Shown: one piece after another, positions 1 to 64,000 of the stretch
Position numbering within the stretch: the first letter of the stretch is position 1
How the letters are laid out: every line of letters begins with the position of its first letter
Assembly: GCF_016820245.1 (NCBI RefSeq)
Contig: NZ_JAFCAR010000004.1
Span: 744,001-808,000 of the forward strand
DNA length: 64,000 bases
Origin: Jannaschia sp. Os4
GTDB taxonomy: Bacteria; Pseudomonadota; Alphaproteobacteria; Rhodobacterales; Rhodobacteraceae
Reading direction: 5' to 3'
Notes under the pieces: generated by a model
Told to the model about the DNA's origin: nothing
Databases searched by the model: none
The model's input: the letters and a program-made list of their open reading frames with translations, nothing else
Translations under genes and position numbers: made by a program

Positions 1-791
1 GCGGCTTCCTCGGCGGCGGCCTGCTCGGCGGCGAGCGCCTCCTCGGCGGCCTTGGCCTCGGCTTCCGCTTGGGCCGCGGCCTCGGCGGCGGCGCGCTCGG
101 CCTCGCGGCGCGCGGACATCAGCGCGGCGGGCAGGATGGCGTTCTCGGGGAACGGCTTCTTGACCGCGTCCTTCATCGTCACCCAGCCGCCCTTGGAGCC
201 CGGCACCGAGCCCTTGACCATGATCAGGCCGCGGTCGGTGTCGGTCTTGACGACCTGCAGGTTCTGCGTCGTCACGCGGGCGGCGCCCATGTGGCCGGCC
301 ATCTTCTTGCCCTTGAACACGCGGCCCGGGTCTTGGCACTGGCCTGTCGAGCCGTGCGAGCGGTGCGAGATCGACACGCCGTGCGAGGCGCGCAGGCCGC
401 CGAAGTTGTGCCGCTTCATGGCACCGGCGAAGCCCTTGCCGATCGAGGTGCCCGTCACGTCGACGAACTGGCCCTCGAAGTAGTGGTCGGCGATGATCTC
501 CTCGCCCACGGGGATCAGGGCGTCCGCGTCGACGCGGAACTCCACGATCTTGCGCTTGGGCTCGACCCCGGCGGCGGAGAAGACGCCGCGCATGGCCTTG
601 GACGTGCGCTTGGCCTTGGCCGTGCCCGCGCCCAACTGGACGGAGGTGTAGCCGTGCTTGTCGTCCGTGCGCTGGCCGACGACCTGGAGGGCGTCGAGCT
701 GCAGCACGGTGACGGGCACCTGGCGGCCGTCCTCTTGGAAGAGGCGGGTCATGCCCACCTTCTTGGCGATGACTCCCGAACGGAGCGTCAT
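1..791 (-). CDS. rplC: 50S ribosomal protein L3 (C-terminus outside window)
   Basis: Ribosomal protein L3, a 23S rRNA-binding protein needed early in large-subunit assembly. The ATG at 791 is preceded by GGGGAGGG. 263 codons are visible and the frame is still open at the left edge. The L3 core is recognisable (KVGMTRLF near residues 11-18). The [11 protein letters not shown] stretch around residue 151 contains the Gln that PrmB methylates in enterobacteria. From about residue 227 the protein becomes an Ala/Glu-rich low-complexity tail, longer than the roughly 210-residue E. coli protein; such tails are frequent in alphaproteobacterial L3. It lies 14 bp downstream of rpsJ in the S10 operon, so the two are co-transcribed. 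Confidence 0.96.
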
Positions 792-805
792 GGCGAACCC
801 TCCCC

Positions 806-1114
806 TCAGACCTTGATCTCGACGTCCACGCCGGCCGCGAGGTCGAGCTTCATCAGCGCGTCCACGGTCTGCGGGGTCGGATCGACGATGTCGAGCATGC
901 GCTTGTGCGTGCGGATCTCCCACTGGTCGCGTGACTTCTTGTCGACGTGGGGGCCGCGCAGCACGGTGAAGCGCTCGATCTTGTTCGGCAGCGGGATCGG
1001 GCCGCGCACCTGCGCGCCGGTCCGCTTGGCGGTGTTCACGATCTCCTGCGTGCTGGCGTCCAGCACTCGGTAGTCGAACGCCTTGAGCCGGATTCGGATG
1101 TTCTGGCTTTTCAT
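806..1114 (-). CDS. rpsJ: 30S ribosomal protein S10
   Basis: Ribosomal protein S10, a small-subunit head protein that also serves as NusE in antitermination complexes. The product is 102 residues, the normal family length, and starts [18 protein letters not shown] four codons upstream also opens the frame, but the ATG at 1114 matches the family N-terminus, so it was chosen. The ribosome-binding site is weak (GGACGA). It is the first gene of the S10 operon, followed by rplC. A leader of roughly 140 nt or more contains a 16-base motif that recurs in the rplJ leader. Confidence 0.97.
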
Positions 1115-1193
1115 TGGCTCGTCCAATGAGGCGCGGGGTCACCACGGCGGGGACCCCGAGCGTTCGAGTCGAGAGGAGGACGGCGGCTCATCC

Positions 1194-1209
1194 GGCGCCC
1201 TCGTCGGAC
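1194..1209 (-). promoter_or_regulatory. 16-base motif in the rpsJ leader, shared with the rplJ leader
   Basis: In the sense orientation the leader of rpsJ contains GTCCGACGAGGGCGCC, 80-95 nt before the start codon. The identical 16 bases occur at 21192-21207, just upstream of rplJ, inside a hairpin. The function is unknown; a shared ribosomal-protein regulatory element is an inference. Confidence 0.35.
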
Positions 1210-1255
1210 CCATGACGCAAGCGGCCCCGCAGGGGGGCCGTTCGTCGGATGCGCG

Positions 1256-1284
1256 CGCCTAGCCCACGCCCCGCGACCGCGCAA
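1256..1284 (-). promoter_or_regulatory. possible promoter of the S10 operon
   Basis: On the minus strand TTGCGC (1284-1279) and TAGGCG (1261-1256) are separated by 17 bp, matching the spacing seen at other promoters in this window. The -10 element is a poor match, so this is tentative. The rest of the 380-bp gap between rpsJ and the next gene (1115-1494) shows no convincing gene. Confidence 0.3.
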
Positions 1285-1305
1285 CCCCATCCCGCGCCGG
1301 GCGGC

Positions 1306-1338
1306 ATGTTTCAGCGGGCGCGCCGCGGCATGAAACAT
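1306..1338. repeat. inverted repeat ATGTTTCA-N17-TGAAACAT
   Basis: A perfect 8-bp dyad (1306-1313 and 1331-1338) with a 17-bp spacer lies between the divergent rpsJ operon and the small secreted protein gene. It could be an operator or part of a hairpin; nothing else in the window repeats it. Confidence 0.4.
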
Positions 1339-1494
1339 TCGGGCGGCGATCAACCGGTTGGCCGCCCGGCCCGTCACGCGCCTTCACGCGGGCGTGCGGT
1401 CACGCGCCCGTGCGTCGACCGTGACCGGACCGGCGCGCCACACGGTCCCCAGCCGCACCGGACGTCCCGGCGGCGCCGACCAAGGAAGACCATC

Positions 1495-1746
1495 ATGAAC
1501 CGCATCGCCACCCTCGCCACCGTCGCCATGCTCGCCCTGCCGGGCGCGGCCTCCGCCCAGTCCATGGGCCAAGGCTTCGACATGCTCACCTCGGCGCTGG
1601 TGAACGACTTCACCCGGATGGGCATCTCGCTGGGCCTGCTCGACGACGTCACGCTCGGAGAGCTGGCCGCCGTCCGCAACGTCCTGAACTCGTCCGAGAG
1701 CGACAACCAGAAGAAGGGCCAGATCGAGGCGATCCTCGCCGACTGA
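1495..1746 (+). CDS. small secreted protein, unknown function (copy A)
   Basis: An 83-residue protein of unrecognised family. Residues 1-21 form a Sec signal peptide ending ASAQ, so the mature protein of about 62 residues should be exported. The mature part contains the motif GFDMLTSAL and ends with SDNQKKGQIEAILAD. AAGGAAG at 1482-1488 supports the ATG at 1495 over longer upstream frames. A paralogue sits at 30415-30690. The last 46 bases of the two genes, including the stop codon, are identical at the nucleotide level, which points to duplication or gene conversion. Both copies lie about 1 kb from the 3' end of a tuf gene. No catalytic residues are evident; the function is unknown. Confidence 0.8.
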   Translation: MNRIATLATVAMLALPGAASAQSMGQGFDMLTSALVNDFTRMGISLGLLDDVTLGELAAVRNVLNSSESDNQKKGQIEAILAD

Positions 1747-1774
1747 CCCCCGGGGCCGCCGGCCCCCGACCGGC

Positions 1775-1798
1775 AGGGCCGACGGCGACGTCGGCCTT
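1775..1798 (+). terminator. probable terminator after small secreted protein A
   Basis: A 9-bp stem (AGGGCCGAC / GTCGGCCTT, one G-U pair) with a 6-nt loop follows the small gene. It has only a weak T stretch after it. Confidence 0.45.
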
Positions 1799-1832
1799 GC
1801 CTTGCGCGCGCCGAGGTGGCTCTAGGGCCGGC

Positions 1833-2513
1833 ATGCGCGCGCCCCTGCCGAAATCCCTCCGCCGCTACCTCAAGCGCAACGCGCCTGGCCTGCGCGACGG
1901 CGTGGTCGAAGGGTTCGCGCGCGCCGCCTCGGCCCTCGCGGCGCGGCCCATGTCGAGGATCGAGTGGTCCGAGGAGGGGCGCGGCGGGCTCGACGCGGCC
2001 ATCGCGGCGGGCCCCGTCGTGCTGGCGCTGTGGCACGAGGCGCTGCTCGTCGCGCCGGGGGCGCTGGCGCGGCTCCCCGGCGCCGTGGCCTCCGTCCATT
2101 CCCCCCGCCCCATCGGGCGCGTCGGCAGCCGCCACGTCCGCCGCTTCGGCCTCGTGCCGCTGGAGGCCCGGCCCGGGGACGCGGTCGTGGGCAACCGCGA
2201 GGCGCTGCGCCACCTCCGGGGCGGCGGCGTCCTGACCTTCGCCGTCGACGGCCCCTCGGGGCCCGCCCACGTCGCCCGGCCCGCCGCGATGCGGCTGGCA
2301 CAGGCGGCGGAGGCGCAGGTCTGGCTCGCCGCCTTCGACGCGCCCGGCGCGCGGCGGCTGGGGACGTGGGACCGGCTGATCTGGCCGCGCGGCGGCCCGA
2401 TGACGGTGCGCTACGCGAGGGGGCCGGAGCCGCTGGCGCGGCGGGCGGCCTTCGATCCGGCGGCGGAGTCCGCCCGTCTCACGGCGGCGCTGCGGGCGCA
2501 CGCGGACCCGTAG
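1833..2513 (+). CDS. DUF374-type lysophospholipid acyltransferase-like protein
   Basis: A 226-residue protein resembling the DUF374 branch of the LPLAT acyltransferase superfamily. Members carry a conserved H-x-D/E-like motif; here LALWHEALL lies near residue 68, and VDGPSGPAHVARP near residue 145 fits the family's second conserved block. The predicted role is acyl transfer onto a lipid or lipid A precursor at the inner membrane, but the substrate is unknown. The start at 1833 (MRAPLPKSL) was preferred over an upstream in-frame ATG at about 1797 because the extra residues are low in similarity to the family. The gene is convergent with tufA and shares a bidirectional terminator with it. Confidence 0.75.
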   Translation: MRAPLPKSLRRYLKRNAPGLRDGVVEGFARAASALAARPMSRIEWSEEGRGGLDAAIAAGPVVLALWHEALLVAPGALARLPGAVASVHSPRPIGRVGSRHVRRFGLVPLEARPGDAVVGNREALRHLRGGGVLTFAVDGPSGPAHVARPAAMRLAQAAEAQVWLAAFDAPGARRLGTWDRLIWPRGGPMTVRYARGPEPLARRAAFDPAAESARLTAALRAHADP

Positions 2514-2520
2514 AACGCGA

Positions 2521-2546
2521 AAGGCCCCCGCACGGGCGGGGGCCTT
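2521..2546. terminator. bidirectional terminator between acyltransferase-like gene and tufA
   Basis: A perfect 11-bp stem (AAGGCCCCCGC / GCGGGGGCCTT) with loop ACGG lies between two convergent genes. On the minus strand it is followed by TTTCGCG, giving a short U-run for tufA. Confidence 0.8.
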
Positions 2547-2594
2547 CGGGTGCGTCAGGGTGAGGCGGCCCTGCCGGACCGCCCCGGATGCCCC

Positions 2595-3770
<1,176 letters not shown>

Positions 3771-3794
3771 GCGAAGTCTCCTTCTCTGATCTGT

Positions 3795-4348
3795 TCAGTT
3801 CGCCAAGGGGTCCGCGCCGAACACGGCCAGCGCGACGCGCCGCCCCATGTTCTGCGCCGCCTTGGCCAATTCGCCGCGCTCGCCCCGCTGGGCCAGCGCG
3901 CCTGCCGTGATCGCCGCGCCGAGCAGGCCGCCCGCGCGGAACTCGGTCGACCCGGTCACCCCGAAGGGCTGCCCGATCGCCGCGTCGGTCCGCGCGTCGC
4001 GCAGCACGGCCGTGGCGGCCATGGTGCTGCTCGACGAGCCGATCGACGCGAGCGCCGCGTTGGTCACGAGGATCTGCGTCACCGTCAGCTCCACGACGAC
4101 CGGGCGGGTGCCCGACGCGTTCGCCTGCTGCAGGACCGGCAGCGCCGCCCCGCGGATCGTGCGGTTCACCTCCGGCACCGGCGCGTCGAACCCGCGGGGG
4201 TCGCGCGCCGCCGCGCGGGTGGCGTCGACGCGCACGTCGACCACCCGCAGCGGCGCCGTCGAACCGGGCGCGAACACCTGGTCCTGCGAGGCCACGCAGC
4301 CGCCCAGCAAGGCGGCCGCGCCGAGGGTCAGGAACCCGCGTCGGAGCA

Positions 4349-4349
<1 letters not shown>
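3795..4349 (-). CDS. putative lipoprotein embedded in the str operon (copy A)
   Basis: A 184-residue predicted lipoprotein. The signal peptide ends in the lipobox LGGC, with the lipidated Cys at about residue 18. The remainder is a periplasmic domain rich in beta-type segments, with a C-terminal motif [13 protein letters not shown] followed by [10 protein letters not shown]. The ATG overlaps the fusA stop codon by one base (TGATG), so translation is probably coupled to EF-G. The family is not recognised with certainty. It resembles, weakly but along its length, the lipoprotein at 32905-33465 that precedes tufB, especially in the LLG...GL/A...NM motif near the C-terminus. A lipoprotein between fusA and tuf is absent from the textbook str operon. 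Confidence 0.8.
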
Positions 4350-6469
<2,120 letters not shown>

Positions 6470-6506
6470 GGGGCTCGTCCTTCGGGAGTATGTCTGGGAA
6501 TGGGAT

Positions 6507-6526
6507 CGGCCCCCATATGGGGGCCG
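6507..6526. repeat. perfect 20-bp palindrome between fusA and rpsG
   Basis: CGGCCCCCATATGGGGGCCG is fully self-complementary and lies 37 nt upstream of the fusA start. It could form an RNA hairpin that tunes read-through from rpsG into fusA or protects the upstream mRNA; no T-run follows it. Confidence 0.6.
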
Positions 6527-6530
6527 AGTG

Positions 6531-7086
<556 letters not shown>

Positions 7087-7093
7087 GCGGCGA

Positions 7094-7465
7094 TCACTTC
7101 GGCTTCTTGGCGCCGTACTTGGAGCGGCGCTGACGGCGGTCCTTGACGCCCTGCGTGTCGAGCACGCCGCGCAGGATGTGGTAGCGCACGCCCGGAAGGT
7201 CCTTCACCCGGCCCCCGCGGATCAGCACGACCGAGTGCTCCTGCAGGTTGTGGCTCTCGCCGGGGATGTAGGAGATCACCTCGAACCCGTTGGTCAGGCG
7301 CACCTTCGCGACCTTCCGCATGGCCGAGTTCGGCTTCTTCGGCGTCGTCGTGTAGACGCGCGTGCAGACGCCGCGCTTCTGCGGGCATTCCTGGAGGTGG
7401 AGCGACTTGGAGCGCTTCACTTTGGGCTGCCGCGGCTTGCGGATCAGCTGCTGGATGGTGGGCAT
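7094..7465 (-). CDS. rpsL: 30S ribosomal protein S12
   Basis: Ribosomal protein S12 of the decoding centre. 123 residues from [10 protein letters not shown], the normal length. A longer upstream frame was rejected because the family always begins at this Met. The [10 protein letters not shown] segment carries the wild-type Lys associated with streptomycin sensitivity, and the [14 protein letters not shown]-terminus is typical. It is the first gene of the str operon, with a promoter candidate about 185 nt upstream. Confidence 0.98.
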
Positions 7466-7648
7466 TCGGTGTCCCCGATCTGGTTTCGTCTCGTGTCTCT
7501 CGCGCGCTCCGAATGCCCCAAACGCGTTCGGCCGCTCTCGCCCGGATTCCGACCTGGACGGGAGCGGTGATCCAGAGGCGCGGACCAGCAGTAGGCCTGG
7601 CGCATGGGTCGTGCTGAATGGAACGGCCCGGAGGCCTATGTGGCGCGG

Positions 7649-7677
7649 CGTGTATCGGCGGCCCCATGCGGTGTCAA
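7649..7677 (-). promoter_or_regulatory. probable str operon promoter
   Basis: On the minus strand a perfect TTGACA (7677-7672) is followed after 17 bp by TACACG (7654-7649); GATACA at 15 bp is an alternative -10. It would give a 5' leader of about 175 nt for rpsL. The rest of the 275-bp gap 7466-7740 shows no gene. Confidence 0.55.
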
Positions 7678-7740
7678 CCGAAGGGGGCACGGCGTCTCCG
7701 CCCTTGCGGATATGGGCGTTCCGGCGTCTCGTCCAACCCC

Positions 7741-8523
7741 ATGGACCTCCAGATCCTCGCCCTCGTCCGCTTCGCCTACCCGGGCCTCGGCGGCTTCCAG
7801 ACGGAGCATTCCACCGTCGCCGCGCGGCAGGCCCACCTCTGGGCGCCCGAGCGCATGGAGGCGCGGCTCCGCACGCTGGAGCACGTGTGCCTGCGCACGC
7901 TGGCCGAGCAGACCGACGGCGGCTTCCGCACCCTCATCGTCACCGGCGACGCCCTGCCCGAGCCGTGGCGGTCGCGCCTCCACGCCCTCGTCGCGTCCGT
8001 GGACGGGGCCGAGGTGGTCCACCACCCGCCCGAGAACCCCCGCGACGCGATGGAGCGCATCGTCGCCGCCCGCGTCGATCCCGACGGCCCGCCCGTCGTG
8101 CAGTTCCGGCAGGACGACGACGACGGCGTCGGCCTGCGCTTCGTCGAGCGGGTCCGCCGCACGGCCGGGCAGTGCCGCGCGCTGCACGCGCAGCATGGGC
8201 GGCTCTGCATCGACTTCCCCGTGGGCTACGCCTACGCCCCCGGCCCGCTGCGGGTGCACCGCACCTTCCGCCACCATCTCGGCGTGGCGCACGCGCTGAT
8301 GCTCGCGCCGTCGATCCGCCGCACGGCCGTGCACTTCCCCCACCACCGGGTCGGCCACCTGATGCCCACCGTCACCCTGCCCGACGCGCCGATGTGGCTG
8401 CGCGGGATCGGCGGCAACGACAGCGACACCTCGGCGCAGGCCCGCGCCCTCGCCCCGCCCACGACGGAGGAGCGGGCCGACCTCGAGCGGCGGTTCGGGC
8501 TGGACCTCGGCGCGCTGGCCTAG
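7741..8523 (+). CDS. putative rhamnosyl transferase-type glycosyltransferase (1)
   Basis: A 260-residue soluble protein resembling the putative rhamnosyl transferase family common in Rhodobacterales. Family features seen are the N-terminal [15 protein letters not shown], the [19 protein letters not shown]-type segment and an acidic [11 protein letters not shown] cluster near residue 125 that probably binds a nucleotide-sugar and metal. The start at 7741 fits this family; upstream in-frame codons are low-complexity. The acceptor is unknown; extracellular polysaccharide or LPS is an inference. A paralogue with the same layout lies at 9404-10258. Its stop codon overlaps that of the convergent transporter gene within CTAG at 8520-8523. 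Confidence 0.8.
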
Positions 8524-9407
8524 CGCGGCGCGACCGCGCGCGGCATCGGCGCGGGCCGCGTCTCGCGCCAGAGGGTGTAGAGGCCCGCGGCGACCACCAG
8601 CCCCGCGCCCACGAGCGAGAGCGGGCGGGGCCACTCCCCGAACACCAGCCAACCCAGCGCGAGGCCCCAGAGCATCGCGGTGTAGCGGAAGGGCGTGACC
8701 ACGGCGACCTCGCCCACCCGCATGGCCATCACCGAGAACAGGTAGCCGCCGATGATGAATACCCCGGCGAGGCCCACCACCCCCCACTGGTCCGGGGCGA
8801 CGGGCTGCCACGGCTCGCGCAGCGACAGGACCGCGCCGAGCACGGTCACGCCGATCGCGGTGAAGAGCGCGACCTTGAGGCTGGGCACCTCGGCGGAGAG
8901 CCTCCGGGTCACGAGGTCGCGGACGGTGATGATGACGACCGTCAGGCAGGCCACGGCGGCCCAGCCGTTCCACCCCTCCGTGCCCGGCCGCACGATCAGC
9001 AGGACGCCGAGCAGCCCGACGGCGATGGCGGCCCAGCGCCGCGCGCCCACCCGCTCGCCCAAGAGCAGCGCGCCGGCGGCGGTGATCGTGAGCGGCAGCG
9101 CCTGCAGGATCGCCGTGATGTTGGCCAAGGGCATGTGCGTGAGCGCGAGGACGAAGGGCAGGAAGGCCGCGACCTCGGCGCCGACCCGCAGCGCGACCTT
9201 GCCGCGCTCGGCGGCGGGGATCGGCTTGGCGAGCGCGCCGGTCGCGTGGGCCAGCCCCGCGATCAGGGCGGAGGCGAGCAGCCCGCGCAGCACCACGACC
9301 TGAAAGGTCGGCAGGTCGTCCGCCAGCCACTTGAGCGACGCGTCGTTCAGCGTGAACGCCGCCATCGACCCCATCATGATGACGCCACCGCGCAGGTTCG
9401 GGGTCAC
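8520..9407 (-). CDS. EamA/DMT-family membrane transporter
   Basis: A 295-residue protein with about ten hydrophobic segments and the two-repeat layout of EamA (drug/metabolite transporter) proteins, including MASMAAFTLND-like and PLANITAILQALP-like motifs. The substrate cannot be predicted. The start is a GTG at 9407 whose last two bases begin the TGA of the upstream glycosyltransferase (GTGA); GGAGG lies 6 nt before it, so translation is coupled. An internal ATG 10-11 codons later is less well supported. Co-transcription with a glycosyltransferase hints at export of a glycan building block, but this is speculative. Confidence 0.85.
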   Translation of the reverse strand: MTPNLRGGVIMMGSMAAFTLNDASLKWLADDLPTFQVVVLRGLLASALIAGLAHATGALAKPIPAAERGKVALRVGAEVAAFLPFVLALTHMPLANITAILQALPLTITAAGALLLGERVGARRWAAIAVGLLGVLLIVRPGTEGWNGWAAVACLTVVIITVRDLVTRRLSAEVPSLKVALFTAIGVTVLGAVLSLREPWQPVAPDQWGVVGLAGVFIIGGYLFSVMAMRVGEVAVVTPFRYTAMLWGLALGWLVFGEWPRPLSLVGAGLVVAAGLYTLWRETRPAPMPRAVAPR

Positions 9408-10258
9408 GACGCCTCCAGCGGCGGGTCGGGCATCAGCGCCTCGAGGTCGGCGGGGTCGAGCGCGAACCGCTCCCGGATCAGCCCGCGCGCCCGCCCGAGC
9501 GGCAGTGGCTTGGCATGGGGCGGGATGGAGCGGCCGCTGTCGTTGTGGCCGTGCAGCGTTCGCAGGAACATGAAGCCTTCGGGGTCCATGAAGGTCGGCA
9601 CCTGCCCCGGCAGCTTGCGGTGGTTGTAGCGGTAGACGCAGGTCGGCAGGTCCGCGGTGGTGATCATCGCGCAGGCGAGGCCCAAGGGCTGCGGCTCGCG
9701 GAAGTCGGCATAGGGCAGCGCGGGCTCGTGCAGGTCCCAGTAGATGCCGCGCGCGAAGGCCACCACGGTCGGCGCGTCGGCCAGCCCCGCGCCGAGCAGC
9801 GCGTCGGCCCGCGCGCGCGTCTTGGCCACGTAGTCGACGGCCACCGCGTCGTCGTCGTCCATGCGGAAGCCGGTGCAGTGGGTCGCCGCGCTGCCGCTCG
9901 CCTGCTCCAGCATCTCCAGCCCCCGGCGGAACGAGCGCTTCGCGGCGGCGAGCGCGCCCATGCGCTCCATGAACGCGACCCTGAGGAACGGATGCCGCTC
10001 CTCCAGCGCCCGCAGCCGCGCCTTGAACCGCCACGGCAGCGTCTTCCCCGCGAGGATCACGCAGGCGAAGCCCATGTCCGTCTGCGCCGCCAGCGACGGC
10101 AGCGCGATGCGCTCGAGATACTCGAACCGCGCCTGCATCCGCTCGGGCGCGTAGAGATGGGCCTCGAGCTCCGCCTCGTCCAAGCAGGAGACGGAGAACC
10201 CTTCCTTGGCCGGATAGGAGAAGCGCAGGACGCCGACGATCGCGTTGGCCGTGGTCAT
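9404..10258 (-). CDS. putative rhamnosyl transferase-type glycosyltransferase (2)
   Basis: A 284-residue protein of the same family as the gene at 7741-8523: N-terminal VGVLRFSYPAKEGF, the LYAPERMQARFEYLE segment, and an acidic GFRMDDDDAVAVDYV cluster. The best start is the ATG at 10258, although no ribosome-binding site is visible there, so the start is less certain. It lies in an operon with the EamA transporter, overlapping it by four bases, and 101 bp downstream of rpoC with a strong terminator in between. The two paralogues on opposite strands around the transporter suggest local duplication and inversion, or independent recruitment. Confidence 0.8.
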   Translation of the reverse strand: MTTANAIVGVLRFSYPAKEGFSVSCLDEAELEAHLYAPERMQARFEYLERIALPSLAAQTDMGFACVILAGKTLPWRFKARLRALEERHPFLRVAFMERMGALAAAKRSFRRGLEMLEQASGSAATHCTGFRMDDDDAVAVDYVAKTRARADALLGAGLADAPTVVAFARGIYWDLHEPALPYADFREPQPLGLACAMITTADLPTCVYRYNHRKLPGQVPTFMDPEGFMFLRTLHGHNDSGRSIPPHAKPLPLGRARGLIRERFALDPADLEALMPDPPLEAS

Positions 10259-10306
10259 GGGGGCGGCGTGGCACGGGGGGGCGCGTCCGGCAAGGCGCAA
10301 CGGAAA

Positions 10307-10334
10307 GCCCCCGGCGGATCGCTCCGCCGGGGGC
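10307..10334 (-). terminator. rpoC terminator
   Basis: A perfect 12-bp stem (GCCCCCGGCGGA / TCCGCCGGGGGC) with a 4-nt loop lies 26 bp past the rpoC stop. Read on the minus strand it is followed by TTTCCG. Confidence 0.85.
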
Positions 10335-10359
10335 CGGTCTCGTCGCGCGGGAGGCGCGA

Positions 10360-14601
<4,242 letters not shown>

Positions 14602-14637
14602 GTCAGGTCCTTACAGATAAGGGGATGCGCGGAGGGC

Positions 14638-14657
14638 GCGGGCGCCGGGGCGCCCGC
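14638..14657 (-). other. hairpin in the rpoB-rpoC intergenic region
   Basis: A 9-bp stem (GCGGGCGCC / GGCGCCCGC) with a two-base centre lies 37 nt upstream of the rpoC start. There is no T-run, so it is more likely an mRNA structure than a terminator. Confidence 0.5.
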
Positions 14658-14677
14658 CGGGACGGGAGGCCGGGGCC

Positions 14678-18823
<4,146 letters not shown>

Positions 18824-18951
18824 GAATGTACCTTCGATTCATCCGCGCCGCGTCCGTCGGGCACCGGACGCCGCGCAAGGGATGGGGTGCGGAGGGGGAC
18901 CATTCCGGCACGCCGTCCCACCGGCGCGCCACCCGTCCCCCGTTCCGACCG

Positions 18952-18978
18952 GGAAAGCCCTGCGCGTCAGGGCTTTCC
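18952..18978 (-). other. strong hairpin in the rpoB leader
   Basis: A perfect 11-bp stem (GGAAAGCCCTG / CAGGGCTTTCC) with a 5-nt loop lies 129 nt upstream of rpoB and downstream of the proposed rpoB promoter. It could be an attenuator, or could terminate transcripts from the gene upstream. The surrounding gap 18824-19133 (310 bp) contains no gene. Confidence 0.6.
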
Positions 18979-19062
18979 GAGGCGGAAACGGCCCGAGCGG
19001 CGGGTGCGCCGGTCGGGCTTCGAATGTTTGGATATGACTCACGTGTGGCGGGGCAAGTCCGC

Positions 19063-19091
19063 CATATCGGGGCAGAGCGGCCACAGGTCAA
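19063..19091 (-). promoter_or_regulatory. probable rpoB promoter
   Basis: Minus-strand TTGACC (19091-19086), 17-bp spacer, GATATG (19068-19063). Spacing and -35 are near the vegetative consensus. It would separate rpoBC expression from rplJL. Confidence 0.55.
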
Positions 19092-19133
19092 GGGCCAAAG
19101 CGCGCCTTCGCGTCGCAGGCGGGAACCCGCGGA

Positions 19134-20078
19134 TCAGTCGCGGGCGCAGACGGCCGCGCCGGGGGTCTCGAAGCAGTCCACCTCCACGAGGCGGGACAGG
19201 CGCGCGTCGCCGTAGGTCACGCCCCGCACCGCGACCCCGCACTCCGCCAGCCACCCGGTCGCGGGGCCGGGCAACGCGGGCGCCAGCGCCGCCGGGAGGT
19301 CCTCCCGCGGGGCCGCGCCCACCGCCACCCGCAGGTCGCCCGCCACCGCCGAGGCGACGCGCGGTCCGATCAGCGCGACGCCCCCGTCGCCGGCGCAGGC
19401 CCGCAGCGCCGCCGCGTCCGTCACGTCGAACCCCGCGACCGCCCCGCGCAGCACGGCCTGCGACCCGTCCCCGGCCACGAGGCGCAGATCCCCCAAGGGG
19501 GCCCGGTGCGCGCCCGCGCCGGGCAGGTCCGGCAGCGCCGCCGGGTCGGCCTCCTCCCGCAGGCGGTATCGGTCCAGGACCGACCCGCAGCCGCCGGGCC
19601 GCAGGGTCACGCCGGCGAGGCGGACGCCGTCGGGCCACGCGGGCGAGAGCCGCGCCCGCGCCTCCCCCGCGACGACCCCGCGCGCGACGCCCGGCTCGAA
19701 GGACAGGTCGGCGAGCGCCCCGTCGGCGGCCGCCCGCATCGCGGCGACCGCCGCCGCCTCGCCGCCGAGCGCGTGGAACGCGAGCACGTCGTCCACGCTC
19801 CAAGCCGCCTCCAGCCCGACGGGGCACCCGCCCACCGCGACGCGCGCGTCCAGCAGGAGCGTCCGCTCGGCGTGGACCGGGTAGATCACCACCCGCTCCA
19901 AGAGGGGCACGAACGGGTTGAGCCCCGCCTCCATCACCCCGACCACCGCGTCGCCGCGGAGGTGCACCCCCTGCTCGTCCGGGGCGATCCGCGCGAGGCC
20001 CGACGTCGCGACCTCCTGCGCGGAGAGCGGGGCGGACGACGCGGCGAGGATGGCGAGGAGGAGGCGCAGGCGGGTCAT
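19134..20078 (-). CDS. secreted protein of unknown function between rplL and rpoB
   Basis: A 314-residue protein not recognised as a known family. An N-terminal signal peptide (about residues 1-20, ending LSAQ) predicts export. The mature part is Ala/Gly/Asp-rich with several Cys, including GGCPVG, RPGGCGS, AECGV, DCFETPG and a C-terminal VCARD, which suggests disulfides in the periplasm. GAGGAGG precedes the ATG at 20078. It sits in the same orientation inside the rplL-rpoB interval, separated from rplL by that gene's terminator. Its position inside an otherwise conserved cluster is unusual but it need not be functionally linked. Confidence 0.7.
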   Translation of the reverse strand: MTRLRLLLAILAASSAPLSAQEVATSGLARIAPDEQGVHLRGDAVVGVMEAGLNPFVPLLERVVIYPVHAERTLLLDARVAVGGCPVGLEAAWSVDDVLAFHALGGEAAAVAAMRAAADGALADLSFEPGVARGVVAGEARARLSPAWPDGVRLAGVTLRPGGCGSVLDRYRLREEADPAALPDLPGAGAHRAPLGDLRLVAGDGSQAVLRGAVAGFDVTDAAALRACAGDGGVALIGPRVASAVAGDLRVAVGAAPREDLPAALAPALPGPATGWLAECGVAVRGVTYGDARLSRLVEVDCFETPGAAVCARD

Positions 20079-20134
20079 CCCGCCTCCTCACGCCCCGCCG
20101 CCCCGCGGTCAACGGGAGCGCCGCCGACGAAGAA

Positions 20135-20160
20135 GGGGCGCGCCCTCGCGGACGCGCCCC
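20135..20160 (-). terminator. rplL terminator
   Basis: An 8-bp GC stem (GGGGCGCG / CGCGCCCC) lies 43 bp past the rplL stop; on the minus strand TTCTTC follows. It probably ends the rplJ-rplL transcript, wholly or in part. Confidence 0.65.
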
Positions 20161-20202
20161 CCAATGCACCGGACGTCGTCCGGAGCGATCAGCGGATGCC
20201 GA

Positions 20203-20583
20203 TCACTTGAGCTCCACCTCGGCGCCAGCCGCTTCCAGCTTGCCCTTGATGTCCTCGGCCTCGGCCTTGTCGACGCCTTCCTTGACGGCCTTGCCGCCGG
20301 CCTCGACGAGTTCCTTGGCTTCCTTCAGGCCGAGGCCCGTGATGCCGCGGACTTCCTTGATCACGTTGATCTTGGAGGCGCCGGCCGACTTCAGGATGAC
20401 GTCGAACTCGGTCTGCTCCTCGGCGGCGGCGCCGCCGGCCCCGTCGGCGGGCCCGGCCATCATCACCGCGCCGCCGGCGGCGGGCTCGATGCCGTACTCG
20501 TCCTTCAGGATGGTCTTCAGTTCCTGCGCCTCGAGGAGGGTCAGGTTCACGATGCTCTCGGCGAGCGCTTTCAGGTCGGCCAT
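20203..20583 (-). CDS. rplL: 50S ribosomal protein L7/L12
   Basis: Stalk protein L7/L12, which recruits translational GTPases. 126 residues. The N-terminal dimerisation domain, an Ala/Gly-rich hinge (about residues 38-56) and the C-terminal domain with [22 protein letters not shown] are all clear. AGGA precedes the ATG. It is 70 bp downstream of rplJ. Confidence 0.98.
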
Positions 20584-20653
20584 GTGTCTGGTCCTAAGTT
20601 AAACGTGTGAGTGGGTCCGGACCGGCGGCGCCTGCCGCCGGAGGCGTCGAGGG

Positions 20654-21172
20654 TCAGGCGGCTTCGCCCTTCTCCTCGATGGTCGAGAGGATGCTCGCGA
20701 TGTTGCTCGCCGGAGCGCCGATGGCCCCCGCGATGTTGCTCGCCGGCGCGCCGATGCAGCCCACGATGGAAGCGATGAGCTCCTCGCGGCTGGGCATCTT
20801 CGCGACCGTGCCGACGCCGGCGGGATCGAGGGCGGTGCCCCCCATCGCGCCGCCGAGGATCACCAGCTTCTGGTTCTCCTTGGCGTACTCGTCGAACACC
20901 TTCGCCGCGGCGACGGGGTCCTCGGAGTAGCCGAGCACGGTCATGCCCGTGAGGTAGGGCGCGATGCCGGCGGCATCGGTCCCGTCCAGGGCGATCTTGG
21001 CGAGCTTGTTCTTGGCAACGCGCACGGAGCCGCCCGCATCGCGCATGCGCGTGCGGAGGTCCTGCATCTCGGCGACCGTCATGCCCTCGTAGTGGCTCAC
21101 CACCACGACGCCGGAGTCGGCGAAGATCTGGCCGAGTTCCTCGACCACCTTCTCCTTCTGGGCTCTATCCAC
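20654..21172 (-). CDS. rplJ: 50S ribosomal protein L10
   Basis: L10, the base of the ribosomal stalk, which binds L7/L12 dimers; in E. coli the L10-L12 complex represses its own mRNA. 172 residues from a GTG at 21172 ([13 protein letters not shown]), the family N-terminus. The GGAGAG site 6 nt upstream decides this start; a TTG four codons earlier lies inside that site. The C-terminus is the hydrophobic helix that binds L12. The leader contains a hairpin that ends only a few bases before the ribosome-binding site. Confidence 0.97.
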
Positions 21173-21187
21173 GGGTCTCTCCAAGTA

Positions 21188-21234
21188 CTTGGGCGCCCTC
21201 GTCGGACACCCGGCTCATGTCGCGGACGCCCAAG
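21188..21234 (-). ncRNA. structured rplJ leader, possible L10 autoregulatory element
   Basis: The rplJ leader can fold with an 8-bp closing stem (CTTGGGCG / CGCCCAAG). The interior contains the 16-base motif shared with the rpsJ leader. The structure stops about 4 nt before the ribosome-binding site, a suitable place for translational repression by L10-L12. The match to known L10 leaders was not tested. Confidence 0.4.
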
Positions 21235-21402
21235 GCCGGGCGACCACCTTTTCGGTCCGCATGTACGGGGCACGAGCCGGCATGGGCGCGCATGGCACGC
21301 CCGAGTGGTCCGGTCACTCCCGTCTCGGGCAGGACTTCCGGGGTCGCCCCCCGCCCACCGTCTCGGACGAACGCGCGACGCCGGAGGCGCCGTGCGACGC
21401 GC

Positions 21403-21431
21403 CCTATGCCGAACGGGGGCGCGGGGCGCAA
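21403..21431 (-). promoter_or_regulatory. possible rplJ promoter
   Basis: Minus-strand TTGCGC (21431-21426), 17-bp spacer, CATAGG (21408-21403), just past the stop of the Hint-domain gene. It would give rplJL a leader of about 225 nt and independence from the inserted gene. Confidence 0.4.
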
Positions 21432-21442
21432 CCCCCGCGGCG

Positions 21443-22531
21443 TCAGGCGCGGAGCAGCGGCTTGCGGTTGCGCGCGTGGCGCGCGACGAGCCGCGCCTGC
21501 GCCCCGCCCTCGAGGATCGGGCGGACCGGCGCCGGGCGCGCGTCCGCGACCTCCGGGAACAGCGCCAGCACCTCCGCCCGCGCCTGCGGCCCCAGCGCGG
21601 CGAGGCCCATCGGCCCCGGCAGGAAGCTCTCGCACGGGGCGCCCTCCGCGTAGACCACCTCGTGACGGTCGAGCATGAGGTGCAGGTACTCCACCTCGTC
21701 CACCTCCTCCGCCCGCGCGATGCCGGGCAGCCCGACGAGCTTCTTGGCCCGCACGAGGATCTCGGGCGCCTCCGTCATCCGCCGCGCGATGGGCGAGCGC
21801 ACGAGCATCCGGTGCTGCGGCGAGACCAGCAGGTCGCGGCGCGGCAGCCCCGCGCCCAAGGCCCCGGCGCGGAAGCGGACCGGACGGGTGCGCGCGGTGG
21901 CGCGGGTCCGGGTCCGCCCGAGCCAGCGCACCGCCTCCCACCCCCGGTCCGCCGTCCGCACGAGCGATCCCGCCCGCAGACCCGCCACGTCGCGCGGGCC
22001 GTAGGGCGTCTCGATCCGCGTCCCGGCGGCGAAGCACGGCACGTAGTCGCCCGCCTGGCGGTCCGCGAACAGTCCGGAGAACCGCGCGCCCGCCACGCCG
22101 TTCAGGGTGATCGACTGGATCGGCCCGGCCTCCAGCGCCGCCTGGTCGGCGTTCGCGCTGAACTCCGGGGCCAGCCAGACCTGGCCGTTGGTGGCTTGGA
22201 ACAGCACCGCCGTGACGTCCGCCGTGGTGCCGTCGAGATAGGTGATCGTCGCGTCGTAGTTGACCGTGCTGTCGAAGGTCAGCTGCGGGCCGCCGTCGAT
22301 CCGGAAGGTGTCGGACCCGGCGGCGTTGTTCTGGTTGTAGACGGCGTTCCCGTCCGCGGTCGGGCCGGGCGTGCCGGGCGTGAGCTCCTGCACCCGCCCC
22401 GCGAGGGGCTCCGCCGCGCTGCCGGCCGTCGCGCCGACGAGGGCGCCCGCGTTCTCGGCGGTGAAGTTCCCCTCGACCGGGTCGAGGTCGCCGGTCGTCC
22501 CGAGGAAGAAGACGTTGAAGGTCGTCGGCAT
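21443..22531 (-). CDS. Hint-domain protein inserted between rplA and rplJ
   Basis: A 362-residue protein with a Hint (Hedgehog/intein) domain of the Hint_2 type common in Rhodobacterales. Residues 1-163 form an Asp/Asn/Thr-rich, probably extracellular domain. The Hint domain begins at Cys166 (PCFAAGTRIETPYG), continues through LVSPQHRMLV near residue 240, and closes with HLMLDRHEVVYAEG near 285-298. This is the expected order of Hint blocks. The N-terminal Cys is the residue that performs the N-S acyl shift in autoprocessing members. There is no splicing context: L1 and L10 are intact on both sides. GGGGAG precedes the ATG at 22531. Its target and secretion route are unknown. Confidence 0.85.
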   Translation of the reverse strand: MPTTFNVFFLGTTGDLDPVEGNFTAENAGALVGATAGSAAEPLAGRVQELTPGTPGPTADGNAVYNQNNAAGSDTFRIDGGPQLTFDSTVNYDATITYLDGTTADVTAVLFQATNGQVWLAPEFSANADQAALEAGPIQSITLNGVAGARFSGLFADRQAGDYVPCFAAGTRIETPYGPRDVAGLRAGSLVRTADRGWEAVRWLGRTRTRATARTRPVRFRAGALGAGLPRRDLLVSPQHRMLVRSPIARRMTEAPEILVRAKKLVGLPGIARAEEVDEVEYLHLMLDRHEVVYAEGAPCESFLPGPMGLAALGPQARAEVLALFPEVADARPAPVRPILEGGAQARLVARHARNRKPLLRA

Positions 22532-22813
22532 GGCGCTCTCCCCGCGTCCGCGGCGCCGCGGGTCGGGGCGACCCGCGCGGCACGCCGCGTCCCCGACGAC
22601 AGGCGGGCGGGCGGAGCGGAGCAAGCCTCGCGGCCCGCGGGCGCGCCCCTCGGCGGAGGTCGGCCCTCCGGCGTGTCGCCCTGCGCGACAATGCGCGCGT
22701 GGATGTCGGACCGTTCCCGTCCCCGCCTTCGCCGCCGGGCGCGGGCCGTCCGCGGACCGCGCCGGGGCGGATCCGAATCCCCCGTCGCCCGCGCGGGGGG
22801 GGGCCGGAACGGC

Positions 22814-22845
22814 GAGGGGGCGGACCCTCGCGGACCCGCCCCCTC
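22814..22845 (-). terminator. rplA terminator
   Basis: A 10-bp stem (GAGGGGGCGG / CCGCCCCCTC) with a 12-nt loop lies 22 bp past the rplA stop. It probably ends the rplKA transcript before the Hint-domain gene. Confidence 0.65.
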
Positions 22846-22867
22846 CCCGATCAGGTGCCGGCGCGGA

Positions 22868-23584
22868 TCACTCCGCGGGGGTCGCCTCGTTGCCGGTGGC
22901 CGAGTCCACCGACACGGTGACCGACGGCCCCATGGAGGACGAGAGCACCACCTTCTTCATGTAGGTGCCCTTGGCGCCCGTGGGCTTCGCCTTGGAGACG
23001 GCGTCGACGAACGCCTTCACGTTCTCGGCCAGCTGCTCGGCGCCGAACGACGCCTTGCCGACGGGGCCGTGCACGACGCCCGCCTTCTCGGCGCGGAACT
23101 GCACCTGGCCGCCCTTGGCGTCCTTGACCGCCTGCGCCACGTCCATCGTCACCGTGCCGACCTTGGGGTTCGGCATCAGGTTGCGCGGGCCCAGCACCTT
23201 CCCCAGACGGCCGACGATCGGCATCATGTCCGGGGTGGCGATGCAGCGGTCGAACTCAATGGTGCCGCCCTGGACGGTCTCCATCAGGTCCTCGGCGCCC
23301 ACGATGTCGGCGCCCGCCTCGCGGGCCTCGTCGGCCTTCGCGCCGCGCGCGAAGACGGCGACGCGGACGGTCTTGCCCGTGCCGTTCGGCAGCGAGACCA
23401 CGCCGCGCACCATCTGGTCCGCGTGGCGGGGATCGACGCCGAGGTTCATGGCGATGTCGACGGTCTCGTCGAACTTCGCGGTGGCGTTGTCCTTCACGAG
23501 GGCCACGGCCTCCTCGACGGAGACGTCCGACTTGCCTTCGAAGGCGCCGCGCGCGGCGCGGGTACGCTTGCTGAGCTTGGCCAT
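22868..23584 (-). CDS. rplA: 50S ribosomal protein L1
   Basis: L1, the ribosomal L1-stalk protein and, in E. coli, autogenous repressor of the rplK-rplA mRNA. 238 residues from [13 protein letters not shown]. The [15 protein letters not shown] motif is present. A C-terminal extension rich in Ser/Thr/Ala ([10 protein letters not shown]) goes slightly beyond the E. coli length. The ATG overlaps the rplK stop by one base (TGATG), so the two are translationally coupled. Confidence 0.98.
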
Positions 23585-24033
23585 CACTTCACCTCGATGC
23601 CCATCGACTTGGCGGAGCCAAGGATGATCTTCATCGCCTGATCGACGTCGTTGGCCGACAGGTCCTTCATCTTCGCCTCGGCGATCTCGCGGAGCTGCTT
23701 GGTGGTCACGGTGGCCACCGTCTCCTTGCCGGGGTTCTCGGCGCCGCGCGGACGGTTGCGCTTGCCCACGGGCTTCAGGCCCGCCGCCTTCTTCAGGTAG
23801 TACGACGCCGGGGGCGTCTTGATGTCCATCGTGAAGGACTTGTCCTGGTAGTAGGAGATCACCGTCGGGCACGGCGCGCCCGGCTCCATCTCCTGGGTCT
23901 TGGCGTTGAACGCCTTGCAGAACTCCATGATGTTGATCCCGCGCTGACCCAGCGCCGGACCGACGGGGGGCGAAGGGTTCGCCTTGCCCGCAGGGATCTG
24001 CAGCTTCATCGTGCCGACGAGCTTCTTGGCCAT
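23584..24033 (-). CDS. rplK: 50S ribosomal protein L11
   Basis: L11, part of the GTPase-associated centre and needed for stringent activation by Rel proteins. 149 residues. The Pro-rich [18 protein letters not shown]-terminal region is diagnostic. AGGAGG lies 6 nt before the ATG. It is the first gene of the rplKA unit. Confidence 0.98.
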
Positions 24034-24052
24034 CGGATGCCTCCTGTTCGGC

Positions 24053-24074
24053 GGCGGGATGCGTCCCGCCCTAC
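24053..24074. repeat. REP-like palindrome between nusG and rplK
   Basis: GGCGGGA-TGCG-TCCCGCC followed by CTAC. It has the same GTAG-plus-dyad plan as the repeats at 7025-7086, 52932-52997 and 55083-55102, but a different arm sequence (GGGCGGG instead of GGATGGGG). Confidence 0.55.
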
Positions 24075-24147
24075 AAGTGCGCCCGCGCCCGGGAGGGGCG
24101 CGGCTTGCCGTGGTTCGGGGGTCGCCCTCCCACGTCCGCGAGGCGCG

Positions 24148-24176
24148 CGGATACGCGGGACGGGCGCGCGGATCAA
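24148..24176 (-). promoter_or_regulatory. possible rplK promoter
   Basis: Minus-strand TTGATC (24176-24171, overlapping the nusG stop codon), 17-bp spacer, TATCCG (24153-24148). It would give rplK a leader of about 110 nt. Confidence 0.45.
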
Positions 24177-24706
24177 CCCGCCTTCGAGACCTGCGTGTAC
24201 TTCAGCTCGACCGGGGTGGCGCGCCCGAAGATCGAGACCGACACCTTCAGCAGCTGCGCCTCGTCGTCGACCTCCTCGACCTCGCCGTCGAAGCCCTCGA
24301 ACGGCCCGTCCGTGACCTTCACCTTCTCGCCGATGTCGTAGGTGATCAGCGAGCGCGGCGCGTCCTGCCCCTCCTCGACGCGCCCGAGGATGCCCTCGAC
24401 CTCCGCGTCGCGCATGGGCATGGGGCGCCCCTGCGGCCCGAGGAACCCCGTCACCCGGTTGATCGAGTTGATCAGGTGATACCCCTCGTCGGACATCTCC
24501 ATCTTCACCAGCACGTAGCCCGGCATGAAGCGCCGCTCGCTCGTGACCTTCTTGCCGCGGCGGACCTCGATGACCTCCTCCGTGGGGACGAGCACCTCCT
24601 CGATCTGCTCCTGCAGGCCCTGCTCCTCGACGGCGGTGCGGATCTGCTCGGCGATGCGCTTCTCGAAGTTCGAGAGCACGCTCACGGAATACCAACGCTT
24701 GGCCAT
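24173..24706 (-). CDS. nusG: transcription termination/antitermination factor NusG
   Basis: NusG, which binds RNA polymerase through its NGN domain (from [16 protein letters not shown]) and Rho or ribosomal S10 through the C-terminal KOW domain ([19 protein letters not shown]). 177 residues, full length. GGAGAG precedes the ATG at 24706. It follows secE after a 132-bp gap that is GC-rich and without a visible gene. Confidence 0.98.
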
Positions 24707-24838
24707 CTCTCCGATACCCCTCTGAGGTCGTGGTCCGCCGGGGAACGGCGCCGGGCGGGCCGGGGCCCGCGTCCGTGCTACCGATGTCCGGAAATCCCGC
24801 GCGGTCTAGCCGCTGGGGCCGCGCCCCGCAAGCCCCGC

Positions 24839-25030
24839 TCAGAAGGACTGGAGCAGCGTCGTCAGGCCGGTGCGGATGATCAGGTCCACGAAGAAGAAGA
24901 ACGTGGCCGCGACCACCGCGAGCAGGAACACCATCACGGAGGTCAGCGCGACCTCGCGGCGCCCCGGCCACGTGATCTTGCCGATCTCGGCGCGGGTCTG
25001 CTGGATAAACTTGGCGGGGCTGGTGGCCAT
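24839..25030 (-). CDS. secE: preprotein translocase subunit SecE
   Basis: SecE, the essential clamp of the SecYEG channel. 63 residues, the short single-span form usual outside enterobacteria. A conserved amphipathic N-terminal part (KFIQQTRAEIGKITWPGRREV) is followed by one transmembrane helix. AGAGGGA precedes the ATG. It has its own promoter candidate, which separates it from the restriction-modification gene upstream. Confidence 0.97.
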   Translation of the reverse strand: MATSPAKFIQQTRAEIGKITWPGRREVALTSVMVFLLAVVAATFFFFVDLIIRTGLTTLLQSF

Positions 25031-25054
25031 GACGGGTCCCTCTCGACGCAGGCC

Positions 25055-25083
25055 GAGATAGCGGCGCAGGCGGCGGGGTTCAA
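25055..25083 (-). promoter_or_regulatory. probable secE-nusG promoter
   Basis: Minus-strand TTGAAC (25083-25078), 17-bp spacer, TATCTC (25060-25055), 25 bp upstream of the secE ATG. This is a good match to the vegetative consensus. Confidence 0.6.
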
Positions 25084-25198
25084 CCGCCCCCCGCCACGCC
25101 CGACGCGGCGCCCGGCATGGCGACGATCCGCTGCGTCCCGACCGACACGGTCGCCCCGCGCGGGGGGCCGGAGGGTCGCGGCGGCGGCGCGGGGGCCC

Positions 25199-28069
25199 CT
25201 AGCCGCCCGCCCGCGCCCGGTTCAGCGCCAGCAGCCGCGCGAGCGCGTCGTCCGCCGCGATGTCCGCGGGCCAGCCGTAGGCGGCGGCCACGGCGGCGTC
25301 GAGGCGGCGGTGGAGGCCGTCGAGCCATGCGGGCCGCGCGTTGTAGAGGTTGGTGAGGGTGCGCTTCTTCAACTCGGTCGCGGCGGCGTCGTCCACGGGG
25401 AGCAGGCGGTCGGGATAGCCCGCCACCACCTCCGGCTCGCGGCGCACGAGGTCGGGCGGGTTCAGCCACGCCTCGCGCTTGGCGTCCAAGTCGCGCGCGG
25501 CCGCGGCGATGGCCTCGGCGCGGGGGTCGTCGGCGTAGGCGGCGGCGGGGATGTCGGGGGTGAGGCCCTCGGGGAAGGGGAAGGTCTCGAAACAACTCTT
25601 TGCGTTGTAGGTCGGATCGTTTCCTACTCCGTGCCAACTGCACGTCGCTAAAGACCATTTTTCGTGAATTCGTGACGAGAGGATGCCGAATGCAGTTAGG
25701 TCTTGTCGAGCAATCACGACTAGACGGCTATCTGGAAGATAGACCGCCGCCTTAAGCACAAAAAAGCGATGTTTTGATACGCGAGGCGTCAAGATCATTG
25801 CGTCGAGACTACCGGTGGCCTTTCGCATCCCCGGCCTAGCCTCTCCATGTATCCACCAAAGCTCCCTGTGATTGTCCCTGCGAAGTCCATCTCTCTTTGG
25901 CTTCACTTCGTTTCGCACATACTCAAACGGTCCCTCAAAGTAGGCAGCCTCGTCCTTCGGCATATGGGGTCCGAAATCAATGATCCATTCATCAGATGGC
26001 CGTCTTGTAATGGCCCTTCCATTCAGCCACGGGCGAAGGACAGTAGAATTGTTCCTTCCGTTGGGGTTCGTCGGTTGCCGCAAAAAGTCACGCGCCCGAT
26101 CCCCGCTTAGCTCGAAAGGCCCGCTTTTCTGATCGCCGATGAACGCGATATCGGCGTTTTCTCTCAGCGGCTCAGCCCCGGTCATGTCCAACCCCGCCGT
26201 CAAATCCGCCGCGATCCGCCCCACCTCCTCCCCGTCCAGCCGGGGCGCCTCCGCCTCCCCTGCCCCGAACATCACCATCGACACGCGCACCGCCGCGCCC
26301 GCCACCGTCCACGGCTCGTCCGACCACGCCTCGAAGATCGCGCCCGCCTCCGCAGGCCCCGCCAGCACCGCGCGGTTCGCCCCGCCCCTGATCGAGTTGG
26401 TCGTCACCAGCCCCACCCGCGCCGTCCGCCCCGCCTCCACCGCGCGCCACGCCGCCGCGACCCAGTAGGCCACGAGGTCCACGCCGCCGGGCACGTCCGG
26501 GTATGCGGCGCGCAGGGCGGGCGCGTAGTCCTCGCCCAGTTCCGCGATCATGCGCTTGTTGCCGAGGAACGGCGGGTTGCCGACGATGAACTCCGCCTCG
26601 GGCCACTCCGCCGCCGTGCCGTCGTCGGCCAGCACCGCGTCGCGGCACTCGATCGTGCCCAGCGGCTTCAGGATCGGGTCCTTGGACGCCTCGAACCCGT
26701 TGCGGCGCATCCACTGGATCTCGGCGATCCACGTGGATACGCGGGCCAGCTCGGCCGCGTAGGGGCTCAGCTCGATTCCCAGCACGCATTCGGGACCGAC
26801 GGACGGCGCCGGACGCGGCAGCTCCAGCGCCTCGGCGTCGAGGTTGGCCCGATGCTCGAGGTCCTTCAGCGCCGTCAGCGTCAGGTTCAGGAAGTTGCCC
26901 GACCCGCAGGCAGGGTCCAGCACGCGCACCCCGCGCAGCCGCTCGAGGAAGCCCAGATGCGCCTTCACCGCGCGCTCGTGCGCCCGGTTGGCGCGGCGCG
27001 TCGCGGCCCCCGCCTTGGCCGCCGCGCGGGTGGTCGCGGCCTCCCGCTTGGCCTCCCGCTCCTCCTCCAGCGCGGTCTCGATGACCGCGCGGGCCGCGTC
27101 CCACTCCGCGCGCAGCGGGCGCAGGACCACCGGCTCCACGATCTGCATGATCTTGGCCGCGTCGGTGTAGTGCGCGCCCAGCTGGCTGCGCTTGTCGGGG
27201 TCGAGGCCCCGCTCGAACAGCGTGCCCAGAAGTGAGGCGTCGATCTGGCTCCAGTCCATCCGCGCCGCCCGGCGGAGCATCGCGATGTCGTCCGCATCGA
27301 CCGGCAGCGCCGCGTCGTCGTCGAAGAGCCCGCCGTTGAACCAAGGGATGCGTGTGAAGTCGAGCTTGCTGCCACGGGTCGCCATCGCGGCGAAGAGCCG
27401 TCGACAGTTGTCCTGAAACTCATCGACGTCCGAGGCGAACACCATCTTCTCGAACATCTTCTCGGGCAGCAGGCGCACGTCCTCGGCGAACATGCAGAAC
27501 ACGAGGCGGTTGACGAAATGGGCCACGGTGGGCGCGTCGTGCCCCGCTTGGCGCAGCCGCAGCGCGAGGTCGGCGAAGGTCGCCGCCGCATCCTCGGTCA
27601 GGTCGGCGCGGGTCTTCCTCGGGCGGAAGCTCTCCGGCTCCTCGAAGGCGCGGCGCAGAAGGTCGCGCGTGCCGGCATCGCGCAGGTCCTCGATCGCGAT
27701 GTCGTGGCGCTCCTGCACGGCGCCCGTGAAGGCGGTGCGGATGACGATCGCTTGCGTGTCCGAGGCGATCAGCAGCGGCGGGTTGTCGAGCGCGGGGGCG
27801 TAGCGCTGCACCTGCTCGTAGGCGCGGTCGAGGTCGGCCTTGGCCTTCTTGTATTCCCACGCGAAGGCGCCCCGGCGCCACACGTCGGCCCATCCGTCCC
27901 CGCCCGTGGTCTTGGCGGCGCCCTTCTCGAACTCGAAGGTCCCGGCCGTGGCGGGGGATGGCGGCTCCACCCCGAGGAGGCCGCAGAGCGCGATGAAATG
28001 GCTCTGCGCCGAGGCCCGCTCCGACAGCGGGTTGTCCGACCATGTGCCGATGAACGCGTCCGGCGTCAC
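25199..28069 (-). CDS. MmeI-like single-chain restriction-modification enzyme
   Basis: A 956-residue protein matching the type IIL (MmeI) plan in which one polypeptide cuts and methylates. Domains in order are: an N-terminal nuclease (about 1-150) with D62-x9-E72-Y-K74, the spacing of the MmeI catalytic site; a helical linker (about 150-310); an adenine-type methyltransferase with DPACGSGNF at 385-393 and NPPF at 498-501; a target-recognition domain (about 635-825); and a C-terminal helical part. The GTG at 28069 is supported by GGAGG 7 nt upstream. Bases about 25600-26165, encoding the recognition domain, are near 50% GC (29 of 60 in one 60-base line) against about 70% around them. Since one protein modifies and cuts, no separate specificity or methylase gene is needed, and none is present. 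It sits between tRNA-Trp and secE, neighbours that are normally adjacent. The recognition sequence is unknown. Confidence 0.9.
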   Translation of the reverse strand: MTPDAFIGTWSDNPLSERASAQSHFIALCGLLGVEPPSPATAGTFEFEKGAAKTTGGDGWADVWRRGAFAWEYKKAKADLDRAYEQVQRYAPALDNPPLLIASDTQAIVIRTAFTGAVQERHDIAIEDLRDAGTRDLLRRAFEEPESFRPRKTRADLTEDAAATFADLALRLRQAGHDAPTVAHFVNRLVFCMFAEDVRLLPEKMFEKMVFASDVDEFQDNCRRLFAAMATRGSKLDFTRIPWFNGGLFDDDAALPVDADDIAMLRRAARMDWSQIDASLLGTLFERGLDPDKRSQLGAHYTDAAKIMQIVEPVVLRPLRAEWDAARAVIETALEEEREAKREAATTRAAAKAGAATRRANRAHERAVKAHLGFLERLRGVRVLDPACGSGNFLNLTLTALKDLEHRANLDAEALELPRPAPSVGPECVLGIELSPYAAELARVSTWIAEIQWMRRNGFEASKDPILKPLGTIECRDAVLADDGTAAEWPEAEFIVGNPPFLGNKRMIAELGEDYAPALRAAYPDVPGGVDLVAYWVAAAWRAVEAGRTARVGLVTTNSIRGGANRAVLAGPAEAGAIFEAWSDEPWTVAGAAVRVSMVMFGAGEAEAPRLDGEEVGRIAADLTAGLDMTGAEPLRENADIAFIGDQKSGPFELSGDRARDFLRQPTNPNGRNNSTVLRPWLNGRAITRRPSDEWIIDFGPHMPKDEAAYFEGPFEYVRNEVKPKRDGLRRDNHRELWWIHGEARPGMRKATGSLDAMILTPRVSKHRFFVLKAAVYLPDSRLVVIARQDLTAFGILSSRIHEKWSLATCSWHGVGNDPTYNAKSCFETFPFPEGLTPDIPAAAYADDPRAEAIAAAARDLDAKREAWLNPPDLVRREPEVVAGYPDRLLPVDDAAATELKKRTLTNLYNARPAWLDGLHRRLDAAVAAAYGWPADIAADDALARLLALNRARAGG

Positions 28070-28297
28070 GGGCGGTCCTCCATCCGGCGAGGGATGGACC
28101 CGCCCTCGCCTCGCGGGAGGGCGGCGGTCTCGGCGGTCTCGAAGGGGGGTTCGGCGGGGGCGTGGCGGACTCGGGCGGTGCTCATGGCCCCGTTCCTGCC
28201 GCGCCGCAGCGAGACCGGCCAGGATATTTTGTGCATTCTCCACGGATTCCGTGAAGACCGGCCCGCAGGGGTCGTACGGAATGTGAGGAAGTCGACC

Positions 28298-28373
28298 TGG
28301 CAGGGGCAGCAGGATTCGAACCCGCGACCTACGGATTTGGAATCCGTTGCTCTACCAACTGAGCTATACCCCT
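28298..28373 (-). tRNA. tRNA-Trp (anticodon CCA)
   Basis: A 76-nt cloverleaf on the minus strand. The acceptor begins AGGGGTA and pairs with TGCCCCT, with discriminator G and an encoded CCA end. The D-arm contains AGCTCAGTTGGTAGAGC, the anticodon loop is TTCCAAA (anticodon CCA) and the T-arm GGTTCGAATCC. tRNA-Trp next to secE-nusG is the usual alphaproteobacterial order; here the restriction-modification gene lies between them. Confidence 0.97.
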
Positions 28374-28386
28374 GCGGTCGGCCTGC

Positions 28387-28415
28387 GGGATACGCGCCGC
28401 CGCCCCGGCCCGCAA
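28387..28415 (-). promoter_or_regulatory. probable tRNA-Trp promoter
   Basis: Minus-strand TTGCGG (28415-28410), 17-bp spacer, TATCCC (28392-28387), placing the start about 7 nt before the tRNA 5' end. Confidence 0.55.
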
Positions 28416-28430
28416 GGGGGCGCGCGCACG

Positions 28431-29555
28431 TCACCGCCCCGCCGCGATCTCGTCGGTCTCGGCGATCAGGCGGGCCAGCCCCTCGCGCAGGTGGTCCTCC
28501 GGCAAGGCACTGGAGAACCTGAACCTTTTCTCCACCCCGAAGAGCGCGCCGGGGATCACGAGCACGTCCCGGCGGGCCTTCAGGCGGGCGGCCAGCGCCT
28601 CCGATCCGATGGGCAGGTCGTAGCCCACGAACGACATCGCCGAGGCGTCGGGCTCGGCCACGGAGAACCGGCCCGGACGGGTGGCCAGCACGTCGCGCAG
28701 CACGTCGAACCCCCGCCGGATCAGCCGCCGGGCCCGCCCCCGCAACGCCTCGCGCACCGTCGGCTCCAACGCCGCCTCGGCCAAGCGCATAGACAGGTCG
28801 GGGGCGGCGATGGAAGCGTATTCGTGCCGGCGCCACATCGCGCGGATCGTGTCGGCGGGGGCCACGACCCAGCCGAGGCGCAGGCCGGGCAGCCCGTAGG
28901 CCTTGGACATGGAGTTGATCGCCACCACCCGGTCGTGGGTGCCCCAGAAGGAGGGGGTGTCGGCGTTGCCCGTGCGCTCGGTGCCCGCGTAGACCTCGTC
29001 GGCCACGATCCACGCGCCTGTGCGCGCGGCGGCGGCGCGGATGGCGTCGCGCTCGCCCTCCGACAGGATGCGGCCCGTGGGGTTGTTGGGGTCGACCACG
29101 TGGATCAGCTTGGTGTCCGGGCCGCAGGCCGCGTCGAGCGCGGCGGCGTCGAGGCGCCAGTCGCCGGGCGTCAGGGGGACGTCGCGCACCGCGTGGCCGA
29201 GGTTGGCCGCCACGCCGGGCAGCTGCGCGTAGGTCGGCACGAGGCGGACCACCGCGTCGCCGGGCCCCAGCAGCGTCTGGGCGGCGAGGGTGTTGGCCTC
29301 GGTCGCGCCGACGGTGACGAGCACCTCGTCGGGGGCGGCGCCGTACATCGCGGCGATGCGCTCCCGGAGCAGCGTCGTGCCCTCGACCTGCGGGTAGTCG
29401 GCGCGCGCGTCCAGGAGGTCGGCCGGGTCGATCCCCGCGAGGTCGAGCAGGTCGGCGTAGCGCATCGGGTGGACGCCCGACTCCGAGAAGTTGAAGCGCA
29501 CGCCGTGCTCCATCTCGGACAGGAACCGCTCGACGGCGAAGGGGTGGAAGGTCAT
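28431..29555 (-). CDS. class I/II PLP-dependent aminotransferase
   Basis: A 374-residue fold-type-I aminotransferase. Seen are the DPNNPTG motif (156-161), the ADEVYAG block near 185-191 and the PLP-binding Lys218 in SMSKAYGLPGLRLGW. The amino donor and acceptor cannot be named; the family includes aspartate-type and other aminotransferases. The ATG at 29555 is followed by MTFHPFAVERF; longer upstream frames are Arg/Ala-rich and were rejected. It stands alone, divergent from msrB and upstream of tRNA-Trp. Confidence 0.85.
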   Translation of the reverse strand: MTFHPFAVERFLSEMEHGVRFNFSESGVHPMRYADLLDLAGIDPADLLDARADYPQVEGTTLLRERIAAMYGAAPDEVLVTVGATEANTLAAQTLLGPGDAVVRLVPTYAQLPGVAANLGHAVRDVPLTPGDWRLDAAALDAACGPDTKLIHVVDPNNPTGRILSEGERDAIRAAAARTGAWIVADEVYAGTERTGNADTPSFWGTHDRVVAINSMSKAYGLPGLRLGWVVAPADTIRAMWRRHEYASIAAPDLSMRLAEAALEPTVREALRGRARRLIRRGFDVLRDVLATRPGRFSVAEPDASAMSFVGYDLPIGSEALAARLKARRDVLVIPGALFGVEKRFRFSSALPEDHLREGLARLIAETDEIAAGR

Positions 29556-29647
29556 GGGGCGGCTGGCTCTCGGACACGTCACGTTAAGGTGGTTTGGCGC
29601 AGGACGGGCCGGGGGTCTATGCTCCCGCCAAGCCAAGGAGACCGACC

Positions 29648-30250
29648 ATGCCCGCCCCGATCCCCGCGCCGACCCGCCGCCGCCTGATGGGCGGGGCCGC
29701 CCTGCTCGCCCTCTCGCCGCTCGCCGCCCGCGCCGAGGAGCGCGCCGCCCCGCCCGGCATGGGCGAGGCCCTGCGCGAGGGCGAGGAGCGGCTCGACGAC
29801 GGCGCGGTCCTCGCAAAGTACGTGCCGGCGGAGTCGACCTTCCCCTACGAGGTGCAGCGCACGGAGGAGGAGTGGCTGGCCCTGCTGGACGGCGACGAGG
29901 AGGCCTACGGGGTGCTGCGGCTGTCGAACACGGAATGGCCCGCGACCACGGACCTGTGGGAGAGCGCCCATGACGGGGAGTACGCCTGCCGCGGCTGCGA
30001 CCTGCCGGTCTACGACGGGCAGTGGTTCGTGCCGCTCGACAAGGGGTGGGTGTTCTTCGAGCACTCGATCCCCAACGCGGTGATGCTGGGCGTCGATGGG
30101 CCGGTGCGGCAGTACGGGATGCGCGAGGAGATGCGGATCGCCCTGGTCGAGGTGCACTGCCGCCGCTGCGGCAGCCATCTGGGCCACTACCTCCCCGTGG
30201 ACGGGCGCAGCCTCCACTGCATCAACGGGACGTCCCTGAACACGGCGTAG
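29648..30250 (+). CDS. msrB: exported peptide-methionine (R)-S-oxide reductase
   Basis: A 200-residue SelR/MsrB-domain protein that should reduce methionine-R-sulfoxide in exported proteins. The zinc-binding pairs CRGC (114/117) and CRRC (171/174) and the C-terminal catalytic Cys191 in HCINGTSL are present. The N-terminus TRRRLMGGAALLALSPLAARA resembles a Tat signal (TRRxL) and predicts a periplasmic location. AAGGAG is 8 nt before the ATG. It is upstream of and in the same direction as the small secreted protein B, 164 bp away. Confidence 0.88.
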   Translation: MPAPIPAPTRRRLMGGAALLALSPLAARAEERAAPPGMGEALREGEERLDDGAVLAKYVPAESTFPYEVQRTEEEWLALLDGDEEAYGVLRLSNTEWPATTDLWESAHDGEYACRGCDLPVYDGQWFVPLDKGWVFFEHSIPNAVMLGVDGPVRQYGMREEMRIALVEVHCRRCGSHLGHYLPVDGRSLHCINGTSLNTA

Positions 30251-30414
30251 GCGGGCGACGGGGGCCGGAGGATCGCCGCGACCCGCGCGCCGCGGGCACG
30301 GCCAAGCTTCGCCGCGGCGTGGAACCCTTTCGGTATGGTCGAGTTGTAGACCCGATACCGGCCAATCGACTGGTGTCGGAACACAACCGCACTACCGCTA
30401 AGGAGCGAACCACA

Positions 30415-30690
30415 ATGAACCGCACTCTTGCCGCCCTGACCACCGCCGCCACCCTCGCCCTCGCGCCCGCCGCGTTCGCCGACGGCCACCTCGCCGGGTC
30501 GATGGGCGAAGGCTTCGACATGCTGTCGGCCGCCCTCGCCGACGACTTCCAGCGCCTCGGCATCGAGATGGACACCGACGGCATGGACGCCCTGACGCTG
30601 GGCGAGCTGGCCGCCATCAAGAACATCATCGAGTCGCAGGATGGCGACAACCAGAAGAAGGGCCAGATCGAGGCGATCCTCGCCGACTGA
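30415..30690 (+). CDS. small secreted protein, unknown function (copy B)
   Basis: A 91-residue protein, paralogue of the gene at 1495-1746. Residues 1-22 are a signal peptide (ending AAFA). The mature part has GEGFDMLSAALADDFQR, an inserted DTDGMD stretch absent from copy A, LTLGELAAIKN, and the shared C-terminus DNQKKGQIEAILAD. AAGGAG precedes the ATG. The stretch DTDGMDALTLGE loosely resembles an EF-hand loop but lacks the usual ligands at several positions. A terminator follows directly. Like copy A it lies about 1 kb from the 3' end of a tuf gene. The function is unknown. Confidence 0.8.
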   Translation: MNRTLAALTTAATLALAPAAFADGHLAGSMGEGFDMLSAALADDFQRLGIEMDTDGMDALTLGELAAIKNIIESQDGDNQKKGQIEAILAD

Positions 30691-30715
30691 TCCGGACCAC
30701 TTCGTTCGACACGGG

Positions 30716-30739
30716 AAGGGCGGCCCTCGGGCCGCCCTT
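30716..30739. terminator. terminator between small secreted protein B and the acetyltransferase
   Basis: An 11-bp stem (AAGGGCGGCCC / GGGCCGCCCTT) with a very tight loop lies between convergent genes; TTCTC follows on the plus strand. Confidence 0.75.
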
Positions 30740-30747
30740 CTCGCGTC

Positions 30748-31398
30748 CTAGGGGGGCGTCCGCGCCGCGAGCGCTGCGACGTCGCCGCTGCAGATCTCCG
30801 CCTCGGCGGCGAGCACCGCGTCGATGGGCCAGTCCCACCACGCGACCTCCAGCAGCCGGGCGACCGCCGCCGCGTCGAAGCGGCCCCGGACCACGCGCGC
30901 CGGGTTGCCCGCCACCACCGCGTAGGCCGGCACGGCCCCGCCCACGACGGCCCCCGCCCCCACGATCGCCCCCGACCCGATCCGCGCGCCCGGCAGGATG
31001 GTGGCGCGCGCCCCGATCCAGACGTCGTGGCCGATCACCGTGTCGGGCGTCGGCCCCACCCGGAGCGAGGGGCGGGCCGGGTCCATGCCGTCGAAGATGG
31101 CGAAGGGGTAGGTCGAGGCGCCGTCGCGGCGGTGGTTGGCGCTGGCCGTCACGAAGAGCGCGCCGTCCGCGATCTGGCAGAACCGCCCGATCCGGAGGCG
31201 CTCCGGCGCGTGGGCGTGGAGGTAGGGGGCGAGATGGGCGGCCCAGTCCTCCGGCGGGCGGTGCGCTGAGGCGTAGCTGTAGGCGCCCACCTCCCAGCGG
31301 GGATGGTCGATGGCGGCGGACAGGAAGACGGTGCCCGCATGCGTCGTGCCGTCGGGCAGGATGACGGGGTTCCGGGTGTCGGGGGACGGGAAGGCCAT
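30748..31398 (-). CDS. hexapeptide-repeat acetyltransferase
   Basis: A 216-residue left-handed beta-helix acyltransferase resembling the xenobiotic/chloramphenicol acetyltransferase (Vat/Cat-B) group. Hexapeptide repeats such as [31 protein letters not shown] run from about residue 120, and the likely catalytic His lies in ASANHRRD near residue 90. The acceptor is unknown. The ATG at 31398 ([10 protein letters not shown]) is chosen; an ATG at 31446 would lie directly against the terminator hairpin at 31448-31471 and has no ribosome-binding site. Neither start has a good one. Confidence 0.8.
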
Positions 31399-31447
31399 GG
31401 GGCCGAGGCTACGCTCCCCGTCGGGCGATGCGAAGGGCGCGGACATG

Positions 31448-31471
31448 CAAAGGGCCCCCCGCGGGAGGCCC
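31448..31471 (-). terminator. second hairpin downstream of tufB
   Basis: An imperfect 11-12-bp stem (AAGGGCCCCCC / GGGAGGCCCTT) followed on the minus strand by TTTGC. It probably backs up the tufB terminator at 31559-31580. Confidence 0.6.
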
Positions 31472-31558
31472 TTCGGACGTCGGTCGTGCGACGCGCCGCC
31501 GGCAACGCGCGCCCGGACCACGGGACGGCGGGCGGCGGACCCATCCCCCTCGCGTGAC

Positions 31559-31580
31559 AAAGGCCCCCGTGGGGGCCCTT
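31559..31580 (-). terminator. tufB terminator
   Basis: A 10-bp stem with one mismatch (AAAGGCCCCC / GGGGGCCCTT), 42 bp past the tufB stop; on the minus strand it ends in TTTGTC. Confidence 0.7.
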
Positions 31581-31621
31581 GCGCTGCCGGAGCCTGACGA
31601 TCCCCTGACGGGGATCGCAGG

Positions 31622-32797
<1,176 letters not shown>

Positions 32798-32865
32798 AGC
32801 CTCGGCCCCATGTTGAAGGGGCCCCGCCGTTCACATGCTGGGGCCCCGGTTCCATCTCGCGGGCG

Positions 32866-32894
32866 CACATACGCACGGCGGGGGGCGATGGCAA
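32866..32894 (-). promoter_or_regulatory. probable tufB promoter
   Basis: Minus-strand TTGCCA (32894-32889), 17-bp spacer, TATGTG (32871-32866), giving a leader of about 60 nt that contains a GGGGCCCC-type hairpin. Confidence 0.55.
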
Positions 32895-32904
32895 GACGGC
32901 GGCG

Positions 32905-33465
32905 TCAGGCCGGGGGCGCGTCCAGCAGGTCGCGGCCCTCCCTGAGGATCCAGCGCTGGACCTTCGCGGCCATGTTCCGGGCGAGCGTCACCATCTGCTC
33001 GTCGGCGCCCTTGATCAGGCCCGTCCCGAGCAGAAGCGATTCCGCGCCCTCGAAGACCGAGAGCTGCTCGGGGCCGAGGACCTTGCGGCCCTCGCGCTCG
33101 GACCAGAGGTTGGCCGTCGCCACGAGGATCGACTTGGGCGTCAGCACGACGGGGATGCCCGGGGGCGCGAGCGCGTAGCCGTCGAGGGCGAGCGCCACGT
33201 GGAACGTCTCGGTCCCCTGGTAGACGCCGAAGCGCTTCTGGACCTCGGACTTCATTACCCGCTCCCAGTCCGCCGGCTCGGCCGGGCGGGAGGGGGGGAT
33301 CCGCTTGATCTTGTCGGTGACGACGACGTTGAAGCCGAGGCGGAAGTCGCCCATGCCCGGAAGCTCCGTCCCGGCGATGGACGGGTCGCTCGCGTTGGAG
33401 CACCCCGCGACGAGGGCCGCGCCGCCGAGCATCGCGCCGAGGCGCCTGCGGGTGATGATGGTCAT
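32905..33465 (-). CDS. putative lipoprotein upstream of tufB (copy B)
   Basis: A 186-residue predicted lipoprotein with lipobox LVAGC (Cys about residue 22). It contains [19 protein letters not shown], a predicted beta-rich middle ([18 protein letters not shown]) and a C-terminal [14 protein letters not shown] followed by [12 protein letters not shown]. These last features line up with the lipoprotein preceding tufA, suggesting remote homology. The start codon at 33465 is an ATG preceded by GAGGGAGGG. It lies between parC and tufB on the same strand. The function is unknown. Confidence 0.78.
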
Positions 33466-33529
33466 GGCGTCCCTCCCTCGGCCAGAGGGCTAGCCGAGGG
33501 GTCCGGGGCGGACAAGGTCGCCGCCCCGC

Positions 33530-35866
33530 TCAGGCCTCCGGCGGCGGGGCGAACCGGTTGTCGCGGGGGAAGCCGCGGGGCGCCATGCGCCCGGTCTGGC
33601 CGCGCATCCCCTTCCAGTCGAGGAGGTCCTGCTGGTGGCGGGTGCGCCCCCCGCTCTCGAGCCATCTCAGGCCGTCCTCGAAGCGCAGCACGCAGAGGTC
33701 CGACAGCCCGCCGTCCTTGTACTTCTGCAGGCGCACGCCCTTGCCGCGTGGCATCTCGGGCAGGTCCGTCAGCGGGAAGACCAGCATCTTGCGGTTCTCG
33801 CCGACGCAGGCGACGTGGTCGGCCCCCTCGGTCACGGGGACCGGGGCCAGCGCGGTCACGCCGTCGCGCAGGGTCAGCACGGCCTTGCCCGCGCGGCGGT
33901 TCGACAGGAACTCCTCCTCCGGGACGACGAACCCGTCGCCCGCCGAGGAGGCGAGCACGTGGCGGCGGCCCGGCTGGTGGACGAACATGTCCACGACCGA
34001 CGCCTCCTGCGGCAGGTCCAGCATGAGGCGCAGCGGCTCGCCCATGCCGCGCCCGCCGGGCAGGTCCGAGGCGCGAAGCCCGTAGGCGCGCCCGTTCGAG
34101 CCCCAGAGGATCAGCTGGTCGGTGGTGTGGGCGTGGAAGGCGAGGTGCGGGCCGTCGCCGTCCTTGAACTTGAGCTGCTTGTCGAGCGGCTGATGCCCGT
34201 TCATCGCGCGGACCCAGCCCATCTGGGAGACGACGACGGTGACCGGCTCGCGGTCGATCATCGCCTCCAAGGGCACCTCCTCGACGGCGCCCGCCTCCTC
34301 GATGAGGGTGCGGCGGCGGCCCGCCTCGGTGGCCTTGCCGAAGGCCTTGCGCGTCTCGCGGAGTTCGGCGGCGATGGCCTTCCACTGGTTGTCGCCCGAC
34401 TCCAGCAGGTCCTCGAGGCCCGCGCGCTCCTCCATGAGCGCGTCGCGCTCGCGGATGAGGGCCATCTCCTCCAGCCGGCGCAGGGCGCGCAGGCGCATGT
34501 TGAGGATGGCCTCGGCCTGCACCTCGGACAGCGTCTCGTCGCCGTCGTGGGGCAAGGGCGAAACGTAGTCGGATTCGTCCGTGGCGCGACGGTACGGCTC
34601 GCCCCACGGGGCGGCCATCAGCGCGGCCTTCGGCGCGTCGTCGTAGCGGATCACGTCGATCACGCGGTCGAGGTTCAGGTAGGCGAGGATGAAGCCCTCC
34701 AAGACCTCCAGCCGGTGGTCGATCTTGCCCAGCCGATGCTTGGAGCGGCGGACCAGCACCTCGCGGCGGTGGTCGAGGAAGGCCTGCAGCACCTCGCGGA
34801 GCGAGCAGACCTTCGGCGTCACGCCGTCGATCAGCACGTTCATGTTGAGCGGTACGCGCACCTCGAGGTCGGAGGTGCGGAACAGCGTCGCCATGAGCGT
34901 CGCCGGGTCCACGTTGCGCGAGCGCGGCTCGAGCACGATGCGGATGTCGTCGGCGCTCTCGTCGCGGACGTCGGCGAGGATCGGCACCTTCTTGGCGGTG
35001 ATCAGCTCGGCCAGCTTCTCGATCAGCTTGGACTTCGGCACCTGATACGGGATCTCGGTGACGACGACCTGCCACTGGCCCTTGCCCAGATCCTCCGTCT
35101 CCCAGCGCGCGCGCAGGCGGAAGCCGCCGCGCCCGGTGCGGTAGGCGTCGAGGATGCTCCCGGACGGCTCGACCATGACGCCGCCGGTCGGGAAGTCGGG
35201 GCCGGGGACGTGCTCCAAGAGGGTCTCGTCGCGGGCGTTCGGCGCCTTGATGAGATGTAGGCAGGCCGCGATCAGCTCGTCGACGTTATGGGGCGGGATC
35301 GAGGTCGCCATGCCCACCGCGATGCCCGCCGCGCCGTTGGCGAGTAGGTTGGGGAAGGCAGCCGGAAGGACGACCGGCTCCTGCAGGGTGCCGTCGTAGT
35401 TGTCGCGGAAGTCGACCGCATCCTCGGCCAGCCCGTCGAGCAGCGCCTCGGCCGCGAGCGTGGGGCGGGCCTCGGTGTAGCGGGCCGCCGCCGGGTTGTC
35501 GCCGTCGACGTTCCCGAAGTTCCCCTGCCCGTCCACGAGCGGCGTGCGGATGGTGAAGTCCTGCGCGAGACGGGCCATCGCGTCGTAGATCGCGGCGTCG
35601 CCGTGGGGGTGGTAGTTGCCCATCACGTCGCCGGTGATCTTGGCCGACTTGCGGAAGGCGCCGTTCGAGCGCAGCCCCAGTTCGCGCATCGCGTAGAGAA
35701 TGCGGCGGTGCACGGGCTTCAGCCCGTCGCGCGCGTCGGGCAGCGCGCGGTGCATGATCGTGCTCAGCGCGTAGGTCAGGTAGCGCGCGCCGATCGCGCG
35801 GCGCAGCGGCTCCGCCACGACGAGGCCATCGTTCGGGTCGCCCCGCGTGTCGTCCATGTCACTCAT
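33530..35866 (-). CDS. parC: DNA topoisomerase IV subunit A
   Basis: ParC, the DNA-cleaving subunit of topoisomerase IV, which decatenates daughter chromosomes. 778 residues. The active-site Tyr130 lies in AARYTEARPTL and the quinolone-pocket segment is HPHGDAAIYDAM (86-97). The C-terminal beta-pinwheel is shorter than in gyrase A, supporting ParC. Starts at 35866 (MSDMDDTRGD) or 35857 are possible. No ribosome-binding site is visible, and the proposed promoter would start transcription within about one base of the ATG at 35866, so the mRNA may be leaderless. Confidence 0.95.
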   Translation of the reverse strand: MSDMDDTRGDPNDGLVVAEPLRRAIGARYLTYALSTIMHRALPDARDGLKPVHRRILYAMRELGLRSNGAFRKSAKITGDVMGNYHPHGDAAIYDAMARLAQDFTIRTPLVDGQGNFGNVDGDNPAAARYTEARPTLAAEALLDGLAEDAVDFRDNYDGTLQEPVVLPAAFPNLLANGAAGIAVGMATSIPPHNVDELIAACLHLIKAPNARDETLLEHVPGPDFPTGGVMVEPSGSILDAYRTGRGGFRLRARWETEDLGKGQWQVVVTEIPYQVPKSKLIEKLAELITAKKVPILADVRDESADDIRIVLEPRSRNVDPATLMATLFRTSDLEVRVPLNMNVLIDGVTPKVCSLREVLQAFLDHRREVLVRRSKHRLGKIDHRLEVLEGFILAYLNLDRVIDVIRYDDAPKAALMAAPWGEPYRRATDESDYVSPLPHDGDETLSEVQAEAILNMRLRALRRLEEMALIRERDALMEERAGLEDLLESGDNQWKAIAAELRETRKAFGKATEAGRRRTLIEEAGAVEEVPLEAMIDREPVTVVVSQMGWVRAMNGHQPLDKQLKFKDGDGPHLAFHAHTTDQLILWGSNGRAYGLRASDLPGGRGMGEPLRLMLDLPQEASVVDMFVHQPGRRHVLASSAGDGFVVPEEEFLSNRRAGKAVLTLRDGVTALAPVPVTEGADHVACVGENRKMLVFPLTDLPEMPRGKGVRLQKYKDGGLSDLCVLRFEDGLRWLESGGRTRHQQDLLDWKGMRGQTGRMAPRGFPRDNRFAPPPEA

Positions 35867-35873
35867 GCCAGAT

Positions 35874-35902
35874 GGTGTATGTTCGCGGACCGTTCCCCAC
35901 AA
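35874..35902 (-). promoter_or_regulatory. possible parC promoter giving a leaderless mRNA
   Basis: Minus-strand TTGTGG (35902-35897), 17-bp spacer, TACACC (35879-35874). The expected transcription start is 35866-35867, at the parC ATG. Confidence 0.45.
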
Positions 35903-36049
35903 GGATACGGGGTAGGCCGAAGGGCGGGTTTCGGCTAGGGCTGTGGCGTGGGGGACTCGCCCGTGCCGTGGGGACGGCGCCGGGGAACTGCAGAGGCAGG
36001 TGGGAGGTTGTGTCTGCAACCTGCACCGCGTGACGATTGGGGGATCGAA

Positions 36050-36586
36050 ATGTTCAAATGGGTCTTTACCCTGGCGGCCGGGCTCTATGCCGGCTTCGTC
36101 ATCTACGGCCAGCCGGTGGACGGGCTGGGCGAGGCCAACGCCGCCCTGCCGGTGGCCGCCGCGACGACCGCGCAGGACGCGCAGGACCGCCCCGTCATCC
36201 TGACCGCGCAGCCCTCCGCCCCCGCCGTGACGCGGGCCGAGCCTGACACCGCGCTCCTCGCCGCCGCGTCGACCGCGTCCGGGGCCACCTTCTCCACGCA
36301 GCCGCGCCTCGTGGGCGAGCCGGTGACCGTCTCGCTGGTGCAGCCCGCCGCCGCCCCCGCCGAGACGCCCGCCGCGCTCGACGCGACCGGACCCCTCGTC
36401 CGCGTCACGGGCAGCCGGGTGAACATGCGCTCCGGGCCGGGCGTGGCCAACGGCGTGGTCGACAGCCTGCCGCGCGGCACCGTGGCCGAGGCGATCGGCG
36501 AGCCGGTCAGCGGCTGGCAGGAGATCCGCGACGTCGAATCGGGCCTGACCGGGTTCATGTCGTCGAACTTCCTCGAACCGGCCTAG
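36050..36586 (+). CDS. SH3-domain exported protein
   Basis: A 178-residue protein with an N-terminal membrane anchor or signal (WVFTLAAGLYAGFVIYG, residues 4-20), an Ala/Thr-rich linker, and a C-terminal bacterial SH3 domain (LVRVTGSRVNMRSGPGVANGVV to about the end). Such domains usually bind cell-wall peptides. It is a single gene with its own terminator. An upstream region of about 180 bp shared with divergent parC contains a short dyad (AGGTTG-N6-CAACCT) at about 36005-36022. Confidence 0.85.
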   Translation: MFKWVFTLAAGLYAGFVIYGQPVDGLGEANAALPVAAATTAQDAQDRPVILTAQPSAPAVTRAEPDTALLAAASTASGATFSTQPRLVGEPVTVSLVQPAAAPAETPAALDATGPLVRVTGSRVNMRSGPGVANGVVDSLPRGTVAEAIGEPVSGWQEIRDVESGLTGFMSSNFLEPA

Positions 36587-36607
36587 GCCGATCCCCTTCC
36601 CGCATCC

Positions 36608-36633
36608 GGGCGCGCCGCAGGGCGCGCCCTTTT
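36608..36633 (+). terminator. terminator after the SH3-domain gene
   Basis: A perfect 9-bp stem (GGGCGCGCC / GGCGCGCCC) with loop GCAG, followed by TTTT. Confidence 0.9.
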
Positions 36634-36649
36634 CGTGTCGGAGACCCCC

Positions 36650-37468
36650 ATGCGCTCGATCCTGATCACCGGCTGCTCCTCGGGCATCGGCCTCGACGCC
36701 GCGCGCTCGCTGCGGGACCGCGGCTGGACGGTGCTCGCGTCGTGCCGGAAGGCTGAGGACTGCGCGCGGCTGGCGGGCGAGGGGTTCGCCGCGCCCCGGA
36801 TCGACTACGAGGACGCGGCCTCGATCGAGAGCGGCTGGGCCGAGGCGATGGAGGCCACCGGCGGGACGCTCGACGCGCTGTTAAACAACGGGGCCTACGC
36901 GATCCCCTCGCTGGTGGAGGACCTGCCGGTCGAGGCGCTCCGCGCGATCATGGAGGCCAACTTCCTCGGCTGGCACGACCTGACGCGTCGGGCGATCCCG
37001 GTGATGCGGGCAGGGGGCGCGGGGCGGATCGTGCAATGCTCGTCGGTGCTGGGCTACGCCGCGACGCCGTGGCGGGGGGCCTACGTCTCGACCAAGTTCG
37101 CGCTGGAGGGCTACTCGGACGCGCTGCGGATGGAGGTGGCGCCCCACGGCATCCACGTGTCGCTCGTCGAGCCCGGCCCGATCCGCACGGCGTTCCGGCG
37201 CAACGCGCTCGCGCAGTTCCGCCGCTGGATCGACTGGGAGACCTCGCCCAACCGCGCCACCTACGATCGCCTGCTAGAGCGTCAGAGCTCGGACGCGCAG
37301 GACCGGTGGGAGCTCGGCCCCGAGGCCGTGACGGCGGCGGTGGTCCACGCCGTCGAGGCGCCGCGCCCGCGCACCCGCTACCGCGTCACCGTGCCCGCCC
37401 ACGGCGCTGCGTGGATGCGCCGCGCCCTGCCCGACCGCCTGCTGGACCGAATCCTGTCGTCATCCTGA
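36650..37468 (+). CDS. short-chain dehydrogenase/reductase
   Basis: A 272-residue classical SDR. The NAD(P)-binding TGCSSGIG is at 7-14, LNNGAY follows near residue 85, the catalytic Ser is in VQCSSVLGY and the Tyr/Lys pair in YVSTKF. It resembles the retinol/sterol-type SDRs with a C-terminal extension. The substrate is unknown. GGAGA precedes the ATG at 36650; an upstream GTG at 36635 lies in the terminator tail and was rejected. It lies 44 bp upstream of the HIG1-type gene. Confidence 0.88.
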   Translation: MRSILITGCSSGIGLDAARSLRDRGWTVLASCRKAEDCARLAGEGFAAPRIDYEDAASIESGWAEAMEATGGTLDALLNNGAYAIPSLVEDLPVEALRAIMEANFLGWHDLTRRAIPVMRAGGAGRIVQCSSVLGYAATPWRGAYVSTKFALEGYSDALRMEVAPHGIHVSLVEPGPIRTAFRRNALAQFRRWIDWETSPNRATYDRLLERQSSDAQDRWELGPEAVTAAVVHAVEAPRPRTRYRVTVPAHGAAWMRRALPDRLLDRILSSS

Positions 37469-37512
37469 GGGCGGCGCGCTAGGTCGCCCCGCACGCGACC
37501 AACGGAGACGAC

Positions 37513-37716
37513 ATGGCCGACGATCCCCTCTTCTACGTCGTGGCGGGCGCCTGCCTCGTGGTGGTGGTCATCCTGATGACCGGCATCGGCGGCTTCGCCA
37601 AGGGCGGCGAGTTCAACCGCAAGCACGCCAACCGCCTGATGCGCTGGCGGATCGTCGCGCAGTTCGTCGCCGTGCTGCTGCTGCTCGGCTTCGTCTGGCT
37701 GCGGGGCCGCACCTGA
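37513..37716 (+). CDS. twin-transmembrane HIG1-domain protein
   Basis: A 67-residue protein with two hydrophobic helices (about 7-25 and 48-63) joined by a basic loop, NRKHANRLMRWRIVAQF, typical of the HIG1 domain. Bacterial members are short; mitochondrial relatives assist cytochrome oxidase, but a bacterial role is not established. Its stop overlaps the next ATG (TGATG), so it is coupled to the adenosyltransferase gene. CGGAGACG precedes the ATG. Confidence 0.85.
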   Translation: MADDPLFYVVAGACLVVVVILMTGIGGFAKGGEFNRKHANRLMRWRIVAQFVAVLLLLGFVWLRGRT

Positions 37717-38288
37717 TGGTCGTGCTGTCGAAGATCTACACGCGCACCGGCGACAAGGGCACGACCGCCCTGGGCGACGGGAGCCGGGTGGCCAAGGGCG
37801 CGCAGCGGGTCGAGGCCTACGGCACGGTGGACGAGGCGAACGCCACCGTCGGGCTGGCCCGCCTCCATGCGGAGGGCGACATGGACGCGGCCCTCGCCCG
37901 CATCCAGAACGACATGTTCGACCTCGGCGCGGACCTCTGCCGCCCGGACCCGTCGAAGGACGCCGAGGCCGAGTACGCGCCGCTCCGCATGGTGGAGGCG
38001 CAGGTCGAGCGGCTGGAGGCCGAGATCGACGCGATGAACGAGGCGCTGGAGCCGCTCCGGTCCTTCGTGCTGCCGGGCGGATCGGCGCTGGCGGCGCACC
38101 TGCACCTGTGCCGCACGGTGACGCGGCGGGCCGAGCGGCTTGCGACGGAACTGGCCGTGCGCGAGGACGTGACCGAGCCCGCCGTGCGCTACCTCAACCG
38201 GCTTTCGGACTGGTTCTTCGTGGCCTCGCGCATCGCCAACGACGACGGGCGGGCGGACGTGCTCTGGGTGCCGGGCGCGAACCGCTAG
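37716..38288 (+). CDS. PduO-type cob(I)alamin adenosyltransferase
   Basis: A 190-residue protein that transfers adenosine from ATP to cob(I)alamin, making adenosylcobalamin. Seen are the N-terminal TRTGDKGTTALGDG phosphate-binding motif and the C-terminal RYLNRLSDWFFVASR motif with the conserved Arg and Asp. This is the PduO type, not CobA or EutT. The cofactor is required by ethylmalonyl-CoA and methylmalonyl-CoA mutases, in keeping with the Mcd gene further on. No cobalamin riboswitch was seen upstream. Confidence 0.93.
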   Translation: MVVLSKIYTRTGDKGTTALGDGSRVAKGAQRVEAYGTVDEANATVGLARLHAEGDMDAALARIQNDMFDLGADLCRPDPSKDAEAEYAPLRMVEAQVERLEAEIDAMNEALEPLRSFVLPGGSALAAHLHLCRTVTRRAERLATELAVREDVTEPAVRYLNRLSDWFFVASRIANDDGRADVLWVPGANR

Positions 38289-38432
38289 GGCCCGCAGATC
38301 CATCCGAAGGCTTCGCCAGCCGGTGACGTTCACGTCAAACGTTGCGTCGGCGGCCGCCCCTGCGTCGTTTTCCGCCTGTCTCGCCGCGCGCGCCCGCGCT
38401 AGACCCGGCGCGAACGAATGGAGGAGTCCGCC

Positions 38433-39191
38433 ATGAAGGTGCTCGTGCCCGTCAAGCGGGTCATCGACTACAACGTGAAGGTGCGCGTGAAGGCCGACGG
38501 GTCGGGCGTGGACCTCGCCAACGTCAAGATGTCCATGAACCCCTTCGACGAGATCGCCGTCGAGGAGGCCATCCGCCTCAAGGAGAAGGGCGCCGCCGAG
38601 GAGGTGGTCGCCGTCTCGATCGGCACCGCCAAGAACCAGGAGACGCTGCGCACGGCGCTGGCGATGGGCGCGGACCGCGCCATCCTGATCGAGGCCACGG
38701 ACGACGTGCACTTGGACATCGAGCCGCTGGCGGTGGCCAAGCTGCTCAAGGCCGTCATCGACGAGGAGCAGCCGGGCCTCGTGATCGCGGGCAAGCAGGC
38801 CATCGACAACGACATGAACGCGACCGGCCAGATGCTGGCCGCGCTGCTCGGCTGGTCGCAGGCGACCTTCGCCTCGGAGGTGGAGATCGGGGACGGATCG
38901 GCCAAGGTCACGCGCGAGGTCGACGGCGGCCTGCAGACCATCGAGGTGAAGATGCCCGCCATCGTGACCGTGGACCTGCGCCTCAACGAGCCGCGCTACG
39001 CCTCGCTGCCCAACATCATGAAGGCCAAGAAGAAGCCGCTCGACACCAAGACGGCGGCCGATCTGGGCGTCGACGTCGCGCCCCGGCTGGAGATCGTGAA
39101 GACCTCCGAGCCGGAGTCGCGCAAGGCGGGCGAGATGGTCGCCTCGGTCGACGAGCTGGTCACGAAACTCAAGGAAGCGGGGGCGGTCTGA
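38433..39191 (+). CDS. etfB: electron transfer flavoprotein subunit beta
   Basis: ETF beta subunit, 252 residues from [16 protein letters not shown], full length. With EtfA it carries electrons from acyl-CoA dehydrogenases to ETF-ubiquinone oxidoreductase. GAGGAG is 8 nt before the ATG at 38433. The C-terminal half contains the [13 protein letters not shown] motif of the family. Its stop codon overlaps the etfA ATG by one base. Confidence 0.97.
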
Positions 39192-40117
39192 TGGCGGTTC
39201 TTCTCGTCGCCGAGGTCTCGAACGGCGAACTCAACATGGACGCGACGGCAAAGGCGCTGACGGCGGCCAAGCAACTGGGCGACGTGCACGTGCTCTGCGC
39301 GGGCGCCAACGCGTCGGCCGCGGGCGAGGCGGCGTCGAAGCTGGACGGCGTGGCCAAGGTGCTGGTCGCCGAGGACGCCTCGCTGGGCCACCGCCTCGCC
39401 GAGCCGACCGCCGCGCTGATCGCGGGGATGGCGGGCGACTACGGCCACATCGTCGCGCCCGCGACGACGGACGCCAAGAACGTGATGCCCCGCGTGGCCG
39501 CGCTGCTCGACGTGATGGTGCTGTCGGACGTGACCGGCATCGTGGACGCCGACACGTTCGAGCGCCCGATCTACGCGGGCAACGCGGTCCAGACGGTGAA
39601 GTCCTCGGACGCCACCAAGGTGATGACGATCCGCACCTCGACCTTCGACGCCGCCCCCGAGGGCGGGTCGGCGGCTGTCGAGACCGTGGCCGTGGGCGAG
39701 AATCCGGGCCTGTCCTCGTGGGTCGAGGACAAGGTGGCCGAGAGCGACCGGCCGGAGCTGACCTCCGCCGGGATCGTGGTCTCGGGCGGGCGCGGGATCG
39801 GGTCGGAGGACGACTTCAAGATCGTCGAGGCGCTGGCCGACAAGCTGGGCGCGGCCGTCGGCGCGTCGCGCGCGGCGGTCGACTCGGGCTACGCGCCCAA
39901 CGACTGGCAGGTCGGCCAGACCGGCAAGGTCGTGGCGCCGGACCTCTACATCGCGGTCGGCATCTCGGGGGCGATCCAGCACCTCGCGGGGATGAAGGAC
40001 TCGAAGGTGATCGTCGCGATCAACAAGGACGAGGAGGCCCCGATCTTCCAAGTGGCCGATTACGGCCTCGTGGCGGACCTCTTCACCGCCGTGCCGGAGC
40101 TGACAAGCAAGCTCTGA
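39191..40117 (+). CDS. etfA: electron transfer flavoprotein subunit alpha
   Basis: ETF alpha subunit, 308 residues. The C-terminal FAD-binding domain is clear: [15 protein letters not shown], then [21 protein letters not shown] and [10 protein letters not shown]. The ATG at 39191 sits in TGATG with the etfB stop, so the subunits are made in a coupled fashion. A terminator follows. Confidence 0.97.
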
Positions 40118-40152
40118 CCCGCGCGCGCGGGCATGGCGACGGACGAGATGCG

Positions 40153-40177
40153 AAGGCCCGCCCCCGTGGCGGGCCTT
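40153..40177. terminator. bidirectional terminator after etfA
   Basis: A perfect 10-bp stem (AAGGCCCGCC / GGCGGGCCTT) with a 5-nt loop lies between convergent genes. Confidence 0.75.
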
Positions 40178-40254
40178 CCGCCGTCCTGCCGTTCGCGTCG
40201 GGCGGCCGCGCGCCCTCCGCCCCGCCCGGGCGGCCCGGTCCGTCCGCGCCCGCG

Positions 40255-41100
40255 CTAGGCGGCGCGGCCCGTCCGCATCCCGACGCCCAAGCCCTCCAGC
40301 GCCTCGCCGAGCCGGGCGGCCACCAAGGCGTGGCCCGCCGCGCCCAGCATCTCCTCGGCGGCGGCCTCACCGCCCGGCGGCACGTCCAGCCCGAGGGGAT
40401 CGTCGCGCCCGTAGCGCCCCGAGAGGTCGACCTCGACCACGGCATCCGCCATCTGCGCGACGCGGTCCACCATGGCGCGCGTCACGAAGAGCGGCTCCGT
40501 CCCGAGGTCGGCGCACGAGCCCGGCGCGTAGCCCGTGGTCCAGAGCAGGACGCGCGGGCCGGGGAGGCGGTGGAGCATCAGCCGCATCCGCGCGACCCAC
40601 GCCGCCTCGAGCTCGCGGATGACGAGGGGGAACTTGCCCGGCGCCGCGCGGGACAGGTCGAGCAGCATGTGGCGGACGAAGGCGAACTCGGTGAAGTCGA
40701 TGTCGCCGTAGAGGTTCCCCAGAACCTTGGAGTGGCGCAGGAAGCGGTCGTTCCGGCGGGGATGCACGGTGTAGAAGCGGTTCGACAGCAGATGCGCGCC
40801 CATCACCTGCACCACGCTGGCCGAGGCGCGGGCCACGTGGTCGAGCACCGCCTCGTCCTGCACGAAGACGTCGAGGCCCGCGTTCTGCACGCCGAGGTTG
40901 GCCACCGGCATCCTCAGCCGCCCGGCGAGGCGGTCGCAGAACGGCTCGGGCGCGAAGCGGCCCCGCACCTCCGCCCCGCCGATCACCGCGACGTGGGGCG
41001 CGTCCGGATCGGGCAGCGGCGCGCGCAGCCGGAGCGCCGTCCCCGGCAGGACGTGGCCGAAGGTCTCCTCCCCCGGCAGGTCGGACGGCTCGAAACTCAT
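40255..41100 (-). CDS. DUF6473-like protein of unknown function
   Basis: A 281-residue soluble protein resembling an uncharacterised Rhodobacterales family (DUF6473, named from memory). Motifs seen include [13 protein letters not shown] near residue 38, [12 protein letters not shown] near 69, [25 protein letters not shown] near 95-120, and [10 protein letters not shown] near 190. The overall pattern suggests an alpha/beta domain such as SGNH hydrolase or glycosyl/sulfo-transferase relatives, but no catalytic set can be named. AGGGGG precedes the ATG at 41100. It is divergent from the 3-hydroxyacyl-CoA dehydrogenase gene. Confidence 0.65.
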
Positions 41101-41235
41101 GCGGACCCCCTGATTCGTCTGGTCCCCGCCACGCTGCGCGCCGCCGCCTTGCCAAATCCTCAATGCTCGAATGCCACCTAATTGCGGATGCCCCGCGCCC
41201 CTGTCATGCAAGGGTCGACCGGACCGGAGGATCCC

Positions 41236-42114
41236 ATGGACATCCGCACGATCGGCGTCGTGGGCGCCGGCCAGATGGGCAACGGCATCGCCCATGTCTG
41301 CGCCTTGGCGGGCTACGACGTGGTGCTGACGGACGTGAGCGCGGACGCGCTGGCGGCCGCGCGGGCTACGATCGAGCGCAACATGGCCCGGCAGGTCGAG
41401 AAGGGCCGCGTGCCCGAGGCCGACCGCGACGCGGCGCTCGCGCGGATCACCGGCACGGGCACCCTGACAGACCTCGCCTCGGCCGACCTCGTGATCGAGG
41501 CGGCGACGGAGAAGGAGGCGATCAAGCACGCGATCTTCGCCGAGCTCGTGCCCGCGCTGGGGCCGGACACGATCCTGACGTCGAACACGTCGTCGATCTC
41601 GATCACCCGCCTCGCGGCCGCGACGGACCGGCCCGAGCGGTTCATGGGCTTCCACTTCATGAACCCCGTGCCGGTGATGCAGCTGGTCGAGCTGATCCGG
41701 GGGATCGCCACCTCCGACGAGACCTACGAGGCCTGCCGCGGCGTGGTGGACCGGCTGAACAAGACGGCCGCCGTGGCCGAGGACTACCCCGCCTTCATCG
41801 TCAACCGCGTCCTGATCCCGATGATCAACGAGGCCTGCTACACGCTCTACGAGGGCGTGGGCAACGTGGCCTCCATCGACAAGGCGCTGAAGCTGGGCGC
41901 GAACCACCCGATGGGGCCCTTGGAGCTGGCCGACTTCATCGGGCTCGACACCTGCCTCGCCATCATGAACGTGCTGCACGACGGGCTGGCGGACACCAAG
42001 TACCGGCCCTGCCCGCTCCTCGTGAAGTACGTCGAGGCCGGCTGGCTGGGCCGCAAGGCGGGGCGCGGGTTCTACGACTACCGGGGCGAGGGCGACCCGG
42101 TCCCGACCCGCTAG
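41236..42114 (+). CDS. 3-hydroxybutyryl-CoA dehydrogenase
   Basis: A 292-residue NAD-dependent 3-hydroxyacyl-CoA dehydrogenase of the short, single-function type. The Rossmann motif GAGQMGNG is at 10-17. The SNTSSISIT block and the catalytic-region motifs GFHFMNPVPVM and NHPMGPLELADFIGLD are conserved. It interconverts acetoacetyl-CoA and 3-hydroxybutyryl-CoA, and is often called hbd or fadB2 in relatives. GGAGG precedes the ATG. Its stop codon shares CTAG (42111-42114) with the stop of the convergent acyltransferase gene. Confidence 0.93.
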   Translation: MDIRTIGVVGAGQMGNGIAHVCALAGYDVVLTDVSADALAAARATIERNMARQVEKGRVPEADRDAALARITGTGTLTDLASADLVIEAATEKEAIKHAIFAELVPALGPDTILTSNTSSISITRLAAATDRPERFMGFHFMNPVPVMQLVELIRGIATSDETYEACRGVVDRLNKTAAVAEDYPAFIVNRVLIPMINEACYTLYEGVGNVASIDKALKLGANHPMGPLELADFIGLDTCLAIMNVLHDGLADTKYRPCPLLVKYVEAGWLGRKAGRGFYDYRGEGDPVPTR

Positions 42115-42980
42115 AGCGCCAGCGTCCGCGCCCGGAGCCACGCCATGAACGCGCGCGGGTCGCCGGCCCGCTCCGCCCAGGCCGACGGCGGGATCGGCTC
42201 GCCCACCACGGGCGCCTGCGCCTTGTCCAGCGCGTGCACCACCTCGTGCAGCAGGAGCCCCTGCCGCAGCGTCGCCGAGACGAGGTTGGCGATCTGGTAG
42301 GCGCGGCTGTTCTGCCCCGTGAAGCGGATCGGCACGACCGTCGCCCCGGACGAGCGGATCAGCTTGGCGGTGAAGGGCGACCACGCCCCCTCCTCGGCCG
42401 CGCCGAAGGGCGTCCGCGCCGCCGCCACGGCCCCCGACGGGAACAGGGCCACCACGCCGCCCGCCGCGAGCTGCGCGCGCGCCATGTCCCGCGCCGCGAG
42501 GTTGCCGCGCAGCGCCTCCGCCTCGTGGGCGAAGGGCACGGGGATCATGAACCGCTCGATCTCGGGGATGCCGGTCAGCAGGGACCGCGTCATGATCCGG
42601 TAGTCCGTCCGCACCCGCCCGATCAGGTTGGCGAGCGCCATCCCGTCCACCAGCCCGTGGGGATGGTTCGCCACCACGATCACGGGCCCGCGCGCCGGGA
42701 TGCGCGCGATCCGGTCCGCCGGGGTCCGCAGGTCGATGCCCATCACCCGGAAGGCGTGGTCGAAGAAGCCCTGCCCGTGCTCCACGCCCTCGCTCTCGAA
42801 CCGGCGGATCAGGCGCAGGAGCCGCACCTTCCCCGTCGCCCACTCCATCCCCCGGATCACGCGGGCGCGCAGCGGGTCGTCGAAGGTCGAGGCGTAGGAC
42901 AGCCGCTTCACGTCGTAGGGCACGTAGCCCGGGACGGCCTCCGGCAGGTCGGGCGGCGCGACGGTGCGGGGCGCGTTCAT
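42111..42980 (-). CDS. lysophospholipid acyltransferase-like protein in the HPr operon
   Basis: A 289-residue LPLAT/PlsC-type acyltransferase. The acyltransferase motif appears as NHPHGLVDG near residue 110 and the FPSG motif as LFPSGAV near 180. It most likely acylates a lysophospholipid or similar lipid at the membrane. The spacing of the HxxxxD motif is slightly unusual, and the substrate is unknown. The ATG at 42980 lies 2 nt after the HPr stop, with GAGGGG just before it, so it is the last gene of the chvI-ptsH run. Confidence 0.85.
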   Translation of the reverse strand: MNAPRTVAPPDLPEAVPGYVPYDVKRLSYASTFDDPLRARVIRGMEWATGKVRLLRLIRRFESEGVEHGQGFFDHAFRVMGIDLRTPADRIARIPARGPVIVVANHPHGLVDGMALANLIGRVRTDYRIMTRSLLTGIPEIERFMIPVPFAHEAEALRGNLAARDMARAQLAAGGVVALFPSGAVAAARTPFGAAEEGAWSPFTAKLIRSSGATVVPIRFTGQNSRAYQIANLVSATLRQGLLLHEVVHALDKAQAPVVGEPIPPSAWAERAGDPRAFMAWLRARTLAL

Positions 42981-42982
42981 CG

Positions 42983-43252
42983 TCACATCCCCTCGCCGAA
43001 GCGGTCGGCCACCAGCGCGGCGAGCGCCTCCATCGCGGGCTCCGCGTCGGGGCCGGCGGTCTCGACCTCGATCTCGGTGCCCTTGTGGGCGGCGAGCATC
43101 AGCAGGCCCATGATCGAATCCCCCGCCGCGTCCAGCCCGTCCTTGCGCACGGTGGCGGTGGCGTCGAACCGCTCGACGCACTCGGCGAACTTGGCCGACG
43201 CGCGCGCGTGCAGGCCCTTCTCGTTGACGATCTGAAGCACCCTGCGCGCCAT
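42983..43252 (-). CDS. ptsH: phosphocarrier protein HPr
   Basis: HPr, 89 residues. Both phosphorylation sites are present: His15 in NEKGLHARAS, the PEP-dependent relay site, and Ser46 in GDSIMGLL, the HprK target. GGGAGGGG precedes the ATG. It follows the EIIA gene after 34 bp. No EI, EIIB or EIIC gene is in this window, consistent with a regulatory phosphorelay rather than sugar uptake. Confidence 0.95.
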   Translation of the reverse strand: MARRVLQIVNEKGLHARASAKFAECVERFDATATVRKDGLDAAGDSIMGLLMLAAHKGTEIEVETAGPDAEPAMEALAALVADRFGEGM

Positions 43253-43286
43253 GTCCCCTCCCCCGCCCGTGCCTCCCCGCACGGGT

Positions 43287-43685
43287 TCACGCGGCGGGCG
43301 CGGGCCCTTGCGCGACGTCCATGTAACGGGTTCCGGCGGCCTTGGCCAACGCCACGGCCTCCGCCACCGGCTTGGCGCGGGAGCGTGCCAGCTTAATGAG
43401 CGCGGGCAGGTTGGCCCCGAAGAAGATCACCCGGTCGCGCGCCGCGCAGGCGGGCAGCGAGAGGTTCGAGGGCGAGCCGCCGAAGATGTCGGTCACCACC
43501 ACCACGCCGTCGCCTTGGTCGACCGCGTCGGCGGCCCCGCAGATCTCGCGCTCCTTGGCGGCGCGGTCGCACGAGGCGCCCACCGAGATGGCGCGTACCC
43601 CGTCCTGGGGCCCGATCACGTGCTCCACGGCGCGACGGTATTCCTCGGCGAGGCCCCCGTGGGCCACGATCACGATGCCGATCAT
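43287..43685 (-). CDS. PTS EIIA component, mannose family
   Basis: A 132-residue EIIA of the mannose/sorbose family. The phosphoacceptor His9 lies in IVIVAHGGLAEEY, and VVVVTDIFGGSPSN is the conserved second motif. It accepts phosphate from HPr. Without EIIB/C partners it probably signals PTS state; its target here is unknown. Its ATG overlaps the rapZ stop by four bases (ATGA). Confidence 0.92.
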   Translation of the reverse strand: MIGIVIVAHGGLAEEYRRAVEHVIGPQDGVRAISVGASCDRAAKEREICGAADAVDQGDGVVVVTDIFGGSPSNLSLPACAARDRVIFFGANLPALIKLARSRAKPVAEAVALAKAAGTRYMDVAQGPAPAA

Positions 43686-44626
43686 CTCGTCCCCTTCCGG
43701 CCCGGCGCGCGCCCCGTCCCCCCGACGGCCCGCTCCAGGTCACGATGACGAATAGACACCCGCCACCCGTCCGCCGCAAGGGCGGCGCCGAGCGTTTCCG
43801 CAACGGCAACGGACCTGTGACGTCCGCCGGTGCAGCCGAGCCCCAGCGTCAGGTAGGCCCGCCCCTCGGCCCGGTGCGCGGGCAGCACCTCCCGCACGAG
43901 GGCGACGAGCTTCTCGAAGAACGGGGCGAAGCGGGGATCGGCGGCCACGTGCGCGCGGACGGGGGCGTCCAGCCCCGTGAGCGGGCGCAGCGCCTCGACC
44001 CAGTGCGGGTTCGACAGGAACCGCAGGTCGATCATCATGTCGAGCCCGCGCGGCGCGCCGCGCTTGTAGCTGAAGCTCTCGACCTGAAGCGACAGGCCCT
44101 GCCCCGCCTGCCCGAACATCTCGCCCAGGCGCGCCTTGAGGTCGTGCGGCGAGAGACGCGACGTGTCCACGATGTCGTCGGCGCGGTCCATCAGCGGGGC
44201 GAGGAGTGCCCGCTCGCGCGCGATGCCCCGCTCCGGGTCGCCGCCGGGAGACAGGGGGTGGCGCCGCCGCGACTCGGAGAAGCGGCGCAGCAGCACCTCG
44301 GGGTCGGCGTCGAGATAGACGAGCCGCACGGTCGCCCCCCCGGCCCGCAGGTCGCCGACCGCCGCGCCGAGCGCGTCCGCCGTGACCCCCCGGGTCGAGA
44401 GGGCGAAGCCCAACGCCACGCGGCGCGGCGTGCCCGCCTCCGGCTCCACCACGCGACCGAGGAGGCCCAAGGGCATGTTGTCGATGGCCTCGAAGCCGAG
44501 ATCCTCCAGCGCGTGGATCGCCGTCGTGCGGCCCGCGCCGGAGGGGCCGGTCACGAGCACGACGTCGTCCCTGCGGCCGGTTTCCCCGTCCGCCGCCGTC
44601 GTGCCCGTGATCTCCACCGCGCCCAT
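43682..44626 (-). CDS. rapZ: RapZ-family nucleotide-binding protein
   Basis: A 314-residue P-loop protein (formerly YvcJ/YhbJ). Walker A is GPSGAGRTT near residue 27, with Arg at the usual Lys position as commonly seen in alphaproteobacteria. EDLGFEAIDNMP and the C-terminal GLGCTGGRHRSV are diagnostic. In E. coli RapZ controls glmS expression through small RNAs. In alphaproteobacteria it is consistently found between hprK and the EIIA gene, but its role there is less clear. Four-base overlap with the EIIA start; 9 bp from hprK. Confidence 0.94.
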   Translation of the reverse strand: MGAVEITGTTAADGETGRRDDVVLVTGPSGAGRTTAIHALEDLGFEAIDNMPLGLLGRVVEPEAGTPRRVALGFALSTRGVTADALGAAVGDLRAGGATVRLVYLDADPEVLLRRFSESRRRHPLSPGGDPERGIARERALLAPLMDRADDIVDTSRLSPHDLKARLGEMFGQAGQGLSLQVESFSYKRGAPRGLDMMIDLRFLSNPHWVEALRPLTGLDAPVRAHVAADPRFAPFFEKLVALVREVLPAHRAEGRAYLTLGLGCTGGRHRSVAVAETLGAALAADGWRVSIRHRDLERAVGGTGRAPGRKGTR

Positions 44627-44635
44627 GGCCCGCAG

Positions 44636-45079
44636 CTAGGGTGCGCGGGGCGGCGCGGGAAGGGGATCACGGGCTTGTGCGCGCAGCCAGAGCAGCGCCT
44701 TGGCCGCCAGATCCGGCGTCGCCGGGTGGCGCAGGAGCGGGACGGGGCGTCCGAGGAGCGGCTCCGTCGCGTCCGGCGGCATCCGCGCGGGCGCGGGCTC
44801 GAGGCGCAGGATCCCGGCCACGGGCGCGGCCGCCGCGAGCGGGACCGGAACGACGCCCCACCCCCGCACCTCGATCCCCGCGATCGCGGCGGGCAGGGCG
44901 GCGGCCACGACCCCGGCGCCGTCCGCCTCGACCACGACGAGGTCGTCCGCGATCAGCCCCGCCCCCAACGCCACCATGCCGGCCGCGACGGAGGACTTCC
45001 CGCTCCCGCTCGGCCCCACGATCAGGAGGGCGCGGCCCGAGGCGGCGACGGCGGTGGCGTGGAGGGAGGCGGACGGCAT
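44636..45079 (-). CDS. hprK: HPr kinase/phosphorylase, short alphaproteobacterial form
   Basis: A 147-residue protein corresponding to the C-terminal catalytic domain of HprK, which phosphorylates and dephosphorylates Ser46 of HPr. Walker A is GPSGSGKSS (22-30), and the signature motif appears as IEVRGWGVV near residue 67. The N-terminal domain of Firmicutes HprK is missing, which is normal for this class, so it is not a fragment. Upstream lies a 343-bp gap before chvG. Confidence 0.92.
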   Translation of the reverse strand: MPSASLHATAVAASGRALLIVGPSGSGKSSVAAGMVALGAGLIADDLVVVEADGAGVVAAALPAAIAGIEVRGWGVVPVPLAAAAPVAGILRLEPAPARMPPDATEPLLGRPVPLLRHPATPDLAAKALLWLRAQARDPLPAPPRAP

Positions 45080-45357
45080 GGCGACGGACTAGCGGGCGGG
45101 GGGGAGGCACGGAAGCCCGAGGCGGCGGGAAGAGGCGGGGCGGTCGCGCGGGGCGATGCGGCCCCGTCCGCGCGCCTCGGCTGGCGCCGAGGCCCGGCGG
45201 GGGGCCGGACCGGACGGCGGTGAAGGCGGGGTGGCCGGGGCGGCGTCCGCCGATCGCGGCTCGGATGCACCGGCCGGACCGCGCCGCGCTGTTGCTCGCG
45301 CCCGCGACCGCGCGGGGGCCGGTCCGTCCGCGCCGGACCCTCGCTCCCGCGAACGCG

Positions 45358-45385
45358 GACGGGCCGCCCCGGAGGACGGCCCGTC
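45358..45385 (-). terminator. possible chvG terminator within the chvG-hprK gap
   Basis: A perfect 9-bp stem (GACGGGCCG / CGGCCCGTC) with a 10-nt loop lies 38 bp past chvG. There is no clear U-run, so it may only attenuate. The rest of the gap 45080-45422 is GC-rich and shows no credible gene. Confidence 0.4.
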
Positions 45386-45422
45386 AGGCGGTCGGACCCG
45401 TCCGGGCCCGGTCCGGAGAGGA

Positions 45423-47174
45423 TCAGAGTGGGAGGCCCACCACGAAGCGCGCACCCAAGGGGTCGGAGGCCGCGTCCACCTCGGTCGGGCGGATGTTCTC
45501 GGCCCAGATCACGCCGCCATGCGCCTCCACGATCTGCTTGGAGATCGCGAGGCCGAGGCCGGAATGGTCGCCGAACTGCTGCTCGGGGCGCTCGGAGTAG
45601 AAGCGGTTGAAGATCTTGTGCAGCGCGCTGTCGGGGATGCCGGGGCCCGTGTCCTCGACCACGACGAGGACGCGGTTGTCGCGGCGGCGCATCCACACGC
45701 GGACGGCGTCGCCCTCTTGGCTGAAGGACAGGGCGTTGGTGATGAGGTTGACGAAGACCTGCGCGAGCCTCGCCTCGAGGCCCATGATCTGCACCGGCAC
45801 CTCGGGCAGGTCCGTGATGAAGTCCACGCCCTGCGCCGACGCCTCCTCGGCATGGTAGACCGCGAGGTTGCGGACCAGCTTCACGAGGTCGAAGGGCTCC
45901 TCCTCCTCCTTGACCAGCTCGCTGTCGAGGCGGGAGGCGTTGGAGATGTCAGAGACGAGGCGGTCGAGGCGACGCACGTCGTGCTCGATCACGTCGAGCA
46001 GGCGCCCGCGCTGCTCCTCCGTCTTGGCGAGCCGCATCGTCCCCACGGCGGAGCGCAGGCTAGCCAGCGGGTTCTTGATCTCGTGGGCCACGTCCGCCGC
46101 GAACTGCTCGTTCGAGTCGATCCGGTCGTAGAGCGCGCCGACCATGCCGCGCAGCGCGCCCGACAGGCGCCCGATCTCGTCGGGGCGGGCCGTCAGGTCG
46201 GGGATGCGCACCCGTTGGGGCGACATCTTGCGGGCGTTCTTGTCCCGCCCCAGTTCGGCGGCTTGGGCGAGGTCGGCCAGCGGGTTCGCGATGGTCGACG
46301 CGAGGAGCAGCGACAGGCCGGTCGAGATCAGGATCGCGATCACGAACATCTGCAGGAGCTGCTCGCGCTCGGCGCGGACCAGCGCGTCGATCTCGCCCGC
46401 GCCCGTGGTCACCGCGATCATGCCGAGCACGGTGCCGCCGGCCTCGATCGGGGTGGCGACGGTATGGGCGGGACCGCCGTCGACGACGTCCTTGCGGATC
46501 GCCATCCCGCCCGGCCCGGCGGCCGCGGCCGCCGCGGCGGCGACCTCGGCCACGGGGGTGGCGGGCGCGTCGGTGGCGATCCATCCGGCCAACGCCTCCC
46601 AGACGCCCGCGAGGAAGCTGGTGATGAAGGTCGTGCGCGCGACGGGCGCGTCGAGCCCCGCCACGGCGGGCGGGTCGCCGACGCCCGAGGCCTGCGCCAC
46701 GAGGGTGCCGCCGGTGTCGAACACGTGGACCTCGGCCCCAGCGGGCAGGTCCACGCCCGCGAGGACCTCGCGCGCGTCCACCCCGTCGCCGGAGGCGAGC
46801 GAGACCGGGGCGCCCGCCGGCAGCGAGGCCTCGAACACGTCGGCGACGAGCTGGGCCTCGCTGACGAGGGCGAGCTCGCGCTGGTGCACGAGGCTGTCGC
46901 GCGACGGGTTCAGGAACAGCACCCCGACCACGAGGAGCAGGATGGCGAGCAGGTTGAACAGGATGATCTTGCGCGCCAGCGGCGAGCGGTCGAGCGAGAT
47001 CAGGCCGCGGCGGCGGCGGGCATGGGCGAGCTCCGCCTCGACGGTGCCCTCGGGGGCCTCCCAGTCCTCGCCGAGCACGACCTCGCCGCCCTCCACCACG
47101 TCGGTGGAGCGCCGGCGGGGCCGCCGCGTCGGCGCGGCCTCCACGGGTCCGTCCATGTCCGCCAAGGCGTTCAC
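45423..47174 (-). CDS. chvG: sensor histidine kinase ChvG
   Basis: A 583-residue membrane histidine kinase of the ChvG/ExoS type. There are two transmembrane helices (about 69-88 and 274-294) enclosing a periplasmic sensor domain that contains an Ala-run (about 211-219), then HAMP, the phospho-acceptor His364 in DVAHEIKNPLASLRS, and the ATPase motifs NLITNALSFS, DTGPGIP and HSGLGLAI. It starts at a GTG at 47174, just after the chvI stop, with GAGG upstream. In Agrobacterium and Sinorhizobium the system responds to acid and envelope stress. Confidence 0.94.
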   Translation of the reverse strand: MNALADMDGPVEAAPTRRPRRRSTDVVEGGEVVLGEDWEAPEGTVEAELAHARRRRGLISLDRSPLARKIILFNLLAILLLVVGVLFLNPSRDSLVHQRELALVSEAQLVADVFEASLPAGAPVSLASGDGVDAREVLAGVDLPAGAEVHVFDTGGTLVAQASGVGDPPAVAGLDAPVARTTFITSFLAGVWEALAGWIATDAPATPVAEVAAAAAAAAGPGGMAIRKDVVDGGPAHTVATPIEAGGTVLGMIAVTTGAGEIDALVRAEREQLLQMFVIAILISTGLSLLLASTIANPLADLAQAAELGRDKNARKMSPQRVRIPDLTARPDEIGRLSGALRGMVGALYDRIDSNEQFAADVAHEIKNPLASLRSAVGTMRLAKTEEQRGRLLDVIEHDVRRLDRLVSDISNASRLDSELVKEEEEPFDLVKLVRNLAVYHAEEASAQGVDFITDLPEVPVQIMGLEARLAQVFVNLITNALSFSQEGDAVRVWMRRRDNRVLVVVEDTGPGIPDSALHKIFNRFYSERPEQQFGDHSGLGLAISKQIVEAHGGVIWAENIRPTEVDAASDPLGARFVVGLPL

Positions 47175-47175
47175 G

Positions 47176-47877
47176 TCATTCCTCGTTGTAGCGGTAGCCG
47201 ATGCCGTAGAGCGTCTCGATGGCCGAGAACTCGGGGTCGACGGAGCGCATCTTCTTGCGCAGGCGCTTGATGTGGCTGTCGATCGTGCGGTCGTCGACGT
47301 AGACCTGATCGTCGTAGGCCACGTCCATCAGCTGGTCGCGCGACTTCACGAAGCCGGGACGCTGGGCGAGCGCCTGCAGCAGCAGGAACTCGGTCACGGT
47401 GAGGGTGACGTCGTCGCCCTTCCACTTCACCGCGTGGCGCAGCGGGTCCATCGAGAGCGAGCCGCGGACCATCGCCTGCGTCTCCTCGGGGGTCTCCGTC
47501 GCGTCGGAGGCGACGGCCTCCTGACGGCGGAGGATGGCGCGGATGCGCTCGACGAGGAGGCGCTGGGAGAACGGCTTGCGGACGTAGTCGTCCGCGCCCA
47601 TCCGCAGGCCGAGCACCTCGTCGATCTCGTCGTCCTTGGAGGTCAGGAAGATGACCGGCACCGAGGACTTCTGGCGGAGCCGCTGGAGCAGGTCCATGCC
47701 GTCCATGCGGGGCATCTTGATGTCGAACACGCCGAGGTCCGGCATGTCGCGGGAGAAGGCGTCGAGCGCCGACTGGCCGTCGTTGTAGGTCGAGACCTCG
47801 AAGCCCTCGGCTTCCAGCGTCATGGAGACGGAGGTCAGGATATTCCGGTCGTCATCGACGAGCGCGATCTTGGACAT
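47176..47877 (-). CDS. chvI: response regulator ChvI
   Basis: A 233-residue OmpR-family regulator. The receiver domain has the acidic pocket VDDD (7-10), phospho-acceptor Asp52 and the conserved Lys in [10 protein letters not shown]-terminal winged-helix domain follows ([15 protein letters not shown] recognition region). AGAAGG precedes the ATG. It is the promoter-proximal gene of the chvI-chvG(-hprK-rapZ-EIIA-ptsH) run and is divergent from pckA. Confidence 0.95.
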
Positions 47878-47964
47878 CGCCTGTTTCCTTCTGTGCTGCC
47901 CGGCCGCCTTGGGGCGACGCCTATTTTTGGGCGTATCCTTTCCAATCGGACCCGACCGGGCAAG

Positions 47965-48101
47965 CGTTATCGCGAATCACCCGGCCGATGGGCCGAACTG
48001 TGGCGTTCCTGCATTGCTCAACCGTTAACGTCGGGGCGCGCACCGGTCCGCTCACGAAGCTCCACCGGTCACTCGTTAGCGTAAACATCTTTCCGTTAGC
48101 G
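47965..48101. promoter_or_regulatory. four CGTTANCG boxes between chvI and pckA
   Basis: CGTTATCG at 47965-47972, CGTTAACG at 48023-48030, and CGTTAGCG at 48074-48081 and 48094-48101. The last two are 20 bp apart (about two helical turns). All lie in the 310-bp divergent promoter region (47878-48187), which holds no gene. They may be binding sites of a regulator of pckA and/or chvI; the regulator is unknown. Confidence 0.5.
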
Positions 48102-48187
48102 CAACCAGAAGGTGGTCCGGCCGAACCGGACCCGCAGATCGTGCGTCCTGCATCCGGACGACGATCCGGCACCGGAGGAGACAGGCG

Positions 48188-49804
48188 ATGGCCCTCGACG
48201 CGACGACCCCCACGGGGCGGGTGAACCCCGACCATACCTTGGCCCACCAAGGCTTCTCCGACCTCGGGGCGGTGCACTACAACCTGCTGGAGCCGGCCCT
48301 GATCCAGAACGCGATCTGCGGCGGGGAGGGCACGCTCGGCCAAGGCGGCACGCTGCTCGTGGAGACCGGCAAGTTCACCGGCCGCTCCCCCAAGGACAAG
48401 CACGTCGTGCGCACCCCCTCGACCGAGGACCACGTCTGGTGGGAGACCAACGCGGCGATGGAGCCGGACGCCTTCGACCGCCTCCATGCCGACATGCGCG
48501 CGCACGTGAAGGGCCGCGAGCTCTACGTGCAGGATCTCTACGGCGGCGCGGACCCGTCCCACCGCCTCGACGTCCGGGTCATCACTGAGCTGGCATGGCA
48601 CTCCCTGTTCATCCGCCACCTCCTGCGCCGTCCCGAGCGCGCCGAGCTGGACGGCTTCGTGCCCGAGTTCACGATCCTCAACTGCCCGTCCTTCAAGGCC
48701 GACCCGGAGCGCCACGGCTGCCGCTCCGACACGGTCATCGCGATCAACATCGACGCCAAGACGATCCTCATCGCGGGCACCGAGTATGCGGGCGAGAACA
48801 AGAAGTCGGTCTTCACCCTGCTGAACTGGCTGCTCCCCGAGAAGGGCGTCATGCCGATGCACTGCTCGGCCAACCACGCCCCCGACGACACGTCCAACAC
48901 GGCCGTGTTCTTCGGCCTGTCGGGCACCGGCAAGACCACGCTGTCCGCCGATCCCGACCGCGTCCTGATCGGCGACGACGAGCACGGCTGGTCCGACGAC
49001 GGCGCATTCAACTTCGAGGGCGGCTGCTACGCCAAGACGATCGGCCTCACCCGCGAGGCGGAGCCGGACATCTTCGACACCTGCGAGATGTTCGGCACCG
49101 TGATCGAGAACATGGTCTTCGACCCCGAGACCCGCGCCCTCGACTTCGAGGACGACTCGCTGACCGCGAACATGCGGTGCGCCTATCCGCTCAAGGCAAT
49201 CAAGACCGCCTCCGAGAGCGGGCGCGGCGGCCACCCGACCCACGTGGTCATGCTGACCTGCGACGCGTTCGGGGTGCTGCCCCCGATCGCCCGGCTCAGC
49301 GACGCGCAGGCGATGTATCACTTCCTGTCGGGCTTCACCTCCAAGGTCGCGGGGACCGAGCGCGGCGTGACGGAGCCGACGCCCACCTTCTCCACCTGCT
49401 TCGGGGCGCCCTTCCTGCCGCGCCGCCCCGAGGTCTACGGCAACCTGCTCCGCGAGAAGATCGCGCAGCACGGGTCGGAGTGCTGGCTGGTCAACACCGG
49501 CTGGACCGGCGGCGCCTACGGCACCGGGGAACGGATGCCGATCAAGGCGACCCGCGCGCTGCTCCGGGCCGCGCTCGACGGGACGCTGTCGAAGGGACGC
49601 TTCCGCAGGGACCCGAACTTCGGCTTCGACGTGCCCACCGCCTGCCCCGGCGTCGACGACGCCCTGCTCGATCCCCGCGGGACGTGGGCCGACAAGGACG
49701 CCTACGACGCGCAGGCCGCCAAGCTCGTAGCCATGTTCACAGAGAACTTCGCCCAGTACGAGCACGCGCTCGACGCGGAGACCCGCCAAGCCGCGCTCGG
49801 CTGA
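48188..49804 (+). CDS. pckA: phosphoenolpyruvate carboxykinase (ATP)
   Basis: A 538-residue ATP-dependent PEP carboxykinase, which converts oxaloacetate to PEP for gluconeogenesis. The P-loop [12 protein letters not shown] is near residue 240, and the substrate and metal-binding motifs [13 protein letters not shown] and GDDEHGW are seen. GGAGGAGA precedes the ATG. It is divergent from chvI, as in other alphaproteobacteria. Confidence 0.97.
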
Positions 49805-49840
49805 CTGGACACGCTCTGGGCCGGGGGCGAGGGTGCGAAG

Positions 49841-50353
49841 ATGCGCGCCCTCACCCTCCTGCTCTGCCTCGCGGGCCTGCCCGCCGCGGCCCAGGTCCGC
49901 CTGGTCGAGGCGGGGGTCGTCTGTCCCGGCGAGCGGGACGGCGTCCCCACGGCGGCCCCCGGCACGGAGGCGGGGTTCATCACCTCCATCGAAGAGGGGA
50001 TCGCCTTCGACCTGCCCGATCGCGTCGTGCCGGTGATGGAGAAGCTGTCCTTCGGCATCCGGGTGGGCCTCAAGGACGGCGCGCCGCTCCTGCCGATCCG
50101 CGTGGTGACGACGCATCCGCCGATGGGGCCGCGCGGCGTCACCCGGCAGACCTACGAGAGCGACCTCGCCCCCGGCGCGGCGTCGCTGCGCATCTACACG
50201 TTCGACCACGGCTACGAGATGGTCGAGGGCCGCTGGACCTTCGCCATCGAGGCGCTGTCCGGCGACGTGCTGCTCGAGGTGCCGTTCGACGTGGTGGGCC
50301 GGTTCGGCAACGCGCGGGTGGACGCCGTCTGCCTCGGGAACCTGTCGTCCTAG
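49841..50353 (+). CDS. exported DUF3859-like protein
   Basis: A 170-residue protein with a signal peptide (about 1-17, ending AAAQ). The body resembles the DUF3859 family: THPPMGPRGVTRQTY near residue 90 and YEMVEGRWTFAIE near 128, a beta-sandwich type pattern. Two Cys (VVCPG and AVCLG) could form a disulfide. The function is unknown. It starts 36 bp after pckA, so it is possibly co-transcribed with it. Its stop codon shares CTAG (50350-50353) with the convergent permease gene. Confidence 0.75.
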   Translation: MRALTLLLCLAGLPAAAQVRLVEAGVVCPGERDGVPTAAPGTEAGFITSIEEGIAFDLPDRVVPVMEKLSFGIRVGLKDGAPLLPIRVVTTHPPMGPRGVTRQTYESDLAPGAASLRIYTFDHGYEMVEGRWTFAIEALSGDVLLEVPFDVVGRFGNARVDAVCLGNLSS

Positions 50354-51108
50354 CCCATGATCCCCTTGCGGATCAGGTTCACCCCCGCGATCACGAGGAC
50401 CACGAGCGTGACCCGGCGGAACAGGTCTTGGTTCATGCGGTCCTGCAGCCTGAAGCCGATCCACATGCCGATCACCGCCGGGACCAGCAGCGCCGCCGAG
50501 AACGGCGCCGTCTCCGCGTTGAGCAGCCCCGAGCGGAGGTGCCCCGCCACGAGCGCCACCGACCCCGCGCCGTAGATCACGCCCTGCACCACCATCTGCC
50601 GCGCCTTGGGGGTGTCGATGGCCAAGAGGTAGAGCACCGTCGTCGGCCCCCACGTCCCCGCCAGCCCCCCGAGGATGCCGGAGATCAGGCCGATGCCCCA
50701 TTCCGCCGCCACGTGCAGGCGGCGCGGGATCGAGAGGCGGACGCCCGTCAGCTGGATCACCGACAGGAGCACCACCGGCACTCCCAGCACGAAGTAGAAG
50801 GCCCGCGGGGACAGGTAGGCGACGAACTGCGCCGTCACGAAGATCGCCACCACGACCGTGACGATGTAGCGCCAGTGGTGCCGCGAGGCGTCCAGCGCGG
50901 GGCGCACGCCCTGCCGCAGCACCTGCATGCCGTTCGTGACCAGCACCGGGATCAGCAGGCCGGCCAGCGCGACGGGCGGGGGCAGGAAGGAGGACAGGCC
51001 CGAGACCATGATCAGGGGCAGCGCGAAGCCGATGGCCCCCTTGATCGTCCCCGCCGCCAGCGCGAGACCCAGCGCGAGGGTCCAGTCGAGGGGGGTGAGC
51101 GCGTCCAT
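50350..51108 (-). CDS. TauE/SafE-family membrane permease
   Basis: A 252-residue protein with about seven or eight hydrophobic segments, and the two repeated motifs of the TauE/SafE family (GTIKGAIGFALPL and GILGGLAGTWGP). Family members export sulfite or organosulfonates or similar anions; the substrate here is unknown. GGGGAGGG precedes the ATG at 51108. It is divergent from mcd. Confidence 0.88.
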   Translation of the reverse strand: MDALTPLDWTLALGLALAAGTIKGAIGFALPLIMVSGLSSFLPPPVALAGLLIPVLVTNGMQVLRQGVRPALDASRHHWRYIVTVVVAIFVTAQFVAYLSPRAFYFVLGVPVVLLSVIQLTGVRLSIPRRLHVAAEWGIGLISGILGGLAGTWGPTTVLYLLAIDTPKARQMVVQGVIYGAGSVALVAGHLRSGLLNAETAPFSAALLVPAVIGMWIGFRLQDRMNQDLFRRVTLVVLVIAGVNLIRKGIMG

Positions 51109-51172
51109 CCGCCCTCCCCTACCCGCCTCCCCGCCGCCCCGCGACGGAAATCGCGCGCGACACGATTGCGGC

Positions 51173-51201
51173 TTGTCTGACCTAAGGTGCGCAACTAAGT
51201 T
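51173..51201 (+). promoter_or_regulatory. possible mcd promoter with adjacent GCAACT repeats
   Basis: TTGTCT (51173-51178), 17-bp spacer, TAAGTT (51196-51201). GCAACT occurs at 51191-51196 and again at 51207-51212, the second extended to TGCAACTGCAAAC (51206-51218). On the minus strand this reads GTTTGCAGTTGCA, reminiscent of the TTTGCAAA-type sites of short-chain acyl-CoA regulators (PccR/RamB group); this is a resemblance only. Confidence 0.4.
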
Positions 51202-51259
51202 TCGCTGCAACTGCAAACAGGCCGTCCCACGTCTCGGCGATTCGACAGGAGACCCTCCG

Positions 51260-52933
51260 ATGCCCCATGACGGCGCCATGCCCGCCTTCGCCGACGCGCC
51301 CCTCCTCGCCGACCTGCGCGCCCTGACCGGTCCGGCCGTCGCCGCGGCCGAGGCCCATCTCGCCGCCTGCCGAGCCTCGGTCTCGGCCCTCGTCCGCCCC
51401 GACGGCGGCGTCGATCCGGCCCTGCTGGACCGCCACCAGACCGCCGCCCACGCCCTTGCATGGACGGCCACCTACGTGGAGGCGCTGCGCCAGCTCGACG
51501 GCTGGGCGACGCGGCTGGAGGCGGAGGACGCCTTCGGCGAGGTCGAGGCGCTGATCCTGCAGGTCGCGTTCGGCGAGTACCTCTGGCAGCTCTACGGCGG
51601 CCTGCCGATGGGCCAGTCCGAGATCGTCCGCCCGCAGGACATGGGGCTGAGCCAAGAGGACCAGCGCGCGCTGATGGCGCCGGAGGTCATGCGCCTGACC
51701 CAGGAGGGCAACACCCCCGCCGCCCGCGCCCGCCTCGCCCGCCTGATCCGCGACGGGGCGACCCCCGCCACGGGGCTGGACGACGAGATGGAGATGATCC
51801 GCGACCAGTTCGCCCGCTGGGCCGCCGACAAGGTCACGCCCCACGCCCACGAATGGCACCTCAAGGACGAGCTGATCCCGATGGACGTCATCGACGAGAT
51901 GGCGGAGTTGGGCGTGTTCGGCCTGACCATCCCCGAGGAGCACGGGGGCCTCGGCCTGCCCAAGGCGGCGATGTGCGTGGTCTCCGAGGAACTGTCGCGC
52001 GCCTATATCGGCGTGGGGAGCCTCGGCACCCGGTCCGAGATCGCGGCCGAGCTGGTGCTCGCGGGCGGGACGGAGGCGCAGAAGGCCAAGTGGCTGCCGC
52101 GCCTCGCCTCCGGCGAGACGCTGCCCACCGCCGTGTTCACCGAGCCGAACACCGGCTCCGACCTCGGCGCGCTCAAGACCCGCGCGGTGCGCGACGGGGG
52201 CGACTGGTCCGTCACCGGGGCCAAGACGTGGATCACCCATGCCGCGCGGACCCACGTGATGACCGTTCTGGCCCGGACCGAGCCGGGGACGGAGGACTGG
52301 CGCGGCCTGTCCATGTTCCTCGCCGAGAAGACGCCGGGCACCGACGCCGCGCCCTTCCCGGACGAGGGGCTTTCGGGCGGCGAGATCGAGGTGCTCGGCT
52401 ACCGGGGGATGAAGGAGTACACGCTCTCCTTCGACGGCTTCCGCGTCGATGGGGACAACCTGCTGGGCGGCGAGACGGGCCAAGGCTTCAAGCAGCTCAT
52501 GCAGACCTTCGAGTCCGCCCGCATCCAGACCGCCGCCCGCGCCGTGGGCGTGGCGCAGAACGCGCTGGATCTCAGCCTCGCCTATGCCGAGGACCGCGCC
52601 GCCTTCGGCAAGCCCATCGCGGAGTTCCCGCGCGTGGCCGACAAGATCGCCATGATGGCCGTCGAGATCGCGGTGGCGCGCCAGATCACCTACTTCTCGG
52701 CCCGCGAGAAGGACGAGGGGCGGCGCTGCGACCTCGAGGCGGGGATGGCCAAGCTGCTGGCCGCCCGCGTGGCGTGGTCGGCGGCGGATGCGGCGCTGCA
52801 GATCCACGGCGGCAACGGGTTCGCGCTCGAATATCCGATCAGCCGGGTGCTCTGCGACGCGCGCATCCTGTCGATCTTCGAGGGCGCCGCCGAGATCCAA
52901 GCGCAGGTCATCGCCCGCCGCCTGCTGGCGTGA
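51260..52933 (+). CDS. mcd: probable (2S)-methylsuccinyl-CoA dehydrogenase
   Basis: A 557-residue acyl-CoA dehydrogenase. Residues from about 160 on form the FAD-dependent dehydrogenase core (GVFGLTIPEEHGGLGL, VFTEPNTGSDLGALKT, AALQIHGGNGFALEYPISR). The extra N-terminal region of about 150 residues, helical in pattern, matches the enlarged methylsuccinyl-CoA dehydrogenases of the ethylmalonyl-CoA pathway. This length and layout are the main reason for the call; other large acyl-CoA dehydrogenases are not excluded. Electrons would go to the EtfBA encoded at 38.4-40.1 kb. AGGAG precedes the ATG at 51260. Confidence 0.82.
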   Translation: MPHDGAMPAFADAPLLADLRALTGPAVAAAEAHLAACRASVSALVRPDGGVDPALLDRHQTAAHALAWTATYVEALRQLDGWATRLEAEDAFGEVEALILQVAFGEYLWQLYGGLPMGQSEIVRPQDMGLSQEDQRALMAPEVMRLTQEGNTPAARARLARLIRDGATPATGLDDEMEMIRDQFARWAADKVTPHAHEWHLKDELIPMDVIDEMAELGVFGLTIPEEHGGLGLPKAAMCVVSEELSRAYIGVGSLGTRSEIAAELVLAGGTEAQKAKWLPRLASGETLPTAVFTEPNTGSDLGALKTRAVRDGGDWSVTGAKTWITHAARTHVMTVLARTEPGTEDWRGLSMFLAEKTPGTDAAPFPDEGLSGGEIEVLGYRGMKEYTLSFDGFRVDGDNLLGGETGQGFKQLMQTFESARIQTAARAVGVAQNALDLSLAYAEDRAAFGKPIAEFPRVADKIAMMAVEIAVARQITYFSAREKDEGRRCDLEAGMAKLLAARVAWSAADAALQIHGGNGFALEYPISRVLCDARILSIFEGAAEIQAQVIARRLLA

Positions 52934-52997
52934 TGGGGTAGAACCCCATCCTACCGGCGCGCCCTCGCGGCGATGTAGGATGGGGTTTCACCCCATC
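52932..52997. repeat. inverted pair of REP-like palindromes between mcd and recO
   Basis: Units at 52932-52954 and 52975-52997 face each other. Each has a GATGGGGT / ACCCCATC dyad. The right unit is identical over 23 bp to 7064-7086. The left unit begins within the mcd stop codon and the right unit encodes the last two residues and stop of recO, so the element is fused to both gene ends. Confidence 0.8.
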
Positions 52998-53710
52998 TTC
53001 GCCTCGCGCCCCACCGCCCGGACGAAGCGGTCCCGCGCCGCCGGGACCGGACGGCCCATCTGCTCGGCGATCCGCTCGAGGAAGTGACCCGTCGTCCTGA
53101 GCGCGGCCGCCACGCCCTCCAGCGTCGCCTCGCCCCCGGCCAGCACCTCCGGCAGCGGAAGCAGCCGGTCCTCGTAGCCCACCGCCGCGCCCGCGCTGAC
53201 CGCGCGCCCCGTGCGCGGGGACACGTGGGTCAGCGCCCCCTGCCCGCCCGCCGCGCAGGTGGACAGGTCCATCCCGAAGCCCGCCGCCTCCAGCAGCGCC
53301 ACCTCGAAGGCCACGTAGCCGGGCAGCCACCCCTCGTTCGCCGCGATCGCGTCGCACAACTCGTCGGTCAGCGTGGCGAGCGACGGCACCGCCTCCCGTT
53401 CCGGCAGGGCGTAGGCGGTGAGCGCGCAGGTGGAGGACAAGGCGGCGAGGCGGAGCGGGTCGCCCATCACCACCCCGGCGCGGCCCTTCACCAGCTCCAA
53501 GGCGAAGGAGCCCATGTGCCCCTCCAGCCGCGCGCGCCATGCGACGGAGACGCGGTTGCCCGGCAGCAGCACGGGTTTCATGCGCCGCGAGATGCCGCCA
53601 TGCACCACGGCCGTCCACCGCCCCCGCGCGGGGGTCAGCACGTCCACGATGGCCGCCGTCTCCCCGTGGGGGCGGGCGGCCAGAACGGTGCCTTCGTCAC
53701 GCCAATCCAT
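52988..53710 (-). CDS. recO: DNA repair protein RecO
   Basis: RecO, which loads RecA onto SSB-coated DNA in the RecFOR pathway. 240 residues with an N-terminal OB-fold (MDWRDEGTVLAARPHGETAAIVDVLT) and a helical C-terminal domain. The family's usual position after era is kept: here era-DUF1491-recO. The C-terminal end is encoded within a REP-like repeat. An imperfect low-value repeat region (53711-53813) with CGGGAAATATCCCG separates it from DUF1491. Confidence 0.93.
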   Translation of the reverse strand: MDWRDEGTVLAARPHGETAAIVDVLTPARGRWTAVVHGGISRRMKPVLLPGNRVSVAWRARLEGHMGSFALELVKGRAGVVMGDPLRLAALSSTCALTAYALPEREAVPSLATLTDELCDAIAANEGWLPGYVAFEVALLEAAGFGMDLSTCAAGGQGALTHVSPRTGRAVSAGAAVGYEDRLLPLPEVLAGGEATLEGVAAALRTTGHFLERIAEQMGRPVPAARDRFVRAVGREAKMG

Positions 53711-53813
53711 GCGGGGAATATAGGGATCGCGGCTGCGCCGCGCACGGGATCGCGGCCTCGTCCGGCGGGAAATATCCCGGGGGGAGGTCCGCGGGGCCGG
53801 GGGCAGCGCCCCC

Positions 53814-54140
53814 TCAGGCCAAGGACTCGTCGTCCAGCAGGTGCCGCCCCTTGGGATCCTCCACCTCGACGACCCAGAGGTCGGGGTCGAACCCCGCCTG
53901 CCGCCGGACGGCGTCGGCTGCCTCGGCCTCGGTCCCCTCGGCCAGCACGACCCAGCGGCGGTCCCCGGTCATCAGGTCGAACGACCGCTGGTAGAGCGTG
54001 GCCCGCCCATCCATCGTCGCCACGGTCACGAGGACGGCGCCGTTCTCCGCGTCGCCGCGGCGGACGACATGGGCGAAGGCGCCTTCCTGCTCGATCCGGC
54101 GGCGGTAGGCGTCGACCCAGAGGGAGGTGGCGAGGCTCAA
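53814..54140 (-). CDS. DUF1491 family protein
   Basis: A 108-residue protein of the alphaproteobacterial DUF1491 family, recognised by LWVDAYRRRIEQ, HVVRRGDAENGAVLVTVATMDG, RSFDLMTGDRRWVV and the C-terminal DPDLWVVEVED with LLDDESLA. The function is unknown. The start is a TTG at 54140 that overlaps the era stop as TTGA, with AAGGA 7 nt before it. This makes it translationally coupled to era; no ATG or GTG fits the family N-terminus. Confidence 0.88.
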   Translation of the reverse strand: MSLATSLWVDAYRRRIEQEGAFAHVVRRGDAENGAVLVTVATMDGRATLYQRSFDLMTGDRRWVVLAEGTEAEAADAVRRQAGFDPDLWVVEVEDPKGRHLLDDESLA

Positions 54141-55051
54141 GCGCCGTCCTTGAAATCGAGGCCCATCGCGTCGAACCGCTCGGCCTCGTCCAGCCAGTTC
54201 GGGCGGACCTTCACCTGCAGGAAGAGGTGGACCCGCCGGTCGAGGAAGCCCTCGAGCTCCTCGCGCGCGGCCTTGCCCACGGCCTTCACCGTCTCGCCCT
54301 TGTTGCCCAGCACGATGCCCTTGTGACCGTCGCGCTGGACGTAGATCAGCTGGTCGATCCGGACGGACCCGTCCTTGCGCTCCTCCCAACCCTCCGTCTC
54401 GACGGTCAGCTGGTAGGGCAATTCCTGATGCAGGCGCAGCGTCAGCTTCTCGCGCGTGATCTCGGCGGCGATCATGCGGGTGGGCAGGTCCGCGATCTGG
54501 TCCTCGGGGTAGAGGTAGGGGCCCTCGGGCATCGCCTCGGCCAGCGCGGCCTTGAGCGCGGGCACGCCATGGCCCTTCTCGGCGGAGATCATGAACGTCT
54601 GCGCGAAGGGGCGGCGGGCGTTGAGGTCCGCCGTCAGGCCGAGCAGCACCTCGGACTTCACGCGGTCGATCTTGTTGATGGCCAGCCAGACGGGGGTGTC
54701 GCCCGCCCGCTCGTCCAAGCCGTCGAGGATCGCCTCCACGCCCTCGGTCACGCCGCGATGCGCCTCGACCATCAGGACGATCACGTCGGCGTCCGCCGCC
54801 CCGCCCCACGCGGCCGCGACCATCGCGCGGTCGAGGCGGCGGCGCGGGCGGAACAGGCCGGGCGTGTCGACGAAGACGATCTGGGAGCGGCCCTCCATCG
54901 CGACGCCGCGGATGCGGGCGCGGGTGGTCTGGACCTTGTGGGTGACGATGGAGACCTTGGCCCCCACCATCGCGTTGAGCAGCGTGGACTTGCCCGCGTT
55001 GGGCTCGCCGATGAGCGCGGCGAAGCCGGCGCGGGTGGGGGCGTCTGTCAT
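54137..55051 (-). CDS. era: GTPase Era
   Basis: Era, a GTPase needed for 16S rRNA 3' end maturation and 30S assembly. 304 residues: G domain with P-loop GEPNAGKST and NKID, then a C-terminal KH domain (around VQRDGHKGIVLGNKGETVK). The ATG at 55051 is chosen; a GTG at 55060 is possible, and neither has a clear ribosome-binding site. It follows rnc after 46 bp containing a palindrome. Confidence 0.95.
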   Translation of the reverse strand: MTDAPTRAGFAALIGEPNAGKSTLLNAMVGAKVSIVTHKVQTTRARIRGVAMEGRSQIVFVDTPGLFRPRRRLDRAMVAAAWGGAADADVIVLMVEAHRGVTEGVEAILDGLDERAGDTPVWLAINKIDRVKSEVLLGLTADLNARRPFAQTFMISAEKGHGVPALKAALAEAMPEGPYLYPEDQIADLPTRMIAAEITREKLTLRLHQELPYQLTVETEGWEERKDGSVRIDQLIYVQRDGHKGIVLGNKGETVKAVGKAAREELEGFLDRRVHLFLQVKVRPNWLDEAERFDAMGLDFKDGA

Positions 55052-55082
55052 GGGCGCCACATAGGCGAGGTCGCGGGGCGTG

Positions 55083-55102
55083 TGTAGGGCGCCCGCCCTA
55101 CA
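55083..55102. repeat. palindrome at the rnc stop codon
   Basis: TGTAGGGCG-CC-CGCCCTACA is a perfect dyad containing the rnc stop codon. It has the GTAG-flanked plan of the other palindromic repeats here, with short arms. It may end or stabilise the lepB-rnc mRNA. Confidence 0.6.
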
Positions 55103-55772
55103 GGTCGTCCAGCAGCGCCTGCGCCGCCGCCTGCTCGGCCGCGCGCTTGGACGTGGCCTCGCCCCGCGCCGCGCGCCCGTCCTGCAGCTTGGCCTCGATC
55201 ACGAAGCAGGGCGCGTGGTCCGGCCCGGTCCGGTCCACCACCGCGTAGGACGGGGGGGCCATCTTCCGCCCCTGCGCCCATTCCTGCAGCGTCGTCTTGG
55301 CGTCGCGCGCGTCCTCGGCCACGCCGTCGACCCGGTCGCCCCAGAGCCGCAGGATCAGGTCGCGCGCCGCCTCCAGCCCGGCGTCGAGGTAGACGGCGGC
55401 GATCAGCGCCTCCATCCCGTCCGCCAAGAGCGCCGCCTTGCGCCGCCCGCCCGACATCCGCTCGGACCGCCCCAGCTTGAGCACGGCGCCGAGGTCGATC
55501 TGTCCCGCCACGTCGGCGCAGGCCTCCTTGCGCACCAGCGCGTTGAAGCGGGGCGCCAGCTGCCCCTCGGCGGCGTCGCGGTCGTCGGCCATCAGGCGCT
55601 GGGCCATCACGAGGCCCAGCACCCGGTCCCCGAGGAACTCCAGCCGCTCGTTCGACGGGCGCGCGCCGCCCGCGAAGGAGGAGTGGGTCATCGCCCGCAC
55701 GAGGAGGTCCGGGTCCGCGAAGTCGTGCCCGATCCGGTCTTGGAAGGCGGCGAGGTCGGCGGAGAGCTTCAC
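55098..55772 (-). CDS. rnc: ribonuclease III
   Basis: RNase III, which cleaves double-stranded RNA in rRNA and mRNA processing. 224 residues. The signature [17 protein letters not shown] with the catalytic acidic residues is present, and a dsRNA-binding domain occupies about the last 70 residues. It starts at a GTG at 55772, two bases after the lepB stop; GGAG in the lepB 3' end serves as its ribosome-binding site. Confidence 0.96.
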
Positions 55773-55774
55773 GC

Positions 55775-56578
55775 TCAGACGATCTCCTCGAAGAAGCGGT
55801 CGAGGCGCCACGTCCAGAAGTAGATCATGCGGCTGCCCGCGGAGGAGAAGATCACCCGGTCGGCGCGTCCGATGAGGTTCTCGTAGGGCACGAAGCCCAC
55901 GCCCCCGCCGCCCTGCACCCGGCTGTCGCCCGAGTTGTCGCGGTTGTCGCCGAGGAAGAAGTAATGCCCCTCCGGCACCGTGTAGAGCGGCGTGTTGTCC
56001 GCGCGGGGATCGGAGCGGTTGTCGCGGATGTCGAGGATGGAGTGGGAGAGGCCGTTGGGCAGGGTCTCGATGAAGCGGGCCTTGAGGCAGGTGCCGCCGA
56101 GGCCCACGGGCTCGTTGGCGCAGGCCGGCAGGCGGCCCTGCGGGCCCTGCGGCTCCTTGATCTCGGCGAAGGGCTCCACGGCCTCCTGCGGGGCGGCGAC
56201 GCCGTCGATGAACAGGACGCCGTCCTTGAGCTGGACCGTCTCGCCCGGCAGGCCGACGACGCGCTTGATGAAGTCCTGCCCGTTGCCCGGATGCCGGAAC
56301 ACGATGACGTCGCCGCGCTCGGGCTCGGAGCCGAGGAGGCGGCCCGAGAAGGGGCACATCGAGAACGGGCAGGAATGGCGGGAGTAGCCGTAGGCCATCT
56401 TGTTGACGAACAGGAAGTCGCCGATCAGCAGCGTGTCCTTCATCGACCCCGAGGGGATCCAGAACGGCTGGAACAGGAGGGTGCGAAAGAGGCCGGCGAT
56501 GACCAGCGCCCAGAGCACGGTCTTGAGGGTCTCCAAGAGGCCCTCCTCCTTCTGCTTCGACTTCGAGAAGATCGCCAT
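55775..56578 (-). CDS. lepB: signal peptidase I
   Basis: Signal peptidase I, which removes Sec/Tat signal peptides. 267 residues. An N-terminal membrane anchor (about 20-36) is followed by the Ser45 nucleophile in PSGSMKDTL and general base Lys105 in [11 protein letters not shown]; the [11 protein letters not shown] block is at the C-terminal side. GGAGGGG precedes the ATG at 56578. It is followed immediately by rnc and era, as in most alphaproteobacteria. Confidence 0.96.
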
Positions 56579-56764
56579 CCGCACCCCTCCGCCGGGCCTG
56601 TCCCCGCCCGGTTCGGGCGCCTCCCTGCCCGTGGGGGGGCGCGGGGTCAACGGGGGCGCGCGCCGACGGACGAGGGTGAGCGGGCGCGCGTCGCGCGAGT
56701 TCCCGTGGGGGGCGCCCCCCGTGCACCGCCGCACGCCCTCCGGGGCCGCGCGGCCCCCGCCCGC

Positions 56765-57169
56765 TCAGGCGAAGGGCCTCGCCTCGATCACGACCATCGC
56801 ATGGGCCCACGGGTGGTCGTCGGTCAGCGACACGTGGACCGTCGCCTCGTGGCCGTCCGGGGTCATCCGCTCCAGCCGCTCGGCCGCCCAGCCCGTCAGG
56901 TGCATCACCGGCTGGCCGGTGTGGAGGTTGGCGACCGCCATGTCGCGCCACGCGATGCCCATCCTGAGCCCGGTGCCGAGCGCCTTCGAGCAGGCCTCCT
57001 TGGCGGCCCACCGCTTGGCCAGCGTCGCGGCCTCGTCGTCCACCCGCCGAAGGGCGCGGCGCTTCTCGCGCTCGGTGAAGACGCGGTCACGGAAGCGGTC
57101 GCCGAAGCGGTCGAGGACGCCCTCGATCCGCTCGATGTTGGCGAGGTCGGTGCCGATCCCGAGGATCAT
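56765..57169 (-). CDS. acpS: holo-[acyl-carrier-protein] synthase
   Basis: AcpS transfers 4'-phosphopantetheine from CoA to acyl carrier protein. 134 residues. [14 protein letters not shown] (metal-binding Asp) and [15 protein letters not shown] (conserved Glu/Lys) are diagnostic. The ATG overlaps the upstream stop by four bases (ATGA), the end of a coupled pdxJ-lysE-unknown-acpS string. Confidence 0.95.
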
Positions 57170-57597
57170 TCCGCCGTCACCACGCCCGACTGCTGGTTCA
57201 CGGTCACGGTGAGCGTCTCGCCGCGGAACGTGCCGTCCTCGCCCGTGGTGACGGGGACGCGGATCACGAGGCCCGTGGCGGGGTCGTAGGCGGCCGTGGC
57301 GTCGCGCAGCGCCATGCCCGCCCAGCCCGACCCTCGGAACCGGCTGACGAGGGCGCAGGTCTGGAAGCCCATCTCGGGATCCGGGAGCAGCACCATGAGG
57401 TGGCGGGCGGCCAGCGCGGGCTCGCCCACGTCGAGGGCGACGAGGCGGACGTCCCCGTTCGCGTAGGTGCGCGTCGGGTAGGTCCAGTCCACGTTCCGCG
57501 CGGAGCCGCGGAAGCCGTCGCAGTCCGTGACCTCCTGCGCGGCGGCGGGGATGGCGGAGGCGGCGAGGGCGAGCGCGCCGAGGCGGATGCGGATCAT
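57166..57597 (-). CDS. exported protein of unknown function between lysE and acpS
   Basis: A 143-residue protein with a signal peptide (about 1-20). The mature part has two Cys (26 and 81), likely a disulfide, and a beta-rich pattern. The motif [20 protein letters not shown] lies near residues 91-110. No known family was recognised. Four-base overlaps (ATGA) with both neighbours show tight coupling with lysE and acpS. Confidence 0.75.
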
Positions 57598-58193
57598 CTG
57601 CGGAGTCCTTCGGAGAGGAGGCCCGCCCCGAAGGCGGCGAACACGGTGGCGGCGATCCCGTCGAGCCAGCGGCGGGCACGGGCGTAGGCGGTCCGGAAGG
57701 CCGGGCGGGAGAACACGACCGCGTAGGTGCCATTGATCGCCACCGCCGCGACGGTCGCCATCGGCACGAGCAGCCACGCGAGCGCCGGCGCCTCGGGCGG
57801 GGTGCCCACGGCGATGGCGGCGGTCCACGCGAAGACCGACTTGGGATTCGACAGGTTGAGCAGGAGGCCCGCCCGGAAGCCCCCGCCCCCCGCGGCCGTC
57901 CCCGCGCGCACGCGCAGCGCGGCCCGTCCCGCGCTCCACGCCAGCCAAAGGAGGTAGACGCCGCCCCCGGCCTTGAGGACGGCCAGCGCGGTGGGCGCGG
58001 CGGCGAGGAGCGCGCCGAAGCCCGCCGCCGCGAGCACGCCCCAGAGCCCCAGCGCGAGCGAGAGGCCGAGCGACAGGCGCAAGGCGGTGCCGAGGCCTTG
58101 GGCCATCGCGGTGCCGATCACCGTCAGGATGGCGGGACCGGGCGTGGCGCAGACGACCGAGAAGGTCGCCAGCCCGATCAGCAGCACGTCCAT
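57594..58193 (-). CDS. LysE/RhtB-family amino-acid exporter
   Basis: A 199-residue membrane protein with about six hydrophobic segments and the family N-terminus ATPGPAIL and middle motif [13 protein letters not shown]. Relatives export lysine, threonine or homoserine lactone; the substrate is unknown. The ATG at 58193 overlaps the pdxJ stop by one base; an in-frame GTG at 58196 is possible. Confidence 0.88.
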
Positions 58194-58933
58194 CACGCCG
58201 CCCGCCGCGCGTCGTCCATGCGGCGGCGCATCTCGGCCAAGGCGGCGGGGAGGCCGACGAACAGCGCCTCCCCCATCAGGAAGTGGCCGATGTTCAGTTC
58301 CACCGCCTCGGGTATCGCGGCCAGCGGCGCCACGCTGTCGAAGGCGATGCCGTGGCCGAGATGGACCTCCAGCCCGAGGCCGTGCGCTTGGGCGGCGGCG
58401 GCGCGGAGACGCTCCAGCTCCTCCGCGGCCTCGGCCTCGTGCCCGTCCGCGACGGCGTCGCAGAAGGCGCCGGTGTGGAGCTCGACGACCTGCGCGCCGA
58501 CGGAGGCGGACGCCTCGACCTGCGCCGGGTCGGCGGCGATGAAGAGGGAGACGCGGCTGCTCCGGGCCAGCACGGGCACCATGTCCGCCAGCACGTTGGA
58601 CCCGGCCACGTCCAGCCCGCCCTCGGTCGTGCGCTCCTCGCGGCGCTCGGGCACGAGGCAGACGGCGTGGGGGCAGTAGGCGACGGCGAGGTCGCGCATC
58701 TCCTCGGTCGCGGCCATCTCGAAGTTCAGCGGGATGCGGATGGCGGCCATGATCGCGGGGATGTCGGCGTCGCGGATGTGGCGCCGGTCCTCGCGCAGGT
58801 GCGCGGTGATGCCGTCCGCCCCGGCGGACTGGGCGAGGAGCGCGGCGCGGACGGGGTCGGGGTCGCGCCCGCCGCGGGCGTTCCGCAGCGTGGCGACGTG
58901 GTCGATGTTCACCCCGAGGCGAAGGCGGTGCAT
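58193..58933 (-). CDS. pdxJ: pyridoxine 5'-phosphate synthase
   Basis: PdxJ condenses 1-deoxyxylulose-5-phosphate and 3-amino-2-oxopropyl phosphate to pyridoxine 5'-phosphate. 246 residues. [17 protein letters not shown], the [13 protein letters not shown] block and [14 protein letters not shown] are conserved. GGGAGG precedes the ATG. First gene of the coupled pdxJ-lysE-unknown-acpS unit. Confidence 0.96.
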
Positions 58934-59027
58934 GGCGGATCCTCCCGTGGGGAAGCGATAGCGGAGGTGCGGGTGGGGCTCCACCCCGGAGGGCCGGACC
59001 GGACGGGGCCGGACGGGTGGCGGGGCG

Positions 59028-59726
59028 CTAGGAGGCCGCGTCCCCCGCCCCGCGCTTGGCGTCCTTGCGGGCCGCCTTCGCCTCGGCCCGGCCCGCGGCG
59101 CGCTGGGCGGCCTTGGCGCGGATCGTCTCCAGCCGCTTGGCGAGGATGCCGCGGCGGCGGCGCTGGTAGGCCTCGATCAGCGGCAGCGAGACCGCGTAGG
59201 CCGCGATGCCGGTGACGATCCCCGGCACGATGCCGCCCACGGTCCACGGCCAGACGACGTCGTTCCAGAACACCGCCGTGGCGGTCCAGTCCACGTCCTG
59301 CCCGCGCAGCGCCGCCCAGCTGTTCCAGAGCAGGTCGCCGCTGGCGTCGAAGAACTTGGCGGTCAGCCCCTCGTCCACCTCGCCGCGCATCTCCGTGCCG
59401 AGCATCCAGTGCCCGAAGTTGAGCGAGACCACCGCGATCGGCACGTAGGTCAGCGGGTTGCCGAAGAACGTCCCGAGCAGCGCCGCCATGACGTTGCCGC
59501 GCATCACCACGGCGAGGGCGGCGGCCATCACGAAGTGGAGGCCGTAGAACGGGGTGAAGGTGGTCATCACGCCCGCCATGATCCCCCGCGCGATCTTGCG
59601 CGGCGTGTCGGGCAGGCGGCGGAGGCGGTGCTTCACGTAGAGCGCGGCGCGGTGCCAGCCCCCCTTGGGCCAGAGCATCCGCGCGGCGCGCTCCCAGACG
59701 GGAAGGGTGTCCCGGCGCTTGAACAC
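59028..59726 (-). CDS. DUF2062 membrane protein
   Basis: A 232-residue protein with about three transmembrane segments and the DUF2062 pattern ([23 protein letters not shown]). The C-terminus is a basic Ala/Arg/Lys-rich tail. The start is a GTG at 59726, one base after the rsh stop; the family N-terminus ([14 protein letters not shown]) supports it. The function is unknown. The order rpoZ-rsh-DUF2062-(pdxJ-acpS) is typical of Rhodobacterales. Confidence 0.87.
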
Positions 59727-59727
59727 C

Positions 59728-61965
59728 CTATTCCGCCGCCCGGATCCGCCGCAGGGCGGCCACGTCGGCGTCGATCTCGACCGCCTGCATGACGGCATGG
59801 AGGTGCTCGACGTCCCGCACCTCGACGTCGGCGGCGATGCGGAAGAAGTCGGGCTTGGTGTCCTCGAAGCGCAGGTCCGCGATGTTCGCCCCGGCGAGGC
59901 CGATGGAGGTGCAGATCCGGCCCAGCACGCCCGCGTCGTTGGCGATCGTCATCTCCAAGGGGACCGCGTAGCGGGCCGGGTGGCGGCCGGGGTGCCAGTG
60001 GAGGTCGACCCAGCGCTCGGTCTGCTCGGCGAAGTCCGCGAGGCGGGGGCAGTCGATGGCGTGGGCCACGACCCCGTCGCCCCGGTAGGTGATGCCGACG
60101 ATCCGCTCGCCCGGCACCGGGCAGCAGCAGGGCGCGCGGGTGAACTCCGTTCCGGCCTCGGGGCCGATGATGGCCTCGGCGGCGGCGACGGGGGCCTCGG
60201 CGTCGGCGGCGCCGTCCGCGGCCTCGGGCCAGAGGGCCTCGATCACGCGCGACGCGGCGACCTCCGAGGCGCCGATCGCGGCGAGCAGGTGCTCGGCGTC
60301 GTCGTAGCCCAAGGGGCGCGCGGCGGCGCGGAACGCCTTCTCCGTGGCGTTGCGCCCGGCGGCGGCGAAGGCGACGCGGGCCAGCTCCCGCCCGAGGCGC
60401 ACGTGGCCCGCGCGCCGCTCGGCCTTGAGGGCGCGACGGATGGCGGCCTTGGCGCGGCCCGTGGCGACGATGTCGATCCACGTGGCCTGCGGGGCCGAGG
60501 CCTCGGCGGTGACGATCTCGACCTGCTGGCCGTTGCGCAGGCGCGTCCAGAGCGGCGCGCGCATCCCGTCGACCTTGGCGCCCACGGTGCGGTGGCCGAT
60601 GCGGGTGTGGATGGCGTAGGCGAAGTCGAGCGGGGTGGCCCCGCGCGGCAGCTTGATGACGTCGCCCTTCGGCGTGAAGCAGAAGACCTGGTCGACGTAC
60701 ATCTCCAGCTTCACCGCCTCGAGGAACTCCTCGTGGGAGGAGGCCTCGTCGAAGGCCTTGGAGACCTGCGCCACCCATTCGGTCGGATCGACCGCGAAGC
60801 GGTTCCCCGCGCGCACCCCGTCGCGGTAGGCCCAGTGGGCGGCGACGCCGCTCTCGGCGACCTCGTGCATCTCCTGGGTGCGGATCTGCACCTCGACGAT
60901 CTTGCCGTCGCGGCCCGACACGGTGGTGTGGAGCGAGCGGTAGCCGTTCGACTTGGGCTGGCTGATGTAGTCCTTGAACCGGCCCGGCACGGCCTTCCAG
61001 CGGCGGTGCACGGCGCCCAGCGCGCGGTAGCAGTCGTCGGTCGCCGCCGCGCCGCGCGTCACGATGCGGAATCCGTAGATGTCCGAAAGCCGCGAGAAGC
61101 CGATCTCCTTCTGCTCCATCTTGCGCCAGACGGAGAAGGGCCGCTTGATCCGGCCGGACACCTCGGCGGCGATGCCCGCGCGGGCGAGCACCGTCTCGAT
61201 GTCCTCGCCGATCCGGGCGATCACGTCGCCCGACGCGGCCTCCAGCGTGGCGAAGCGGCGCAGGATGGAGCGGCGGGCGACGGGGTTGAGGACCGCGAAG
61301 CAGAGGTCCTCCAGTTCCTCGCGCATCCACTGCATGCCCATGCGGCCCGCGAGCGGCGCGTAGATCTCCATGGTCTCGCGGGCCTTCTTGGCCTGCTTCT
61401 CGGGCGGCATGTGGCGCAGCGTGCGCATGTTGTGCAGCCGGTCCGTCAGCTTCACGAGGATGACGCGCAGGTCGCGCGACATCGCCATGAAGAGCTTGCG
61501 GAAGTTCTCGGCCTGCTCGTCGCCGCCGCCCGCGAGCTCCATCTTCGTCAGCTTGGTGACCCCGTCCACGAGGTCGGCCACCTCGCGCCCGAACCCCGCC
61601 TCCACCTCGTCGCGGGACGCGCGGGTGTCCTCGACGGTGTCGTGGAGCAGCGCGGTCACGAGGGTGGCGTCGTCGAGATGCTGCTGCGCCAGCAGGCGCG
61701 CCACCTCGACGGGATGGGTGAAGTAGGGCTCGCCCGAGCGGCGCATCTGGCCCGCGTGCATCGCCTCGCCGTAGGACCACGCGCGGCGCAGCAGCCCCTC
61801 GTCGGTGCGCGGGTTGTAGCCGCGCACGAGGGCGATGAGGTCGTCGGGGCCGCGCAAGGCGGCGGGACGCTCGCGCGGCAGGGACGCCCGCGCGGGGGCG
61901 GGCGGGTCGGCCTGCGGCAGGTCCGAAGGGGCCGCCGCGCTGCGGGGGGCGCCTTCGTCCATCAT
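59728..61965 (-). CDS. bifunctional (p)ppGpp synthetase/hydrolase
   Basis: A Rel/Spo homologue (Rsh) of 745 residues that makes and degrades the stringent-response nucleotide. An extended N-terminus is followed by the HD hydrolase domain with H108-D109 in LLHDTVEDT, a synthetase domain (SDIYGFRIV, KSNGYRSLHTTV, EVQIRTQEMHE), TGS (TPLDFAYAIHTRIG) and a C-terminal ACT domain. Both catalytic domains look intact. It starts 4 bp after rpoZ. Starts at 61965 or 61962 are equivalent choices. Confidence 0.95.
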   Translation of the reverse strand: MMDEGAPRSAAAPSDLPQADPPAPARASLPRERPAALRGPDDLIALVRGYNPRTDEGLLRRAWSYGEAMHAGQMRRSGEPYFTHPVEVARLLAQQHLDDATLVTALLHDTVEDTRASRDEVEAGFGREVADLVDGVTKLTKMELAGGGDEQAENFRKLFMAMSRDLRVILVKLTDRLHNMRTLRHMPPEKQAKKARETMEIYAPLAGRMGMQWMREELEDLCFAVLNPVARRSILRRFATLEAASGDVIARIGEDIETVLARAGIAAEVSGRIKRPFSVWRKMEQKEIGFSRLSDIYGFRIVTRGAAATDDCYRALGAVHRRWKAVPGRFKDYISQPKSNGYRSLHTTVSGRDGKIVEVQIRTQEMHEVAESGVAAHWAYRDGVRAGNRFAVDPTEWVAQVSKAFDEASSHEEFLEAVKLEMYVDQVFCFTPKGDVIKLPRGATPLDFAYAIHTRIGHRTVGAKVDGMRAPLWTRLRNGQQVEIVTAEASAPQATWIDIVATGRAKAAIRRALKAERRAGHVRLGRELARVAFAAAGRNATEKAFRAAARPLGYDDAEHLLAAIGASEVAASRVIEALWPEAADGAADAEAPVAAAEAIIGPEAGTEFTRAPCCCPVPGERIVGITYRGDGVVAHAIDCPRLADFAEQTERWVDLHWHPGRHPARYAVPLEMTIANDAGVLGRICTSIGLAGANIADLRFEDTKPDFFRIAADVEVRDVEHLHAVMQAVEIDADVAALRRIRAAE

Positions 61966-61969
61966 CGCG

Positions 61970-62323
61970 TCAGCGCTGGCTCTGGGCCTCCATGAGGGCG
62001 CGGAGCAGCTTCTCCTCGTTCATGTCGTCCTCGGCGGGCGCGTCCTTCTCGACGCCCATCAGGAGGGCCATCTTGTCCTCCTCCGGCTCGTCGACCTCGA
62101 TCTGGGTCTGGTTCGACTCGATCAGGCGCTCGCGCAGGTCGTCGGCGGACTGCGTCTCCTCGGCGATCTCGCGCAGGGCGACGACCGGGTTCTTGTCGTT
62201 GTCGCGGTCCACGGTGGGCGCGCCGCCGGTGGCGATCTCGCGGGCGCGGTGGGCGGCGAGCAGGACCAACTCGAAGCGGTTGGGAACCTTGTCGACGCAA
62301 TCCTCGACGGTGACGCGGGCCAT
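61970..62323 (-). CDS. rpoZ: DNA-directed RNA polymerase subunit omega
   Basis: Omega subunit of RNA polymerase, 117 residues. [30 protein letters not shown] is the conserved core; the acidic tail is alphaproteobacterial. It helps assemble beta' and forms part of the ppGpp site in proteobacteria, which fits its coupling with rsh. Confidence 0.95.
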
Positions 62324-62411
62324 GGGGCATCCTCCGGGCGGGTGGGGAGAGCGTTCACTTACGCATCGACCTAGGCAAAGACAAGGCGGTGCGGGCCGCC
62401 GGGACGGGCCG

Positions 62412-62981
62412 TCACCCCAAGGGGCGCAGGTCCGGACCGGACGGTCGCGCGGCGGCCATCTCTGCCACCGTCCGGCCCAGCAGCGGGTGCCGCCAGCCGG
62501 GGGCGACCTCGGCCAAGGGGCGCAGCACGAAGGGCCGGTCCTGCATCCGCGGGTGCGGCAGGATCAGGCGCCGCGGGGCGCGCCTGCCCTGGGCCGGGGC
62601 CGGGAGGTCGATCCACGCGCGCAGCGTGCCCCGGTCCGGCGCGATCGCGCCGCCCCACGCGACGAGGTCGAGGTCGAGCGTCCGCACCCCCCAGCGCCGC
62701 GTCCGCCCGCGCCCGGCCCTCCGCTCGATGGCATGGAGCGCGCGCAGCAGCGCGTCGGGCCCGAGGCCGGTCGTCACCGCGCAGGCCGCGTTGGCGTAGT
62801 CCGGCCCGCTGCCCGGCGGGAAGGCGGCCGACCGCCAGATCCGCGACCGGCGCACGGCGCCGAGCCGCTCCAGCGCCCCCATCGCCCGGCGGAGCCGCGC
62901 CGCCGCCGCCTCGGGCCCGCCCGCGTTCCCCCCGAGCGCGACGAGCGCCGTGACCGCGCGAGAGGCCGCCGACCCCCTCAA
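62412..62981 (-). CDS. folK: 2-amino-4-hydroxy-6-hydroxymethyldihydropteridine pyrophosphokinase
   Basis: HPPK, which transfers pyrophosphate from ATP to the folate precursor. About 189 residues. ALVALGGN, the ATP-binding [13 protein letters not shown] and the [13 protein letters not shown] motif are diagnostic. The start is uncertain: relatives begin at a Met two residues before ALVALG, but here that region reads GTC ACG, not a start codon. A TTG at 62981 is offered; it has no ribosome-binding site. An ATG at 63101 would extend into the promoter of the divergent gene. Confidence 0.85.
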
Positions 62982-63127
62982 CCGCAGGTGGCGAAAGCCC
63001 GCCTTCGCGGCGTCGCCTGCGCCGGGCCCTTGCGATAAAGGGGGAAGAAGCCGAAATGGGGGAAACAGATTGTGCTCCGGGATCCGCACTCCGACGAGCA
63101 TACCAGCCCGCGGAAGGTTGTTCGATA

Positions 63128-63718
63128 ATGTTCTATCGCGACGAGCGCCTCGCGCTCTTCATCGACGGCGCCAACCTCCACGCGGCGGCCAAAGCGCTTC
63201 AATTCGACGTCGACTACAAGCTCCTGCGCGCCGAGTTCGCCCGCCGCGGCAAGCTCCTGCGGGCCTCCTACTACACCGCGATCCTCGAGAACGAGGAATA
63301 CTCGCCCCTCCGTCCACTGGTCGACTGGCTGCAGTACAACGGCTTCTCGATCGTGACGAAGCCCGCGCGCGAGTTCATCGACCGCGAGGGCCGCCGCCGC
63401 GTGAAGGGCAACATGGACATCGAGCTCTGCGTCGACGCCCTCGAGGCGGCGCAGCACGTGGACCACGTGGTCCTGTTCTCGGGCGACGGCGACTTCCGCG
63501 CCCTGGTCGAGGCGCTGCAGCGCCGGGGCGTGCGGGTGTCGGTGGCCTCCACGATCCGCTCGCAGCCCTCCATGGTCTCCGACGAGCTCCGGCGCCAAGC
63601 GGACAACTTTATCGACCTCGACGACCTGCGCGACGTGATCGGGCGCCCGCCCCGCGCGGCGCGCGAGGAGGACGCGACCGACGGTCGGCGCGACGTCAGC
63701 GTGGCGGCCGGGGCCTGA
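63128..63718 (+). CDS. NYN-domain (LabA/DUF88-like) protein
   Basis: A 196-residue protein with a PIN-like NYN domain. The acidic residues expected for a metal-dependent RNase site lie in FIDGANLHAA (Asp13), GNMDIELCVDAL and FSGDGDF. LabA-like relatives have roles in RNA or gene control, and some NYN proteins are RNases; activity here is inferred. The C-terminal tail is Arg/Asp-rich. The ATG at 63128 is the family start. Its end overlaps the convergent UPF0126 gene by 23 bp. Confidence 0.88.
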   Translation: MFYRDERLALFIDGANLHAAAKALQFDVDYKLLRAEFARRGKLLRASYYTAILENEEYSPLRPLVDWLQYNGFSIVTKPAREFIDREGRRRVKGNMDIELCVDALEAAQHVDHVVLFSGDGDFRALVEALQRRGVRVSVASTIRSQPSMVSDELRRQADNFIDLDDLRDVIGRPPRAAREEDATDGRRDVSVAAGA

Positions 63719-64000
63719 AGCCCGGCAGGCGCCAGCCCAGACGGATCGATCCCGCCCGCAGCGCGAAGGTGGTCGCCGCGCAGGCCAGCGCGGGGGGCCA
63801 GCCGTCGCCCAGGACGGTCCGCGCCGCCACGGCGGCCACCGCCCCGGCCAAGGCGGCGGTCACGTAGAGCTCGCCCTGCCGCAGCACGAGCGGCACCTCG
63901 CCCACCACCACGTCGCGCATCAGCCCGCCGAGGCAGCCGGTCACCACGCCCATCACCACCTGCGCCCACGGGGCGGCGCCCGTCCCGTGCGCCGCCGCCA
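63696..64000 (-). CDS. UPF0126/TRIC-type membrane protein (N-terminus outside window)
   Basis: C-terminal about 100 residues of a UPF0126/YicG (TRIC-channel-like) protein. Two glycine-rich membrane repeats are expected; the second is visible as VVTGCLGGLMRDVVVGEVP, followed by LRQGELYVTAALAGA. The frame is open at the right edge, continuing upstream as AHGTGAAPWAQVVMG. Bacterial members are K+-selective trimeric channels. Confidence 0.85.
   Translation of the reverse strand, partial: AAAHGTGAAPWAQVVMGVVTGCLGGLMRDVVVGEVPLVLRQGELYVTAALAGAVAAVAARTVLGDGWPPALACAATTFALRAGSIRLGWRLPGFRPRPPR

Follow-up and report, generated by a model that had tools for sequence, protein, structure and literature searches.

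We analyzed a stretch of 64,000 nucleotides from Jannaschia sp. Os4 (contig NZ_JAFCAR010000004.1, positions 744,001 to 808,000), here called the window. Between a tRNA-Trp gene and an open reading frame that we take to be secE, judging from its position beside nusG, lies a gene encoding an MmeI-like restriction-modification enzyme with a target-recognition domain (TRD) of unusual composition (Table 1). The GTG start codon of this gene is our choice within a longer open frame. Elsewhere in the window, the Rhodo-rpoB RNA motif of Rfam was found at 18847-18939 on the minus strand, over the gathering score.

Table 1. Features of the restriction-modification locus of Jannaschia sp. Os4; coordinates are those of the window, and GC3 is the GC content at third codon positions.
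Feature	Residues	Coordinates	Strand	Remarks
tRNA-Trp		28298..28373	-	upstream edge of insertion site; ARAGORN; Rfam tRNA 28301-28373
MmeI-like single-chain restriction-modification gene	956 aa	25202..28069	-	GTG start
Backbone before TRD: nuclease, helical spacer, methyltransferase	1-630	26180..28069	-	host-like composition
Putative PD-(D/E)XK nuclease residues	D62, E72, K74	27848..27886	-	invariant columns in 28-row alignment
Methyltransferase motif DPACGSGNF	385-393	26891..26917	-	nine residues invariant in 28-row alignment
Methyltransferase motif NPPF	498-501	26567..26578	-	N498, P499, P500, F501 invariant in 28-row alignment
Low-GC3 segment, TRD	631-828	25586..26179	-	GC3 changepoints; putative exchanged module
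Specificity loop GNDPT	816-820	25610..25624	-	aligned with MmeI 806-810 and family rows
FETFPFP motif	827-833	25571..25591	-	C-terminal edge of exchanged segment
C-terminal helical region		25202..25585	-	host-like composition, GC3 0.97-1.00 from residue 826
secE		24839..25030	-	downstream edge of insertion site; open reading frame

The enzyme and its insertion site

All four domain types looked for were found, which places the enzyme in the MmeI type (Type IIL/IIG). A member of this type would be predicted to cut about 20/18 from the recognition site and to methylate a single strand. The sequence match to MmeI begins at residue 16, and D62, E72, and K74 presumably form the PD-(D/E)XK motif, with a putative catalytic role. 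The helical spacer between nuclease and methyltransferase (Pfam MmeI_hel, E 8.6e-13) and the gamma-class N6-adenine methyltransferase domain (Pfam MmeI_Mtase, E 8.7e-29) both scored above their cut-offs. The TRD was assigned by fold, the Os4 model having aligned to 5hr4 over residues 152-956; the Pfam MmeI_TRD match (E 3e-5, 23.9 bits) fell under the 27-bit cut-off. The predicted structure reached a pLDDT of at least 70 at 893 of 956 residues. MmeI itself is 23% identical to the Os4 enzyme in the structure alignment and differs from it in the residues of the specificity loop (PDB 5hr4; accessible text of PMC4833311). Assignment to the BREX-2 PglX methyltransferases was rejected, the score being 20 bits against at least 400 bits for the NCBIfam equivalog.

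The secE frame has a counterpart with 67-83% identity in all 19 relatives from the genus, and the gene upstream of it in Os4 has a lineage-specific location. The distance from tRNA-Trp to secE was below 100 bases in three of the 19 and 2.2-2.9 kb in 13 (L250, L252, L253, L255-L262, L264, and L265). The DNA intervening in these 13 is related among them and looks, judging from the two cases listed, like what we take to be a chemotaxis receptor gene. For 16 of the 19 relatives the locus was extended upstream; 13 of these stretches carried tRNA-Trp and three (L251, L254, and L263) did not, and none of the 16 contained a match to the Os4 enzyme. The interval is variable in the genus, and in Os4 (25031-28297) it holds the restriction-modification gene. 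Integration guided by the tRNA was rejected as an explanation, since the end of tRNA-Trp, taken as its final 12, 15, or 18 bases, had no second copy in the window.

A search of the genus returned a match of any kind in 8 of 20 genomes, that of Os4 included. The only long match within the same subfamily was in G310, at 58% identity, and G304 contained a fragment with 53% identity over 171 residues. The G310 homologue (L031) is encoded on a contig of 9186 bases (contig 51, L249:1-9186) whose ends overlap by 77 bases, and which is probably a small circular plasmid. Near this homologue, a frame on the same contig reads by eye like a reverse transcriptase. Genes of mobile elements also lie near other homologues: RepA, ParA-like, and TraG-like genes in the case of L041, a resolvase gene and transposase-like genes in that of L040 from Hasllibacter, and a relaxase gene beside L078 (6001-8310) from Palleronia abyssalis. 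The last encodes a 769-residue in-frame form with the same kind of backbone, comprising nuclease, methyltransferase, and C-terminal parts, but without about residues 652-839, which make up nearly the whole recognition domain; either the deletion is genuine or the draft assembly is in error.

Composition and divergence of the recognition domain

A reading of the letters of the window, hereafter the sequence-only reading, had claimed that GC content drops over the recognition domain. This was borne out by GC3, which is 0.53 inside residues 631-828 and 0.95 elsewhere in the gene, with changepoints at 631 and 828. Residues 1-630 have a GC3 of 0.80-1.00 in 30-codon windows, and of a further 12 genes of the window that were checked, 11 fall between 0.93 and 0.98. 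The GC3 expected for the TRD when amino acids are controlled for is 0.94, the observed value lying at z -24. These limits of the segment are in agreement with the published extent of the TRD in MmeI, 621-825 (PMC4833311, accessible text).

The closest homologue found was L040, from Hasllibacter halocynthiae DSM 29318. Its protein is 88-97% identical to the Os4 enzyme in five backbone segments but 46% identical in the TRD, the overall values being 0.91 for the backbone and 0.45 for the TRD; the same contrast was seen with L041 (0.86 and 0.42). Identity to L040 falls sharply near residue 631 and returns near 826, at the FETFPFP motif. At the DNA level, blastn alignments of the two genes end at 26115 and resume at 25591, with 92% identity over 25208-25591. 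How sharp the right-hand edge is depends on the relative compared, since DNA similarity to the more distant L003 and L005 extends to 25690, taking in approximately the last 30 residues of the TRD.

Third bases gave a further contrast. Among codons that specify the same amino acid in Os4 and L040, third-base identity was 0.81 in the flanks (n=469) versus 0.42 in the TRD (n=73), with a Fisher p of 3e-11 on counts rebuilt from rounded fractions. The comparison of trees by domain, proposed with the sequence-only reading, yielded strong conflict over 47 genes (L029, L113, L117, L082, L078, L061, and L083 having been removed). The backbone topology was 785 log units worse on the TRD data (AU about 1e-122), and the TRD topology was 2776 log units worse on the backbone data (AU 1e-4). 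When Os4 was enforced with L040 on the TRD data, the AU test was borderline at p 0.053, and a clade of Os4, L040, and L041 was not rejected at p 0.197. Since the tree tests are weaker for the Os4 gene itself, the case for replacement rests on pairwise identity and the third-base contrast.

These results bear on the idea that the TRD has instead diverged in place, by fast diversifying point mutation since the common ancestor with L040. A pressure toward new specificities acts on the TRDs of the family (PMC4833311, accessible text), and the AU test just described would allow the Os4, L040, and L041 TRDs a common origin. We nevertheless judge this improbable. It is only in the TRD that conserved codons show strong divergence of their third bases, the boundaries are abrupt, and amino-acid selection alone would not shift GC3 from 0.94 to 0.53. 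Judging from the sequence comparisons, the TRD has very probably been replaced since the split between Os4 and Hasllibacter, in one of the two lineages or in both.

The pair L050/L054 shows the converse of the contrast with L040, having 0.58 identity in the backbone and 0.78 in the TRD. Two paralogues, L044 and L118, occur in Chromatium okenii strain LaCa; their identity is 0.87 in the backbone and 0.69 in the TRD, and by eye certain blocks of the two TRDs agree while others differ. Along the Os4 TRD the nearest relative shifts, from L045/L043 at residues 660-699 to L004 at 708-771 and L044/L118 at 804-830. Such changing relatives within residues 636-830 hint that sub-blocks of the domain have been shuffled.

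No close donor of the Os4 TRD was found in samples of 385 genomes of the class and 398 of the phylum, where the best match had 58% identity. The best on plasmids had 57%, and the single phage record with a match had 27%. A DNA-level plasmid search with the TRD region matched one record, over the last 131 bases only. The full-length plasmid search counted one record at 80-90% identity that was absent among the matches listed; it had no counterpart in the DNA search or in that with residues 1-630 (333 records, none at 60% or above).

Base composition across the MmeI-like family

We then compared the GC3 of TRD and backbone in related genes. A length criterion retained 88 of 129 matching open frames; the counts therefore leave out copies that are split or frameshifted. 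The enzyme's own subfamily comprised matches above 500 bits, without L001 (Os4) and L002 (a duplicate of L040); its GC3 set of 46 genes left out L029 (a duplicate of L008) and the shortened, cut, or odd L113, L117, L082, L078, L083, L061, and L097. Two further subfamilies were picked by hand, one of 16 genes (L095 and L102 excluded) and one of 12 (L024 excluded; L030 and L038 each come from a genome already represented by another stretch). The Bacteroidota set of 34 loci was reduced to 31 by removing L207 (2 TRD codons), L216 (89), and L186, which is not from Bacteroidota and is the same record as L076.

The raw GC3 of the TRD was below that of its own backbone in 100 of 105 MmeI-like genes, over backbone values of 0.25-0.95. 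Relative to the amino-acid-controlled expectation, it was lower in 43 of 46 genes of the enzyme's own subfamily (z below -5 in 28), in 16 of 16 and 12 of 12 in the other two subfamilies, and in all 31 Bacteroidota genes with a usable TRD, four of which (L189, L210, L215, and L218) were not beyond z -2. Where backbone GC3 was below 0.35, the TRD was still lower in 10 of 10 genes, with z below -2 in nine. The TRD of L031, from a GC-rich host, was practically level (0.87 versus 0.88 expected). In the mean profile of 31 GC-rich members, GC3 falls gradually from approximately residue 500 to a minimum at 761-780 and has recovered by 821-840. By our cut-off, a low segment was called in 31 of 46 genes, 26 of them with a start at 480-660 and 11 with an end at 810-845; in L084 the low segment falls within an insertion that is not part of the TRD. 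Poor conservation was rejected as an explanation of the drop, the nuclease domain being about equally variable and without such a drop.

The inference from low GC to a recently foreign domain, made in the sequence-only reading, is weakened by these counts, and we reject the view that low GC suffices to prove a recent import. That reading had also held that recognition domains equally AT-rich throughout the family would speak against recent replacement; the family proved largely so, although among the 46 the drop is largest in the Os4 gene. In part, low GC characterizes the TRDs of the whole family, and it gives no date for the exchange. The same counts argue against an assembly chimera or annotation artefact in Os4, as the shift has one direction in nearly all genes, and the Os4 gene is one 956-codon open frame with the motifs looked for and a mostly confident fold. 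The odd lengths of L078, L113, and L117 could be draft-assembly errors, but we consider an artefact in Os4 scarcely credible.

Restriction-modification genes as such are known to differ from the host core in base composition (PMC12707154, in the part accessible), and no description of AT-rich TRDs in MmeI-type enzymes was found in the open-access literature searched. We compared the pattern with that of Type I HsdS domains (L219-L248; 29 of 30 loci used), taking as reference a neighboring gene chosen by position, its identity as HsdM being putative. HsdS GC3 was lower than that of the neighbor in 14 of 14 cases with neighbor GC3 above 0.6, in 6 of 8 between 0.35 and 0.6, and in 1 of 7 below 0.35, which looks like exchange between hosts. 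MmeI-like TRDs show the HsdS-type pattern plus a further downward shift in AT-rich hosts. Import from an average pool is weakened as the whole explanation, since the TRDs of AT-rich hosts are lower as well.

Divergence and host composition were also considered together. The GC of surrounding DNA correlated with backbone GC3 at r 0.91 and with TRD GC3 at r 0.69 (27 loci). The deviation of TRD GC3 did not track TRD lineage (r -0.19, permutation p 0.91, 55 pairs), in a test of low power because such pairs are often close to saturation at third bases. For several pairs of genes from GC-rich hosts whose TRDs are similar, fourfold-site divergence was several times higher in the TRD than in the backbone (L098/L101, 2.0 versus 0.34; L053/L054, 0.99 versus 0.36), and pairs from hosts of middling GC showed no TRD excess (L043/L084, 0.95 versus 1.45; L205/L211, 1.13 versus 1.21). 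Higher fourfold divergence in similar TRDs is what separate arrival of the TRDs would produce, but sites of strongly biased composition also evolve more slowly.

The AT-richness of these TRDs might alternatively be maintained in place, by synonymous selection or by escape from a process that raises GC, in which case composition would be silent on import. The near-uniform direction of the shift over the whole range of backbone GC3 is in keeping with this, as are the 10 of 10 lower TRDs in AT-rich genes, where random import should raise TRD GC3, and the lack of a TRD-lineage signal in the residual GC3. The five genes of 105 that were not lower, and the level TRD of L031 in its GC-rich host, indicate that low GC is not required. 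A version based on rare-codon pausing predicts GC-ending codons in AT-rich hosts, which were absent, TRD GC3 being lower there too; we disfavor it. The HsdS domains point to between-host exchange, and the discordance with L040 would be left unexplained. On balance we find maintenance in place rather unlikely. A tentative proposal, which we would not yet favor over its negation, is that MmeI-like TRDs are a systematically AT-shifted module, evolving apart from their own gene in nearly every host sampled, either by repeated draw from an AT-rich mobile reservoir, at a pace that outruns adaptation to host composition, or through an unrecognized segment-specific process that keeps them AT-rich.

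Probable exchange of the recognition module

Replacement of the recognition module is supported independently of composition, because of the contrast with L040, the sharp edges, the third-base divergence, and the conflicting trees. That the module alone was replaced, as first proposed, is supported by the backbone and TRD identities, by edges at approximately 631 and 826, and by synonymous divergence; the recency drawn from composition is not. We estimate at roughly 85% the probability that a mobile MmeI-like gene lies between tRNA-Trp and secE with its TRD exchanged within a conserved frame. The backbone is kin to the Hasllibacter, strain CCMM004, and Palleronia homologues found near plasmid or transposon genes, and the mobile gene would have come to lie at this site in Os4. 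The TRD (approximately 631-828) would have been swapped for a homologous but distantly related one. The route may have been homologous recombination, most likely inside conserved coding stretches; the candidate sites are the end of the methyltransferase domain and, at the opposite edge, the FETFPFP motif. We lean toward an AT-richer source of the TRD as the reason for its low GC.

The exchange may have changed the recognition motif. In MmeI, residues 806, 808, and 810 are the specificity positions, and an E-R pair in the family exclusively specifies C:G at base 6 (PMC4833311, accessible text). At the aligned positions, the Os4 enzyme has G816, D818, and T820, and L040 has E, R, and R. Of these two enzymes, only that of L040 has the E-R pair at MmeI 806/808, the Os4 enzyme having G-D in its place, and recognition of the last bases is therefore predicted to differ between them. 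The loop is poorly modeled, with pLDDT below 50 at residues 813-817. One TRD guides both cutting and methylation in MmeI (PMC4833311, accessible text), and by analogy a single TRD probably does so in the Os4 enzyme. Since nuclease and methyltransferase are positioned by the same TRD in MmeI, an exchange would then alter cutting and self-protection together.

Wide diversification in specificity is known for the MmeI family (PMC4833311, accessible text). Movement of TRDs is known in Type I and Type III systems, and recombination in the latter occurs at weakly similar DNA encoding conserved motifs and across species (accessible parts of PMC3983042 and PMC10273834). Those systems resemble the Os4 case in that recognition modules are exchanged between backbones; the Os4 case differs in that it concerns a single-chain MmeI-type enzyme and that no donor was found in the searches above.

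The Os4 gene would provide a clean natural example of module change in a single-chain restriction-modification enzyme, for which a close homologue serves as partner and the edges are recognizable. It also serves as a caution that, in the MmeI family, recent transfer should not be read from the low GC of one domain alone. The pattern seen in 100 of 105 genes would mean either that turnover of recognition modules can be measured from composition and synonymous divergence or that these genes have an unexplained local bias.
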